DNA from: Methylomarinovum caldicuralii | GTDB taxonomy: Bacteria > Pseudomonadota > Gammaproteobacteria > Methylococcales > Methylothermaceae | NCBI RefSeq assembly: GCF_033126985.1 | Contig: NZ_AP024714.1 | Span: 2,310,990-2,374,989 of the forward strand | DNA length: 64,000 nt | Reading direction: 5' to 3' | In this document: positions 1-64,000 of the stretch, in pieces | How the letters are laid out: every line of letters begins with the position of its first letter | Numbering within the stretch: the stretch's first letter is position 1 | The notes under the pieces: generated by a model | Databases searched by the model: none | Seen by the model: the letters and a program-made list of their open reading frames with translations, nothing else | What the model was told of the DNA's origin: nothing | Translations under genes and position numbers: made by a program

Positions 1-200
1 AACTTGCCGGTATAGGGCAGACCCACCAGGGCGAACAGACCGATGGTGGCCAGATCGACCCCGGACTCGCGCATCCACGCCTGCAGCAGGGAACCGGTGA
101 GGAGCAGCGGCAGGCCGCTGTAGAAGCCCATGAAAAAGGCCACCGCCATGCGGCGGCTCCACAGCACCCGCCAGGGACGGGACTCAGAAGGGGTAGTCAT
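1..200 (-). CDS. AmpG-like MFS permease, 5' part only
   Basis: I translated the minus strand from the ATG at 200. The 66 codons visible run off the left edge. The protein has a short polar N-terminus, then a first transmembrane segment with the motif GFYSGLPLLLTGSLLQAW, followed by DLATIGLFALVGLPYTGK. This matches the first two helices of AmpG-family muropeptide (anhydromuropeptide) permeases, inner-membrane major facilitator proteins used in cell-wall recycling. The start overlaps the last 17 bases of xthA, so the two are probably translationally coupled. The family call rests only on this N-terminal signature. A related MFS transporter cannot be excluded. Confidence 0.7.
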   Translation of the reverse strand, partial: MTTPSESRPWRVLWSRRMAVAFFMGFYSGLPLLLTGSLLQAWMRESGVDLATIGLFALVGLPYTGK

Positions 201-960
201 AATCGATGATCAGGGGCGCGTGATCGGAAAAGCGCTGTTCCTTGTAGATTTCCACCCGCCGGATCTTGTCCTTCAGCGAAGGGGAGACGATCTGATAGTC
301 GATGCGCCAGCCTACGTTCTTCTCCCAGGCCCGGCCCCGGTTGGACCACCAGGTGTACTGGTCCGGTTCCTGATTGAGGACACGGAAGGCGTCCACCCAG
401 CCCTCCTGTTCCAGGACCCGGTCCATCCAGGCCCGCTCCTCGGGCAGGAAACCGGAGCGGTTCTGGTTGGCGCGCCAGTTCTTGATGTCGATTTGCTTGT
501 GGGCGATGTTGAAGTCGCCGCAGAAAATGTAATCGCGGCCGCTGCGGGCGCACTGGCGCAGGAATTCGAGAAACCGTTCCAGAAAACGGAACTTGAAGGC
601 CTGCCGTTCCTCCCCGGAGGTGCCGGAAGGCACATAGACCGAGGCCACGCTCAAGCGCCCGAAGCGGCCTTCCAGATAGCGTCCCTCCACATCCACGTCG
701 GGCCAGCCGAAACCGTAGATGACTTCGTCCGGCTCCTTGCGGGCGTAAAGAGCCACGCCACCGTAGCCCTTCTTGTCTTGGGCCGGATAGTAATAACAAT
801 GGAACCCCTCGGGCCAGAAGACCGGATCCTGCAGCTGCGCCAGCTGGGCCTTGATCTCCTGGAGGCAGACCAGATCGGTGTTCTGCCCGGCCAGCCAGGT
901 GAAGAAGCCCTTCCGGGCCGCCGCCCGAATACCGTTGACGTTCAGGGTGATGACGCGCAT
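184..960 (-). CDS. xthA: Exodeoxyribonuclease III (Xth/Crc-type)
   Basis: This is a 258-residue protein of the exonuclease III/AP endonuclease family, which cuts abasic sites and degrades 3' ends in base-excision repair. The catalytic set is complete: N7/N9 in the N-terminal strand, the metal-binding Glu in LQEIKA (E35), GDFN at 148-151 and SDHAP at 245-249. Its length and wording (for example KNWR and DYIFCGDF) are close to Pseudomonas Crc, which I recall as a catalytically altered relative involved in carbon catabolite control. This copy keeps the nuclease residues, so a real enzyme is more likely. It is divergent from pilB and overlaps the downstream ampG-like gene. Confidence 0.93.
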   Translation of the reverse strand: MRVITLNVNGIRAAARKGFFTWLAGQNTDLVCLQEIKAQLAQLQDPVFWPEGFHCYYYPAQDKKGYGGVALYARKEPDEVIYGFGWPDVDVEGRYLEGRFGRLSVASVYVPSGTSGEERQAFKFRFLERFLEFLRQCARSGRDYIFCGDFNIAHKQIDIKNWRANQNRSGFLPEERAWMDRVLEQEGWVDAFRVLNQEPDQYTWWSNRGRAWEKNVGWRIDYQIVSPSLKDKIRRVEIYKEQRFSDHAPLIIDYDYPF

Positions 961-976
961 GGATGCTCCTGGACAA

Positions 977-1004
977 TGGACAAAGTCACCATATCATCTA
1001 TAGT
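977..1004 (+). promoter_or_regulatory. Probable sigma-70 promoter for pilB
   Basis: TGGACA (977-982) and TATAGT (999-1004) are separated by 16 bp. Each differs from consensus at one position. A second TGGACA lies at 970-975. The site is 45 bp upstream of the pilB start, in the 89-bp gap between divergent xthA and pilB. Called by eye only. Confidence 0.45.
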
Positions 1005-1049
1005 TAAAAAACACCTAAATCCTGACACACCAGCCCCAGAAACCCAAAC

Positions 1050-2774
1050 ATGGCGACAGCGACGGCAACGCCCCCACTCCTCAGCGGCCTGGCCCGGTGT
1101 CTGGTCGATGCCGGGCTGCTGACCGAAGAAGCGGCCGGCCAGCACCAGGAACAGGCACGCAGGCAACAGATCCCGCTGAGCACCTATCTGGTCGCCAACA
1201 AGGTTCTGGCGCCGCTGGAAATCGCCCGCACCGCCTCCCAGCAGTTCGGAGTCCCCCTGTTCGATCTGAACGCCATGGACATGGCGCAGGCCCCGATCGA
1301 TCTGGTGAGCGACAAGCTGATCCAGAAGCACCACGTGCTCCCCCTGTTCCGGCGCGGCAACCACCTGTTCGTGGCCGTCTCGGACCCGACCAATTTCCAG
1401 GGGCTGGACGAGATCAAGTTCCACACCGGCCTCAATACCGAAACCGTGGTGGTGGAGGAGGACAAGCTCGCCAAGGCCATCGATGTCGCCCTGGAAGCGG
1501 CCGACAGCAGCATGCAGGATCTCCTCGACGAGGACCTGGACAACCTCCAGGTCACCAACGAAGAGGAAGAAACCGCCGCGGTCAGCATCAGCGAATCCGA
1601 GCTGGAAGACGCCCCCATCGTCCGCTTCGTCAACAAGGTCCTGCTGGATTCCATCAAGAAAGGGGCCTCCGACATCCACCTGGAGCCCTACGAAAAAAGC
1701 TTCCGCATCCGCCTGCGTATCGACGGCATTCTCCACGAGGTCGCCTCCCCACCCCCCTCCCTGGCGACCCGCATCATCTCCCGCATCAAGGTGATGTCGC
1801 GCATGGACATCGCCGAACGCCGCCTGCCCCAGGACGGGCGCATCAAGATGAAGCTGTCGCGCAACAAGGCCATCGATTTCCGTGTCAACACCTGCCCCAC
1901 GTTGTTCGGGGAGAAGGTGGTGCTGCGTCTCCTGGATCCCACCAGCGCCCAGATCGGCATCGACAAGCTGGGCTTCGAACCGGACCAACAGGAACTGTTC
2001 CTCAAGGCCATCCACAAGCCCTACGGCATGATCCTGGTCACCGGCCCCACCGGCAGCGGCAAAACGGTGACCCTCTACACCGCCCTCAACATCCTCAACA
2101 CCCCGGACCGCAACATTTCCACCGCCGAGGATCCGGTGGAAATCACCGTCCCCGGCATCAACCAGGTCAACGTCCACCCCAAGGCCGGCCTGACTTTCGC
2201 CGAGGCCCTGCGCGCCTTTCTGCGCCAGGACCCGGACATCATCATGGTGGGGGAGATCCGCGACCTGGAAACCGCCGAAATCGCCGTCAAGGCGGCCCAG
2301 ACCGGCCACATGGTGCTCTCCACCCTGCACACCAACGACGCCCCCCAGACCCTGAACCGCCTGGCCCAGATGGGGGTCCCGCCGTTCAACATCGCCTCGT
2401 CGATCAATCTGATCCTGGCCCAGCGCTTGGCCCGGCGTCTGTGCCAATACTGCAAACAGGAAGCCCGGCTCCCGCCGGAGGTTCTGGTCCAGGCGGGCTT
2501 TCGGGAGGACGAGCTGGACGATCTGGTCCTCTTCAGCGCCAACCCGGAAGGCTGCGACCACTGCACCAAGGGTTACAAAGGCCGGGTGGGCATCTACCAG
2601 GTCATGCCGATCTCCCCCCCGATCCAACGGCTGATCATCGAAGGCGCCAACGCCATGCAGCTCGCCGACCAGGCCCGTCAGGAGGGCATCAACGACCTGC
2701 GCGCCTCCGGCCTCAACAAAGTCCGTGAGGGGATCACCACCCTGGAAGAAATCGACCGTGTGACACAGGAATAA
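1050..2774 (+). CDS. pilB: Type IV pilus assembly ATPase PilB
   Basis: PilB is the cytoplasmic hexameric ATPase that powers pilus extension. The 574 residues have the family's usual length and order: an N-terminal MshEN-like region (about 10-160), an acidic linker, then the GspE/PilB core. Walker A is GPTGSGKT at 332-339, Walker B is DIIMVGEIRD at about 396-405, and the zinc-binding tetracysteine is C465, C468, C502 and C505. It starts the run pilB-pilC-pilD, with 3 bp to pilC, so the three are almost certainly co-transcribed. No pilA-type pilin gene is visible in the window. Confidence 0.97.
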   Translation: MATATATPPLLSGLARCLVDAGLLTEEAAGQHQEQARRQQIPLSTYLVANKVLAPLEIARTASQQFGVPLFDLNAMDMAQAPIDLVSDKLIQKHHVLPLFRRGNHLFVAVSDPTNFQGLDEIKFHTGLNTETVVVEEDKLAKAIDVALEAADSSMQDLLDEDLDNLQVTNEEEETAAVSISESELEDAPIVRFVNKVLLDSIKKGASDIHLEPYEKSFRIRLRIDGILHEVASPPPSLATRIISRIKVMSRMDIAERRLPQDGRIKMKLSRNKAIDFRVNTCPTLFGEKVVLRLLDPTSAQIGIDKLGFEPDQQELFLKAIHKPYGMILVTGPTGSGKTVTLYTALNILNTPDRNISTAEDPVEITVPGINQVNVHPKAGLTFAEALRAFLRQDPDIIMVGEIRDLETAEIAVKAAQTGHMVLSTLHTNDAPQTLNRLAQMGVPPFNIASSINLILAQRLARRLCQYCKQEARLPPEVLVQAGFREDELDDLVLFSANPEGCDHCTKGYKGRVGIYQVMPISPPIQRLIIEGANAMQLADQARQEGINDLRASGLNKVREGITTLEEIDRVTQE

Positions 2775-2777
2775 GCC

Positions 2778-4010
2778 ATGGCAGCCAAAGCACCCACAAA
2801 GGAAACCCTGGAGATTTTCACCTGGGAGGGGCTCGACAAAAGCGGCAAGCGCGTCAAGGGCGAGCAGCCCGGCAAGAGCGAGACCCTGGTCAAAGCCCAG
2901 CTGCGCCAGCAGGGCATCAAGCCGGTCAAGGTCAGGAAGAAACCCAAACCCCTGTTCGGCGCCCGCAAGAAGAAGATCACCACCAAGGACATCGCCGTCT
3001 TCAGCCGCCAGCTGGCCACCATGCTCGCCGCCGGGGTGCCGCTGGTGCAGGCCTTCGACATCGTCGGCCGCGGCCATGAAAATCCCAGCATGCAGGAACT
3101 GCTGCTGGGGATCAAGGCCGACATCGAGGCCGGCAGCACCCTGACCGAAGCCCTGCGAAAACATCCCCTCTACTTCGACGACCTGTTCTGCAACCTGGTG
3201 GAAGCCGGGGAACGGGCCGGGGTGCTGGAAACCCTGCTGGACAAGATCGCCACCTACAAGGAAAAGACCGAATCCCTCAAGGCCAAGGTGAAAAAGGCCC
3301 TGACCTATCCGGCCGCGGTGGTGGTGGTCGCCTGCATCGTCACCGCCATCCTGCTGATCTTCGTGGTGCCGCAGTTCGAGGAGCTGTTCAAGGGCTTCGG
3401 CGCCGATCTGCCCGCCTTCACTCAGTTGGTGATCGAAATGTCCCGCTTCATGCAGGCCAACTGGTACTACCTGCTCGGGGCCCTGGTCGCCGCCGTCTTC
3501 GGTTTCAACTACGTCTACAAACGCTCCCAGGCCTTCCGCCATTTCCTGGACCGGATGTTCCTGAGAATCCCCATCATCGGCCCGCAGATCCTGCACAAGT
3601 CCGCCATCGCCCGCTTCGCCCGCACCCTGGCTACCATGTCGGCCGCCGGCGTACCGTTGGTGGAGGCGCTGGAGTCGGTGGCCGGGGCCGCCGGCAACGC
3701 CGTTTACAGCGACGCCATCCTGGAGATCCGCGAGCAGGTCGCCACCGGCCAGCAGCTGCAGCAGGCGATGCGCCAGACCAATCTGTTCCCCCACATGGTG
3801 GTGCAGATGGTCGCCATCGGCGAGGAATCCGGCTCCATCGACAGCATGCTGTCGAAAGTGGCTGACTTTTACGAAGAAGAAGTGGACAATGCCGTCGACA
3901 ACCTCAGCAGCCTGATGGAACCGATGATCATGGCCTTCCTCGGAATCGTCGTCGGCGGCCTGGTGGTCGCCATGTACCTGCCGATCTTCAAACTGGGATC
4001 CGTCGTCTGA
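2778..4010 (+). CDS. pilC: Type IV pilus inner-membrane platform protein PilC
   Basis: This 410-residue protein has two GspF/PilC domains (roughly 75-200 and 275-400). Each ends in hydrophobic segments, for example AAVVVVACIVTAILLIFVVP near 180-200 and the C-terminal IMAFLGIVVGGLVVAMYLPI. PilC forms the inner-membrane platform that PilB acts on. The N-terminal residues are hydrophilic, as is usual. Its stop codon overlaps the ATG of pilD (TGATG), which supports translational coupling. Confidence 0.96.
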   Translation: MAAKAPTKETLEIFTWEGLDKSGKRVKGEQPGKSETLVKAQLRQQGIKPVKVRKKPKPLFGARKKKITTKDIAVFSRQLATMLAAGVPLVQAFDIVGRGHENPSMQELLLGIKADIEAGSTLTEALRKHPLYFDDLFCNLVEAGERAGVLETLLDKIATYKEKTESLKAKVKKALTYPAAVVVVACIVTAILLIFVVPQFEELFKGFGADLPAFTQLVIEMSRFMQANWYYLLGALVAAVFGFNYVYKRSQAFRHFLDRMFLRIPIIGPQILHKSAIARFARTLATMSAAGVPLVEALESVAGAAGNAVYSDAILEIREQVATGQQLQQAMRQTNLFPHMVVQMVAIGEESGSIDSMLSKVADFYEEEVDNAVDNLSSLMEPMIMAFLGIVVGGLVVAMYLPIFKLGSVV

Positions 4011-4876
4011 TGCTGGCGCTGCTGCAGCAGGTGCCGGCCCTGTTCTACGGCGCCGTGTTCGTTCTCGGCCTGCTGGTGGGCAGTTTCCTCAACGTGGTCA
4101 TCCACCGCCTGCCGGTGATGCTGGAACGGCGCTGGCGCCAGGAATGCCGGGCCTTTCTCGGCCTTCAGGAAGAGCCGGTCACGGAGCGCTTCGATCTGGT
4201 CCGGCCGGCTTCCCACTGCCCCCACTGCGGCCATCCCATCCGCGCCTGGGAGAACATCCCCCTGCTCAGCTGGCTGCTGCTGCGGGGACGCTGCAGCCAG
4301 TGCCGGGCGCCGATCTCCCTGCGTTATCCCGTGGTCGAGTTGTTGACCGCCCTGGTGTCCCTGGCGGTCGCCTGGCGTTTCGGCGTCTCGTTCCAGACCC
4401 TGTGGGGACTGGTGCTGACCTGGAGTCTCGTCGCCCTCAGCGCCATCGACATCGACCACCAGCTGCTCCCCGACGCCATCACCCTGCCGCTGTTGTGGCT
4501 GGGACTGCTCCTCAACGTCGCCGGTCTGTTCACCGACCTGCGTTCGGGAGTCATTGGCGCTGCGGCCGGTTACCTGGTCCTGTGGAGCGTGTATCAGGTC
4601 TTCCGCCTGCTCACGGGCAAGGAGGGCATGGGGTATGGAGACTTCAAGCTGCTGGCCGTCTTCGGCGCCTGGCTCGGCTGGCAGATGCTGCCCCTGATCA
4701 TCCTGATCTCCTCCCTGGTGGGCGCGATCGCCGGCATCGCCCTGATCCTGCTGCAGGGGCGGGACCGCGGCCAGCCCATTCCCTTCGGCCCCTATCTGGC
4801 GGTGGCCGGCTGGATCGCCCTGCTCTGGGGCCGGGAACTGACCCAGTGGTATCTGCACCTGACCGGCATCGCCTGA
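4010..4876 (+). CDS. pilD: Prepilin peptidase/N-methyltransferase PilD
   Basis: PilD is the bifunctional membrane peptidase (family A24) that cleaves the prepilin leader and methylates the new N-terminus. At 288 residues it has a full N-terminal cytoplasmic loop with zinc-type cysteines at 70, 73, 95 and 98. The two catalytic aspartates lie in SAIDIDHQLLPD (about 147) and GYGDFKLL (D211). About eight hydrophobic segments are visible. It ends directly against coaE with no gap. It may also process type II secretion pseudopilins, but no such genes are in view. Confidence 0.96.
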   Translation: MLALLQQVPALFYGAVFVLGLLVGSFLNVVIHRLPVMLERRWRQECRAFLGLQEEPVTERFDLVRPASHCPHCGHPIRAWENIPLLSWLLLRGRCSQCRAPISLRYPVVELLTALVSLAVAWRFGVSFQTLWGLVLTWSLVALSAIDIDHQLLPDAITLPLLWLGLLLNVAGLFTDLRSGVIGAAAGYLVLWSVYQVFRLLTGKEGMGYGDFKLLAVFGAWLGWQMLPLIILISSLVGAIAGIALILLQGRDRGQPIPFGPYLAVAGWIALLWGRELTQWYLHLTGIA

Positions 4877-5485
4877 ATGCTGAAGATTGTCCTGACCGGC
4901 GGCATCGGCAGCGGCAAGAGCACCGTGGCCCGGCTGTTCCAACGTCACGGCGTTCCTGTCATCGACACCGACGAGATCGCCCGTGACCTGGTGCGGCCGG
5001 GCCGTCCGGCCCTGGGCGCCCTGGTCGATGCCTTCGGCCCCAGGATCCTGACCGCAGACGGCCGGCTGGACCGGGCCCGCCTGCGCGAGCTCGTCTTCAG
5101 CGATCCTGCCGCCAAGGCCCGCCTGGAGGCCATCCTCCACCCCCGCATCTTCTCGGAACTGGAACGCCGCCTGCAGGCGCTCAAAGCCCCTTACGTGGTC
5201 ATCGCCATCCCCCTGCTGGTGGAAACCGGCGCCCGGGGGCGGGTCGACCGGGTTCTGGTGGTGGACTGCCCCGAAGCCCTCCAGATCGAACGGGTCAGAC
5301 ACCGCGACGGCTGGGACGAGGCGCTGATCCGCCGGATCCTGGCCAGCCAGGCCGGCCGCCTCGAAAGGCTGGCTGTCGCCGACGACGTCATCGTCAACGA
5401 CCGGGATCTGGCCCATCTGGCGCGCCAGGTGGCGGAACTCCACCGCCTGTATCTGCGTCTCAGCGCGGAACGCGACGATCCCTGA
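4877..5485 (+). CDS. coaE: Dephospho-CoA kinase
   Basis: CoaE carries out the last step of coenzyme A synthesis, ATP-dependent phosphorylation of dephospho-CoA. The 202-residue protein has the P-loop GGIGSGKS at 8-15, then DTDEIARDLV, which is typical of the family, and the conserved HPRI motif near residue 95. It begins immediately after the pilD stop. The pilD-coaE linkage is common in gammaproteobacteria and does not imply a shared function. Confidence 0.96.
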   Translation: MLKIVLTGGIGSGKSTVARLFQRHGVPVIDTDEIARDLVRPGRPALGALVDAFGPRILTADGRLDRARLRELVFSDPAAKARLEAILHPRIFSELERRLQALKAPYVVIAIPLLVETGARGRVDRVLVVDCPEALQIERVRHRDGWDEALIRRILASQAGRLERLAVADDVIVNDRDLAHLARQVAELHRLYLRLSAERDDP

Positions 5486-5489
5486 AGAC

Positions 5490-6638
5490 ATGCTGCAGAC
5501 CCCGCCCCTGAGCCTGTATGTCCACCTCCCCTGGTGCGTGCGCAAATGCCCCTACTGCGATTTCAACTCCCACGCCGTAGCCGGGGAATTGCCGGAGCGC
5601 GCCTACGTCGAGGCCCTGCTGGCCGATCTGGACCAGGACCTTGAAACCCTCGGGGCGCGGCCGTTGATCGCCATTTTCTTCGGCGGCGGCACCCCCAGCC
5701 TGTTCTCCCCGGAATCCTTCTCCCGCCTGCTGGCGGGCATCCGGGCCCGGCTGCCCTGGGCCGACGACATCGAGATCACCCTCGAGGCCAACCCCGGCAC
5801 GGTGGAAAGCGCCAAATTCGAGGCCTTCCGGGCGCTTGGCATCAACCGGCTGTCACTGGGCGTCCAGTCCTTCCAGGACGACAAACTCCGGCGCCTAGGA
5901 CGGATCCACACGGCCGCAGAGGCCGTCCAGGCGGTGGAGACCGCCCGGCGGGCGGGATTCGAACGCATCAACCTCGACCTGATGTTCGGCCTCCCCGGAC
6001 AGACGCTGGCCGACGCGCGCCACGATCTCGACACCGCCCTCGCTCTGGAGCCGACCCATCTGTCGTGGTATCAGCTGACTTTGGAACCCAACACTCTGTT
6101 CGCCAAGTATCCCCCGCCGCTGCCCGACGACGACCGCCTGTGGGCGATGCAGACGGCCGGCTTGGAACGTCTGGCCCGGGCAGGCTTTGAGCGCTACGAA
6201 ATTTCCGCCTACGCCCGCCCGGGCCAGCGCTGCCGCCACAACCTCAACTACTGGCGCTTCGGCGACTATCTCGGCATCGGCGCCGGGGCCCACGCCAAGC
6301 TGACCTTCGCCGCCGAAAACCGGATCGTCCGCAGCCATAAGATCCGTCACCCGCGGCATTACCTGGAGAAGTCCGGGACCCCCGCCCGCCTCGGCGGCCG
6401 GCAGGACATCGCCCCCACCGAGCGGCCGCTGGAGTTTCTGATGAACGCCCTGCGGCTGCGGGAGGGCTTTCGCCGCGGCGAATTCGAAGCCCGCACCGGC
6501 CTGCCCTTCTCCCACCTGGCGCCGGCATTGGCGCCCCTGCAGGAACAGGGCCTGCTCGAAGGCGATGGCGACACGTTCCGCTGCAGCGCCACGGGCTGGA
6601 ATTTTCTCGACACCGTGCTGACCCGTCTCACCACCTGA
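5490..6638 (+). CDS. hemW: HemW-like radical SAM heme chaperone
   Basis: This 382-residue radical SAM protein belongs to the HemW (formerly HemN-like) family. The iron-sulfur motif CVRKCPYC places cysteines at 16, 20 and 23, followed by the GGGTPSLF glycine motif that contacts S-adenosylmethionine. HemW proteins bind heme and deliver it to respiratory enzymes. They lack the N-terminal extension and activity of true coproporphyrinogen III dehydrogenase HemN. The short N-terminus before the CxxxCxxC supports HemW. It starts 5 bp after coaE. Confidence 0.93.
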   Translation: MLQTPPLSLYVHLPWCVRKCPYCDFNSHAVAGELPERAYVEALLADLDQDLETLGARPLIAIFFGGGTPSLFSPESFSRLLAGIRARLPWADDIEITLEANPGTVESAKFEAFRALGINRLSLGVQSFQDDKLRRLGRIHTAAEAVQAVETARRAGFERINLDLMFGLPGQTLADARHDLDTALALEPTHLSWYQLTLEPNTLFAKYPPPLPDDDRLWAMQTAGLERLARAGFERYEISAYARPGQRCRHNLNYWRFGDYLGIGAGAHAKLTFAAENRIVRSHKIRHPRHYLEKSGTPARLGGRQDIAPTERPLEFLMNALRLREGFRRGEFEARTGLPFSHLAPALAPLQEQGLLEGDGDTFRCSATGWNFLDTVLTRLTT

Positions 6639-6685
6639 GCGATACGCGGTAAGATAGGCTTCCCTCAACCCGATCCGCATCACCG

Positions 6686-7327
6686 ATGTACCCCTATCAA
6701 CGCCAGTTCATCGAATTCGCCATCCACGCCGGGGCCCTGCGCTTCGGCCGCTTCCAGCTCAAGTCCGGGCGGATCAGCCCCTACTTCTTCAACGCCGGCC
6801 TGTTCAACAGCGGCGAACGCCTGCGCCAGCTCGGCGGTTTCTACGCCGACGCCCTGGAAAACAGCCCCCTGAGCTGCGACATGCTGTACGGACCGGCCTA
6901 CAAGGGCATTCCCCTCGCCTGCGCCACCGCCATCGCCCTCGCCCAGCGCTACGACAAGGACTACCCTTACGCCTTCAACCGCAAGGAGGCCAAGGACCAC
7001 GGCGAGGGCGGGCTCATCGTGGGCGCCCCGCTCCAGGGCCGGGTATTGATCGTCGACGACGTCATCACCGCCGGCACCTCGGTGCGCGAATCGGTGGAAA
7101 TCATCCGCCGGGCCGGCGCCGAACCCTGCGGGGTGCTGATCGCCCTCGACCGCCAGGAGCGGACCGACGACGGCCTGTCCGCCATCGCCGCCATCGAACG
7201 GGACTACGGCCTGCCGGTGCAGGCCATCGTCACCATGAATGACGTCATCGCCTGGCTGGCCGAAAGCGGGCGTTTCCAGGCGGAGCTGGAAGCCATCCGC
7301 GCCTACCGCCGCGACTACGGCGCTTGA
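6686..7327 (+). CDS. pyrE: Orotate phosphoribosyltransferase
   Basis: PyrE transfers a phosphoribosyl group from PRPP to orotate in pyrimidine synthesis. The 213-residue protein carries the PRPP-binding signature [13 protein letters not shown] at about 120-132 and the lysine-rich loop [12 protein letters not shown] near 98-109. A 47-bp gap separates it from hemW, so it may have its own promoter. In pseudomonads pyrE lies in the algC-argB neighbourhood. Here it is on the opposite strand, with a DUF4124 gene between it and argB. Confidence 0.96.
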
Positions 7328-7358
7328 TCGGCCGCGGGAAAGGTCTACGCTTAAAGTT

Positions 7359-9254
<1,896 letters not shown>

Positions 9255-9968
9255 TCACTTTTCTCCCTGCTGAACCTCCCCACGCCTAAAGGCGGGGGTT
9301 CTGGCGGGAACCACCGCCGCCTCTCTTCCATCCCTTCCGGGAATGGAAGCCTCGGCTTTGGCTGTCCCACCTTCCCCGGACGACCCGCTCCGCCTCCGAA
9401 AAGCCCCGAAGGTGGCAGGAACCTTGCCCCTGCCATTGCAGGTTGCCTGCCTCCACGCCGCCCGGAGGAGCGGTTCCGCAGCCGGCCAGCGTTTACGTGC
9501 CAGCCCCACGTGGAGGTCCTCTCCCTCAACGCAGCGGGCCAGAAACGCGCTGTACAAATCGCGTTGCATCACCACGCCACACCCACAGGCATGGATGCGT
9601 TGGGAGAGGGGCTTTTTATGCCTCGACCCGCAGTGGCACACCTGGCTCAAACAGGTGGTGCGGGTCGGAAATTCCACCAGCTTCCCGACAGCACTTTCAG
9701 CCTTGCGGTTCAGCAGGTTCAGAAACATGGACGGCGCCCGGTCGCGGATGCTGCGGCCATACCGCTTCTGCAGCGCCCGGTAGCTGAACAACGCCTGCCA
9801 ATCCTCGGAGGACTGCATCCGGTCCAGCCGCCGCAGGGTTTCCCCCAGGCAGGCGTTGTACACCTGCCGGGCCGCCTCGAAGCGGGCCTTCAACGTGCGA
9901 TCCGCCGCTCCATCGACCCGAAGGGGCAGTTCCAACACGAACGAGGGCGATTGGCTGCGCTTGGACAT
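9255..9968 (-). pseudogene. Internally deleted TnpB (IS200/IS605-type) protein
   Basis: The N-terminus (start chosen at MSKRSQSPSF) resembles the opening of IS200/IS605 OrfB/TnpB proteins. After about 75 residues it jumps in frame to the TnpB C-terminal part (SYRALQKRYGRS, EFPTRTT, a CxC...CxC zinc-finger region, then QRDLYSAFLARCV). The whole central RuvC core with the first catalytic aspartate, and the region of the catalytic glutamate, are missing. Intact relatives are normally 350-500 residues. The product cannot be a working RNA-guided nuclease. It is most simply a decaying transposon gene that happens to stay open. Confidence 0.8.
9277..9300. repeat. IS200/IS605-type end hairpin, argB side
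   Basis: A 24-base sequence (starting TCCCCACGCCT) folds into a CGCCT/AGGCG hairpin extended by C/G runs. It matches the copy at 10004-10027 at 22 of 24 positions in direct orientation. Confidence 0.75.
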
Positions 9969-9986
9969 AGCGATAGTATACACCCG

Positions 9987-12437
9987 CTACAGAGCGCCGC
10001 TTATCCCCACGCCTGAAGGCGGGGGCTTGCGCGGCGCAATTTGGTCAAATGGCAACGGCAGCGCCAGTTCGATGGTTTCGAACCAATCCCGGAAACGTCC
10101 CTGGATGCGTTCCAGCGCCACGGTATCGTCGGCCTCGAAACGGAATTGCAGCGCCGGCCGGGCATAGGCCGCCCGCACCGCCCCCCAGCCGCTGGCGAAA
10201 TCGATGCGCACCCCGAAACTGGCATCGACCTTGGCATCATCGAAGCACCTGTCCGCCGTCTGCTGGAGCAGCTTCAGCGTGCGCTCGGTTTCCTCCAGCG
10301 ATTCCAACGGGGTCTCCAGATAAGGACTGACGACGCTCTGGGACAGTTCGGCGAAGAGCTCGTCCGAAGCCAGGGGATCGGCCGAGAGCACTTCCACCAG
10401 CCGGGCAGCGCCATAGATGGCGTCGTCGCTGCCGATCCAGCGTTCCCGGAACCACAGATGGCCGCTGAAGCCGCCCCCCAGCGCCGCCCCGCTTTCCTGC
10501 AGCTTGGCCTGCAGCCGGCACGGCAGGGGCGATGCCGTCACCGGCCGGCCGCCGTGCTGAACCACGTAGCGGGAGGCATGGCGGCTGCACTCGGTGTCGA
10601 CCACGATATCGCTGCCCGGCTCCCGCGACAACACGTCCCCCGCCAGCAGCATCAGCACCCGGTCGGCGGGCACCCAGCGCCCCCGGGCGTCAACCACCGC
10701 CAGTCGGTCACCGTCGGCATCGAACGCCAGCCCCAGTTCGGCCTCCGCGTCGGCCGCCACCCGCTGTCCCAGCGCCGCAAGCGCGCCCTGTCGGGCCGGG
10801 TCGAACAGTCCCTCGCTGCGGATTTCCTCCACCTCGCACCCCAGGGTGCGCAACAGGGCGGTCACCGTCTCGCCGACGGTGCCGATACCGAGATCGACGA
10901 TGACCTTGAGCGGCCGCCCGAGCTGGACGTCGTCCATCACCGCGCCGATGTAGTCGGCCAGCAGGTCACGGCTTTCCACCTGTCCCATCCCGCTGGCGAA
11001 CTGTCCTTCCGCCAGACGCTGCCGCAGTTCCGCAAGACGCTTGCCGGACCATCTCTCCCCGGCGATGGTCAGCTTGAGGCCGCCGTATTCCAGGGGGCAG
11101 CTCCCGCCCGTGACCACCAGGCCGGAACGGACGTTGAGATAATGACAGCCGAAGTGGACCAGGGGAGCGGGAACGGCATCGAGGTCGATGACATCCCGGC
11201 CGCTGGCGCGCAACCCCTCGATGAGGGCGGCAGCCAGCGCCTCGCTGCCCTCACGCCGGTCCCGCCCCACCACCACGGCCTGCTCGCCCTGGGCCTGGAT
11301 TTCGGTGCCGATCGCCTGGCCAAGGGCCTGAAATGCCTCCACCGGCAGTTCCGCAAACGGCGCCCTGAGGTCGCAGGGTTGGAAAACACGCTTTGCGGGA
11401 ACGTGGATGGTGGTCTCGGACACCGCCACATCCCCGGATCCGGTACTGTCTGCACTTGCCTCTCCGGTAGTGGAATTGGTTTGCGTTTTTCGCTCGACTT
11501 CCCGACGCAACGCCTCATCTTCCTCCTTGAGCTCCACACGGTCGACGGGAGGCGACAAAAGCAGCAATCGGTCGATCAATGGCTGCAGTTCTTTAGCCTT
11601 GAGCGGATAGAACTCCTGCCGTTTCCCCAAACGCCAGTCGTCGATGAAACGCAGTAGTATGTCCACATCCGCTTGTAACGATCGGGTGATCCAGCGCCAT
11701 CCCAAATAGCCGATCAATGCAATGACCGCCATCGCCACACCCCAGAAAGCCAGCGCGTAAACCGGATTTGGAGCTGTCCAGACAGGCCAGTAAACAACCT
11801 CCCATTCCGTCCCCACCACCGGAAACCGGCTGCCTGGCTTCATAGCTTTGAGCGCAATATCACCCCGAAACGCCAGCATCGCTTGGCCTTGCATCAGGGC
11901 GTAGGCGCCGGCAGGCGGCGGTGTCAGAGCGCGCTGCAGCCATTTCGGGTCCAGCGCCACCAGCAGCACCGCCAACACCTGGTCGCCGCTGCGGATCGCG
12001 CGGGCGAGGGCCAGATGCCGCTCTGGAGTGCCGAGACCGTGCATCGCCAATGGTGGGGTGGCGCTCACGGCCCGCTGGGCCAGGTCCAGATCGGCGAAAC
12101 TGAGCGCGCCCTGGCCGGCATCGCTGCCGGCGGGAAGCAGACGCACCCACAGGGCGTCCGGGAGCATCCGCTGCAACCGGACTTCGATGGCCTCCCAGGG
12201 CTGCTGGACTAGTTCGGTTTCCCAGCGGGGATCGCGCGCCAGGGCATCGACCAGCTGCTGCATGCCCTCGGCCCGGGCGCCGACTTGGGCGGCAACCGCC
12301 TTGGCGTAGGCGGCCCAGTGCGATGCCCGATCTTCCTGGGCCTGGCGCCAGGAGAGGACATACACCCCGCCCACCGCCAGCGTCAGCGCCAGCACGGCGA
12401 CGACGAGGAGGACGATCAACCAGCGTGCCAGACTCAT
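9987..12437 (-). CDS. algC: AlgC-like phosphohexomutase pseudoenzyme with membrane/periplasmic N-terminus
   Basis: I chose the ATG at 12437, 2 bp after the dut stop, giving 816 residues. A membrane helix (about 5-28), a periplasmic region of about 190 residues and a second helix precede a phosphomannomutase/phosphoglucomutase fold. The dut-algC-argB context matches pseudomonad algC. The active site is degenerate: the phosphoserine loop TGSHNP reads TGGSCP, so the catalytic Ser is Gly. The sugar loop GEMSGH reads GGFSGH. The phosphate loop RASNTTP reads RAAYARP. Only the metal loop (FDADGDR) is near normal. Catalysis is unlikely. The last 14 or so residues come from a transposon end. Confidence 0.88.
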   Translation of the reverse strand: MSLARWLIVLLVVAVLALTLAVGGVYVLSWRQAQEDRASHWAAYAKAVAAQVGARAEGMQQLVDALARDPRWETELVQQPWEAIEVRLQRMLPDALWVRLLPAGSDAGQGALSFADLDLAQRAVSATPPLAMHGLGTPERHLALARAIRSGDQVLAVLLVALDPKWLQRALTPPPAGAYALMQGQAMLAFRGDIALKAMKPGSRFPVVGTEWEVVYWPVWTAPNPVYALAFWGVAMAVIALIGYLGWRWITRSLQADVDILLRFIDDWRLGKRQEFYPLKAKELQPLIDRLLLLSPPVDRVELKEEDEALRREVERKTQTNSTTGEASADSTGSGDVAVSETTIHVPAKRVFQPCDLRAPFAELPVEAFQALGQAIGTEIQAQGEQAVVVGRDRREGSEALAAALIEGLRASGRDVIDLDAVPAPLVHFGCHYLNVRSGLVVTGGSCPLEYGGLKLTIAGERWSGKRLAELRQRLAEGQFASGMGQVESRDLLADYIGAVMDDVQLGRPLKVIVDLGIGTVGETVTALLRTLGCEVEEIRSEGLFDPARQGALAALGQRVAADAEAELGLAFDADGDRLAVVDARGRWVPADRVLMLLAGDVLSREPGSDIVVDTECSRHASRYVVQHGGRPVTASPLPCRLQAKLQESGAALGGGFSGHLWFRERWIGSDDAIYGAARLVEVLSADPLASDELFAELSQSVVSPYLETPLESLEETERTLKLLQQTADRCFDDAKVDASFGVRIDFASGWGAVRAAYARPALQFRFEADDTVALERIQGRFRDWFETIELALPLPFDQIAPRKPPPSGVGISGAL
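10004..10027. repeat. IS200/IS605-type end hairpin, algC side
   Basis: This is the second copy of the 24-base hairpin sequence. Read on the minus strand it forms part of the last codons of the algC-like gene, whose stop lies just beyond it at 9987-9989. Confidence 0.75.
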
Positions 12438-12439
12438 GG

Positions 12440-12898
12440 TCAGTGCCGCCCGGTGTGCCCGAAACCGCCGCCACCGCGCCGGCTGGGGGGAAAGTCGGTG
12501 ACGGTTTCGAACGCCACCTGCACCACCGGCACGAACACCATCTGGGCGATGCGCTCTCCCACCTCGATGGTGAAGGGCTCGGAACCCCGGTTCCAGCACG
12601 ACACCATCACTTCGCCCTGATAGTCGGAATCGATCAGCCCCACGAGATTGCCGAGGACGATGCCGTGCCTGTGGCCGAGGCCGGAACGGGGCAGCAGCAC
12701 CGCTGCCAGGGAGGGATCGCCGATATGAATGGCCAGCCCAGTGGGGATCAAGGCAGTTTCCCCGGGTGCCAGGGTCAGCGGCGCCTGCAGACAGGCCCGC
12801 AGATCCAGCCCGGCCGCCCCCTCGGTGGCGTAGTGCGGCAGGGGGATCTCCCGCCCCAGACGGTCATCGAGAATTTTCAGTTGAATTTTCTTGTCCAT
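12440..12898 (-). CDS. dut: dUTP diphosphatase
   Basis: Dut hydrolyses dUTP to dUMP, keeping uracil out of DNA and feeding thymidylate synthesis. At 152 residues it is a standard trimeric dUTPase with all motifs: [32 protein letters not shown] and the C-terminal glycine-rich [12 protein letters not shown] arm that closes over the substrate. Its start overlaps the 3' end of coaBC by 35 bp, and the algC-like gene begins 2 bp after it. Confidence 0.97.
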
Positions 12899-14084
12899 AA
12901 CGTTCGCCGATCAAGGTTATCAGTCGCCGGGCCAGCTCCCGCTTGGAGGCCGTGCCCAAATCCCGTTCCCCGCCGGGCCACAATACCCACAGGGTGTTGT
13001 CGTCCCGGTCGAATCCCTGACTGGGCCCGACCGGATTGGCGGCGATCAGATCCAATCCCTTGCGCGCCAGCTTGTCACGGGCGTACTCCCGCACCCGCTC
13101 GGTTTCGGCGGCGAAACCGACAGTGAAAGGGCGCGGTCGATGGCCGGCGACCGCGGCCAGAATGTCGGGGGTCCTGACCAGTTCCAGCTGCAGCCGGTCG
13201 CGGTGCTTCTTGATCTTCTGCCCCGCCGCCGTCACCGGCGTGTAATCGGCCACCGCCGCCGCGCCGATGAAAACGTCGCAGTCGGTTACCTGCGCCATTA
13301 CCTGGGCATACATCTGCGCCGCGCTTTCCACCGCGACCACCTCGACACCGGCCGGCGGAGTCAGAGACACCGGGCCGCTCACCAGCACCACCTCGGCCCC
13401 GGCCTCCCGGGCGGCCCAGGCCAGAGCGTAGCCCATCTTGCCGGAGCTGCGATTGCTGAGGAAACGCACCGGATCGATGGCCTCGCGGGTCGGGCCGGCG
13501 GTGATCAACACCCGCCTGCCGGCCAGGGCACCGTTGCGGCGGGCGCCGAGACGGGCGAGAATCTCCGCCGGCTCCAGCATCCGTCCCGGTCCTTCCTCGC
13601 CACAAGCCTGGCCGCCGCTGGCCGGGCCCCAGACTTCGACGCCCCGCTGCCGCAGCACGGCGATGTTTTCCCGGGTCGCCGGATGCTGCCACATGACCCG
13701 GTTCATCGCCGGCACCACGGCGATGGGCGCTTCGGTCGCCAGGCACAGGGTGGCCAAAAGATCATCGGCCATCCCTGCTTTGAGTCTAGCCAGAAAATCG
13801 GCGCTCGCCGGGGCGATCACCACCTGTTCGGCCCAGCGCGCCAGTTCGATGTGCCCCATGGCCGCCTCCGCCCGGGAGTCGAACAGGCCGGTCCGCACCG
13901 GCCGCCCCGACAGGGCCTGCAGGGTCAACGGGGTGATGAAGCGGGTGGCAGCTTCGGTCATCACCACCTGGACCTCGGCGCCGGCCTGCCGCAGCAGCCG
14001 CACCAGCTCGGCGGCCTTGTAGGCGGCGATGCCGCCGCTGATGCCGAGCAGGATCCGGCGCCGGGACAGCGTTTGAAATTCCAT
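12864..14084 (-). CDS. coaBC: Bifunctional phosphopantothenoylcysteine synthetase/decarboxylase
   Basis: CoaBC joins cysteine to 4'-phosphopantothenate and decarboxylates the product in coenzyme A synthesis. The N-terminal flavoprotein (CoaC, about 1-190) has [16 protein letters not shown], the PASADF flavin motif and the conserved Cys in GGQACGEEG. The C-terminal CoaB part has [13 protein letters not shown]. It is 406 residues, the usual length. It is divergent from radC with only 15 bp between the two start codons. Confidence 0.96.
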
Positions 14085-14099
14085 CTATGCTTGCAAACT

Positions 14100-14777
14100 A
14101 TGAAAACGATTCGCGACTGGCCCGAGGGCGAGCGCCCGCGGGAGAAACTGCTGCAACGCGGCCCCCAGGCCCTGTCCGACGCCGAACTGCTGGCGATCTT
14201 CCTGCGCACCGGCATCCCGGGAAAGACCGCCGTGGACCTGGCCCGCGAACTCTTGGCCCGCTTCGGCTCCCTGCGTGCCCTGCTTCAGGCCGACGCCAAG
14301 ACTTTCACCGCCTGCAAGGGGCTGGGCAGCGCCAAATACGTGCAACTGCAGGCGGCGCTGGAGATGGCCCGCCGCCATCTGTACGAGAGCCTGCAGCGGG
14401 GCGAAGCCCTGACCTCGCCGCAGGTGACCCGCGCCTTCCTGCTGCGCCAGCTGCGCGATCAGCCCTACGAGGTCTTCGCCGCCCTGTTTCTCGACACCCG
14501 CCACCGCCTGATCGCCTACGAGCCGCTGTTCCGCGGCACCATCGACGGGGCCAGCGTCCATCCCCGCGAGGTGGCGCGCCGGGCTCTGGAACTGAACGCT
14601 GCCGCCGTCATCTTCGCCCACAACCACCCTTCCGGCGATCCCAGCCCCAGCGGCGCCGACCGCCAGATCACCGCCCGTCTGGTGCAGGCGCTGGGGCTGT
14701 TCGACATCCGCGTGCTCGACCACGTGGTGGTCGGCGACGGGGAAACCTTTTCCTTCGCCGAACACGGCTGGCTCTAG
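14100..14777 (+). CDS. radC: RadC family protein (JAB/MPN metalloprotease fold)
   Basis: I start at the ATG at 14100, which begins [19 protein letters not shown], the classic RadC opening. The 225-residue protein has an N-terminal helix-hairpin-helix-like region and the JAMM zinc motif [14 protein letters not shown]. The cellular role of chromosomal RadC is unresolved; the old link to DNA repair is not secure. The radC/coaBC divergence is conserved in many proteobacteria. It meets purC tail to tail with a 4-bp overlap. Confidence 0.95.
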
Positions 14778-15667
14778 CCCTCCCCCAGCAGCCGCCGCTG
14801 GGCCTCGCGGTACTTCTCCGCGGTCTTGGCGATGATCTCCGGCGGCAACCTGGGGGCCGGGGGCCGTTTGTTCCAGCCGATGGCTTCGACGTAATCGCGC
14901 ACGAACTGCTTGTCGAAGCTCGGCGGGCTGACGCCGACCCGGTACTGCTCCGCCGGCCAGAAACGGGAGGAATCCGGCGTCAGGGCCTCGTCGATCCAGT
15001 ACAGTTCGCCCTTCTCGTCGAGGCCGAACTCGAACTTGGTGTCGGCGATGATGATGCCGCGCTCCAAGGCGTAGGCCGCCGCCTCGGTATAGATCCGCAA
15101 ACTGACCTGGCGCACTTTCTCGGCCGTTTCCCGGCCCAGCAGTTCGACGGTGCGCTCGAAGTCGATGTTCTCGTCGTGGGTGCCGATCTCGGCTTTGGTG
15201 GAAGGGGTGTAGATGGGCTCGGGCAGCTTCTCGGCCAGGCGCAGTCCCGGCGGCAGTTCGATGCCGCAGACGCTGCCGGTGCGCTGATAATCCTTCCAGC
15301 CGGAACCGATCAGGTAGCCACGCACGATGGCCTCCACCGGCAACGGCTTCAGGCGGCGCACCACCACCGCCCGGGTTTCCACCTGGTCGCGCTCGGCCGC
15401 GTCCGGGAGAATGTCCGCCAGCGGCACGTCGAGCAGATGGTTGGGGATCAGGTGCGACAGACGCCGGAACCAGAAGCTGGACACCGCCGTCAGCACCTGC
15501 CCCTTGCGGGGGATCGGATCGGGGAACACCACGTCGAAGGCGGACAGCCGGTCGGTGGTGACGATCAGCAGACGCTCGGCGTCGATGGCATAGATGTCGC
15601 GGACCTTGCCGCGGCCCAGCAGCTTGAGGGATTTGAGATGGGATTCGAACAGGGTCTCGGGGGGCAT
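14774..15667 (-). CDS. purC: Phosphoribosylaminoimidazole-succinocarboxamide synthase
   Basis: PurC condenses CAIR with aspartate in purine synthesis. I prefer the ATG at 15667 ([14 protein letters not shown]) because an AGGA ribosome-binding site sits upstream. Upstream ATG codons would add an unlikely tail. The 297-residue length and motifs GRGKVRDIY and [16 protein letters not shown] fit the longer SAICAR synthetase subfamily. It starts 65 bp from the divergent djlA gene. Confidence 0.94.
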
Positions 15668-15732
15668 GGGCGTTTTTTCCTGGTCGGGCAAACGTGTCAT
15701 AATGCTGATTTTACTGGAGATTGCAAGCACCG

Positions 15733-16569
15733 ATGAGCTGGTTAGGCAAAGTTTTGGGCGGCACCTTCGGTTTCATGCTCGGCGGCCCCCTGGGCGCGCT
15801 GCTGGGCGCCGTCGTCGGCCATCAGTTCGACCGCGGCCTGGGCGAGTTCGAATCGCTGCCGCGCATGGACGCCGGACAGCAGGAACGCATCCAGATGGCC
15901 TTCTTCACCGCCACCTTCTCGGTCATGGGCCATCTGGCCAAGGCCGACGGCCGCGTCACCGAGGAGGAGATCGCCGTCGCCCGCCAGATCATGGACCGCA
16001 TGGACCTGCCGCCGCATCTGCGGGAAACCGCCATCCGCCTGTTCCGCGAGGGAAAGTCGCCGAACTTTCCCCTCGACGCCACCCTCGACCAGTTCCGTCA
16101 GGAAGTGGGACGGCGCTCGTCGCTGATCCGCCTGTTTCTGGAGATCCAGCTCCAGGCCGCCTACGCCGACGGCCGTCTCCACCCCACCGAGGAGCGCCTG
16201 CTGCTGCACATCTGCCAGCGGCTGGGCTTCTCCCGCTTTGAGTTCCAGGCCCTGCGCGCCTTCATCGAGGCCCAGTTGCGTTTTACCCAGGCTTACGCCC
16301 AGCATCAGTACCAGCAGCGCCACGGCCACCGTCCGCCCCCCCGGCGCCAGCAGCCCAGCCTGAGCGACGCCTACGCCCTGCTCGGCGTCTCCCCCGATGC
16401 CAGCGACGCCGAAATCAAGAAAGCCTATCGCCGTCTCATGAGCCAGCATCATCCCGACAAGCTGGTGGCCAAGGGGCTGCCGGAGGAGATGGTCAGGATC
16501 GCCACCGAAAAAACCCAGAAGATCCGCGAAGCCTACGAGATCATCCGCAACCATCGGCAACGGCGCTGA
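15733..16569 (+). CDS. djlA: DjlA-like co-chaperone (TerB + J domain)
   Basis: DjlA is a membrane-anchored J-domain protein that stimulates DnaK. I start at ATG 15733 ([10 protein letters not shown]). The glycine-rich hydrophobic segment at about 5-30 fits the unusual DjlA transmembrane anchor. A TerB-like helical domain follows (about 50-170). The J domain is at the C-terminus with the essential HPD tripeptide in HHPDK. It is 278 residues, close to E. coli DjlA. It is divergent from purC. Confidence 0.93.
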
Positions 16570-16614
16570 GCTGTGCTATATTAAGCGGAACCCCCCTCGA
16601 TTACGGAGGCTGCC

Positions 16615-16944
16615 ATGAACGAACTCGATCCGATCGTCGGCAACTGGTATCTGGACCTGGAAACCGATCAGAAATTCGAGGTCGTCGCCGTCGACGAGGA
16701 TTCCGGCGCCATCGAAATCCAATACCACGACGGCAACATCGACGAACTGGACTTCGACGCCTGGCAGGCGCTGAACCTGGAGCCCATCGAACCCCCGGAA
16801 GACTGGGCCGCCCCCCTGGACGACGTGGAGCCGGACGACATTCCCTATTCGGAGATGGGCCTGGAGGAAGGCAGCGAGGAATGGGAAGATGAGGACTTCC
16901 CTGCCCGCGGCGATGACGACGCCTTCCACGAAGAGCGCGAATGA
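16615..16944 (+). CDS. Small acidic conserved protein (DUF6763-like)
   Basis: This is a 109-residue, strongly acidic protein with no membrane segment. It opens MNELDPIVGNWYLDLETDQ and continues VVAVDEDSGAIEIQYHDGNIDELD, which looks like a small beta-barrel fold. The C-terminal third is nearly all Asp/Glu. I recognise it as a conserved hypothetical of gammaproteobacteria, probably the DUF6763 family. Function is unknown. A good ribosome-binding site (ACGGAGG) precedes it. Its stop overlaps the start of the downstream phosphorylase gene by 4 bp, suggesting co-translation. Confidence 0.75.
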   Translation: MNELDPIVGNWYLDLETDQKFEVVAVDEDSGAIEIQYHDGNIDELDFDAWQALNLEPIEPPEDWAAPLDDVEPDDIPYSEMGLEEGSEEWEDEDFPARGDDDAFHEERE

Positions 16945-18641
16945 ACGGCCGCTTCCCCTCCGAATACCGCCAGCGAATCCGCAAACGCCTGGCGTTCCTC
17001 TACGGCGAGGCGCAGGCCGAGGCGCTCACCGACCACCTGCTGGAAAAGCTGGCCGGTTTCGCCCCGGAACCCCACCCGGCGCCGTCCTCGCTGTGGCGCG
17101 AGCACGACCTGCTGCTCATCACCTACGGCGACAGCATCCGCAAGCCGGATGAAACGCCGCTGCGCACCCTGCACCGGTTTTTGACCGCGCATCTGGGCGA
17201 CACGGTCAGCAGCGTCCACATCCTGCCCTACTTCCCCTACAGCTCCGACGACGGCTTTGCGGTCATCGACTATCTGCGGGTCAATCCCGCACTGGGCGAC
17301 TGGCCCGAGGTGGAGGCCATCGCCCGCGACTTCCGCCTGATGACGGACCTGGTCATCAACCACGTCTCCAGCCGGCACGCCTGGTTCCAGAATTATCTGC
17401 GCGACCTGGACCCGGGCCGCGACTATTTCATCGAAGTCGATCCCGACACCGACCTGTCGCAGGTGGTCCGCCCCCGCACCACCCCACTGCTGACCCGTTT
17501 CGAAACCGTGCGCGGCCCGCGCTGGGTCTGGACCACCTTCAGCCCGGACCAGATCGACGTCAACTTCCAGAACCCCAAGGTCCTGTTCGAATACCTGGAC
17601 ATCCTCCTGTACTATCTGGGCAAGGGCGCCCGGCTGATCCGCCTCGACGCCATCGCCTATCTGTGGAAGAAGATCGGCACCCCCTGCATCCATCTGCCGG
17701 AAACCCACGAGGTGGTCAAACTGCTGCGGGACGTGGTGGAACAGGCGGCCCCGGACACCCTGCTCATCACCGAAACCAACGTCCCCCACGCCGAGAACAT
17801 CCGCTATTTCGGTCAGGGGGACGAGGCGCACGTGGTCTATCAATTCCCCCTGCCACCCCTGGTGCTTCACGCCCTCTACACCGGCGATGCCGGCTATCTC
17901 AACCATTGGGCGGCGAATCTGGAACCGCCGCCTCCGGGCTGCACCTTCCTCAACTTCCTCGCCTGCCACGACGGCATCGGCCTGCGGCCTCTGGAGGGAA
18001 TCGTCCCGTCGGAGGAAATCGACCGCCTGGTGGCCGGGATGCAGGAACTGGACGGGCTGGTTTCCTGGCGCGCCACCCCCGACGGCGGCCGCGCCCCCTA
18101 CGAGCTCAACATCGCCTGGTTCAGCGCCATGCAGGGTACCGTCAAGGGCCGCGACGGCCTGGCCGTCGAACGGCACCGCTGCGCCCACGCCATCATGCTG
18201 GCGCTGCAGGGCATCGCCGCCTTCTACATCCTCAGCCTACTGGGCACCGAAAACGACCGCGAAGGCGTCGAGCAAACCGGCGCCCCCCGGGCCATCAACC
18301 GTCACAAATGGGACTGGAATGCGCTCCAGACCCGCCTGGCCGATCCCCACTCCCCCCAGGCCCGGGTGTTCACCGAGCTGCGCCGTCTGGCCGGAATGCG
18401 CCGCCGGCAACCGGCCTTCCACCCCGACGCCCCGCAGCAGGTCCTCGACCTGGGGCCCGCCGTCTTCGCCGTCCGCCGCCAGACGCAAAGCCAGACCCTG
18501 CTGGCGCTCCACAACGTCACCGCCCAGCCCCGCCTGATCCCGCTGCCCGGCGGCCAGTGGCATGAGCTGTTGAGCGGCGAACGGGTGGAGGCGGAAATCG
18601 CCCTGCCGCCCTATGGGGTGGCCTGGCTGGCGCAGGCCTAG
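16941..18641 (+). CDS. GH13_18 phosphorylase, probably glucosylglycerate phosphorylase
   Basis: This 566-residue GH13 enzyme belongs to the sucrose-phosphorylase subfamily. The catalytic residues are visible: nucleophile Asp in RLIRLDAIAYLWK, acid/base Glu in TETNVPHAE and transition-state Asp in ACHDGIGLR. The ETNVPH...YFG..DEAHVVYQF signature resembles the group containing glucosylglycerate phosphorylase (E. coli YcjM-like) more than true sucrose phosphorylase. It faces a GT81 glucosyl-3-phosphoglycerate synthase gene, and the stop codons share a CTAG. That supports glucosylglycerate as substrate. Sucrose 6-phosphate or sucrose remains possible. Confidence 0.82.
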   Translation: MNGRFPSEYRQRIRKRLAFLYGEAQAEALTDHLLEKLAGFAPEPHPAPSSLWREHDLLLITYGDSIRKPDETPLRTLHRFLTAHLGDTVSSVHILPYFPYSSDDGFAVIDYLRVNPALGDWPEVEAIARDFRLMTDLVINHVSSRHAWFQNYLRDLDPGRDYFIEVDPDTDLSQVVRPRTTPLLTRFETVRGPRWVWTTFSPDQIDVNFQNPKVLFEYLDILLYYLGKGARLIRLDAIAYLWKKIGTPCIHLPETHEVVKLLRDVVEQAAPDTLLITETNVPHAENIRYFGQGDEAHVVYQFPLPPLVLHALYTGDAGYLNHWAANLEPPPPGCTFLNFLACHDGIGLRPLEGIVPSEEIDRLVAGMQELDGLVSWRATPDGGRAPYELNIAWFSAMQGTVKGRDGLAVERHRCAHAIMLALQGIAAFYILSLLGTENDREGVEQTGAPRAINRHKWDWNALQTRLADPHSPQARVFTELRRLAGMRRRQPAFHPDAPQQVLDLGPAVFAVRRQTQSQTLLALHNVTAQPRLIPLPGGQWHELLSGERVEAEIALPPYGVAWLAQA

Positions 18642-19849
18642 GCGTTGTCCTCCTCGACCGCCTGGTAGAGCCGGTCGAGAAAATCGGGCAAGGCGCTCAC
18701 CACCCGGTTCCAGCTGGGGATGAAGGGGGTTTCCATCGGATTTTCCAGAAACTGTTCGCCGGCGAGCCAGATGTGCTGGGCGAACAGTTCCACCATCTGC
18801 TCCTCGGCGTGACGGTCGAAGGCCAGGCCGTTGATGCGAGCTTCGCTGTAGTAGCGGTCGACGAAATCCAGGGCGATGCGGTAGTAGGTGGCCTTGAGGG
18901 CGCGGAAGGTTTCCTGGTGGAGGACGCAGCCCATGGTCGCCAGTTTGCGGTAGAGCGCCTTGCAGATGTCCATGCTCATCTTCGCCAGACCGGCCTCCGG
19001 ATTGTCCTGGGACACCGGCTGGTGCTTGTGATCGTAGGCATCGGCGATCTCCACCTGACAGAAATGGCTGTGGGCGTGGTTGCGGTGGACTTCCGACAGC
19101 ACCCCGATCTCCAGGCCCCAGTCGCTTGGGATGCGGATCTCCCGCACCACGTCCACGCGCATGGAGAACTCCCCCGCCAGGGGATAGCGGAAGCTGTCGA
19201 GGAATTCCAGATAGTCCAGCGGGCCGATGACGGTCTTCAGGGCCCGCACCAGGGGCGTCAGCATCAGGCGGGTGACGCGGCCGTGGATGCGGCCGCCGGC
19301 GACGCGGTAATAATAGCCCTTGCAGAAACGGTAGTTGAGGGCCGGGTTGGCCACCGGATAGAACAGCCGCGCCGGCATCTCGCGGCTGTAGGTGAGAATG
19401 TCGCAATCGTGGAGGGCGATGACGTCGGCCTTGCCGGAGGCGATGACGTAGCCGTAACAGTACCAGACGTTGCGCCCCTTGCCCGGCTCCTGGGGCGCCA
19501 GCCCCTGGGAGGCGAGAAGCCGGTCCAGTTCCCGCAGGCGCGGCCCGTCATGCCACAGGATGCGGTGATGCTGGGGCAGGCGGCCGAAAAATTCCCGGGC
19601 GTGGCGGAACTGGTCCTCGTCGGCCCGGTCGAGACCGATGACGATCTCATTCAGATACGGCACCCGGGCCAGTTCCTCCAGGATCGCCGGCAGCGCCCGC
19701 CCTTCCAGCTCCGAATACAGCGACGGCAGCACCAGCGACATGGGCCGGTGGCGGGAAAAGCGGATCAGCTCCTCCTCCAGCGCCTCCAGCGGCCGGTCCG
19801 ACAGGCGGTGCAGGGTGGTAACGACGCCGTTCTGAAAGAAATCTCCCAT
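18638..19849 (-). CDS. gpgS: GT81-family glucosyl-3-phosphoglycerate synthase-like glycosyltransferase
   Basis: This 403-residue GT-A fold glycosyltransferase has an N-terminal nucleotide-sugar region (LVLPSLYSELEG, VIGLDRADED) and a metal-binding DxD-type motif in ALHDCDILTYSRE. A long helical C-terminal half contains SDWGLEIGVLSEVHRN. This pattern fits GpgS-type enzymes that make glucosyl-3-phosphoglycerate, the precursor of the compatible solute glucosylglycerate. No GpgP phosphatase gene is nearby. It could instead be a mannosyl-3-phosphoglycerate synthase-like enzyme. Confidence 0.8.
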   Translation of the reverse strand: MGDFFQNGVVTTLHRLSDRPLEALEEELIRFSRHRPMSLVLPSLYSELEGRALPAILEELARVPYLNEIVIGLDRADEDQFRHAREFFGRLPQHHRILWHDGPRLRELDRLLASQGLAPQEPGKGRNVWYCYGYVIASGKADVIALHDCDILTYSREMPARLFYPVANPALNYRFCKGYYYRVAGGRIHGRVTRLMLTPLVRALKTVIGPLDYLEFLDSFRYPLAGEFSMRVDVVREIRIPSDWGLEIGVLSEVHRNHAHSHFCQVEIADAYDHKHQPVSQDNPEAGLAKMSMDICKALYRKLATMGCVLHQETFRALKATYYRIALDFVDRYYSEARINGLAFDRHAEEQMVELFAQHIWLAGEQFLENPMETPFIPSWNRVVSALPDFLDRLYQAVEEDNA

Positions 19850-19876
19850 TCAGTCCTCCGTTGCATTTACAGCCGG

Positions 19877-20440
19877 TCACAACACGTCTTCATACAGCTC
19901 GCCCACGCCGATGGTCAGTTCCAGGGCGGCCAGCGGGATCTCCCCGTCGTCGGCGTCGTAGCCGTGCAGCAGCCAGTCGTCGCCGAAACGGCGATAGACA
20001 TCCACCGCGATGCGATTCGGATCGATGAGCCAGTATTCCTGCAGACTGGGCGACTGGCGGTAGCAATGGAACTTGCGGCCGCGGTCGAAAAGCTCGGTGG
20101 AAGGGGAGACCACCTCGGCGACGAACAGGGCGTGGCGCTTGTAGAGGCGCTCGTCGCGGTCGCGCCGGTCGCAGGTGACGAAGACGTCGGGATAGAAGAA
20201 AGCATCGGCGGCATCGATGCGCAGTTTCATGTCCGCCATGAAGGTGCGGCAGGGGGTGCCGCGCAATTTCGCCTTCAGGAAACTGGCCAGATTCAAGGCC
20301 ACGAGATTGTGGCGGTCAGTGCCGCCCACCATGGCCCAGATCTCGCCGGCCAGGTATTCGTGCTTGATCTCGAAGCTTTTCTGCTCGAAGTCGAGGTATT
20401 CCTCAACCGTGGGCCTGGATGCTTGCTTGACCGCGGTCAT
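19877..20440 (-). CDS. Uma2 family (DUF820) putative endonuclease
   Basis: This 187-residue protein has the Uma2/DUF820 pattern: an N-terminal TVEEYLDFE...EYLAGEI, then the PD-(D/E)XK-type core with [19 protein letters not shown] and LQEYWLIDP. The fold is a restriction-endonuclease-like nuclease, but the biological role of the family is unknown. Such genes are abundant in cyanobacteria and scattered elsewhere, often in mobile contexts. Its first 38 bases overlap the 3' end of uvrA on the same strand. Confidence 0.85.
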
Positions 20441-23282
20441 CGCACCCCTCCGCAGACGTTTGCCGCCATTCTAACAGTTTGGGACGGAGAAAACGGCCGG
20501 TATGGGAAGCCGGGTTTTCCGCCACCTGCCACGGCGTTCCGGCGGCGATCACCCGGCCGCCCCCGGCCCCGCCCTCCGGCCCCAGATCGACGATCCAGTC
20601 GGCGGTCTTGATGACATCGAGGTTGTGCTCGATGACGATCACGGTATTGCCCTGGTCGCGCAGGCGGTGCAGCACCGCGAGGAGCTGGCGGATGTCGTGG
20701 AAATGCAGGCCGGTGGTGGGCTCGTCGAGGATGTAGAGGGTGCGGCCGGTGTCGCGCTTGGACAGCTCGCGCGCCAGCTTGACCCGCTGGGCCTCGCCGC
20801 CGGAGAGGGTGACGGCGTTCTGCCCCAGGGTGAGGTAACCCAGCCCCACGTCCATCAGCGTTTGAAGCTTGCGAGCAATGACCGGCACCGCGTCGAAGAA
20901 GTCCAGCGCCTCCTCCACGGTCATTTCCAGGACCTCGTGGATGGTCTTGCCCTTGTAGCGGATCTCCAGGGTTTCGCGGTTGTAGCGCTTCCCCTTGCAG
21001 ACGTCGCAGTGGACGTAGATGTCCGGCAGGAAGTGCATCTCCACCTTGATGACGCCGTCCCCCTTGCAGGCCTCGCAGCGTCCGCCCCTGACGTTGAAAC
21101 TGAAGCGCCCCGGGGTGTAACCGCGGGCGCGGGCTTCGGGGGTGGCGGCGAACAACTCGCGGATGGGGGTGAAAAGGCCGGTGTAGGTGGCCGGATTGGA
21201 ACGGGGCGTGCGGCCGATGGGACTCTGGTCGATGTCCACCACCTTGTCCAGATGCTCGAGGCCGTCGATGCCGTCGCAGGGCGCCGGGGTCAGGTCGGCG
21301 CCGTTGAGGCGGCGGGCCGCCGCCGGATACAGGGTGTCGTTGACCAGCGTGGACTTGCCGGAACCGGAAACGCCGGTGACGCAGGTGAACAGGCCCACGG
21401 GGAAGGCCACGTCGATGCCCTGGAGATTGTTGCCGCGGGCGCCGCGCACCACCAGCTGGCGCCTGGGGTCGGGAGGGGTCAGGGAATGCGGCACCTCGAT
21501 GCGTTCGGCCCCGCTCAGATAGCGGCCGGTGAGGGACTCGGGCACGGCGCAGACGGCCTCGGGCGGGCCTTCCGCCACCACCCGCCCCCCGTGAGCCCCG
21601 GCGCCGGGGCCGATGTCCACCACGTGATCGGCGGCGCGGATGGCGTCCTCGTCGTGCTCCACCACGATCACGGTATTGCCCAGATCGCGCAGCTGGATCA
21701 GGGTGTCGAGCAGGCGCTGGTTGTCGCGCTGGTGCAGACCAATGGAAGGCTCGTCGAGGACGTACATCACCCCCACCAAACCGGCGCCGATCTGGCTCGC
21801 CAGGCGGATGCGCTGGGCCTCACCGCCGGAGAGGGTGTCGGCACTGCGGTCGAGACTCAGATAGTCGAGGCCGACGTTGACCAGGAACGACAGGCGGGTG
21901 CGGATCTCCTGGACGATCTTCTCCGCCACCCGACCGCGGCGGCCGGGCAGGCGCAGAGCCTCGAAGAAGGCCAGACAGTCACGGATCGACAGGGCAGTCA
22001 GCTGCGGCAGGCTGCGGTCGGCGACGAAGACGTGGCGCGCCGCCAACCCCAGCCGGGCGCCGCCGCACTCGGGACAGGGCCGTGAGGCCAGATACCTGGC
22101 CAGCTCCTCGCGTACCACGTTGGAATCGGTTTCCCGGTAGCGCCGTTCCATGATCGGGATCACCCCCTCGAAGGGATGGCGCTTGACCTTGCCGCGGCTG
22201 CCGAAGTAGCGGAATTCGATCACCTCCCCGCCGCTGCCGTAGAGAATCACCCGGCGCACGGCCTCGGGCAACTGCTCGAACGGCGCTTCCAGATCGAAGC
22301 CGTAGTGGGCCGCTAGGGAGCGCAACAGGGCGAAGTAGAAGGCGTTACGCCGGTCCCAGCCGCGGATCGCCCCCGCGGCCAGGCTCAGCCTGGGATTGGG
22401 GACGATCTTGTCGGGATCAAAATAGGGCTGCATCCCGAGACCGTCACAGGCCGGACACGCCCCCTTGGGATTGTTGAAGGAGAAGATGCGCGGTTCCAGT
22501 TCCTCCAGGGCGTAACCGCATTCGGGACAGGCGTACTGGTCGGAGAAGGTCAGCACCCGGGAGGGATCGTCCATGCTCACCACGGTAACGATGCCGCCGG
22601 TGAGCTTGAGGGCGGTTTCCAGGGACTCGGCCAGCCGCGGGCCCAGATCGGCGCGGATGCGGAAACGGTCCACCACCACCTCGATGGTGTGCTTTTTGCG
22701 CAGATCCAGCCGGGGCGGGTCGTCCAGGTCGTAGATCTCACCGTCGATGCGGGCACGGATGAACCCCTGGCCGCGCAGCTCCTCCAGCAACTGCACGTAT
22801 TCCCCCTTGCGCCCGCGCACCACCGGCGCCAGCAGCATCCAGCGGCTTCCCGCCTCCAGGGCGAGGATGGCGTCCACCATCTGGCTGACGGTCTGGGCCT
22901 CCAGGGGGATGCCGTGTTCGGGGCAGCGGGGGGTTCCGGCGCGGGCGAACAGCAGCCGCAGGTAATCGTAGATTTCCGTCACCGTGCCCACGGTGGAACG
23001 GGGGTTGTGGGAGGTGGATTTCTGCTCGATGGAGATCGCCGGACTCAGCCCCTCGATGTGATCCACATCGGGCTTTTCCATCATCGACAGAAACTGGCGC
23101 GCGTAGGCCGACAGCGACTCCACGTAACGGCGCTGACCCTCGGCGTAGAGGGTGTCGAAGGCCAGGGACGACTTGCCCGAGCCGGACAGCCCGGTGATGA
23201 CGATCAGCTTGTCGCGCGGCAGATCCAGATCGATGTTCCTGAGGTTGTGGGTGCGGGCCCCACGGATACGGATGTGATCCAT
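20403..23282 (-). CDS. uvrA: Excinuclease ABC subunit A
   Basis: UvrA is the damage-sensing ATPase of nucleotide excision repair. The 959-residue protein has both ABC modules: Walker A GLSGSGKS near 32 and GVSGSGKST near 640, with LSGGEAQR signatures in each half. Zinc-finger cysteines are present (CPECGY...CPACDG and CEACKG...CDVCKG). The C-terminus extends about 20 residues past the usual end and overlaps the Uma2 gene by 38 bp, probably because the native stop was lost when the downstream region changed. Confidence 0.97.
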
Positions 23283-23288
23283 CGCCGG

Positions 23289-23894
23289 TCAGAGCATCTC
23301 CATGGGCATGAGCAGCTCGTAAAGGATATGCACCCCGATCCCGGCCACCCCGGCGCCGAGGTAGCGAAGCCACTGATCCCCGGAAGGCAGGGGCTCGGCG
23401 GCCAGACCGATGGCGACCCCGGTCAGGTGCATGGCGACGGTGCCGGTGACAAAGCCGAGGGTGAACCAGACCGGTTCGGCCACTTCCGGCATCTCGGTGC
23501 CGTGGGCATGGCCGTGAAAGATGCCGAAAAAGCCGGCCAGCCCCAGCCCCACCGCCACGGGGATGTGACCGTGGGCCGCCAGGGCGATGCCGAGCAGAAT
23601 CACCGACATCGTGATGCCCAGCTCCACGAACGGCCAGTAAATCCCCAGAATGCCCAGGACCCCGCCCAGAATCATGCAGCTGACGAAAGCCGCTGGCACC
23701 AGCCAGATCGCCCGCCCGCCGAGCTGGGCGCTGAGAATGCCGACGCTGACCATCGCCAGCAGATGGTCCAGCCCCAGAATCGGGTGCAGCAGTCCCGAGG
23801 TGAAGCCGCTGCCGCTGACGGCATGGGCCTCGGCCAGCCCCGGCAGCCACAACAGGCAGACGATCGCGGTACGCAGCAAATCCCGTTTCAACAC
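23289..23894 (-). CDS. HupE/UreJ-family membrane protein
   Basis: I choose the GTG at 23894 because AGGAGG lies 7 bp upstream and the result is a clean signal peptide ending AEAHAVSG. The ATG at 23924 would add 10 charged residues. The roughly 201-residue protein has about six hydrophobic segments and the HupE/UreJ signature HPILGLDHLLAM and GIFHGHAHGTEMP. HupE proteins are thought to import nickel or cobalt for hydrogenase or urease. No nickel enzyme is in view. It follows uvrA by 6 bp on the same strand. Confidence 0.85.
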   Translation of the reverse strand: MLKRDLLRTAIVCLLWLPGLAEAHAVSGSGFTSGLLHPILGLDHLLAMVSVGILSAQLGGRAIWLVPAAFVSCMILGGVLGILGIYWPFVELGITMSVILLGIALAAHGHIPVAVGLGLAGFFGIFHGHAHGTEMPEVAEPVWFTLGFVTGTVAMHLTGVAIGLAAEPLPSGDQWLRYLGAGVAGIGVHILYELLMPMEML

Positions 23895-24000
23895 AACCCG
23901 TCCTCCTACATCGAAATCGATCATTCTAACAAGACTGTCCCGGACCGGTGCCGTTCCCCTTCTGTTAAAATGACGTAATCCATCCACCAGCTGAACACCC

Positions 24001-25392
24001 ATGACAAGAACCGAAAAACGCGCCGCCGTCGGTCTGGCGCTGATTTTCGCCCTGCGGATGCTGGGGCTGTTCATGATCCTGCCGGTGTTCGCCCTGTTTG
24101 CCGGCGAGCTGGAAGGCGCCACCCCCAAACTGGTGGGGCTGGCCATCGGCGCCTACGGCTTCACCCAGGCGCTGCTGCAGATTCCTTTCGGGCTGCTGTC
24201 GGACCGCATCGGCCGCAAGACCGTGATCGCCGCCGGCCTGCTGCTGTTCGCCGCCGGCAGCGTGGTGGCCGCCGCGGCCCACGACATCTGGCAGGTGATC
24301 GCCGGCCGCGCCCTCCAGGGCAGCGGCGCCATCGCCGCGGCGATCATGGCGCTGGCCGCGGACCTGACCCGGGAGGAACAGCGCACCAAGGTCATGGCCA
24401 TGATCGGCATGAGCATCGGCCTGGCCTTTGCGGCGTCGATGGTGGCCGGCCCGGTGGTGGGGCACTGGCTGGGATTGTCCGGTCTGTTCTGGACCACCGC
24501 CGCGCTCGCTGTGCTGGGGCTGATCATTCTGGTCACCGTGGTGCCGACACCGGCGGTGGTGCGCTTCCACCGCGATGCCGAGGTCCAGCCGGCCCGCTTC
24601 ACCAGCGTGCTCACCAACGCCGACCTGCTACGGCTGGATTTCGGCATCCTGTGTCTGCACGCCATACTCACCGCCACCTTCATCGCCGTACCGCTGGCTC
24701 TGAAACAGTACGCCGGCCTGCCGCCGCTGCGCCACAGTTATGTCTATCTGCCGGTGATGGCGGCGTCCATCCTGCTGATGGTGCCGCTGGTGATCGCGGC
24801 GGAAAAGCGCCGCAAGATGAAGGCGGTGTTCCTGACCGCCATCGGCCTCATCGCCCTGGCCCAGCTCGGCCTGCTGCGCTACCACACCGAATTGGCCGGC
24901 ATCGTCGCCGGGCTGCTGGTGTTCTTCACCGGCTTCAACCTGCTGGAGGCGCTGCTGCCGTCGCTGATCTCCAAGACCGCGCCGGTGGATCTCAAGGGCA
25001 CCGCCATGGGAGTGTATTCCAGCAGCCAGTTCTTCGGCGCCTTCCTCGGCGGCGCCCTGGGCGGCTGGGTCCACGAACATTACGGACTGGCGGCGGTGTT
25101 CGCCGCCTGTGCCGCCCTGGCGGGCCTGTGGGGCCTGGTCGCCCTGGGGATGAAGCCACCCCGGCCGGTGAGCAGTCTATTGCTGCACGTCGAGGTGAGC
25201 GACCGGCGCCAGGCGCAGCAACTGGCCCACAAACTGCGCAAGCTGCCCGGCGTTGTCGAGGCGGTGGTGGTCCCGGAAGAAGGGGTCGCCTATCTGAAGA
25301 TCGACAAACAGCGGGTGAACCGCGAGCGCCTGGAAGCCCTGGTCGCCCGCTTCGCCCCGCCCTCCCCTGAACCTCAACCGATGGAGAGTTGA
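24001..25392 (+). CDS. YajR-like MFS exporter with C-terminal YAM domain
   Basis: This 463-residue protein has 12 predicted membrane segments of the drug:H+ antiporter type (FALRMLGLFMILPVFALFA in helix 1 and the motif-A loop GLLSDRIGRK). A soluble ferredoxin-like domain (about 395-455, LLLHVEVSDRRQAQQLAH to RLEALVARF) follows. That C-terminal YAM domain is the mark of YajR. The natural substrate is unknown. The gene is divergent from the hupE-like gene and is followed by ssb after 3 bp, so it may be co-transcribed with it. Confidence 0.9.
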   Translation: MTRTEKRAAVGLALIFALRMLGLFMILPVFALFAGELEGATPKLVGLAIGAYGFTQALLQIPFGLLSDRIGRKTVIAAGLLLFAAGSVVAAAAHDIWQVIAGRALQGSGAIAAAIMALAADLTREEQRTKVMAMIGMSIGLAFAASMVAGPVVGHWLGLSGLFWTTAALAVLGLIILVTVVPTPAVVRFHRDAEVQPARFTSVLTNADLLRLDFGILCLHAILTATFIAVPLALKQYAGLPPLRHSYVYLPVMAASILLMVPLVIAAEKRRKMKAVFLTAIGLIALAQLGLLRYHTELAGIVAGLLVFFTGFNLLEALLPSLISKTAPVDLKGTAMGVYSSSQFFGAFLGGALGGWVHEHYGLAAVFAACAALAGLWGLVALGMKPPRPVSSLLLHVEVSDRRQAQQLAHKLRKLPGVVEAVVVPEEGVAYLKIDKQRVNRERLEALVARFAPPSPEPQPMES

Positions 25393-25395
25393 ACC

Positions 25396-25884
25396 ATGGC
25401 CTCAAGAGGCGTCAATAAAGTCATCCTGCTCGGCAACCTGGGCGCCGATCCGGAAACCCGCTACATGCCCAGCGGCGATGCGGTCACCACCCTGCGCGTC
25501 GCCACCAGCGAGACCTGGAAGGACAAACAGACCGGCCAGCAGCAGGAACGCACCGAGTGGCACCGGGTGGTGCTGTTCGGCCGCCTGGCGGAGATCGCCG
25601 CCGAATACCTCAAGAAGGGCCGCCAGGTCTATATCGAGGGCCAGCTGCGCACCCGCAAGTGGCAGGGCCAGGACGGCCAGGACCGCTACACCACCGAAAT
25701 CGTCGCCCGCGAGATGCAGTTGCTCGGCGGCCGCGGCGGCGACACCGGCAGCGCCCCGTTCGCCGCGGACGAACCCGCCCAGACCACCCCGCGTCCCCAG
25801 GCCCCGCAGCGGCCGGCGGCGCAACCGGCCCCGAGCGCCCCGCCCCTGGACGACAGCTTCGAGGACGACGACATTCCGTTCTAA
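25396..25884 (+). CDS. ssb: Single-stranded DNA-binding protein
   Basis: SSB coats single-stranded DNA and recruits repair and replication proteins. The 162-residue protein begins [20 protein letters not shown], has an OB-fold over about 1-110, a Pro/Ala/Gln-rich linker and the conserved acidic tip DDDIPF that binds partners. The uvrA-mfs-ssb arrangement is common in gammaproteobacteria. Confidence 0.97.
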
Positions 25885-25885
25885 A

Positions 25886-26102
25886 ATGGACCCGGAACGA
25901 CGGGCCAGAGAGGCCATCGACCGCCTCCTGTGCCAAAGCGGCTGGCAGGTTGTGGATGCAGCCAACGCCAACATCCACGCCTGCCGCGGCGTCGCCATCC
26001 GGGAGTTTCCGCTCAAATCCGGCCACGGCTTCGCGGATTACCTGCTGTACGTCGACGGCAAGGCCGCCGGCGTCATCGAGGCGAAGAAAGCGGGGGTCAC
26101 CC
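25886..26102 (+). pseudogene. N-terminal fragment of a type I restriction (HsdR-like) protein
   Basis: It starts 2 bp after ssb with MDPERRAREAIDRLL. It continues with a restriction-endonuclease-like core (GVAIREFPLKSGHGFADYLLY, then GVIEAKKAG), the D...ExK nuclease signature found at the N-terminus of HsdR subunits. About 72 residues remain before the left end of an ISAs1-family element. Read-through into the element reaches a stop at 26143. The helicase core is gone, and a 14-codon tail remains on the far side of the element. Confidence 0.8.
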
Positions 26103-26119
26103 CAGGGCAATCGCATGAA
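26103..26119. repeat. ISAs1-element inverted repeat, left
   Basis: This is the 17-base terminal repeat CAGGGCAATCGCATGAA. It is a perfect inverted match to 27348-27364. Confidence 0.88.
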
Positions 26120-26121
26120 CG

Positions 26122-27258
26122 CTACGTCCATCCAAGCAACTGAGCCCGATAATGGTCACTGGAGGCGGCCAGGAGCCGTCTTGCCTTGATACCCCCGCGG
26201 CGTTTGGTGGAGTCGAGGCGAAAGAGATTGAGCACCATCTGTTTGAGCAGCGCCAGGTTATGAGCCGCATGTCGGGTTCGAAGGCGCATCTGATCATCGT
26301 TGAATACGACATCCATACACCAGTGAAGCGGGTTCTCCACCGCCCAATGCTGGCGCACCGCCGAGGCCAGCCGTTCGGCATCGGCCGGCAGGCTGCTGAT
26401 GTAGAAACGCCGTTCCCGGGTGGTTTTGCCGGCGACGGTGCGTTCGGACTCGACCACGGCAAAGCAGGCCAGATCCGGCCAGCGCTGGGGCCGGTCCAGG
26501 CTGTCGAGCTGGTCGAACACATAGCAGCGGCGCACTTCCAGGCGACCATGCGCCTTGTCGACCGTCTCGCATTGCTGATGCGGGGTTTTGTCCGGCGCGT
26601 CCTGGAAGGCCTGGAAGAAATCCCGGATCGATTCGGCCAGACCTTTCTGGTTGTCCTTGACCGCCAGCACATAGTCGGCCCCCCGGTCACGGATGGCCTT
26701 GGCAATCTTGGGATCGGTCCCCATGGCATCGAGGGTCACCACGCATCCTTTCAAGGCCAGGGTCTCCAGCAGGGCGGGAATGGCCGTCTTCTCGTTGGAT
26801 TTGTCGGCCACCGCCTCTTGACCGACCACCAACCGGTACTGAGCCGCAAAGGCACTGACCAGATGCAGGGGATCCTGCCCCTTGGACCGGCTACGCCGAC
26901 TGGTCTTGCCGTCGATGGCGATCACCTGACCTTCCAATGCCGGAACCACGCTCACCGCCCAGCGCTGGAAGGCCGATCCGAACGCTTCCGGATCGATCAT
27001 CGCCAAAATCCTCCCTAGGGTGTCGTGGGACGGAATCCCATGCGGCAAGGGCACGTATCGACGCAGCCAATCCAGCTTCTCTTTGCCCCAAAGTTCAATC
27101 TCCACCAACGTATCGGCACCGCAGATCACCGCGCACACCACAACCACCAGCACTTCCACCAGATCGTAGGTTACCTTCGATGATTGTCGCGGGTCCGGAA
27201 TCGATACGAACACCCCGCTCAGCGCCAGGGGCTTTTCCAACATTTGTGCCTCCCACAA
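26122..27258 (-). CDS. ISAs1 family transposase
   Basis: This 378-residue DDE transposase has the ISAs1 layout. The N-terminal DUF4372-like region has the pattern FVSIPDPRQSSKVTYDLVEV. The first catalytic Asp lies in AIDGKTSRRS and a further Asp in VTLDAMGTDPKIAKAI. The C-terminal HWAVENPLHWCMDVVFNDDQ carries the Glu. The frame is open from start to stop at normal length, so the element could still be active. Confidence 0.93.
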   Translation of the reverse strand: MWEAQMLEKPLALSGVFVSIPDPRQSSKVTYDLVEVLVVVVCAVICGADTLVEIELWGKEKLDWLRRYVPLPHGIPSHDTLGRILAMIDPEAFGSAFQRWAVSVVPALEGQVIAIDGKTSRRSRSKGQDPLHLVSAFAAQYRLVVGQEAVADKSNEKTAIPALLETLALKGCVVTLDAMGTDPKIAKAIRDRGADYVLAVKDNQKGLAESIRDFFQAFQDAPDKTPHQQCETVDKAHGRLEVRRCYVFDQLDSLDRPQRWPDLACFAVVESERTVAGKTTRERRFYISSLPADAERLASAVRQHWAVENPLHWCMDVVFNDDQMRLRTRHAAHNLALLKQMVLNLFRLDSTKRRGGIKARRLLAASSDHYRAQLLGWT

Positions 27259-27347
27259 AAAGCATGCTCCTCAGAGAAGAAGTCTCTAATCTGCAAGTAA
27301 TCTGCTGCAAGTCATCGAATCTTAAACCATCATCTTCGTGGGGTATA

Positions 27348-27364
27348 TTCATGCGATTGCCCTG
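27348..27364. repeat. ISAs1-element inverted repeat, right
   Basis: This is the 17-base terminal repeat, the reverse complement of 26103-26119. Confidence 0.88.
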
Positions 27365-27408
27365 CGGCGTTGGCGCAGTTTCGGGAACTGGAGGACGAAT
27401 TGCGTTAG
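27365..27408 (+). pseudogene. C-terminal tail of the disrupted HsdR-like gene (tentative)
   Basis: Immediately right of the IS end, one frame on the plus strand reads (A)ALAQFRELEDELR followed by TAG at 27406. The orientation matches the upstream HsdR fragment, and its helical, charged character suits a protein C-terminus. The segment is too short to prove identity. It is offered as the surviving end of the same gene. Confidence 0.4.
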
Positions 27409-27420
27409 GATTCAGACGAG

Positions 27421-28113
27421 ATGGACATTCAGCCAATTCCCGGTTTCACCCATCCGGTCAGCTCCCTCACCCATCTGATCGGCGCCGGGGTTTTCGCCCT
27501 GCTGGCGGTTCCCTTGTGGCGCCGTTGCGGCGGCTGCCGGCTGTGCCGCAGCACCACGGCAGTGTTTTCCTTCACCGTGGTGCTGCTGCTGTCCATGAGC
27601 GGCGTCTATCACCTGCTCGCCACCAAAGGGGCGGCCCACGAGGTGTTCCTGCGCCTCGATCACGCCGCCATCTTCGCCCTCATCGCCGGCAGCTTCACCC
27701 CGCTGCAACCGCTGTTCTTCCGCAGCGGCTGGGGGCGCTGGGGCGTGCTGGTGCTGGTGTGGACGCTGGCCATTGCCGGCATCGTGCTGAAGGTGACCTT
27801 TTTCAACGCCATCCCCGAAGCCCTGGGGCTGAGCCTGTATCTGGGGCTGGGCTGGCTGGGACTGGGATCGGGCATCGCGTTAGGGCGGCGTCACGGCTTC
27901 CGCTTCATCGCGCCGCTGGTGTGGGGCGGGCTGGCCTACACCCTCGGTGCCGTCGCCGACTTCGCCCGCTGGCCGGTGCTGGTTCCGGGCGTGGTCGGCC
28001 CCCACGAGGTCATGCACCTGGGGGTTCTGGGAGGAATCGGCTGTTTCTGGTGGTTCTTCTACAGCCGACTGCCGCAGCGTCAGCCGGAGCGGAAGCCGTT
28101 GGTGATCGGATAG
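27421..28113 (+). CDS. Hemolysin III-family (PAQR-like) membrane protein
   Basis: This 230-residue protein has seven hydrophobic segments and the conserved HlyIII/PAQR positions: SSLTHLIGA near the N-terminus, SGVYHLLA, LRLDHAAIFALIAGSFTP and the C-terminal GPHEVMHLGVL. The conserved Ser, His and Asp residues form a metal site in this superfamily of putative hydrolases. The bacterial role is not settled despite the hemolysin name. It starts 13 bp after the presumed tail of the broken restriction gene. Its 3' end overlaps nadE convergently by 34 bp. Confidence 0.9.
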   Translation: MDIQPIPGFTHPVSSLTHLIGAGVFALLAVPLWRRCGGCRLCRSTTAVFSFTVVLLLSMSGVYHLLATKGAAHEVFLRLDHAAIFALIAGSFTPLQPLFFRSGWGRWGVLVLVWTLAIAGIVLKVTFFNAIPEALGLSLYLGLGWLGLGSGIALGRRHGFRFIAPLVWGGLAYTLGAVADFARWPVLVPGVVGPHEVMHLGVLGGIGCFWWFFYSRLPQRQPERKPLVIG

Positions 28114-29705
28114 CGCCGCTCACGGCCGAAGGCCCGCGGTGTGATCCGCACCCCGGGAGGGGCCTGGCGGCGCTTGTACTCGTTGCGTTCCACCAGGCTG
28201 ACCACCCGCCGCACCACCGCTTCGTCGAAGCCGGCGGCGACGATTTCCTCCACCGACAGATCCTGCTCCACGTACATCTCGAGAATCGGATCGAGCACCG
28301 CATACGGCGGCAGGCTGTCCTCGTCCTTCTGATCCGGGGCCAGCTCCGCCGAAGGCGGCCGCACCAGCACCCGTCCGGGGATGATCTCCCCTTCGGCGTT
28401 GAGGTGCTCGGCCAGGGCGTAGACCTTGAGTTTCATCACGTCCTTGATCGGCGCATAGCCGCCGGCCATGTCGCCGTAGAGGGTGGCATAACCCACGCTC
28501 ATCTCGCTCTTGTTGCCGGTGGACAGCACCAGACGGCCGAACTTGTTGGAGATCGCCATCAGGGTGACGCCGCGGCAGCGGGCCTGGATGTTCTCCTCGG
28601 TCACGTCCCAGGGTCTGCCGGCGAATTCCTGTTCGAGCATTTGCAAAAACGCCTGGAAAGCCGGCTCGATGGGGATGACCCGATAGTTCACCCCCAGGTT
28701 GGCAGCCAGGGCCTTGGCATCGGCCAGGCTGATTTCCGAGGTGAAGCGCGAGGGCATCATCACCGCCTCGACGTTCTCCGCCCCCAGGGCTTCGACCGCC
28801 AGGCACAGCACCACCGACGAATCGATGCCGCCGGACAGGCCCAGCACCGCGCCGTTGAAACCGTTCTTGCGGGTGTAATCGCGAATCGCCAGGACGATGG
28901 CCCGGCGGATGCTGGGAATTTCCTCGGCCACCGGCGTCACCAGGCCACCCTCCGGCACGACCCGTTCCCCCTCCCAGCGGAACTCGGCCACCTCCAGCGC
29001 CTCCTCGAACTCCGGCAGCCGCCGCACCACCCGGCCCTCCCGGTCCATCACGAAGGAGGCGCCGTCGAACACCAGTTCATCCTGGCCGCCGATCTGGTTC
29101 ACATACACCACCGGCACCCCGGTGGCGGCGATGCGGGCGTGGACCGCGGCTTCGCGCTCGGCGATCTTGCGAACGTGAAAGGGAGAGGCGTTGAGGTTGA
29201 CGATGAGGCGGGAACCGGCGCGAACACTGGCCTCCACAGGGCCGGGATGCCAGATGTCCTCGCAGATCGACAGCCCCACCGGCACACCCCGGATGAGACA
29301 CAGGCCCGGTTCCTGGCCCGGATGGAAATAGCGTTTTTCGTCGAAGACGCCGTAGTTGGGCAGGCAATGCTTACGGTAAATCAGCCGGATCTCGCCGTCG
29401 CGCAGGACTGCGGCGCTGTTGTACAGTCGCCCGTCGTGCCGTTCGGGAAAACCGACGATCAGATCGATCCCGCCCACCTGACGGCGGATGCGCTCGAGGC
29501 CATCGCGGCAGGCGCGGATGAAATCCGCACGTAACAGCAGATCCTCGGGCGGATAGCCGGACACCGCCAGTTCGGTGAACACCGCCACATCGGCCTGCAG
29601 CGCGTCGCGGGCCCGTTCCGCGGCGGCGATGATTTTGGCGACGTTGCCGTCGATGTCCCCCACCAGATAGTTGAGCTGGGCCAGCGCCACACGCAGCCGG
29701 GTCAT
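28080..29705 (-). CDS. nadE: Glutamine-dependent NAD+ synthetase
   Basis: NadE amidates deamido-NAD+ in the last step of NAD synthesis. The 541-residue protein fuses an N-terminal nitrilase-type glutaminase (about 1-250; Glu in [15 protein letters not shown], Cys in [11 protein letters not shown]) to the C-terminal synthetase with the ATP P-loop [10 protein letters not shown]. It can therefore use glutamine as nitrogen donor. Its ATG overlaps the sucD stop (ATGA), so it is probably expressed with sucCD. Confidence 0.96.
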
Positions 29706-30567
29706 GACAGCGCCTCCTTCATGCGCCGGCCCATGTCCGTGGGAAGATCCACCACGGCCACCCCGGCCCGGTGCAGGGCCGCCACCTTGGCTTCGGCAGT
29801 GCCGCGCCCGCCGCTGACGATGGCGCCGGCGTGGCCCATGCGCCGGCCTGGGGGCGCGGTGCGGCCGGCGATGTAGGCCACCACCGGCTTGGTGACGTGA
29901 TGTTGGATGTATTCAGCCGCCATTTCCTCCTCCTCGCCGCCGATCTCTCCCACCAGGATGATGCCGCGGGTTTCCGGGTCGGCTTCGAACAGGGCCAGGG
30001 CGTCGATGAAGGTCATGCCGTGGATGGGATCGCCGCCGATGCCGATGCAGGTGCTCTGGCCCAATCCCTCGCGGGTGGTCTGCCACACCGCCTCGTAAGT
30101 CAGGGTGCCGGAGCGGGAGACGATGCCGACACAGCCGCGGCGGTGGATGAAACCGGGCATGATGCCGATCTTGCATTCGTCCGGGGTGATGATGCCGGGA
30201 CAGTTGGGGCCGATGAGGATGCAGTCGTAGTCCTTCAGCGCCGCCTTGACCCTGAGCATGTGCAGGGTGGGAATGCCCTCGGTGATGCACACCACCAGGC
30301 GCAGGCCGCAATCGGCCGCTTCCAGGATGGCGTCGGCGGCGAACGGAGGCGGGACGTAGATGACGCTGGCCTCGGCGCCGGTTTCCCGCACAGCCTCGCG
30401 CACGGTGTCGAACACCGGCAGCCCCAGATGAGTCTGACCGCCGCGCCCCGGCGTCACCCCGCCGACCAGGCGGGTGCCGTATTCCAACGCCTGCCGGCTG
30501 TGGAAGGTGGCCTGTTTGCCGGTAAACCCCTGACAGATGACCTGGGTGTTGCGATCGACCAGCACGC

Positions 30568-30571
<4 letters not shown>
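29702..30571 (-). CDS. sucD: Succinyl-CoA synthetase alpha subunit
   Basis: SucD binds CoA and carries the phosphohistidine in the TCA-cycle step from succinyl-CoA to succinate. I start at ATG 30571 ([18 protein letters not shown]), giving 289 residues. A longer upstream reading lies inside sucC. The phosphohistidine lies in [11 protein letters not shown] near residue 246, and the CoA-binding [10 protein letters not shown] is at the N-terminus. It overlaps sucC by 4 bp. Confidence 0.95.
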
Positions 30572-31740
<1,169 letters not shown>

Positions 31741-31805
31741 GGCAAGCCGCCTATAATTTGTAAAGCGTCATCATTCTATGCCAACACCCGGATCGAGGCG
31801 AGTCC

Positions 31806-33410
31806 ATGACCGACAGCGCCGCCTATCTGCAACCCTGCCCGTACTCGGCCTACCGGATCGAAACCGCGCCGGCCCGGCGGCTGTTGCGCGTGTTCGCCCT
31901 GTATCAGCTGACGGCGGCTTCCCTGCTGTGCATCCTGTTTTTCACCCATCGCGGCCCTACCCAGCTGGGCGCTCATGCCCCGGATCTGTTTGGAGCCTTG
32001 GCCGCCGTCTATGCCGCCGCCACCTGGTTCAGCCTGCCGCTGTTGTGGCTGAACCGTCCCGGTTACCGCTGGCAGGCCGCCGGACGCCTGGGACTGGACC
32101 TGGTCGTGCTCCCCGGCATCATCTATGCCTGCGGCGGCCTGGGAAGCGGCTTCGGCATCCTGCTGGCGGTGTCGGTGGCCGCATCAGGGCTGCTGATCGG
32201 CGGCCGCTGCGCCCTGGGTTATGCTGCCCTGGCCGCCCTGGCGGTGCTTGGAGTGGAAGGCTACGCCGACTGGCGCGGCGGCTTCGAGGCGAGCCACTAC
32301 ACCTATGCCGCCATGCTCGGCATCGCCTATTTCGCCATCGCCGGACTGGCCGTCGCCCTCGCCCAGCGGGCCGAAGAGAGCACCGCCCTGGCCGAACGCC
32401 GCCAGGTGGACCTGGCCAATCTCCAGCGCCTCAACGCCTCCATCGTCCAACACCTGCAAGCGGGGATTCTGGTTCTGGACGACCAGCGCCGCCTCCGCCT
32501 CACCAATCAGGCCGCCCTAGCACTGCTGGGACTGGCGCAGCCACCTGGCGACGCCAGCGGGTTGCCTGGACTGCTCAGCGCCAGCCTGCGGGAATGGCAG
32601 GCCCGGGGCGATCCGGAGCACCAGGCTGTGTTGACGACCGATCACGGCCCGCTGCATCTGAGCGCCAGCCGCCTGTCCCTGGAGGGGGAGACCCTGACCC
32701 TGGTCTTGCTGGAGGACGACCGCCTGCACCAGAAGCGGGTCCAGGAAAGCAAGCTCACTTCCCTGGGCCGCCTCACCGCCGGCATCGCCCATGAGATTCG
32801 CAATCCCCTGGGCGCCATCGGCCATGCCGCCCAGCTCCTGGAGGAAAGCCCCCATCTGGATCCCCAGGACCTGCGGCTGGTGGCGATCATCCGCAAGCAC
32901 GTCCGCCGGGTGGACGAAACCATCGACAATGTCCTGCAGCTCTCTCGGCGCAGCGCGGCCAAACGCCAGCGCCTGGAACTTCGCGCCTGGCTGCAGCGCT
33001 TCCGCACCGACTTCGAGGAGGAAACCCGCAGCCAATCCGTCGACCTGGAGCTGCCCGATGAGGAAATTTCCGCCCTGATCGATCCCGGCCAGCTCAAACA
33101 GATTCTGAGCAACCTGTGCAGCAACGCGCTCAAATACGGAGGCGGCGCGGTCCGGATACGCCTGATCCAGGAAGACCGGCATCCCTGCATCGAGGTGATC
33201 GACCAGGGCCCCGGCATCGCCACCGAACACTTGTCCCAGATTTTCGAACCCTTTTTCACCACCTCCGGCAGCGGCACCGGGCTGGGCCTCTACATCGCCC
33301 GGGAACTGGCCCAGCTCAACCAGGCCCGGCTGGAATACGACAACGGCCCCCGGGGCAGCCGCTTCCGCATTCTTCTCACGCCCATTAACGAGGTCATCCT
33401 GGCGCCATGA
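31806..33410 (+). CDS. pilS: Sensor histidine kinase PilS
   Basis: This 534-residue membrane kinase has six hydrophobic segments in the first 190 residues, as in PilS. A PAS-like domain (about 205-310) follows, then a HisKA domain with phospho-acceptor His at about 329 (AGIAHEIRNPLGAI) and an HATPase_c domain with N-box NLCSNALKYG and G-boxes DQGPGI and GTGLGLYIA. PilS-PilR control pilin transcription with sigma-54 in pseudomonads. The 3' end overlaps pilR by 4 bp. Confidence 0.94.
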   Translation: MTDSAAYLQPCPYSAYRIETAPARRLLRVFALYQLTAASLLCILFFTHRGPTQLGAHAPDLFGALAAVYAAATWFSLPLLWLNRPGYRWQAAGRLGLDLVVLPGIIYACGGLGSGFGILLAVSVAASGLLIGGRCALGYAALAALAVLGVEGYADWRGGFEASHYTYAAMLGIAYFAIAGLAVALAQRAEESTALAERRQVDLANLQRLNASIVQHLQAGILVLDDQRRLRLTNQAALALLGLAQPPGDASGLPGLLSASLREWQARGDPEHQAVLTTDHGPLHLSASRLSLEGETLTLVLLEDDRLHQKRVQESKLTSLGRLTAGIAHEIRNPLGAIGHAAQLLEESPHLDPQDLRLVAIIRKHVRRVDETIDNVLQLSRRSAAKRQRLELRAWLQRFRTDFEEETRSQSVDLELPDEEISALIDPGQLKQILSNLCSNALKYGGGAVRIRLIQEDRHPCIEVIDQGPGIATEHLSQIFEPFFTTSGSGTGLGLYIARELAQLNQARLEYDNGPRGSRFRILLTPINEVILAP

Positions 33411-34774
33411 ATCAAGCCACCGCCCTTGTCGTCGACGACGAACCGGACATCCTCGAACTGCTGGAACTGACGCTCGCGCGCATGAACGTCCAGGCCCGCT
33501 GCGCCGCCACCCTGGAAGAGGCCAAGACCTGGCTCGGCCGGGAACCCTTCCAGCTCTGTCTCACCGACATGCGCCTGCCGGACGGCGACGGCATCGACCT
33601 GGTCGCCTACATCCAGGAACGCTTCCCCAACCTCCCGGTGGCGGTCATCACCGCCCACGGCAACATGGAGGCGGCGGTGCGGGCACTGAAATGCGGGGCC
33701 TTCGATTTCGTCTCCAAACCGGTGGACCTGCAGATCCTGCGCAAACTGGTGGGCAGCGCCATCCAGCTGACCGACGCCGAATCCCCCCGGGACCGCCGTT
33801 CCCGCGATGTCCTCCTGGGGGATTCGGCGCCGATGCGCGACATCCGCGGCAAGATCGTCAGGCTGGCGCGCACCCAGGCGCCGGTGTTCATTCACGGCGA
33901 ATCCGGTACCGGCAAGGAGCTGGTGGCCCGCTTGATCCACGCCAAGAGCCCGCGGGCCGGCAAGCCCTTCGTCGCCGTCAACTGCGGCGCCATTCCGGCG
34001 GAACTAATGGAAAGCGAATTCTTCGGCCACAAGAAGGGGAGCTTTTCCGGCGCGGTCGCCGACCATCCCGGCCTGTTCCAGGCCGCCGACGGCGGTACCC
34101 TGTTTCTCGACGAGGTTGCCGACCTGCCTCTGCACCTGCAAGTCAAGCTACTGCGGGCGATCCAGGAAAAGCGCGTCCGCCCGGTCGGCGGCCATGAGGA
34201 AATCCCCGTGGACGTACGCATCCTCTCGGCCACCCACAAAGATCTGAAAGCCCTGGTGGACGAGGGCCGCTTCCGCCAGGATCTGTATTACCGCATCAAC
34301 GTCATCGAACTGACCGTCCCCCCCCTGCGTCAGCGCCGCGAGGACATTCCCCTGATGGCCGACCGCATCCTCAACCGTATCGCTCGCGATAACGGCCTGC
34401 CCCCCCTTAAGCTTACCGAACGCGCCTTCAAGACGCTGTGCCGTTACGACTTCCCGGGCAACGTCCGCGAACTGGAAAATATCCTGGAACGGGCCGCCGC
34501 TCTGTGCGAGGGGGAAGTCCTCGACGCCGACGATCTGCATCTTCCGAGCGCCTCGGCGCCTGTCTCCACCATCCCCTCAGAGGCGGGCACGCCCCTGCCC
34601 GAGGGTCCCTTCTCGCTGGAGGATTATCTGGGGGAAATCGAGCGCCGCGCCATCCTCGACGCCCTGGCGCAGACCCGCTGGAACCGCTCCAAGGCCGCCC
34701 GTCGCCTGGGGATGACCCTGCGGCAACTCAAATACCGGTTGCAGAAATGGGGGCTCGACGGCGGGGAGGACTGA
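33407..34774 (+). CDS. pilR: Sigma-54 response regulator PilR
   Basis: This 455-residue NtrC-type regulator has a receiver domain (about 1-120) with phospho-acceptor Asp54 (CLTDMRLP). The AAA+ sigma-54 activation domain has Walker A GESGTGKE near 164-171. A Fis-type helix-turn-helix lies at the C-terminus (RSKAARRLGMTLRQLKYRL). The sigma-54-contacting loop, usually GAFTGA, reads GSFSGA at about 211-216. Its pairing with PilS and the pilBCD genes elsewhere in the window support control of type IV pili. Confidence 0.94.
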   Translation: MNQATALVVDDEPDILELLELTLARMNVQARCAATLEEAKTWLGREPFQLCLTDMRLPDGDGIDLVAYIQERFPNLPVAVITAHGNMEAAVRALKCGAFDFVSKPVDLQILRKLVGSAIQLTDAESPRDRRSRDVLLGDSAPMRDIRGKIVRLARTQAPVFIHGESGTGKELVARLIHAKSPRAGKPFVAVNCGAIPAELMESEFFGHKKGSFSGAVADHPGLFQAADGGTLFLDEVADLPLHLQVKLLRAIQEKRVRPVGGHEEIPVDVRILSATHKDLKALVDEGRFRQDLYYRINVIELTVPPLRQRREDIPLMADRILNRIARDNGLPPLKLTERAFKTLCRYDFPGNVRELENILERAAALCEGEVLDADDLHLPSASAPVSTIPSEAGTPLPEGPFSLEDYLGEIERRAILDALAQTRWNRSKAARRLGMTLRQLKYRLQKWGLDGGED

Positions 34775-34871
34775 CAAGACCCAAACGGTCGATGTGTGAC
34801 GGGCTTCACGGAAGATCCGGATCGCAGCGGCTACCCTTCCTTGGGAACCCAATCAGAAAAGGAGGAATGCA

Positions 34872-35132
34872 ATGCGTCGAATCATCCCGTCCGTTATGCT
34901 CTCGGCCGCGCTGCTGCTCGCCAGCCCCTTCGCCTTGGCGGTCAACGTCAACAAGGCCGACGCCGCCGCCATCGCCGAGGAACTCAAGGGGGTCGGCAAG
35001 ACCAAAGCGGAGGCGATCGTCAAGGAGCGGCAGAAGAACGGGCCGTTCAAGGACGGCAGGGATCTCGCGGCCCGGGTCAAGGGGATCGGACCTGCGACCG
35101 TTAAGAAGAACAAGGACAGGCTGCAGTTCTGA
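34872..35132 (+). CDS. Secreted helix-hairpin-helix protein, ComEA-like
   Basis: This 86-residue protein has a signal peptide (MRRIIPSVMLSAALLLASPFALA) followed by a single ComEA-type helix-hairpin-helix unit: VNVNKADAAAIAEELKGVG and VKGIGPATVKKN. Such proteins bind DNA in the periplasm, and in competent bacteria they act with type IV pili in DNA uptake. A strong ribosome-binding site (AAAGGAGG) precedes it. The gene stands alone between pilR and convergent ihfA. The link to transformation is inference from the domain and from neighbouring pilSR. Confidence 0.85.
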   Translation: MRRIIPSVMLSAALLLASPFALAVNVNKADAAAIAEELKGVGKTKAEAIVKERQKNGPFKDGRDLAARVKGIGPATVKKNKDRLQF

Positions 35133-35143
35133 GGCTCGGAAGC

Positions 35144-35169
35144 GAAGGTGGGGGCATCCCCTCACCTTC
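35144..35169. terminator. Hairpin between convergent comEA-like gene and ihfA
   Basis: The sequence can form an 11-bp stem (GAAGGTGGGGG with CCCTCACCTTC, one G-T pair) closed by a 4-base loop, in the 43-bp gap between converging genes. There is no T-run on either side, so it is not a classical intrinsic terminator. It may act weakly or protect 3' ends. Confidence 0.45.
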
Positions 35170-35175
35170 CCGCCC

Positions 35176-35502
35176 TCAACGGTCCTCGCCCTCCACCGGC
35201 TGCGCGGCGATCCGGCGCGAATAGTCATCGATCCGGCTCTTGAGTTTCTGACCGGCCTTGAAGGTCACCACCCGCCGGGCGCTGACGGGAATTTCCTCCC
35301 CCGTCTTGGGATTGCGTCCGGGGCGTTCGTTCTTATCCCGCAGATCGAAGTTGCCGAATCCGGACAGCTTCACCGGTGTCCCCGCCTCCAGCGTCCGCTT
35401 GATCTCCTCGAAGAACAGGTCCACCAGCGCCTTGGCTTCCTTGCGGTGCAACCCGATGTCCTCGAACAGTTTCTCGACGATGTCGGCCTTGGTCAGGGTC
35501 AT
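35176..35502 (-). CDS. ihfA: Integration host factor alpha subunit
   Basis: IhfA is one half of the IHF heterodimer that sharply bends DNA in recombination, replication and sigma-54 promoter activation. The 108-residue protein begins [14 protein letters not shown] and has the DNA-intercalating arm [14 protein letters not shown], as expected for the alpha subunit. It follows pheT by 4 bp, the standard pheT-ihfA linkage in gammaproteobacteria. Confidence 0.96.
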
Positions 35503-35506
35503 GGGG

Positions 35507-37897
35507 TCAACTCCTCAGTTTGGCGGCGAAACGCTGTCGCAGGGTCTCGACCACCCGGGTCACGGTGCGGTCGACCTCTTCGTCGGTCAGGGTGCATTCC
35601 GGATGCTGCAGCACCAGACCGAGGGCGAGACTCTTTTCCCCGGCTTCGAGGCCGGCGCCGCGATAGACATCGAACAGCACCACATCGACCAGCCATTCTC
35701 CGGCTGCCTCCCGCACCGCCGCCACCACCGCGCCCGCCGGCACGTCCTCCCCGACGACGACGGCGAGATCCCGGCGCACCGAGGGGAAGCGGGAAAGCGG
35801 CCGCAAGGCGGGCACCTTCCTCTCCTCCAGCACCGCCTGGGCCATTTCGAACAGAAACACGTTCGTCTCGATGCCCAGCGTCTCTGCAATCTGCGGATGC
35901 AGCATCCCCAACCAGCCGCCCACCTGGCCCGTGGCGGTTTCGATTAGCGCCGCACTTTGGCCGGGATGCAGGGCGGGATGCCGGCGGGCCTCGAAAGCGA
36001 AATCCCGCCGCCCGGTGGCCGCCAGCAGGGCCTCCACATCCCCCTTGAGGTCGTAGAAGTCCAGCGGCCGCGTCTTCGCCCCCCACTGCTCCGGCCACAC
36101 CGGGCCGCAGGCGATTCCCGCCAGCATCTTTTCCTGGCGGATTGTTTCCCCCTCGCGACAGAAGCGCAGACCAGCCTCGAATAGGCGCACCCGGTTCTGC
36201 TGGCGGTTGAGGTTGTGACGCAGCGCCTGCAACAAGCCCGTCCACAGGGTGGTACGCATCACCGCCATGTCGGCGGACAAGGGATTGGCCAGAACCACCG
36301 GCGCCAGATCCGGGGCCAGCGTTTCCTGCAGGGTGCGATCGACGAAACTGTAGGTGATGGCCTCCCGGTAATCCCGGTCCCCCAGCAGGGCCCGCACCCG
36401 TGCGAGCGGCAGCCGCCCTTCGGGAACCGGGCGCAGGGTCATGGGCAGGCGGGGCGCGCGCACCGGCAGGTTCTGGTAACCGGCGATCCGGGCCAGCTCC
36501 TCGATCAGATCCGCCTCGATGTTGATGTCGAAGCGACAGCTGGGCGCCGTCACCTGCCATTCATCCTCCGCCACCGACGCGATCTCCATCCCTAGGCGCT
36601 GCAGGATCTCCTGCACTTCGGCGGCCTCAAAGTCCCTCCCCAGGAGGCGGGAGATCCGCCGCCGGCGCAGCCGGATCGGAGTCCTCTGCGGCAGATGCTC
36701 GGTGGCGAGCGTTTCCACCACCGGCCCCGGCTTGCCGCCGGCGATCTCCATGATCAGCCGAGTGGCGTATTCGATCGCCCGCGGTTGCAGCTGCGGGTCG
36801 ACCCCCCGTTCGAAACGGTGGGAGGAATCGGTGTGCAGGCCGTGGCGGCGGGCCTTGCCCATGATCGCCTCGGGGGCGAAGAAGGCGCATTCCAGGAAAA
36901 TGTCGGCACTGCCATCGCTCACGGCCGAATCGCGCCCGCCCATGATACCCGCCAGCGCCAGCGGATACCGGGCGTCGGCGATCACCAGTTCGTCGCCCGT
37001 CAGGGTGATTTCCTGATCGTTGAGCAGCGCCAGTTTTTCCCCGGCCCTGGCCTGCCGCACCCGAATGCCGTCCTCGATCCTGGCGGCGTCGAAGGCATGC
37101 AGAGGCTGGCCCAGTTCCAGCAGCACGTAGTTGGTGATGTCCACCACCGCCCCCAGGCTGCGCAACCCGCTGCGGCGCAGACGCTCCTGCATCCACATCG
37201 GTGTCGGCGCCTGCGGATCGATGCCTTCGATCAGACGGCCCAGGTAACGGGGGCAGGCAGCCTGGACTTCCGCCGCCACCTCGACCGGCAGCACATCCTG
37301 GTGCTGCGCCGGCACCGGCTCGACCGCCCGCGGCCGCCAGTCGATGCGGTTGAGCACCGCCACCTCCCGGGAGATGCCCTCGACGCTGAGACAGTCGGCG
37401 CGGTTGGGGGTGAGATCCACCTCGATGACCTGGTCGTCGAGCTGCAGCCAGTCCCGCAGGTCTTCGCCCACCGGGGCGTCGGCCGGCAGCGCCCACAAGC
37501 CTTCTGCGGCTTCGGCCAACCCCAGCTCCTTGGCCGAACACAGCATGCCGAAGGACTCGACCCCGCGCAGTTTCGATTTGCGGATCTTGAAGCCGCCCGG
37601 CAGCACCGCGCCGATGGTCGCCAGCGGCGCCTTCATGCCGGTGCGGACGTTGGGGGCGCCGCAGACGATCTGCAAGGGTTCGCCCCGCCCGATGGAAACC
37701 CGGCAGACCTTGAGCCTGTCGGCATCGGGATGTGGCGCGACGGCGACCACCTCGGCGATCACCACGCCGGAGAACGGGGGCGCGGCCGGCTCCACGGCAT
37801 CCACTTCCAGCCCTGCCATGGTCAGCTGTTCGACCAGGCGTGCGGTATCGACCGGCGGATTGACGTGCTCTCGGAGCCAGGCTTCGCTAAAGCGCAT
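35507..37897 (-). CDS. pheT: Phenylalanyl-tRNA synthetase beta subunit
   Basis: This is the 796-residue beta chain of the (alpha-beta)2 PheRS. Domains run in the usual order: an N-terminal tRNA-binding OB region (about 40-150), the B3/B4 editing module, B5, a degenerate catalytic-like core and the C-terminal ferredoxin-fold anticodon-binding domain ([20 protein letters not shown] at about 707-726). No internal break is seen. It sits between pheS and ihfA in a tight operon. Confidence 0.97.
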
Positions 37898-37909
37898 AAA
37901 AGGTTGGTC

Positions 37910-38935
<1,026 letters not shown>

Positions 38936-39289
38936 TCAGGCCTGCGCGGCGGCGACTTTTGCCAGCTCGGCGAAGGCCTCCTTGTCGTTGACCGCCATGT
39001 CGGCCAGCACCTTGCGGTCGATGGCGATGTCGGCCTTGTGGAGCCCATTCATGAAGCGGCTGTAGGACAGGCCGTGCTCGCGGGCCGCGGCGTTGATGCG
39101 GGTGATCCACAGGGACCGGAACTGGCGCTTGCGCTGCTTGCGGTCGCGATAGGCGTACTGACCGGCCTTGATGACCGCCTGCTTGGCGACCCGGAACACC
39201 CGGCTGCGGGCGCCGTAGTAACCTTTGGCCTGTGTGAGGATCTTCTTGTGACGACGACGGGCGATAACTCCGCGCTTGACTCGTGGCAT
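38936..39289 (-). CDS. rplT: 50S ribosomal protein L20
   Basis: L20 is an early assembly protein of the large subunit, 117 residues, with the basic N-terminal arm [18 protein letters not shown] and the [13 protein letters not shown] core. In E. coli L20 also represses translation of its own operon. The gene order infC-rpmI-rplT makes similar control likely here, although I did not identify the RNA target. Confidence 0.97.
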
Positions 39290-39330
39290 GGCTTCAATCC
39301 GCTCCTACGGTTCGGGATGGAGGACTTCGA

Positions 39331-39528
39331 TCAGCTGTAAGGCAACAGCTGCCTGGCTTCGCGCACGTCGGACGGGCTCAGGTAGGCCGGCCGGCGCAGG
39401 TGGCGCTTGCGCTTGGTGGATTTCTTGGTCAGGATGTGGCGGCGGTTGGCGTGGTTGCGCTTGAACTTGCCGGAACCGGTCCGGGTGAAGCGCTTGGCCG
39501 CGCCACGGTTGGTCTTCAGTTTTGGCAT
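39331..39528 (-). CDS. rpmI: 50S ribosomal protein L35
   Basis: L35 is a small basic large-subunit protein. The 65 residues match the family along their length ([14 protein letters not shown] at the start, [18 protein letters not shown] in the middle). It lies between infC and rplT, as in most bacteria. Confidence 0.97.
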
Positions 39529-39559
39529 CGTCTGCTCCTTAAAAACGGGATAAACTCAA

Positions 39560-40084
39560 TCACTTCTTTTTCTTCGGCGCCAGCACCATCACCATTTGAC
39601 GGCCTTCCATCTTGGGATGCTGCTCGACCACCGCGTATTCTTCCAGATCCTTCTCGATCCGCTGCAAAAGCGCCATACCCAGTTCCCGGTGGGCCATCTC
39701 GCGGCCGCGGAAACGCACCGTCACCTTGGCCTTGTCGCCGTCTTCCAGGAACCGGATCAGGTTGCGCAGCTTGATCTGGTAATCCCCCTCGCCGGTCCCG
39801 GGGCGGAATTTGACTTCCTTGACCTGAATCTGTTTCTGCTTCTTCTTTGCCGCCTGCAGCTTCTTGCTCTGCTCGAAGCGGTACTTGCCGTAATCCATGA
39901 TCCGGCACACCGGCGGGTCGGCCTGGGGGGCGATCTCCACCAGATCCAGCCCGGCGTCTTCGGCGGCTCGCAAGGCTTCTGCCAGCGACACGACGCCGAT
40001 CTGCTCGCCATCCGCACCGATCAGGCGGACCTTGGGGGCGCGGATGTCCCGGTTGCGGCGGGGTTCTGTTACTTTGGTAGCGAT
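39560..40084 (-). CDS. infC: Translation initiation factor IF-3 with ATC start codon
   Basis: IF-3 binds the 30S subunit and checks the start codon. The protein family requires residues upstream of the first in-frame GTG. Extending back gives [20 protein letters not shown], beginning at an ATC codon at 40084, with AGGAG 8 bp upstream. An in-frame TGA lies six codons further upstream, with no ATG, GTG or TTG between. The 174-residue product then matches IF-3 length (E. coli 180). A rare ATT/ATC start lets IF-3 repress its own synthesis. The start lies 12 bp after thrS. Confidence 0.9.
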
Positions 40085-40096
40085 CAGGCTCTCTCC

Positions 40097-42037
40097 TCAG
40101 CTGGTTGTTGTTTCCTGTTCATCCACGACGACGCCCTTGGCCGCCACCTGCGCCTGAAGCCAGGCGGCCACATCGGTCAGATTCATGGCGCCCAGATCCT
40201 TGCCCTGCTGGGTGCGGACGGTCACCTGGCGGGCGGCCATTTCCTTGTCGCCGACGATCAGAAGATAGGGCACCCGGCGCATGGAGTGCTCGCGGATTTT
40301 ATAGCCGATCTTCTCGTTTCTCAAGTCCGATTCGATCCGAAAACCTTGAGCGCTCAGGAATTTTTCCACCTCCAGGGCATATTCGCGCTGGTTGTCGGTG
40401 ATGTTGAGCACCACCGCCTGCACCGGCGCCAGCCACAGGGGCAGCAGCCCGGCGTAGTGCTCGATGAGGATGCCGATGAAGCGCTCCAGCGACCCCAGGA
40501 TGGCGCGGTGCAGCATCACCGGCGTCTGCCGCGAGCCGTCCTCGGCCACGTAGCTGGCTCCCAGGCGTCCCGGCATGGAGAAGTCCACCTGGATGGTGCC
40601 GAGCTGCCAGACCCGACCCAGGCAGTCCTTGAGGGCGAACTCGATCTTGGGACCGTAGAAAGCCCCTTCCCCCGGTTGCAGCTCCCAGTCCAGTCCCTTG
40701 CGGTTGAGGGCTTCCTCCAGCGCCTGTTCCGCCTTGTCCCAGATCTCGTCGCTGCCGACCCGGTTCTCCGGGCGGGTGGACAGCTTGACCAGAACCTCAT
40801 CGAAACCGAAGTCGCGATAGACCTCGAACAACAGGTCGATGAACCGGGACACCTCGTCCTGGATCTGCGCCTCGGTGCAGAAGATATGGGCATCGTCCTG
40901 GGTGAAGGCGCGCACCCGCATCAGCCCGTGCAGGGTGCCGGAAGGCTCGTTGCGGTGGCAGGAACCGAACTCCGCCATGCGCAGCGGCAGGTCGCGGTAG
41001 CTCTTCAGGCCCTGGTTGTAGATCTGCACGTGGCACGGGCAGTTCATGGGCTTGATGGCGTAGTCGCGGTTCTCCGAGTGGGTGGTGAAGATCATGTCGC
41101 CGAACTTGTCCCAGTGCCCCGACTTCTCCCACAGGGAGCGGTCCACCACCATCGGCGTCTTCACCTCCTGATAGCCGTTCCGGCGCAGCTTGGCGCGGAT
41201 GTACTGCTCGATGGCCTGATAGATGCGCCAGCCCTTGTCGTGCCAGAACACCATCCCCGGCGCCTCTTCCTGGATGTGGAACAGGTCGAGCTGCTTGCCG
41301 AGGCGGCGGTGGTCGCGCTTCTGGGCTTCCTCCAGACGGCGCAGGTAATCCTTGAGCTGTTTCTTGTCGGCCCAGGCGGTGCCATAGACGCGCTGCAGCA
41401 TTTCGTTGCGGGCGTCGCCGCGCCAGTAGGCCCCGGCCACCCGGATCAGCTTGAAGGCCTTGAGCTTGCCGGTGTCGGGCACGTGGGGACCGCGGCATAG
41501 GTCGGTAAAATCCCCCTGGGAATAGAGGGAGATGACCTCCCCTTCGGGGATCTCCTCGATGATCCGGGCCTTGTATTCCTCCCCTTGGCGGCGGAAGAAC
41601 TCGATCGCCTCCTCCCGCGGAACCTCCCGGCGCTCGACCGGCAGGGCGGCCTTGGCCAGCTCCTGCATCTTCTTTTCGATCTTGTCCAGGTCTTCCGGGG
41701 TGAAGGGGCGCTCGTAGGCGAAGTCGTAGTAGAAGCCGTCCTCGATGACCGGCCCGATGGTGACCTGGGCCTCGGGGTACAGTTCCTTGACCGCCTGGGC
41801 AAGAAGATGGGCGGTGGAATGGCGCACCACCTCCAGCCCCTCTTCCTCGCGGGGGGTGATGATCTGCACCTGGGCGTCGTGGTCGATGACGTGGCTGAGA
41901 TCGACCAGGCGACCGTCCACCTTGCCGGCCACGGCGGCCTTGGCCAGGCCCGGACCGATGGCCTCGGCCACTTCCCTGACCGTCACCGGATGGTCGAAAG
42001 CCAGTTGTTTTCCGTCGGGCAGCGTAATCGTCGGCAT
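40097..42037 (-). CDS. thrS: Threonyl-tRNA synthetase
   Basis: ThrRS charges tRNA-Thr. I start at ATG 42037 ([14 protein letters not shown]), giving 646 residues with the N-terminal TGS domain. The editing domain has the zinc-type [11 protein letters not shown] motif. The catalytic core has the zinc Cys in [10 protein letters not shown], and an anticodon-binding domain is at the end. A longer reading would pass through a terminator and into tRNA-Val, so it is rejected. It heads the operon thrS-infC-rpmI-rplT-pheS-pheT-ihfA. No strong Shine-Dalgarno is obvious. Confidence 0.96.
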
Positions 42038-42052
42038 GGCCGTGTCACCACA

Positions 42053-42083
42053 CAAAAAATAAAAGCATCGCCGGGCGATGCTT
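42053..42083 (-). terminator. Intrinsic terminator after tRNA-Val
   Basis: On the minus strand AAGCATCGC and GCGATGCTT pair around a CCG loop, followed by TTTTATTTTTTG, a good T-run. It lies 15 bp beyond the CCA end of tRNA-Val and 15 bp before the thrS start codon. Confidence 0.85.
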
Positions 42084-42097
42084 CTTGTTCGAGAAAC

Positions 42098-42174
42098 TGG
42101 TAGGCGCGATTGGATTCGAACCAACGACCCCCACCATGTCAAGGTGGTGCTCTAACCAACTGAGCTACGCGCCT
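42098..42174 (-). tRNA. tRNA-Val (anticodon GAC)
   Basis: The 77-base gene folds as a full cloverleaf. The acceptor AGGCGCG pairs with CGCGCCU, the D arm is GCUCAGUUGGUUAGAGC, and the anticodon stem CCACC/GGUGG holds the loop UUGACAU. The T arm is GUUGG-UUCGAAU-CCAAU. CCA is encoded. The GAC anticodon reads valine codons GUC/GUU. Its body closely resembles E. coli tRNA-Val(GAC). Confidence 0.97.
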
Positions 42175-42187
42175 AAAGAGATTTGCA

Positions 42188-42216
42188 ATTATGAATCAAA
42201 AGCTCAGGTTTGTAAA
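42188..42216 (-). promoter_or_regulatory. Sigma-70 promoter of tRNA-Val
   Basis: On the minus strand TTTACA (42211-42216) and CATAAT (42188-42193) are separated by exactly 17 bp. Each differs from consensus at one base. The predicted start is about 7 bp before the mature tRNA 5' end, so tRNA-Val has its own promoter. Confidence 0.7.
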
Positions 42217-42226
42217 CCCCAAGTTT

Positions 42227-42736
42227 TCAGCGTTTGCGGTGCCAGGGACGGGGGCGGGCGACAGGCCGCAGCAGCGAGCCGCCGATGCACAGCACCAGCA
42301 GCAGCAACGACCCCTCCAGAGCCAGAAAGGTTCCCACCTTCAGCCAGGCGAAGGCCGGATGGACGAAACGCACCAGCCAGCCGGCGGCCTCGTTGGCGAC
42401 GGCGCTGAAAAACGCGGTGGCCCCCAGGCCGATCTTCAGCCACACCGGCAATTCCGTCATGAGCAGCAGATGCACCAGGGTCATGGCCAGCATCCCCTGG
42501 GCGAAGAGGTGGAAGTGGCTCACCTCCAGCAGGCTCTGATAGGAACGGGGCGGGCGGAATTCGGCCTCGTTGCCCAGATAGTAGTCCACCACCGAGGCCG
42601 GACTCAGGTCCATGTGGTTGAAGTACATCAACGCGGCGCTGACGGCGAACAGCACCAGATATCCCAGAAACAGCAGGATGCAGGTATAGAGCAAGGCCTT
42701 GCGGTAGTGCTCGCCGCTGACGAAGAAGCGCATCAC
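42227..42736 (-). CDS. Four-helix membrane protein of unknown function, in Fur-type operon
   Basis: This 169-residue protein has four hydrophobic segments (about 16-38, 74-94, 103-120, 133-156). Several histidines lie in or next to the membrane: H41, H74, H76 and H89 in SHFHLFAQGMLAMTLVHLLL, and H126. That spacing would suit b-type heme ligation, but this is inference and no named family was recognised. The ATG overlaps the stop of the upstream FMN-binding protein gene by 4 bp, so the two are almost certainly made together. It is the last gene of the porin operon. Confidence 0.75.
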   Translation of the reverse strand: MMRFFVSGEHYRKALLYTCILLFLGYLVLFAVSAALMYFNHMDLSPASVVDYYLGNEAEFRPPRSYQSLLEVSHFHLFAQGMLAMTLVHLLLMTELPVWLKIGLGATAFFSAVANEAAGWLVRFVHPAFAWLKVGTFLALEGSLLLLVLCIGGSLLRPVARPRPWHRKR

Positions 42737-43275
42737 CCCCCCTCCCCGGCGATCGCCACCCGGTACAGCGCCAGCACCTTGCGCACGCTGTCCAGCGCCG
42801 CCCGGGAACTCAAGGTGGCCCCGCTGATACCGTCTATCCCGGCGCCGAGACGCAGCTCATCCAGGGGAACGTCCCGCAGCCGGGCGAACCAGCGCTGCGG
42901 CGGTTGGTATTCCGGCGGCTCGTGAAAGGCCAACACCTCGACCTGTTTCAGTTCTCCGTTTGCATCCAGCACGATGAGCAGCGTTTCCGGCTTGGTGCGC
43001 ACGGTATGGGTTTCGATGGCGGCATAGCCGACGATCCGGCCATCGCGCCTGCCCACATACAAGGTGTACAGACTCGATTCCAGCTTGACCCACGCCAGGC
43101 GTTCGATCGCCCGGCGCTGCGCCTCGGTCAGAAACAGGGTTTTCATTTCGACCGCGGCCTCCTTGCCGAAGGCCAGATCCATTGCTTCCTGCTTGCTGTA
43201 ATAGACCCGGGCCGGGCTGGCAGCCGAGAAGACTGCCAGCGCCAGGCCCAGCCAAAGCGTGACGATACGCTGCAT
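42733..43275 (-). CDS. Secreted FMN-binding domain protein
   Basis: I start at ATG 43275, giving a signal peptide (MQRIVTLWLGLALAVFSAAS) and 180 residues. The C-terminal half is an FMN-binding domain with the flavinylation motif DGISGATLS. The Thr at about 154 is the expected site for covalent FMN attached by ApbE. Such periplasmic flavoproteins carry electrons across the envelope, as in RnfG, NqrC and ferric or fumarate reductase systems. It lies between a porin and a four-helix membrane protein in a Fur-type operon. An extracytoplasmic metal-reduction role is inference. Confidence 0.87.
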   Translation of the reverse strand: MQRIVTLWLGLALAVFSAASPARVYYSKQEAMDLAFGKEAAVEMKTLFLTEAQRRAIERLAWVKLESSLYTLYVGRRDGRIVGYAAIETHTVRTKPETLLIVLDANGELKQVEVLAFHEPPEYQPPQRWFARLRDVPLDELRLGAGIDGISGATLSSRAALDSVRKVLALYRVAIAGEGG

Positions 43276-43283
43276 AAAACGCC

Positions 43284-44651
43284 TCAGAAAATGAAGCCCA
43301 GTCCCAGATTGAGCTCGTCCGCCACCTCGCCCTGATCGGCATCGATATTGCGGTAGTCGGCCTTGATGACCACATTGGGAATCGGCTTGTAGTTTACCCC
43401 GATCTGCCACAACCGGCGGTCGAGATTGCCGTTCCGGGTGAAACCGCCGGCGACCTCCGCCTGGGTGTCCCAGCGCTCGTAGCGGAAGAACGGCGCCAGG
43501 TACTGGGTCGACTGGGGCCGGATCCAGGGCATGATGTCGTAACCGGCTTCCGCATACCAGCCGAACTGCTCGCGGCCGACCGCCTCTCCCACCGCCCGGC
43601 TGACCTTGCCGGCATCGCCGATGTGGCTCCAGGCGCCCAGCGCCCGCATTTCCAGGCCGCGGTATTTCCATTGCAGGTGGCCCTCGTAGAGCTGGGTCAG
43701 CACCGCAGCGCTGCCGATCTCATCCTGGCCGGAATGGCCGATATAGGCCGAGCCGCCCACGGTCAGGCCGGTCAGCTGCGGCACCTGATAATCGATCCGC
43801 CCCACCCAGGCCAGATTTTCCGCCTTGGCCTTGCTCGCCCCCTGGCGGCCGCCGCGAATCCCCCGGGCGGAGAATCCCGTGGCGTCCAGGCCGTTGACCA
43901 CATAGGTGGTATAACTCAGCCCCGGCAGGATTTCCCCGAACAGCCCCAGCCCCACCTCGCGCCAGGTGGAGGGAATGATGCGCTGCTCCACCTCCGGGCG
44001 GTTGTTGCCGAAGTAGAACGGCGGCTCGTGGATCGGGTTGAGGAAGCCCATGGGCATCAGCACCATCCCGGCCCGGACGTTGGCACGGGGATCGAGGAAG
44101 AAATCGAGGGCGGCGAACTCCACCGAAACCTCGCCCTTCTTGCCGGTGGAGGCGTGCTCGAACTCCAGCTCGCTGTTGAACAGGAGCCAGTCGTTGAACT
44201 TGTAGCCGGTGTAAAGCACCAGGCGGACGAAATCGGCGTTGTCCTTGTTGCCGTTCTGGTCGCCGGTGAAAATCTGGTAGCGCCCTTCGCCGTAGCCGCC
44301 GATCGACAGCCCGCGGCCCACCTGATAGACCTTCGAGGCCGCCGGCCCCAGGCCGTACATGCTCTTGTACTTGGGCTCCTCCGGAATCACCAGCAGGGTG
44401 CGCATCTTTTCCAGCTCCTGGGCCAGGATGCCGGTTTCCCGCTTGAGCTCCTTGACCGCCTCGGGCGCAACCTTCGCCTCGACCTTTTCCTTTTCTTTCT
44501 CTTCCAGCTTGGCCTTGAGGGCTTCGATCTCCTTTTGTTGTTTCTGGACGATTTCCCACAACGCCTCAGGCGACGGCATGGGTGCCGCCGGTGCCGTCCC
44601 CGCCAGAGCCAGGGTCAGGGCGGCTGTGACCGGGCATGATGTTTTCTTCAT
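43284..44651 (-). CDS. Outer-membrane porin with N-terminal coiled coil
   Basis: This 455-residue protein starts with a signal peptide (MKKTSCPVTAALTLALAGTA). A Lys/Glu-rich coiled coil follows (about 28-90). A long beta-strand-rich barrel with alternating aromatic residues ends in LNLGLGFIF, where a terminal Phe is typical of outer-membrane proteins recognised by the BAM complex. It resembles OprO/OprP or DcaP-like porins. The ribosome-binding site is strong (AAGGGAGG). The promoter carries a Fur-type operator, suggesting a role when iron is scarce. Confidence 0.85.
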   Translation of the reverse strand: MKKTSCPVTAALTLALAGTAPAAPMPSPEALWEIVQKQQKEIEALKAKLEEKEKEKVEAKVAPEAVKELKRETGILAQELEKMRTLLVIPEEPKYKSMYGLGPAASKVYQVGRGLSIGGYGEGRYQIFTGDQNGNKDNADFVRLVLYTGYKFNDWLLFNSELEFEHASTGKKGEVSVEFAALDFFLDPRANVRAGMVLMPMGFLNPIHEPPFYFGNNRPEVEQRIIPSTWREVGLGLFGEILPGLSYTTYVVNGLDATGFSARGIRGGRQGASKAKAENLAWVGRIDYQVPQLTGLTVGGSAYIGHSGQDEIGSAAVLTQLYEGHLQWKYRGLEMRALGAWSHIGDAGKVSRAVGEAVGREQFGWYAEAGYDIMPWIRPQSTQYLAPFFRYERWDTQAEVAGGFTRNGNLDRRLWQIGVNYKPIPNVVIKADYRNIDADQGEVADELNLGLGFIF

Positions 44652-44694
44652 CGCGAACCTCCCTTATCCATTGTCATAAATAAAGCGAGCGCTG

Positions 44695-44723
44695 ATTTTA
44701 ATCTAAATGATAATGGTTATCAA
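44695..44723 (-). promoter_or_regulatory. Promoter with Fur-box for the porin operon
   Basis: On the minus strand TTGATA (44718-44723) and TAAAAT (44695-44700) are 17 bp apart. The spacer and -35 edge hold TGATAAT-G-GTTATCA (44708-44722 read on the plus strand), a 7-1-7 palindrome with one mismatch that matches the core Fur consensus. Binding there would block RNA polymerase. The site is 44 bp upstream of the porin start. Confidence 0.72.
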
Positions 44724-44755
44724 ATTCATTAGAGGCTCGAGAGGCTGGACATCGG

Positions 44756-45232
44756 TCAGGCAAAGCGCGGCAACAAGGCCTTCAGATGGCAGCGGGCGTC
44801 ATGCAGATGCTCCCGCCAATGGAGGACGTAACCGGTGTGCCACAGCTGCACCGCGGGCAGGGGATCGGCGGGGTCATCCCGGTACAGCACCAGTCCCCGG
44901 TCGAGCTCGAAGTAAATATCGGTCAAGTCGTCGGCCAGGCTGCCGCTATGATCGTCAGGATCGGCGGCATCGTCGCCGGGCAGAGGGTATCCGTCCCAGT
45001 CGCCGAGGAAATCCTTGAGGCGGCAGAACATGGCGAAACGAAAATCCAGATCGGGTAAGATGAAAAACTGGCACGCCAATTCCAACCGCAGCCGGCTCAT
45101 CTCGGCGTCGATCTCCTCCAGCTGCGCCCCGATGGTCTGCAGCCAGGGCAGGCGCTGATAATCTTCCATGTGATCAACGGTCCGGCAAAAGGCGCCAACC
45201 ACGCCCACGAGCTTGGTATAATCGTTATCCAC
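44756..45232 (-). CDS. DUF5063-family protein
   Basis: This 158-residue soluble protein is helical and acidic, with no signal or membrane segment. It contains DLTDIYFELDRGLVLYRD and ending WHTGYVLHWREHLHDARCHL, which I recognise as the DUF5063 pattern. Function is unknown. It is transcribed divergently from thiD and convergent with nothing: the Fur promoter lies just past its 3' end, pointing away. Confidence 0.72.
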   Translation of the reverse strand: MDNDYTKLVGVVGAFCRTVDHMEDYQRLPWLQTIGAQLEEIDAEMSRLRLELACQFFILPDLDFRFAMFCRLKDFLGDWDGYPLPGDDAADPDDHSGSLADDLTDIYFELDRGLVLYRDDPADPLPAVQLWHTGYVLHWREHLHDARCHLKALLPRFA

Positions 45233-45300
45233 TGTTTCGGCATCCGCCTTTAAAGCGCGATCTCAATCCAAGTGTAGACGATCCCGTCAGGATCCCCAGG

Positions 45301-46065
45301 TTGAAACCCACCGTTCTCGCCATTTCCGGCCACGACCCCACCGGCGGCGCCGGCATCCAGGCCGACATCGAGGCCATCGCCAGCCAGGGCTGTCACCCCG
45401 CCACCCTCGTCACCTGCCTCACCGCCCAGGACACCCGGAACGTCTACCGCCTCTATCCCCAATCTCCCACCGCCCTGGCGGAACAATGGCAGCATCTGAC
45501 CGCCGACATCCACTTCGACGCGGTCAAGATCGGGCTGCTGGGCTCGGCGGAGATCGCCGCCTTGGTGGCCGACAGGCTGCGGGGGGCGCCCGCCGTGACC
45601 GTGCTCGACCCCATCCTCAAGGCCGGCGGCGGTTCGGAACTGGCCGACGAGGCGCTGATCGACGTCCTGCTGGGCGAGCTTGTCCCGCTGGCCACGGTGC
45701 TGACGCCCAATCTCGACGAGGCCCGGCGCCTGACCGGCGAAACCCTGCCCTCACGCTGCGCCGAGGCCCTGCTGGCACGGGGCTGTCAGGCGGTGCTGAT
45801 CACCGGGGGCGACGAACCCACGCCGTTGATCTACAACACCCTGTATCTTCCCGGCAGCCACAAGACCTTCACCTGGGAGAAGCTGCCCGCCAGCGCCCAC
45901 GGTTCCGGCTGCACTCTGGCCGCCGCCCTGGCCGCCCTGCTGGCGCGGGGGCTGGAACTGGAAGAAGCGGCCCGCAAGGCCCAGCAATACACCTGGAACG
46001 CGATCAAATACGGCTTCCGCCTGGGTCAGGGACAGCCGATTCCCGAGCGTCTGTTCTGGAGCTGA
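45301..46065 (+). CDS. thiD: Hydroxymethylpyrimidine/phosphomethylpyrimidine kinase
   Basis: ThiD phosphorylates HMP and HMP-phosphate in thiamine synthesis. The frame opens at TTG 45301 with KPTVLAISGHDPTGGAGIQAD, the family N-terminus, and AGGAT lies upstream. The GSGCTLAAALAALLA motif at the end is the ribokinase-fold ATP site. It is 254 residues. No TPP riboswitch was seen in the 68-bp leader. thiE follows after 2 bp. Confidence 0.94.
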   Translation: MKPTVLAISGHDPTGGAGIQADIEAIASQGCHPATLVTCLTAQDTRNVYRLYPQSPTALAEQWQHLTADIHFDAVKIGLLGSAEIAALVADRLRGAPAVTVLDPILKAGGGSELADEALIDVLLGELVPLATVLTPNLDEARRLTGETLPSRCAEALLARGCQAVLITGGDEPTPLIYNTLYLPGSHKTFTWEKLPASAHGSGCTLAAALAALLARGLELEEAARKAQQYTWNAIKYGFRLGQGQPIPERLFWS

Positions 46066-46067
46066 GC

Positions 46068-46697
46068 ATGCCCCTCCCCTTCCCGACCACCGGCCTCTAC
46101 GCCATCACCCCCGCCCCTGACGACGATTTCGACCGCTGGCTGGAACGCATCGAGGCGGCGCTGCAGGGCGGCGCCCGCGTCCTCCAGCTGCGGGACAAAC
46201 AGGCCCGCCTGACACCCGCCCAGGCGACCGCCGTGGCGGCGCTGTGCCGCGAATACGCGATTCCGCTGATCGTCAACGACGACGTGGAGCTGGCGCTGAG
46301 AATCCGCGCCGACGGCGTCCACTTGGGACGCCACGACGCCTCCCTGGAACACGCCCGCGAACGCCTGGGGAAAGGCGCTATCGTCGGCGTCTCCTGCTAT
46401 GCGGCGCTGGAACGGGCCCGTCGGGCCGAGGCCGCCGGGGCCACCTACGTCGCCTTCGGCGCCTTCTTTCCCTCGGCCTCCAAACCGGAGGCCACCCCTG
46501 CGCCTTTGGATTTGCTGGCGCGCGCCCGCAGCCGACTGCGCCTGCCCATCGTCACCATCGGCGGAATCACGCCGGACAACGCCCGGCAGCTTATCGAAGC
46601 CGGCGCCGACCTGGTCGCCGTCATCGGCGCCCTGTTCTCCGCGGCCGACCCCCGGACCGCGGCACAGGCGTTCAACCGGCTCTGGCCCACGGCATGA
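46068..46697 (+). CDS. thiE: Thiamine-phosphate synthase
   Basis: ThiE couples HMP-diphosphate with the thiazole phosphate to make thiamine phosphate. I start at ATG 46068 (MPLPFPTTGLYAITP), giving 209 residues. TIM-barrel motifs are present: LQLRDKQ, IVNDDVELALRIRADGVHLG and TIGGITPDNA. It overlaps the next gene (ATGA), so the thiamine genes and the SoxYZ-like pair form one unit. Confidence 0.95.
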   Translation: MPLPFPTTGLYAITPAPDDDFDRWLERIEAALQGGARVLQLRDKQARLTPAQATAVAALCREYAIPLIVNDDVELALRIRADGVHLGRHDASLEHARERLGKGAIVGVSCYAALERARRAEAAGATYVAFGAFFPSASKPEATPAPLDLLARARSRLRLPIVTIGGITPDNARQLIEAGADLVAVIGALFSAADPRTAAQAFNRLWPTA

Positions 46698-47116
46698 GGC
46701 AACACTGGAGCCGGCGGCGCTGGCTGCAACTGCTGTTGCTGGGAGGTCTGGGAAGATTGCGGCTGGGACGGAGCGCCGCGACCCCGCTGCCTCCTGCCGT
46801 TTACGAGCTGACTTCCGGCGAGGAGACCAAATTCCATTACGGCGTCGGTCTGTCCCTGCCGCGCCGGGCCGAATCGCGCCAGGCGGTGCCGGTCAGCGTC
46901 GACTGCCGGCTGCGGGAAACCGATCTGATCGCCCTGTTCGTCACCCCTTCTCCCACGCCGCTGGCCGCCCGCTTCCTCCTTTCCCCCCAGACCCGCCCGC
47001 AGGTACGCACCCATCTGCGCCTGTACCAAGACAGCGAGATCATCGCCGTCGTCCGCGCCCGCGGACGCTATTTCCACCAAAGCGCCAAGATCAACGTTTC
47101 CCAGGGCTGTCGCTGA
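46694..47116 (+). CDS. SoxY-like sulfur carrier with altered C-terminus
   Basis: This 140-residue protein has a twin-arginine-like leader (SRRRWLQLLLLGG), as in SoxY, and a beta-sandwich body. SoxY of the thiosulfate-oxidising Sox system ends in GGCGG, whose Cys carries the sulfur substrate on a swinging arm. This one ends SQGCR, keeping a near-terminal Cys (C139) but not the glycines. It overlaps thiE by 4 bp and soxZ by 1 bp. The SoxY assignment rests mainly on the adjacent SoxZ and on this terminal cysteine. Confidence 0.7.
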   Translation: MRQHWSRRRWLQLLLLGGLGRLRLGRSAATPLPPAVYELTSGEETKFHYGVGLSLPRRAESRQAVPVSVDCRLRETDLIALFVTPSPTPLAARFLLSPQTRPQVRTHLRLYQDSEIIAVVRARGRYFHQSAKINVSQGCR

Positions 47117-47409
47117 TGCGCATCGAACACCGCAGCCTGCGGCACCGCGACGGCAGCGTGGAAATCCGGCTGTATTTTCCCGAGCACGCGGCCTGGACCA
47201 GCCGCGATCAACCACCGGCCCGGCACCTGGCCTATGTGGCGCTGCTGGCGGAGGGAAAGCTGCTGGTGGAAAGCCATCTGGGACCGGCCGTCGCACCGGA
47301 ACCCTTCTTCAACTTCCGCTTCGATGGGGTCGAGCCCGACAGCCGCCTGCGGATCGAATGGCGCAACAACCGGGGCGAAGGGGGTGAGACGGAGATCGAG
47401 CTGCCCTGA
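47116..47409 (+). CDS. soxZ: SoxZ-like sulfur carrier subunit
   Basis: This 97-residue immunoglobulin-like protein has the SoxZ pattern: VALLAEGKLLVESHLGPAVA, PFFNFRFDG and IEWRNNRGEGGETEIEL near the end. It lacks a signal peptide, as expected for SoxZ, which is exported with SoxY. No soxA, soxB, soxX or soxCD genes are in the window, so this pair may serve as a carrier outside a full Sox pathway. Confidence 0.83.
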   Translation: MRIEHRSLRHRDGSVEIRLYFPEHAAWTSRDQPPARHLAYVALLAEGKLLVESHLGPAVAPEPFFNFRFDGVEPDSRLRIEWRNNRGEGGETEIELP

Positions 47410-47418
47410 GCTTCAGAC

Positions 47419-47760
47419 CTACCCGCTTTCTTCCTCTTCCACCTGCCAGAGCTTTTCCAGCTGGTAGAACGCGCGGGTTTCCGGCAGCATCACATGGACG
47501 ATGACGTCTCCCAGGTCCACCAGCACCCAGTCGCGCGAATGCTCCCCCTCCACGCCGAGGGGCTTGATGCGGTGCTCGGCCAACTTTTCCACCACGTTGT
47601 CGGCCAGGGCGTGAACGTGACGATCGGAGGTGCCGGAGGCCACCACCATGTAGTCGCTCACCGAGGTTTTGCCGCGTACGTCCAGCACGGTGACGTCGCG
47701 GGCCTTGAGGTCGTCGAGGGCGTCTAGCACCCAGTCGAGAACAGGATCGTCGGGGTTCAT
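47419..47760 (-). CDS. rsfS: Ribosomal silencing factor RsfS
   Basis: RsfS (DUF143) binds L14 and keeps ribosomal subunits apart during starvation. The 113-residue protein has [23 protein letters not shown] split over two conserved strands and [15 protein letters not shown]. It follows nadD with a 4-bp overlap, the usual nadD-rsfS arrangement, and is convergent with soxZ. Confidence 0.95.
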
Positions 47761-48389
47761 GCAAGCTCCGTCGAAGTGGATTCAAGCAACCTTAAAACCG
47801 TATCCGGCAACAGATAACGGGGGCTTTTGCCTTCCTGCAGACAGCGGCGGATGAAGGTGCCGGAAATCTCCAGCCGGGTCACCCGCAGGAAATGGATTCG
47901 ACCGCCAGGAGCGCGCCGCAATTCCCCCGGGTCGTCACAGCAGCGCCGCCGGACCTCCGGCGCCAGCGGTGCCGGCCAGTCGGGACGGTAGCCCGGCCGG
48001 TCCATGACCAGCAGATGGGCGCGTTGCGGGATCTCCTGCCAGCGGTGCCAGCCCGGCAGCCCCAGGAAGGCGTCCAGCCCCAGGATCAGAACCAGCGGCA
48101 CATCCCCCAGCTCCGCCCGCAGCGAGTCCAGGGTGTCGATCATGTAGGAGGGGCCGGGACGTTCCAGCTCCCGGGTGTCGAGCACGAACCCGGGCGGGGC
48201 GTCGGCCAGGACCGCTTCCAGAAACCGGCGCCGCTCCGCGGCGGAAAACCGCGGCGGGCGGCGATGGGGCGGCTGGCGGCAGGGAACGAAGCGGACCTGA
48301 TCCAGCCCCAGAGCTTCCTGCACTTCCAGGGCGGTGCGCAGATGACCGTAGTGGACCGGATCGAAGGTGCCGCCGTAGATCCCGATCAT
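47757..48389 (-). CDS. nadD: Nicotinate-nucleotide adenylyltransferase
   Basis: NadD makes deamido-NAD+ from nicotinate mononucleotide. The 210-residue protein has the nucleotidyltransferase motif [12 protein letters not shown] at the N-terminus and [19 protein letters not shown] near the C-terminus (the ISSTxxR equivalent). nadE, the next enzyme, is also in this window, 20 kb away. Confidence 0.96.
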
Positions 48390-49652
48390 TCAGGTGCGGA
48401 TCTGGCCGTCGCCGAGCACGACAAACTTCTGCGTCGTCAGCCCCTCCAACCCCACCGGACCGCGGGCGTGCAGCTTGTCGGTGCTGATGCCGATCTCCGC
48501 CCCCAGGCCGTATTCGAAGCCGTCGGCGAAGCGGGTGGAGGCGTTGACCATCACCGAACTGGAATCCACCTCGCGCAGGAAGCGGCGGGCGCGGCTGTAG
48601 TCCTCGGTGACGATGGCGTCGGTATGCCCGGAGCCGTAGCGGTTGATGTGGTCGATGGCCTGATCCAGACCGTCCACCACCCGGATGGCGAGAATCGGCG
48701 CCAGATATTCGGCGCGCCAGTCGTCCTCGGTGGCGGGGCGGCAGTCGATGATTTCCCGGGTGCACGCACAGCCGCGCAGCTCCACCCCATGGCGGGCGTA
48801 TTCCTCGGCCAGGCGCGGCAGCAGTTCGGCTGCGACCGCCTCGTGCACCAGCAGCGTCTCCATGGCGTTGCAGACCCCGTAGCGCTGGGTCTTGGCGTTG
48901 ACGGCGATGCGGACGGCCTTGTCGGCATCGGCGCGCTCGTCGAGATAGACGTGGCAGACCCCGTCCAGGTGCTTGATGACCGGGATGCGCGACTCGGCGA
49001 CGATACGCTCGATCAGGCCCTTGCCGCCGCGGGGGACGATGACGTCCACGTACCGGTCCAGCTGCAGCAGTTCCCCCACCGCCGCGCGGTCGGTGGTTTC
49101 CACCACCTGCACCGCCGTCTGCGGCAGGCCGGCGGTTTCCAGACCGGTGCGGATGCAGGCCGCCAGGGCCTGATTGGAGTGGATCGCCTCGCTGCCGCCG
49201 CGGAGGATGCAGGCGTTGCCCGCCTTCAGGCACAGGCCGGCGGCATCGACGGTGACGTTGGGGCGGGACTCGTAGATGATGCCGATCACCCCCAGCGGCA
49301 CCCGCATCCGGCCCACCTGGATGCCGGAGGGACGGTACTTGAGGTCGCTGATCTCCCCGACCGGATCGGGTAGGGCGGCGATCTGGCGCAGGCCCTCGGC
49401 CATGGCGGCGATGCGGGCGTCGGTCAGGGTCAGACGGTCGAGCAGCGCCTCGCTCAGGCCGCGTTCGCGCCCGGCGATCAGATCGCGCTGGTTTTCCATC
49501 TGGATGCGCTCGCGGCCGGCCTCGATGGCCTCGGCCATCGCCAGCAGGGCGTCGTTCTTGGCCCCGGTGGCGGCCCGGGCCACGGCGGTGGATGCCTCGC
49601 GGGCCTGGCGGCCCACGGTCTGCATGTAGGCGTGGATGTCGTCGATGGTCAT
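48390..49652 (-). CDS. proA: Gamma-glutamyl phosphate reductase
   Basis: ProA reduces gamma-glutamyl phosphate to the semialdehyde in proline synthesis. The 420-residue aldehyde-dehydrogenase-fold enzyme has the catalytic Cys in [14 protein letters not shown] and the [14 protein letters not shown] region. proB is not adjacent. The start overlaps holA's stop by 4 bp, and nadD begins immediately after its own stop. Confidence 0.96.
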
Positions 49653-50689
49653 GGCTCACTCGCTTCGCTGGTCATCATGGGAATCTCACCGCTGGCCAGG
49701 GTCAGGCACAGAGCGCGCAGCCCTTCCCAGGGATCGCCCGCCGCCTGACCCTTGATGCAGGCGTCGATCCGGGCCGCCAGCCGCAGCGCCCGGTGCAGCA
49801 ACGCCGGCGCCAGGCGCTGGCAGGCCGCCTCCAGCCGCGGCCGGCGCCGGGCCCATATCCCCAGGCGCCGGCAGCTTTCGGCCACCGGCAGGCCCCGGCG
49901 GCGGTCGTCCTGCAAGGCCAGCAGGGTGCGGATTTCACGGGTGACCGACCATAATACCACGGCGGGGACCGTCCCTTCCGCCCGCAAAGTGCTCAGGATG
50001 CGGTCACAGCGTCCCGGCTGGCCGGCCAGCCAGGCTTCCGTCAGGTCGAAGACGTCGAAACGGGCGCTGTCGGCGACCATCCGCGCCAGGTCTTCGGCCC
50101 CGATGGCGGTTTCGCCGCAGAGGACATGAAGCTTGTCGATCTCCTGGGCCGCCGCCAGCAGGTTGCCCTCGGTGCGCAGGGCCAGCAGCTGCAGGGCGTC
50201 GCCGCTCAAGCGCAGGCCGCAGGCATTGGCGCGGCGCTGGAGCCAGGCCAAAAGATCGCGGCCGTGCAGGGTGCGGGTCTGCACCGCCAGGCCGATCCTT
50301 TCCAGCTTCTGGAACCATTTGGCCCGTAGCGCCGCCGGCGGGGCGTTTTCCAACACCAGCAGCAGGATCGTGTCCGGCGGCGGGGCGTCGCCGTAGCGCC
50401 CCAGCACCCGGGCGCCCTCCTGGCCCACCTTGCCCTCCGGAACGCGCACGTCGAGCAGGCGGCTGCTGGCGAACAGGGACAGCGCCTCGGTTTCGGCCGC
50501 CAGGTCGTTCCAGTCGAATCCCGGCAGGACGCTGAAGACCCGGCGCTCCCCGATACCGTGCCGGCGGCAGGCGCGGCGGATGGCGTCGGCGGCTTCGGTC
50601 AGCTGCAGCGGCTCGTCGCCGTAGAGCAGATAGACCGGCGCCAGTTCTTGCTTCAGCCGGGAAGCCAGCTGGGGATAGTCAATCCGCAT
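49649..50689 (-). CDS. holA: DNA polymerase III delta subunit
   Basis: HolA is the clamp-loader subunit that opens the beta clamp. The 346-residue protein has the expected opening ([20 protein letters not shown]) and the [20 protein letters not shown] signature of the AAA+ helical domain. It overlaps lptE by 11 bp. The lptE-holA linkage is typical of gammaproteobacteria. Confidence 0.95.
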
Positions 50690-51170
50690 GTTCCAGGGCG
50701 CGCTGCAGGCGCCGCAGCAGGGTCCGGGCCGCCTCGCGGCGCATCTCCTCGCGGATCAGGCTTTCCTCCTCGGCCTTGCCGATGGCCTGCAGTTGGGTAT
50801 TGAGATAGATGCGCCGCAGGGTGATGCTCTGAAGCGGCAGCAGCGGCTTGCCGTCCGCCGTGCGGGCCTCGAAGCGGACCTGATAGATCAGCTCGAATTC
50901 GATGGCCTTGCCGTGTTCGTCCAGGGACACCACCTGGCGGCGCTGGTCGATGCCGTGGATGATCACCACGCTGCCGGCCTGGGCCGGATCGCCCGTCAGC
51001 CGTCCTCCCGCCAGATCCAGCAACATGGCCAGATCGCGGGCGAAGGGATCATCAAGGCCGATTCCCTGCAGGGCGACGACCCGTTTGTCCGGCGGCAGCT
51101 CGACCGCCCCGCGCAGGTGGAAACCACACCCCGTCAACAGCAGGGCAATGAGCAACGGCATGAGACGCAT
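50679..51170 (-). CDS. lptE: LPS-assembly lipoprotein LptE
   Basis: LptE plugs the LptD barrel that inserts lipopolysaccharide into the outer membrane. I start at ATG 51170 (MRLMPLLIALLLTGCGFHLRG). The lipobox LLTGC makes it a lipoprotein, and GCGFHLRG is the standard LptE start. It is 163 residues. leuS, its usual upstream neighbour, is absent; instead it is divergent from glyQ. Confidence 0.93.
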   Translation of the reverse strand: MRLMPLLIALLLTGCGFHLRGAVELPPDKRVVALQGIGLDDPFARDLAMLLDLAGGRLTGDPAQAGSVVIIHGIDQRRQVVSLDEHGKAIEFELIYQVRFEARTADGKPLLPLQSITLRRIYLNTQLQAIGKAEEESLIREEMRREAARTLLRRLQRALEHAD

Positions 51171-51204
51171 CACGGTGCAATATCCCACTTCATGGACAAA
51201 ACCG

Positions 51205-51210
51205 TATAAT
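51205..51210 (+). promoter_or_regulatory. Probable -10 box for glyQ
   Basis: A perfect TATAAT lies 29 bp before the glyQ GTG in the 69-bp gap to divergent lptE. The matching -35 region is weak, so the call rests on the -10 alone. Confidence 0.4.
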
Positions 51211-51239
51211 ACCCGCTTTTAATCGACAGGCCAGCGACC

Positions 51240-52142
51240 GTGAGCCACCCGCAAACCTTCCAGGAACTGATCCTCGCCCTCCAGGACTACTGGGGCCGCC
51301 AGGGCTGCGCCATCCTCCAGCCCATGGACATGGAGGTGGGCGCCGGCACCTTCCATCCCGGCACCTTCCTGCGCGCCATCGGCCCCGAGCCCTGGCGCAC
51401 CGCCTACGTCCAGCCCTCGCGCCGCCCCACCGACGGCCGTTATGGCGAGAACCCCAACCGGCTGCAGCACTATTACCAGTTCCAGGTGCTGCTCAAGCCC
51501 TCGCCGCTGGAAATCCAGGACCTGTATCTCCGCTCCCTGGAGGAATTGGGCTTCGATCTTCTGGAGCACGACGTCCGCTTCGTCGAGGACAACTGGGAGT
51601 CTCCCACCCTCGGGGCCTGGGGTCTGGGCTGGGAGGTGTGGCTCGACGGCATGGAGATCACCCAGTTTACCTACTTCCAGCAGGTGGGCGGGCTCGACTG
51701 CCGTCCCGTGTCCGGCGAGATCACCTACGGCCTGGAACGCATCGCCATGGTGCTGCAAGCGGTCGAAAGCGTCTTCGATCTGGTCTGGGCCAGAAACGGC
51801 GACCAGGTCATCACCTACGGCGATGTGTTCCACCAGAACGAGGTGGAGATGTCGGCCTACAACTTCGAATACGCCGACGTGGATTTCCTGCTGCGCGCCT
51901 TCGACCATTACGAGGCCGAATGCAAGAAATTGCTGCAAGCCGAACTCCCCCTGCCGGCCTACGACCAGGTCCTCAAGGCTTCCCACACCTTCAACCTGCT
52001 TGACGCCCGTCACGCCCTGTCGGTGACCGAACGCCAGCGCTACATCCTGCGGGTGCGGGAACTGGCCCGCGGGGTCGCCCACGCCTATTACGAGCGCCGC
52101 AAAGCGCTGGGGTTCCCCATGTTGCGGGGGGAAACGGCATGA
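51240..52142 (+). CDS. glyQ: Glycyl-tRNA synthetase alpha subunit
   Basis: GlyQ is the catalytic subunit of the tetrameric bacterial GlyRS. The frame starts at GTG 51240 and reads [18 protein letters not shown], the family N-terminus. The motifs [15 protein letters not shown] and [19 protein letters not shown] are intact. It is 300 residues. Unusually, 159 bp that include a long palindrome separate it from glyS. Confidence 0.97.
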
Positions 52143-52157
52143 TGCCGGTCCCGGAGC

Positions 52158-52260
52158 GGGGGTCGGGTACGGGTTTTCGGGGACGCAGTGAATCCTTCCC
52201 TGGAGGCTTGAACGCGGCCGTACAGGCCGCGTACACCCCGAAAACCCGTACCCGACCCCC
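52158..52260. repeat. 103-bp palindromic intergenic repeat between glyQ and glyS
   Basis: Two 25-base arms (52158-52182 and 52236-52260; GGGGGTCGGGTACGGG at the start of the left arm) are perfect reverse complements. The 53-base centre holds a smaller GCGGCC/GGCCGC hairpin. The centre (GTGAATCCTTCCCTGGAGG) looks like dispersed extragenic repeats I recall from other gammaproteobacteria. It has no reading frame and no T-run. In RNA it would form a very stable stem between the two GlyRS subunits. Confidence 0.9.
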
Positions 52261-52301
52261 TTCATGTGCATGACCCTAAGACACCATCTTTGAGGATTGG
52301 T

Positions 52302-54380
52302 ATGAACACCCGCGACCTGCTGTTCGAACTGGGCACCGAGGAGCTGCCGCCCAAGGCCCTGCATCGCCTGATGACCGCCCTGCGCGACGAAACCGCTTCC
52401 CGTCTGGAACAGGCCGATCTCGCCTTCGCCACCATCGACGCCTACGCCGCCCCCCGCCGTCTGGCCCTGCTGGTCCACGACCTGACCGAACGCCAGCCGG
52501 ACAAGACCGTCGAACGCCGCGGCCCGGCCCTCAAGGCCGCCTTCGACGCTGACGGCAAACCGACTCCGGCAGCGCTGGGCTTCGCCAAAAGCTGCGGCGT
52601 CGCCGTCAAGGACCTGGAGACTTTGGAAAACGACAAGGGCGCCTGGCTGCTGTGCCGCATCCATCAGCCCGGCAGGGCGGCGGCGGAACTGGCCCCCGAC
52701 ATCCTGCGCCAGGCCCTGGCCGCCCTCCCCATCCCCAAGCGCATGCGCTGGGGAGCCGGCGAGGCCGAGTTCGTGCGTCCGGTTCACTGGGCGGTACTGC
52801 TGTTCGGCGAGACCGTGATCGAAACGGAGATGCTCGGCGTCACCACCGGCAACGCCACCCGCGGTCACCGCTTCCACTGCCCGCGCCCGCTGACCGTGAC
52901 CCAGCCGGATCATTACCCCCAGCTGTTGCTCGGCGAAGGCCGGGTGATCGCCGATTTCGGGGAACGCCGCGAGCACATCCGCCAGCAGGCGGAAAAGCTG
53001 GCCCGGGAACACGGCGGCCGCGCCCACATCGACGCCGACCTGCTCGACGAAGTCACCGCCCTGGTGGAATGGCCGGTGGGACTGGTGGGCACATTCGAGG
53101 AGCGCTTCCTCGAACTGCCCAAGGAAGTGCTGGTCACGGTGATGCAGTCGCACCAGAAATACTTTCCGGTGCTGGACCCAAGCGGCGCCCTGCTGCCCAG
53201 GTTCGTCACTTTCGCCAATCTCGACAGCAAAAACCCGGACACGGTCCGGGCTGGCAACGAGCGCGTCATCCGCCCGCGCCTGAGCGACGCCGAGTTTTTC
53301 TGGAACCAGGACCTGAAGATTCCCCTGGAACGGCACCTGGACAAGCTCGCCGGCATCATCTTCCAGAAGCGTCTTGGCACCCTGCTGGACAAGACCCGGC
53401 GGCTGGAGAAGCTGTCCGAATGGCTCGCCCCCCACGTGGGCGCCGATCCCGCCAGGGCCCGCCGCGCCGCCCGGCTGGCCAAGACCGACCTGGTCACCGA
53501 CATGGTGGGGGAATTCCCGGAGCTGCAGGGCATCATGGGCCGCTATTACGCCCAGGCCCAAGGGGAAGACCCGGAAGTCGCCGCCGCTCTGGAGGAACAG
53601 TACCTGCCCCGCTTTGCCGGCGACCGGCTGCCCAAGACCCCGGCCGGACGCACCCTGGCGCTGGCGGACAAGCTCGACACCCTGGTGGGCATCTTCAGCA
53701 TCGGCCAGGTGCCGACCGGCGCCAAGGACCCTTACGCCCTGCGCCGCGCCGCCCTCGGCATCATCCGCATCATCATCGAAGGCGGGCTGGAACTGGATTT
53801 GAAGCAGATACTCAGCGAGGCGGCCAATCTCCACAGCCACGATTTCGATCCTGACGCCACCACCGCCCAGGTGTTCGACTTCATCCTCGAGCGCCTGCGC
53901 GGCTATCTGGCCGAGCGCGGTTTCCGCCCCGACGCGTTCGAGGCCGTGGCCGCGGTGGCGCCGGCCGGTCTGCTCGATTTCCTGCGCCGCATCGAGGCGG
54001 TCCACGCCTTCCGCCGGCTGCCGGAGGCCGAAGCCCTGGCCGCCGCCAACAAGCGCATCCGCAACATTCTGCGCCAGGCGCAGCTGCCGCTGGACCAGGC
54101 GGGCGAACCGGATCCCGCCCGCTTCGACAGCCAGGCCGAGCACGCTCTCTACCGGGAACTGCTGGCTGCCCGCACCGACGTCGAGCCGCTGCTGGCCAAA
54201 CACGACTACACCGCCGCCCTCAAACGTCTGGCCCAGCTCCGCGATACGGTCGATGCCTTTTATGACCAGGTGATGGTGATGGTAGAGGACACTCAGGTGC
54301 GCCGCAACCGCCTCGATCTTTTGGCCCAGGTGGCGCGCCTGTTCCTGCGGATCGCCGACATCTCGAGGCTGCAGGGATGA
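52302..54380 (+). CDS. glyS: Glycyl-tRNA synthetase beta subunit
   Basis: GlyS supplies tRNA binding and other functions to GlyRS. I start at ATG 52302 (MNTRDLLFELGTEELPPKAL) because TGAGG lies 8 bp upstream; the upstream ATG gives a non-family tail. The 692-residue protein has the HD-like core and C-terminal DALR-type anticodon domain (MVMVEDTQVRRNRLDLLAQV). Its stop overlaps plsC by 4 bp. Confidence 0.96.
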   Translation: MNTRDLLFELGTEELPPKALHRLMTALRDETASRLEQADLAFATIDAYAAPRRLALLVHDLTERQPDKTVERRGPALKAAFDADGKPTPAALGFAKSCGVAVKDLETLENDKGAWLLCRIHQPGRAAAELAPDILRQALAALPIPKRMRWGAGEAEFVRPVHWAVLLFGETVIETEMLGVTTGNATRGHRFHCPRPLTVTQPDHYPQLLLGEGRVIADFGERREHIRQQAEKLAREHGGRAHIDADLLDEVTALVEWPVGLVGTFEERFLELPKEVLVTVMQSHQKYFPVLDPSGALLPRFVTFANLDSKNPDTVRAGNERVIRPRLSDAEFFWNQDLKIPLERHLDKLAGIIFQKRLGTLLDKTRRLEKLSEWLAPHVGADPARARRAARLAKTDLVTDMVGEFPELQGIMGRYYAQAQGEDPEVAAALEEQYLPRFAGDRLPKTPAGRTLALADKLDTLVGIFSIGQVPTGAKDPYALRRAALGIIRIIIEGGLELDLKQILSEAANLHSHDFDPDATTAQVFDFILERLRGYLAERGFRPDAFEAVAAVAPAGLLDFLRRIEAVHAFRRLPEAEALAAANKRIRNILRQAQLPLDQAGEPDPARFDSQAEHALYRELLAARTDVEPLLAKHDYTAALKRLAQLRDTVDAFYDQVMVMVEDTQVRRNRLDLLAQVARLFLRIADISRLQG

Positions 54381-55111
54381 GAAAAGGCCCCACGCCCCTC
54401 ATTCTCCTGCGTTCGGCCCTGTTCCTGCTGGTCCAGACCACCATCACCGTGGTGCTGACCCCCATCGTCCTCGCCGTCTCGGCCCTGCCCCGCTACGAAT
54501 ACCGCTACCACCTGGCACGGTTCTGGGCCAACTCGATCCTCACCGCCCTGCGCTGGATCTGCGGCATCGACTGGGACATCCGGGGCCTGGAGAACATCCC
54601 GCGGCGCAACGGCATCGTCCTCAGCAAGCATCAGTCCGCCTGGGAAACCCTGATGCTGTTCCTGCTGTTTCCCAAGGCGGTCTTCGTCCTCAAACAGGAA
54701 CTTCTGAAGATTCCCTTCTTCGGCTGGTGCCTGGCCCGCTACCACCACATCGCCATAGACCGCAGCAAGCCGAAAAAGGCGATGGTGGCGCTGATGAAAC
54801 AGGGACTGCAACGCCTTGAGGAAGGCCACTGGATCATCATCTTCCCCGAGGGCACCCGCGTCGCCCCCGGCGAGCGGCGCCGCTACGCCGGCTCCGGCGG
54901 GGTGCTGGCGGCCCGCGCCAAGGTACCCGTGGTGCCCGTGGCCCACAACGCCGGCGAATATTGGCCCCGCAACAGCTTCGTCAAGTATCCCGGCACCATC
55001 ACCCTGGTCATCGGCCCGGTGCTGGACGGGGCCGAACTGCCGGCCGATGAGATCAACCGAAGGGCCGAGACATGGATCGAGGCGACGATGGCCAAGATCA
55101 GCCGCCCATGA
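54377..55111 (+). CDS. plsC: 1-acyl-sn-glycerol-3-phosphate acyltransferase
   Basis: This enzyme adds the second acyl chain in phosphatidic acid synthesis. The 244-residue protein has an N-terminal membrane segment (about 8-35). Its catalytic block is SKHQSAWE, the HX4(D/E) motif, here with Glu as in a common gammaproteobacterial subgroup. The IIFPEGTRVAPGE substrate loop is present. It is translationally coupled to glyS, and the glyS-plsC pair recurs in related genomes. Confidence 0.92.
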   Translation: MRKGPTPLILLRSALFLLVQTTITVVLTPIVLAVSALPRYEYRYHLARFWANSILTALRWICGIDWDIRGLENIPRRNGIVLSKHQSAWETLMLFLLFPKAVFVLKQELLKIPFFGWCLARYHHIAIDRSKPKKAMVALMKQGLQRLEEGHWIIIFPEGTRVAPGERRRYAGSGGVLAARAKVPVVPVAHNAGEYWPRNSFVKYPGTITLVIGPVLDGAELPADEINRRAETWIEATMAKISRP

Positions 55112-55456
55112 GGCGCCTCCACTGCAAAGCCTGCTCTATATGACACTGACCCCCGTCCTCTTCGTCGGCGGTTAGTTTCTCCTGTGCCGCCTTAACCCTG
55201 TCAATTTGCTGCCCCGGGCTAGGGATCTGCCCGTCCCCTCCCCCGGAAGTGATAGCGGATAAGTACCCCCATCCGGCAGACCGTCTTGCCAGACCGAAAC
55301 ATCACCGTCCTGCCCACCGATACTTCCCGGGGCGCGATCAGAAGACGGTGTAGAATCAAGGCGCATGCCCACCGAGTGATGGTTGGGCGCGGTGTCGTTC
55401 TGCTCAAGGCCAAACTCGCCGTGGATGCGACACCGGCCAGCATTGAGAAGGCCTTC
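55112..55456. other. 345-bp intergenic region upstream of the ECF sigma gene
   Basis: I see no gene here. A reading frame in phase with the sigma gene extends back to 55286, but its residues look non-coding and no ribosome-binding site precedes it. TAGAAT at 55354-55359 could be a -10 element for the sigma operon. The left part lacks an obvious terminator for plsC. Confidence 0.5.
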
Positions 55457-56014
55457 ATGGAAAAGCGCGAAATCCAACGCCTCCTCCGAGGGGAACAAAC
55501 GGCCTGGAAAGGTTTCGTCATGCGGTGGCGAAACCTGATTTATACCGTCGTTCTGCGGACTTTGCAGGAAAACGGCCCGGCGCAGGAGGCGGAGGAGCTT
55601 TGTCAGGAGGTTTTTCTCCGTCTGATCCGGGACGATTTCCGCCTGCTGCGTCAGTACGATCCGGAAAAGGCTGGACTTGCCACCTGGTTGACCCTGGTGG
55701 CCCGCAGCACCACCCTCGATCATCTGCGCCGCCAGCGCCCGGAAACCGTTCCTCTGGAACAGGTTCCGGAAACCGGAACACCGGCCCCATTTCCCAGGGC
55801 TGAGAGTCTGGATATTCCGGAAGGTGTGCTGTCCCCACGCCAGCGTCTGGTGTTGAAACTGCTGCTGGAAAAGGGTCTCTCCCCCCAGGAGGCGGCGGAC
55901 TTTCTCCAGGTCGAAGTGCAGACCATCCACAGCATGAAAAACAAGGCGTTACAGAAACTTCGCAAATTTTTTCAGAACGGGGGGAGATTTGAAGCCAAAT
56001 CTGCGTATCACTGA
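55457..56014 (+). CDS. ECF-type RNA polymerase sigma factor
   Basis: I start at ATG 55457 (MEKREIQRLLRGEQTAWKGF), with GAGAAGG just upstream, giving 185 residues. Region 2 (YTVVLRTLQENG...EELCQEVFLRLIRDD) and region 4 (SPRQRLVLKLLLEKGLSPQE, then a helix-turn-helix VEVQTIHSMKNKALQKLRKF) are both present. It is followed by a zinc-finger membrane protein that probably holds it inactive, and by the first codons of a third gene destroyed by an insertion. Target promoters are unknown. Confidence 0.9.
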   Translation: MEKREIQRLLRGEQTAWKGFVMRWRNLIYTVVLRTLQENGPAQEAEELCQEVFLRLIRDDFRLLRQYDPEKAGLATWLTLVARSTTLDHLRRQRPETVPLEQVPETGTPAPFPRAESLDIPEGVLSPRQRLVLKLLLEKGLSPQEAADFLQVEVQTIHSMKNKALQKLRKFFQNGGRFEAKSAYH

Positions 56015-56026
56015 GCGAGGTCAACG

Positions 56027-56404
56027 ATGAAACCCAAGCAACTGCAAAATCAGTCATGCCCAACACTGTTGGAACTTGCCGCTTTTGCCGAAGGACGCCT
56101 GACGCCATCGCGGCGGCAGGCGCTGGAGAGCCATATGGCGTCCTGCGAGCGCTGCCTGGATCTGGCGCTGGCAGGGTTCAAACTGACCGGCCAACCCCTC
56201 GCCGAAGCTCCGCTACCCGTCGTCAGCCGGGCCCAGCGTCTGCGTCTGCCCCGACGGCGGCGCTGGTACTTGGCAGCGGGACTGGCGGCTGCCTGGCTGG
56301 GCGTGGCGGTGATCGGCTTCCAGTTGGGGCAGGCTTACGGCCGCCAGTCCACCGTGGTGGAACAGGTGTTTTGGGAAGATCTGTCCCCCTGGGAGCTGTC
56401 ATGA
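56027..56404 (+). CDS. Zinc-finger membrane anti-sigma factor
   Basis: This 125-residue protein has the anti-sigma zinc motif HxxxCxxC (H36, C40, C43 in ESHMASCERC). A basic stretch and one transmembrane helix follow (about 78-100, WYLAAGLAAAWLGVAVIGFQ), then a short outer tail. This is the usual design of ZAS-type anti-sigma factors that bind an ECF sigma until a signal arrives. It lies 12 bp after the sigma gene and overlaps the next ATG (ATGA). Confidence 0.87.
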   Translation: MKPKQLQNQSCPTLLELAAFAEGRLTPSRRQALESHMASCERCLDLALAGFKLTGQPLAEAPLPVVSRAQRLRLPRRRRWYLAAGLAAAWLGVAVIGFQLGQAYGRQSTVVEQVFWEDLSPWELS

Positions 56405-56437
56405 ACGGTTGGAAAAGGTGGCTGCCCTGGAGCCTGC
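56401..56437 (+). pseudogene. 5' end of a third gene of the sigma operon, cut by insertion
   Basis: An ATG overlapping the anti-sigma stop begins MNGWKRWLPWSL and runs into the presumed left end of the IS66-like element after about 12 codons. Read-through ends at 56514. The rest of the gene is not found in the window, so the output of this sigma regulon module has been lost or moved. Confidence 0.5.
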
Positions 56438-56489
56438 GTACCCGTTCACGGTCTTGCCAAGTGCCTGAAGATTCAGGAGAATACGGGCC

Positions 56490-57956
56490 ATGGAAAGACT
56501 TGATCTGGAGCTGAGCCGCCCACCTCCCTTGCCCGAGACGGTGGAGGAATGCCACCGGGTGATCGAAGCGCTTTGGCGGGCGCTGGGAGAATTTCAGCAG
56601 ATCCAGGCGCGAGTGGAAGAACTGGAGGAACAGTTGTCCTTGGGGTCCGACAATTCCTCCCAACCACCTTCCCAGGACAGCCCGAAGAAGCGCGCCGAGC
56701 GCAAGGGCAAGCGACCGACGGGACGCAAGAAAGGGGCGCAGGTGGGACATCCCGGGCACGAGCGGGCTCTGGTTCCGGCAGAAGCAGTGGACGAGGTCCG
56801 GCATTACTTTCCCCATGGCCGCTGCGAGTGCGGTGGGTCGGTGGCGGTGCGGGGATTCCGTCCCCATCAGGTGTTCGACCTGCCCGAGATTCGTTACCGG
56901 GTGGTCGAACACCGGGTGTATGAAGGCCGCTGTGGGTGGTGTGGTGAGAAGCACCAGGGGCGGCTACCGGATGAGGTTCCCCGCGGCCAGATGGGACCTG
57001 GGCTGGTGGCGTGGATTGGCTTGATGACGGGGCGCTATCACCTGTCGCTGCGGGAAGTCGAAGCGCTGCTGGAAGAACAATGGGGTCTGAAATTCAGCCT
57101 GGGGGCGATCAGCCAGAGCCAGATCCCGCTGCAGGCGTGGCTGGGTCCGGTCTACAACCAGATTGGCGAAGCGGTCAGAAAAGCGCTGATCGCCCATGCC
57201 GACGAGACCCGCCACTACCGGGGCCGCAGCATCTATTGGCTGTGGGCGCTGACGACCGATCAGATGGCGTATTTCCTGACCCATTATTCCCGCGGCAAGG
57301 GTGCGGCCGGTGAGCTGTTGGGGGATTTCCAGGGAATCCTGGTGACCGACCGCCACGGGGCCTACAACGACCATCCCCAGGACTCACACCAATACTGCTG
57401 GGCGCATCTCATCCGCAACCTGGAACGGATCGCCGGGCGCAAGGGACAGGCCGGCGAAGATGGCGAACGCCTGCTCCGGGCCGCCCGCCTGACGGTTCAC
57501 TACGGCAAGCTCTGGCAACAGAGCCATTACCCATCCGACCGCTACCGAAGGCGATTGGAACGCCTCAAAGCCCTCTTCCGGCGCGAACTGGAACAGGCCG
57601 CCCAAAGACATGGCGACAACAAAACCGGTCGCAGCTGCCGCAAGTTGTTGGACGATTTTCCCAGGTTCTGGACCTTCCTGGACCATCCCGGCGTACCGAT
57701 GACCAACAACACGGCAGAGCGTGCCCTACGCCCCTATGTCATCTGGCGCAAGACCCGTTTCTTCAGCCAGTCGCATCGCGGTGACTGCTTCCGCCCCATG
57801 ATCCTGTCGCTGGTCGAAACCTGCAAGCGCCTCAAGATCGGCGTCTATCAGACCCTGCGGACCATCTGCGCCCAGGGCATGGCAGAGGGCGAGGTCACCT
57901 TCCGCCTGCCCCTGCCGGAACCTCAACCACTTCCAGTGGCAAGCCCGGCCGGGTGA
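56490..57956 (+). CDS. IS66 family transposase (TnpC-type)
   Basis: This 488-residue transposase has an N-terminal leucine-zipper-like helix (about 25-50), a basic linker, a zinc-finger region with CECGG and CGWCGEK, and the IS66 catalytic core. Catalytic residues are Asp in AHADETRHYRG, Asp in VTDRHGAYND and Glu in NNTAERALRPYV. The accessory tnpA/tnpB genes of classic IS66 are absent, as in several smaller IS66-type elements. The present stop is supplied by the last bases of the adjoining group II intron. Confidence 0.88.
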   Translation: MERLDLELSRPPPLPETVEECHRVIEALWRALGEFQQIQARVEELEEQLSLGSDNSSQPPSQDSPKKRAERKGKRPTGRKKGAQVGHPGHERALVPAEAVDEVRHYFPHGRCECGGSVAVRGFRPHQVFDLPEIRYRVVEHRVYEGRCGWCGEKHQGRLPDEVPRGQMGPGLVAWIGLMTGRYHLSLREVEALLEEQWGLKFSLGAISQSQIPLQAWLGPVYNQIGEAVRKALIAHADETRHYRGRSIYWLWALTTDQMAYFLTHYSRGKGAAGELLGDFQGILVTDRHGAYNDHPQDSHQYCWAHLIRNLERIAGRKGQAGEDGERLLRAARLTVHYGKLWQQSHYPSDRYRRRLERLKALFRRELEQAAQRHGDNKTGRSCRKLLDDFPRFWTFLDHPGVPMTNNTAERALRPYVIWRKTRFFSQSHRGDCFRPMILSLVETCKRLKIGVYQTLRTICAQGMAEGEVTFRLPLPEPQPLPVASPAG

Positions 57957-57988
57957 CCGCGGGCGATTGCTCACCCGCGGTTCCCACA

Positions 57989-58021
57989 GATCCGGACGTG
58001 CCCGATTAAGGCATCCGGCTC
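57989..58021 (-). ncRNA. Group II intron domain V
   Basis: On the minus strand GAGCCGGATGC pairs with GCACGTCCGGATC around a TTAATCGG loop region. This is the characteristic catalytic domain V hairpin, starting 6 bp after the maturase stop. Confidence 0.8.
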
Positions 58022-58027
58022 CTCGGA

Positions 58028-59341
58028 CTATGGCGTCGCTACGCAACGGGCAATTCCGTGAACCACGCGCGGTGGGGGGAGTGGGTATCGTTTGTACAGC
58101 CGCCCAAAATGGTCCCAGTTCATCCGTTCCCGGTTGCGGCGGGACAACCATTTGTACCAGCGCCGTCTGACCTCGTACAGGAAGCGGGCCAGCGATTGGC
58201 TGTTGCCGACGATCCCATAGTAGGCATAATGCCCCTTGAGTTTGCGGCTCAGGGCCGCTTGTTGGTCTGCAACCGGCCAGTGGCGGTGCATCCGGCACCA
58301 GTGGTTGATCGCCTGCAGGGAGCGGCTGAGCCGGGCTTGGGCGGTCTTGCGTTTGACGACCCAACGCCCTTTCCTTGAGCGTCCCCAGTAGTGGGTGAAT
58401 CCCAGGTATTGGAAGCTCTGGCCTTTCCGTCCGGGTTTTCTGAAGTCGAGCAGGCGGGTTTTGTCCGGGTGCAGACGCAGGCCGTATTTGGCCAGGCGCT
58501 TGCCCAGAACGGCCAATACCCGCCGGGCGTCTTCTTCCCGTTCGAACACCAGGACCGCATCGTCGGCGAACCGGACTTCGAAGGCGCTGCCTTGCAGTCG
58601 CGGTTTGACCGTCTGCTCGAACCACAGGTCGAGCACGTGATGCAGGTAGAGGTTGGCCAGCAGTGGGGAGATCACCCCACCTTGCGGTGTCCCTTGTTCG
58701 GGGTAGTGAAGCTGTCCGCCTTCCATGACACCGGCATTCAGCCATTTACCAATCGCGCGGCAGATCACGCCGTCGCGCACCCTCTGCCCCAGAAAGTTCC
58801 GCAGCCGGTCCCGGTCCACGTCGTCGAAGAAGTTTTGGATGTCCAGGTCGATGACCCAGCCACCGCCCATGGCCATCAGCCCGCCCCATAGCCTCTCCAG
58901 GACCTGGTGGGCACTGCGTCCGGGCCGGAACCCGTAGGTGCAGTCGAGAAAGTCCTGCTCGAAGATGGGTTCCAGCGCCATCAGCACCGCCCGTTGCAGC
59001 ACCTTGTCTTCCAGCGTGGGAATGCCGATCGGGCGGGTCTTTCCCGTTCCCGGCTTGGGCAGGTGGACGCGCCGTACCGCAGGCGCCCGATACCGGCCGG
59101 TCTTGAACCGTTCCAGCAGGCGCGTCAGGTTCTCCTCTAAGTCGGCTGCGTATTGGGATGCAGTCACGCCGTCCACCCCGGCGGCCCCGTCCTTGCGGGT
59201 GCGCCGCCAGGCTTCTTCCAGCCACACCACGTCGATGTGGTGGGCAATCGTGGTCAGTTCCAGCTTCGGTTCGATCCGGGCCAGTTCCGCTAGCTTCCGT
59301 TGTCGTGTTGAGATGTTCTCCTGGCTCGATGTCCCGGCCAT
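58028..59341 (-). CDS. ltrA: Group II intron reverse transcriptase/maturase
   Basis: I start at ATG 59341 (MAGTSSQENISTRQ), 5 bp after GGAGGG. The 437-residue protein has RT motifs in order: AAGVDGVTASQYA, GKTRPIGIPTLEDKVLQRA, YGFRPGRSAHQ, GTPQGGVISPLLANLYLH and the catalytic RFADDAVLV. A maturase (X) domain follows. No HNH endonuclease domain follows, so mobility would rely on replication forks or nicked DNA. The protein assists splicing and retrohoming of its intron. Confidence 0.92.
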   Translation of the reverse strand: MAGTSSQENISTRQRKLAELARIEPKLELTTIAHHIDVVWLEEAWRRTRKDGAAGVDGVTASQYAADLEENLTRLLERFKTGRYRAPAVRRVHLPKPGTGKTRPIGIPTLEDKVLQRAVLMALEPIFEQDFLDCTYGFRPGRSAHQVLERLWGGLMAMGGGWVIDLDIQNFFDDVDRDRLRNFLGQRVRDGVICRAIGKWLNAGVMEGGQLHYPEQGTPQGGVISPLLANLYLHHVLDLWFEQTVKPRLQGSAFEVRFADDAVLVFEREEDARRVLAVLGKRLAKYGLRLHPDKTRLLDFRKPGRKGQSFQYLGFTHYWGRSRKGRWVVKRKTAQARLSRSLQAINHWCRMHRHWPVADQQAALSRKLKGHYAYYGIVGNSQSLARFLYEVRRRWYKWLSRRNRERMNWDHFGRLYKRYPLPPPRVVHGIARCVATP

Positions 59342-59945
59342 CTGTCCCTCCGAAAGCCCCATCGTCCGACCTGCCGCTTCCCTCCATCGGGTCCCTTGGG
59401 GCAGGTTCCCCGACTTCTCAGGTACTATCAGCAGGCTCCGATTGCTCGATCACCTTCCCAGCGCGCTTCGTCGCCTTCGCGCGCCGGTACCCTGCTTCGT
59501 GTCCCGTTCGCTCCCATCGGCCGGACACCGCTCCGATGGGCCTGGACCTTTTCTCACACGGCGCCCGCACCGCTCTTCCCGCAGGGAGTGTTCGAGCCCT
59601 CCCAGGTTCCTGGGCGACCCTTGCCCTGCATGCCCCGCTCTTCGACCCCGGCGGAGGGGTGATGCCAGGCCAGTACAGCACCACCCCTGTTGCCTTCCGT
59701 CCGTTCAACAACGTCGGCTCCGCATTCCGTACTTTCGAGGCTCCATCACGCGGCCTACAGGCCCCCTGTGTACGCTTCGCAGTCGGGATCGCTCCTCGAC
59801 CACGCAACACTCGGTTCCGGCTGGTGGCCAGCCTTGGCCGGACAGGACTTGCACCTGTCAGGTCGCTCTGAAGGTTTCAGCGATGTCTTTCCTTCTACAT
59901 AACTTCCTCCTTCTCCAGGCTTGGCCTGGCGCAATGAACGGTAAC

Positions 59946-60295
59946 ACAGTGAAATACTCGCTGCCCTGAGCAGGGCGATACCAGGCCACATTCTGGTTCC
60001 GGTAAATGCCAGCGGCCGGCAGCCAGCGGGTGCCGTCCACGGAGGTCTGGATCTCCAGCGCCTCGAGCTTCGAGGCGATGCCGCTCTTTCTCGCGATCAG
60101 CAGGGTGTAGGCGGTCGCCTCGCCCAGATCCACCGGTGGCGTGGTGAAGGTGGCGCGGGGAATCATCGCACCCGCGTTCCACGATTCCACCAAGGTCGGC
60201 GCAAGCAGCAACCGCCCATTCGCGTCACAGGCGAGCGTGCGCCGCTCGCCCGTGCCGGTGTCCGGGTTGTGGTAGATGCCTTCGATGACGCTCAT
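59946..60295 (-). pseudogene. Truncated phage structural/tail-associated gene
   Basis: It starts at ATG 60295 just past the terminase stop and reads MSVIEGIYHNPDTGTGERRT, then about 100 residues (for example ALEIQTSVDGTRWLPAAG) before the presumed IS end at 59945. The frame then runs on into mobile DNA to 59858. Position directly after the large terminase and the discoidin- or ligand-like strand pattern suggest a small phage particle or tail protein. The family is not recognised. Confidence 0.55.
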
Positions 60296-60297
60296 GC

Positions 60298-62202
60298 TCA
60301 ACTCATCCAGGAACTCTTGATGACGGTTCGCCCGCGTTGCCGGCGAGATTTATCCGGTTTTGGGTCGGTATCGGGCTCGGGCTCCGGCAAAAGCTGGCGT
60401 TCCAGCTCGCGCCAGTGGCGTTCCTCGAAACGGTCGAGTCCGGCGGCGGATGCCGCGGCGCGGGCATAGACGTAGCAGTCGAGCGCCTCGTTGCGCTCGC
60501 GGATCTTCTGCCACTCGCGCACCGGGTAGCCGTTGCGGTTGCGCCGGGTGATCAGCTGCTCGGCGCAGAGCTGCTTGACGAACTCCGCGTCCACCCTGGG
60601 CAGATGGACGTAGCCCTCCGGATAGCGGATCTTGCCGTCGTCGAGCACCTCCACGCTCTTGCGCAGGTTGTTGTAGAACTCGAGCTTGGCGATGCCGCCT
60701 GCGACCGCGAACACCTTGACGCCCCGGCGCAGCTTGCGGCCGCCTAGGGTGACGTCCACCGCCGTCGGGGTGCCGACCAGCGCCGCGCCGCGGGCCACGC
60801 CCTTGACCGCCATGAGGCGGGCGTCCTTCATGCGGCGCACGAAGGCGTAGCTCTCTTGCGTGGCGAAGCCGGTGTCGATGGCGAACCGGGCCAGCGGCAA
60901 GCGGGTGCTGCTCTCGTGGGTCCAGGTCTCTGCGAGCATCTCGGACAGTCGCTTCCAGACCGCGTCGCGGGCGGTGTCGCCCATGAGCACCCGGTGCTCG
61001 ACGAGCCACGCCTCCTTGCCGCGGCCGAAGGCCCAGACCGAGGCCTCGATGCGGTCCTTCTGCACGTCGGCGCCGCCCACCAGCAGCAGGCCGCCGGCGG
61101 GAACCGTGCCGATGCGGTAATCTTCGCGCCGCTCCAGCAGGCGCTCCCAGTCGGGCGCCTCGCCTTCCTCCACCCAGACCTCGCCCAGTTCCGTGTTCTT
61201 GAACGCCTTGAGCCGGGTGGCCGAGCCCTGCGCGGCCTCCCAGGCCGCGGCGATGTCGGCCCAGGAGCGCCAGCCCAGGGGGCTGTAGAGCGAGGACAGG
61301 TGAAAGCCCACGGTCTTGCCGGTGGCGTCCGGGTTGGTGGCCCGCCACTCGCCGTGCTCGAGCATCCAGGTCTTGTGCGACTCGGCGATGGCCTCCTCGC
61401 AGGCCTCGCAGACGTATCGGGCCGTCTGCGGCTCGCCCCATTGCCAGCGCAGCTGCTCGAAGCGCAGCCATTGCCTGTGGCCGCAGTGCGGACAGGGCAC
61501 GAAGTACCGGCGCTGGTCGGAGGCCTCGAACTCCCGCTCGATGGGGCTCGCCCCCGCCACGGTGGGAGTGGAGACGATGAAGATCTTGCGCCGGGCGAAG
61601 GTACGCGTGCGCGCCTCCGCCAGGCGGATGGCGTCGCCTTCGCCCTCGACGTCGGCGGGATAGCCGTCCACCTCGTCGAGAAAGAGGTAGCGCACCGGCA
61701 TCGAGCGCAGCCCCACCGCGCTGTTGGCGCCGGTCATCACCAGCACGCCGCCGCGGAACTCCTTGGCCAGCACCGTGTTGCCAGCGTCACGGGATCGGGA
61801 CGGCGCGATGCGTTCGGAGAGCGCCGGCGACTCCTCGATCAACGGATCGATGCGCTGCTTGGAGTTGCGCTTGGCCATCTCCACGGTGGGCGAGACGGCC
61901 ATCATCGGCCCCGGGACCAGATGGATGCAGTAGCCGATCCAGTTGTTGCCGCACTCGGTGCCGCCCACCTGCGCGCCCTTCATGAACACCACCCGCTCGG
62001 CAGGCGAGGACGGCGAGAGGCAGTCCATGATCTCTCTCAGGTACGGCGTGCGCCGGGTGGACCAGCGCCCGGGCTCCGAGGCCGACTTGGACGAGAGCAT
62101 CCGGTAGCGGTCGGCCCACTCGGAGACGGTGAGCAGCGGGTCAGGCGTCAGTCCCTCACGCCAGGCGCGTTCGATGGCCTCAAAGCCTTCATAATCGAAC
62201 AC
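60298..62202 (-). CDS. Phage terminase large subunit (GpA-like)
   Basis: The large terminase cuts and pumps phage DNA into the head. I place the start near GTG 62202 (FDYEGFEAIERAWREGL); the longer frame upstream lies inside the small subunit gene. The 634 residues have a Walker A-like FMKGAQVGGTE, Walker B YLFLDEVDGYP, and a CPHCGHRQW...CEACEE zinc motif typical of lambda GpA. The C-terminal nuclease domain includes ADVQKDRIE and AIDTGFAT. It appears intact. Confidence 0.9.
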   Translation of the reverse strand: MFDYEGFEAIERAWREGLTPDPLLTVSEWADRYRMLSSKSASEPGRWSTRRTPYLREIMDCLSPSSPAERVVFMKGAQVGGTECGNNWIGYCIHLVPGPMMAVSPTVEMAKRNSKQRIDPLIEESPALSERIAPSRSRDAGNTVLAKEFRGGVLVMTGANSAVGLRSMPVRYLFLDEVDGYPADVEGEGDAIRLAEARTRTFARRKIFIVSTPTVAGASPIEREFEASDQRRYFVPCPHCGHRQWLRFEQLRWQWGEPQTARYVCEACEEAIAESHKTWMLEHGEWRATNPDATGKTVGFHLSSLYSPLGWRSWADIAAAWEAAQGSATRLKAFKNTELGEVWVEEGEAPDWERLLERREDYRIGTVPAGGLLLVGGADVQKDRIEASVWAFGRGKEAWLVEHRVLMGDTARDAVWKRLSEMLAETWTHESSTRLPLARFAIDTGFATQESYAFVRRMKDARLMAVKGVARGAALVGTPTAVDVTLGGRKLRRGVKVFAVAGGIAKLEFYNNLRKSVEVLDDGKIRYPEGYVHLPRVDAEFVKQLCAEQLITRRNRNGYPVREWQKIRERNEALDCYVYARAAASAAGLDRFEERHWRELERQLLPEPEPDTDPKPDKSRRQRGRTVIKSSWMS

Positions 62203-62210
62203 GGCGCATG

Positions 62211-62750
62211 TCAGTCCACCCTGGGGGCGGGATCCCCGAGTTCCTCGAGATGCCGGCGCACCTCGCGCTCGAGCATCACGTGCAGGGTATGGGCGTCCAC
62301 GCCCAGCTCCGCCGCCATCTGGCTCGAGACCCGGGTGGGCCAATTGAGCCAGGCGTCGCGCTCGGCCCGCGCCAGCTTGAACACATGGGCGAGCGCCTTG
62401 GCCCGGTCCACCAGCTCCCCCTTGAGGCGGGCGAGCCGGACCTTGGCGGTCTGGGCCTTGAGCACCTCGTTGGCGGTTCGCGCCTGCAACAGCGTCGTGC
62501 CGCCCGAGGGCAGCGCCGACTCGCCCGTGGCCTCGCGAACCATGTTGACGGCATCCACCGGCACCGCTTTCCGCCGGCCCTGCTTGTGCTGCTGGGCGCT
62601 ATCGGTATTGGCCGCCCACTCGGCGTCCGCCTTTTGCGGGTCGATGGTCCCGTCCGGCTCTGGGGTGATGCGCCCGGTCTTGATCGCCTTGCGCACGGCG
62701 GCGTCGGAAACGCCGCGGTGGCGGGCATAGGCGCGGATCGAGATGCCCAT
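62211..62750 (-). CDS. Phage terminase small subunit (Nu1-like)
   Basis: This protein of about 179 residues has an N-terminal winged-helix/MerR-like DNA-binding domain (SIRAYARHRGVSDAAVRKAI, then GRITPEPDGTIDPQKAD), as in Nu1-type small terminases that recognise the packaging site. A helical oligomerisation region follows. The stop lies 8 bp before the large subunit start. A second ATG one codon earlier is equally possible. Confidence 0.85.
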   Translation of the reverse strand: MGISIRAYARHRGVSDAAVRKAIKTGRITPEPDGTIDPQKADAEWAANTDSAQQHKQGRRKAVPVDAVNMVREATGESALPSGGTTLLQARTANEVLKAQTAKVRLARLKGELVDRAKALAHVFKLARAERDAWLNWPTRVSSQMAAELGVDAHTLHVMLEREVRRHLEELGDPAPRVD

Positions 62751-62857
62751 CATGCATCCTGTTGATCAAGAAGGAAAATTGTTCGGAATAGGACTTGATA
62801 AGCGGGCCGAATGAAGCGTTCATGTCCACACGGTCAAACACAACGGGAGAGACGAAC

Positions 62858-63037
62858 ATGAACGCCAACACCACCGAGAAACGCTACGAGATCACCTTCC
62901 CCGGGCAGGCGCCGGTGCAACTGGCCAAGGACCAGATCCTCTCGCCGACCCTGCGCCGGGCCATCGACAACATCGAACGGGAGCCGGCCCGCGTCGGCGT
63001 CACCCTCAAAAACGGCATCCGGATCAACGTCGCCTGA
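62858..63037 (+). CDS. Small prophage-region protein, unknown
   Basis: This 59-residue protein starts at ATG 62858 after GGGAGAG. It reads MNANTTEKRYEITFPGQAPV and has a short beta-like then helical profile with no cysteine or membrane segment. It is divergent from the terminase genes and first of three closely spaced small genes. I do not recognise the family. Confidence 0.6.
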   Translation: MNANTTEKRYEITFPGQAPVQLAKDQILSPTLRRAIDNIEREPARVGVTLKNGIRINVA

Positions 63038-63048
63038 GGAGAACGACC

Positions 63049-63261
63049 ATGAGCAGGAAACCCACCGCCATCGACGCCTTCATGGCCAGGAAAGCCGAGA
63101 TCGACGCCATGCTGGCCCGGCTGCAGGCCCTGAGCGACGACCACTTCCACGTCAGCCCTAACGAGGTGACCTGGGGTCACGTGGGCGATCTCGACCATTA
63201 CGCTGAGCTGCTCAAGCGGATCACCGATTGCGCCTTCCGCGAAGGCGAATACGCCGAATGA
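63049..63261 (+). CDS. Small prophage-region protein, unknown
   Basis: This is a 70-residue, mostly helical, acidic protein (MSRKPTAIDAFMARKAEIDA, then VTWGHVGDLDHYAELLKRI). A GAGGAG ribosome-binding site lies upstream and the gap to the previous gene is 11 bp. No family is recognised. Confidence 0.6.
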   Translation: MSRKPTAIDAFMARKAEIDAMLARLQALSDDHFHVSPNEVTWGHVGDLDHYAELLKRITDCAFREGEYAE

Positions 63262-63283
63262 CATCCGACAGGAGGACAGACCG

Positions 63284-63703
63284 ATGAAACTCACCGCCAC
63301 CCAGGAACGCATCCTTCACGCCGCCGCCGGACGCCCCAGCGGCGACATCGAGCCGCTGCCGCCCAACGTGAACGCCGGTATCCGCCAGCGGGTGATCGAC
63401 GGCCTGCTGAAGCGCGGACTGATCGAATTCAAAGGCGGCTACCACCGCATCAGCGCGGCCGGCTTCGAGGCCATCGGCAAGGCGCCGCGCTCGGGAAGCT
63501 ACCGGAGCGGCACCAAGCAGGCGCGGATGATCGAGCTGATGCGCCGGCCCGAGGGCGCCAGCATCGACGAGATCGCCCAGGAGACCGGATGGCTGCCCCA
63601 TACGGTGCGCGGCACCATGACCAACGCGCTCAAGAAGCGCCTCGGCATGACCATCGTCTCGCACAAGGATGAGGGCCAGCCCCGTCGGTACCGGATCGCC
63701 TGA
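63284..63703 (+). CDS. DUF3489-containing protein
   Basis: This 139-residue protein has two winged-helix-like parts. The second (ARMIELMRRPEGASIDEIAQ, then TGWLPHTVRGTMTNALKKRL) is the DUF3489 signature, a probable DNA-binding domain found in phage and plasmid regions. It is the third gene of the divergent trio and may be a regulator. Function is unproven. Confidence 0.8.
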   Translation: MKLTATQERILHAAAGRPSGDIEPLPPNVNAGIRQRVIDGLLKRGLIEFKGGYHRISAAGFEAIGKAPRSGSYRSGTKQARMIELMRRPEGASIDEIAQETGWLPHTVRGTMTNALKKRLGMTIVSHKDEGQPRRYRIA

Positions 63704-63714
63704 GCTACAAGATC

Positions 63715-63754
63715 TTGAATCTCCACCGATATGCAACCATAATGGTTGCATATC
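63715..63754 (+). promoter_or_regulatory. Promoter and palindromic operator of the antitoxin gene
   Basis: TTGAAT (63715-63720) and CATAAT (63738-63743) are 17 bp apart. A perfect palindrome with 13-base arms around one central base (63728-63740 and 63742-63754, GATATGCAACCAT on the left) covers the -10. This is the expected layout for a self-repressing ribbon-helix-helix antitoxin. Confidence 0.75.
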
Positions 63755-63771
63755 GGAAGGAGGTGCCTGCC

Positions 63772-64000
63772 ATGGCTTCCATCACGCTCAAGAACATCCC
63801 CGACGACCTGTACGAACGCCTCAAGGCCGCGGCCCAGGCCCATCACCGCTCCATCAACAGCGAGCTGATCCGCTGTCTGGAAGTGGTCCTGAAACCGCGC
63901 CCCGTTTCCCCCGAGGAACGGCTGGAGCGGCTGCGCCGGATACGCCCGGCCATTCCGCCGTCTGCCGTAGCGCCAGAGGAGATCCAGCAGGCCATCGACC
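63772..64000 (+). CDS. FitA-like ribbon-helix-helix antitoxin, 3' end outside window
   Basis: It begins MASITLKNIPDDLYERLKAA and continues HHRSINSELIRCLEVVL, the Arc/FitA ribbon-helix-helix domain. A proline-rich region that would bind the toxin follows (RLRRIRPAIPPSAVAPEEI). A strong AAGGAGG site precedes it. The partner toxin, most likely a PIN-domain VapC/FitB RNase, would lie just past the edge and is not visible. Confidence 0.85.
   Translation, partial: MASITLKNIPDDLYERLKAAAQAHHRSINSELIRCLEVVLKPRPVSPEERLERLRRIRPAIPPSAVAPEEIQQAID

Follow-up and report, generated by a model that had tools for sequence, protein, structure and literature searches.

A degenerate AlgC of Methylomarinovum caldicuralii as a probable membrane-anchored pseudo-phosphohexomutase

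Alginate, LPS and other polysaccharides of Pseudomonas and related bacteria share one gateway enzyme, AlgC. Its counterpart in the methane-oxidizing bacterium Methylomarinovum caldicuralii, encoded in the 64,000-nucleotide stretch of contig NZ_AP024714.1 analysed here (the window), has lost the catalytic serine, and its gene is still an open reading frame. Why is such a gene kept? Has its chemistry been lost or only changed? Which enzyme does the work of a phosphohexomutase in this cell? What would the remaining protein do?

The gene, its locus and its active site

The algC-type gene occupies positions 9987-12437 on the minus strand, where all the other window features given below also lie. 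In the window's reading frames it starts with an ATG at 12435-12437 and runs through 816 codons without an internal stop, and its C-terminal 450 residues, the mutase part, match P. aeruginosa PMM/PGM with an E value of 1e-93 in phmmer. Locus comparison identifies dut (12440-12898) and coaBC (12864-14084) as conserved upstream neighbours and argB (8343-9254) as a conserved downstream neighbour; the order coaBC-dut-algC-argB is common to genomes with intact copies and to those with degenerate ("dead", as defined below) copies. The gene is the true AlgC orthologue at this locus. The Pseudomonas algC locus is of the same dut-argB type, and the Pseudomonas genomes examined likewise contain long AlgC genes (about 799 aa) that include a membrane module.

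The surroundings have some peculiarities of their own. A 242-aa frame at 9255-9983, between algC and argB, resembles an internally deleted TnpB: a TnpB-like N-terminal start is fused to a zinc-finger/TNB end (Pfam PF07282, PHROG transposase 506) without the central RuvC part. A DNA search of the genome found no second full copy of it, and the sister species lacks it and has algC and argB directly adjacent. In the congeneric genome G001, a one-base shift around codon 101 breaks argB (L036, 8364-9264) in two, perhaps through an assembly error. The dut gene next to algC in L175, L234, L244 and L245 is about 50% identical to that of the window, as against 71-97% elsewhere, which suggests replacement in place. 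Far from this locus, the window contains a group II intron catalytic core at 59636-59851 (Rfam RF02005, 152 bits).

The first-pass annotation, aligning by eye, had described a mutase with altered active-site loops, and alignment to P. aeruginosa PMM/PGM bears out the three motifs that it read. The phosphoserine loop TGSHNP has become TGGSCP (11094-11111; S108G, H109S, N110C), so that the catalytic serine is indeed lost; the sugar loop GEMSGH is GGFSGH (10458-10475; E325G), and the phosphate loop RASNTTP is RAAYARP (10155-10175; S423A, N424Y, T425A). In addition, DVKCTR reads DTECSR (10581-10598; K285E). Two further regions had been called missing, which holds for KTGHSL, now SPLPCR (10515-10532; H308P), and only in part for HHPDP: a 7-residue deletion in the VDGNFPNHHPDP loop (FPNHH) leaves GLFDP, with the DP still present. 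The frame, the 816-residue architecture and the metal loop, DADGDR (10704-10721), have been kept, as had been claimed.

To score these changes we chose 21 positions that we take to be catalytic or substrate-binding, in P. aeruginosa numbering. The window's gene differs from P. aeruginosa PMM/PGM at 12 of them, the phosphoserine included (Y17C, S108G, H109S, N110C, K285E, T306P, G307L, H308P, E325G, S423A, N424Y and T425A), and agrees at the metal triad (three Asp), R247, K118, R20, S327, H329 and R421. As to features of active enzymes, it lacks the T[GA]SHNP phosphoserine, the Glu of GEMSGH, RxSNTxP and KTGHS, and has the metal loop DGDGDR in the form DADGDR. If the active site of PMM/PGM is divided into four loops (PMC5570346), key residues are lost in three, the metal loop being the exception. 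Since this loop and K118 are kept, some binding of phosphate or metal may persist. Intact homologues are far more uniform: with the congeneric L036 set aside, 79 named gammaproteobacterial genes, which had been chosen by conserved patterns and are all intact, show 0-2 changes, and the 71 intact genes of the order also show 0-2, apart from one with 3 (L168, a fragment without six of the 21 positions, was counted with its gaps left aside).

Was the loss directed at the active site, as the first-pass annotation had it? In the window's gene the enrichment is marginal: among positions with 97% or more conservation across the intact homologues, 12 of 21 catalytic and 45 of 121 other positions are changed (p=0.096), the contrast being weakened by these many changes outside the active site. 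In several less diverged dead copies from other genomes the targeting is clear (G033, p=0.0004; G094, p=0.0001; G150, p=0.0003). Active-site loss would thus have come first and broader drift afterwards.

Predicted fold and membrane module

The AF2 model of the protein (pLDDT 87) has a fully mutase-like dead domain with the four-domain phosphohexomutase fold. This pseudo-phosphohexomutase domain, residues 346-797 (10047-11402), superimposes on P. aeruginosa AlgC (1pcj) with Z 51.5 and an rmsd of 1.4 Å over 450 residues, and Pfam PGM_PMM_I-III all score above cut-off. The fold is thus orthologous over the whole mutase domain (38% identity), metal loop included; what separates the two proteins is the absence here of the phosphoserine, K285, H308, E325 and the phosphate loop. 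The solved AlgC structures that we found (PDB 1K35, 1PCJ) comprise the mutase domain only.

The N-terminal part is a membrane module, in which, by hydropathy and the AF2 model, two TM helices flank an alpha/beta domain and are followed by a helical segment and a disordered linker. TM helix 1 spans residues 1-31 by hydropathy (12345-12437; the AF2 model has a helix at 3-67). The extracytoplasmic domain, residues 32-223 (11769-12344), is alpha/beta in the model and weakly Cache-like. TM helix 2, residues 224-247 (11697-11768), is supported by both hydropathy and the model. Residues 248-295 (11553-11696) form a segment, with modelled helices at 225-269 and 282-294, that we read as HAMP-like, and residues 296-345 (11403-11552) the linker, with pLDDT below 50 over 296-336.

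What kind of module is this? The window's own module gave no significant Pfam or PDB match in sequence searches; its single-sequence model is poor (pLDDT 53), and a structural search with the full model returned the mutase part only. In its family, dCache_1 matches 3 of 25 members (best 4.9e-7), and a search with the family profile gives weak hits to PctC, PctA and DcuS (E values of 0.1-0.4); one row of the 25-row alignment is wrongly cut and carries an unrelated glycosyltransferase match. The Cache sensors PctA, PctC and DcuS share the layout of TM helix, extracytoplasmic alpha/beta domain, TM helix and helical segment, with weak profile similarity below curated thresholds, but their output is a kinase, cyclase or MCP domain, unlike the dead mutase fold here. 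A Cache-type sensor is our best guess for the module.

Recurrence in the genus and the order

Dead versions, with 10-15 of the 21 positions changed, are present in 8 of 10 congeneric genomes. The first-pass annotation had proposed a search of close relatives for the same substitutions, and these were found in the sister species. Eight species, with identities as low as about 45%, have the dead state in common, which is therefore old in the genus. The two remaining genomes, G002 and G006, have nearly intact genes, with Ser-His-Asn, K285, E325 and the phosphate loop kept and the KTGHS and FPNHH loops lost, a state that looks like an early stage of loss.

For the order, AlgC-type genes were located by an alignment-based scan of genome contigs, and a gene was called dead when at least four of the 21 positions were changed. 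By this measure 22 of 93 AlgC-type genes are dead. A tree calculated after removal of the catalytic columns requires six or more changes to account for the dead state, on well supported branches. In the most degenerate copies seen, L146 and L147 (genomes G011 and G018), 16 of 21 positions differ, and the metal loop is among the parts affected (DTEGTG, DAEATS).

Which enzyme takes the place of the dead one? That a true mutase must be encoded elsewhere had been anticipated, and the genome does encode intact GlmM, alpha-Pgm and P0002, a TGSHIP-type phosphohexomutase; pmoB adjoins glmM. P0002 (568 aa; TGSHIP, TDGDSDRP, EANGG) is related to PDB 4hjh, an entry that one of its fields names phosphomannomutase and a different one phosphoglucomutase, and TGSHIP, TDGDxDR and EANGGF are present in every complete P0002-type copy checked. 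A ManC/ManA-type enzyme, which requires mannose-1-phosphate, is also intact, so that mannose-1-phosphate is presumably made and used in the host.

Each of the 22 dead genes comes from a genome that encodes a P0002-type mutase (15 of the full-length kind, 7 of the shorter kind), and none of the 42 AlgC-type genes in genomes without one is dead. The Fisher p value for this association, 1.5e-7, ignores relatedness and is inflated because the sequences are related; an independent-pair test gave only 2-3 informative pairs in the expected direction and none in the opposite one (p 0.25). For these two reasons the link between a dead AlgC and a second mutase is consistent but not proved.

The membrane module also stands alone. 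In 15 genomes (G032, G035 and 13 further ones that were checked) a module of 343-391 aa without the mutase domain lies beside dut. It is directly followed by argB in 13 of them; of the other two, one reaches a contig end and the other gave no match to argB in the stretch. P0002-type matches are absent from G032 and G035, which do carry separate mutase homologues of 467-486 aa. Many stand-alone modules (L227, L228, L239-L249) have an acidic C-terminal tail, such as DDDDFDIEGLFDE or DDNFDLDDLFDDF, which is possibly a docking motif. A further arrangement is seen in one genus, in G091, G097, G191 and G195 (the last three being L214, L210 and L207): an extra AlgC membrane module of 313-338 aa, without a mutase, lies in tandem directly upstream of a complete AlgC.

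Selection, alternative readings and the probable role

The dN/dS of the mutase domain in genus pairs is 0.17 (window's gene and sister species), 0.18 and 0.08, and in other dead pairs 0.21, 0.10, 0.09, 0.14 and 0.14; intact pairs give 0.03-0.12. Control genes in the comparison of the window with its sister species give 0.09 (argB), 0.06 (dut) and 0.28 (coaBC). The dead mutase domains are under purifying selection that is somewhat relaxed yet strong. Together with the losses in three of four loops, the dead copies in most congeners and the mutase-like predicted fold, this supports the pseudoenzyme that the first-pass annotation had suggested. We consider it probable that the AlgC of the window is a conserved pseudoenzyme, whose mutase domain has lost hexose-phosphate interconversion and is retained as the cytoplasmic portion of a membrane receptor with two TM helices, probably of the Cache type. 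The same annotation had pictured a periplasmic N-terminus and a dead mutase as a sensor or scaffold: the architecture stands, with two TM helices, an alpha/beta domain and a module able to occur alone, and from it we infer the sensing or scaffolding role.

Does selection act on the dead domain itself, or could the membrane module alone matter, with the mutase domain a passive tail in the course of being lost? The 15 genomes in which this locus encodes the module but no mutase domain fit such a tail. However, in every dead pair measured dN/dS is lower in the mutase domain than in its own N-terminal membrane half, which would not be the case for a passive tail, and we regard this reading as unlikely.

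We give still less weight to the reading that the chemistry has changed rather than vanished. The serine has in effect moved by one residue (H109S), and with the metal triad and K118 it could form a phospho-acceptor or hydrolase site, making the protein a sensor of phosphorylation state or a new phosphatase. All eight dead genus members have Ser109 and keep D242, D244, R247 and K118; D246 is kept in six of the eight and thus lost in two, and K285, E325, N424, T425 and H308 are all gone in the window's protein. In other dead lineages residue 109 is mostly D, N, G, Q, R or T, so Ser109 is at best a genus feature, and a Ser in the phosphoserine loop could be drift. This proposal is improbable.

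Neutral decay of a redundant gene that will soon be lost would account for those P0002-type genomes in which a long AlgC match is absent (G039, G054 and G062, for example). It is largely refuted, and very improbable: none of the 22 dead genes of the order has a broken frame, dN/dS values fall far short of 1, the genes keep their locus, and the dead state has a long history. A sequencing or assembly artefact is refuted, as the sister species, whose protein is 88% identical, has the same substitutions and the host genome is a single contig of 2,694,844 bases.

The conserved pseudoenzyme could have arisen as follows. P0002, a further phosphohexomutase, and Pgm are both intact in this genome; these would have assumed the catalytic work, freeing the active site of AlgC. 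The active site degenerated, while the frame, the locus, purifying selection and, by prediction, the fold persisted. Selection would now maintain another function, sensing of an extracytoplasmic signal and/or docking of a partner at the inner membrane, for which polysaccharide or envelope synthesis would be the most natural context to guess. Active long AlgC proteins probably share this non-enzymatic function, which the window's gene would unmask. That the gene stays under selection though dead, and does so independently several times in the order, points to a second role of AlgC besides that of an enzyme.

Two known systems offer parallels. Vertebrate PGM5 (aciculin) is an inactive phosphoglucomutase retained for a non-enzymatic role (PMC7761743), and the mutase fold is likewise kept here, with the inactivity of PGM5 being a lack of measurable activity and that of the window's protein a prediction. 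PGM5, however, is an extra paralogue without a membrane module, and it has retained TASH and the ability to bind substrate, whereas here the orthologue itself is dead. Since, unlike in PGM5, most sugar and phosphate contacts are gone, the sequence favours scaffolding over metabolite sensing for the dead domain. GlmM docks on the membrane cyclase CdaA and inhibits it (PMC8573169; PDB 7OLH, 7OJS), a precedent for regulation by docking in which a phosphohexomutase fold is a protein partner at the membrane, but GlmM remains catalytically active and has no membrane anchor of its own. We found no paper in the open-access literature that assigns a function to the N-terminal module of AlgC or describes a bacterial pseudo-PMM.

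What emerges is a recurrent, membrane-anchored bacterial pseudo-phosphohexomutase, which extends to more than one gene. A broader picture is possible, though short of probable: long-form AlgC may generally be bifunctional, a Cache-type membrane receptor with a mutase fold as its output, and in methanotrophs (which we take to mean the order Methylococcales) the catalytic half may have been repeatedly inactivated or removed after a further phosphohexomutase had become available, so that what remains is a receptor signalling or scaffolding through a dead enzyme or through the module alone. The natural series of intact, half-dead and dead copies and of those with the domain missing provides material for studying how an enzyme becomes a pseudoenzyme. 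As AlgC has repeatedly become a dead but selected membrane protein, and the enzyme half alone is absent in 15 genomes, the neglected membrane module is indicated to have a function of its own, and a testable prediction follows for active AlgC proteins elsewhere.
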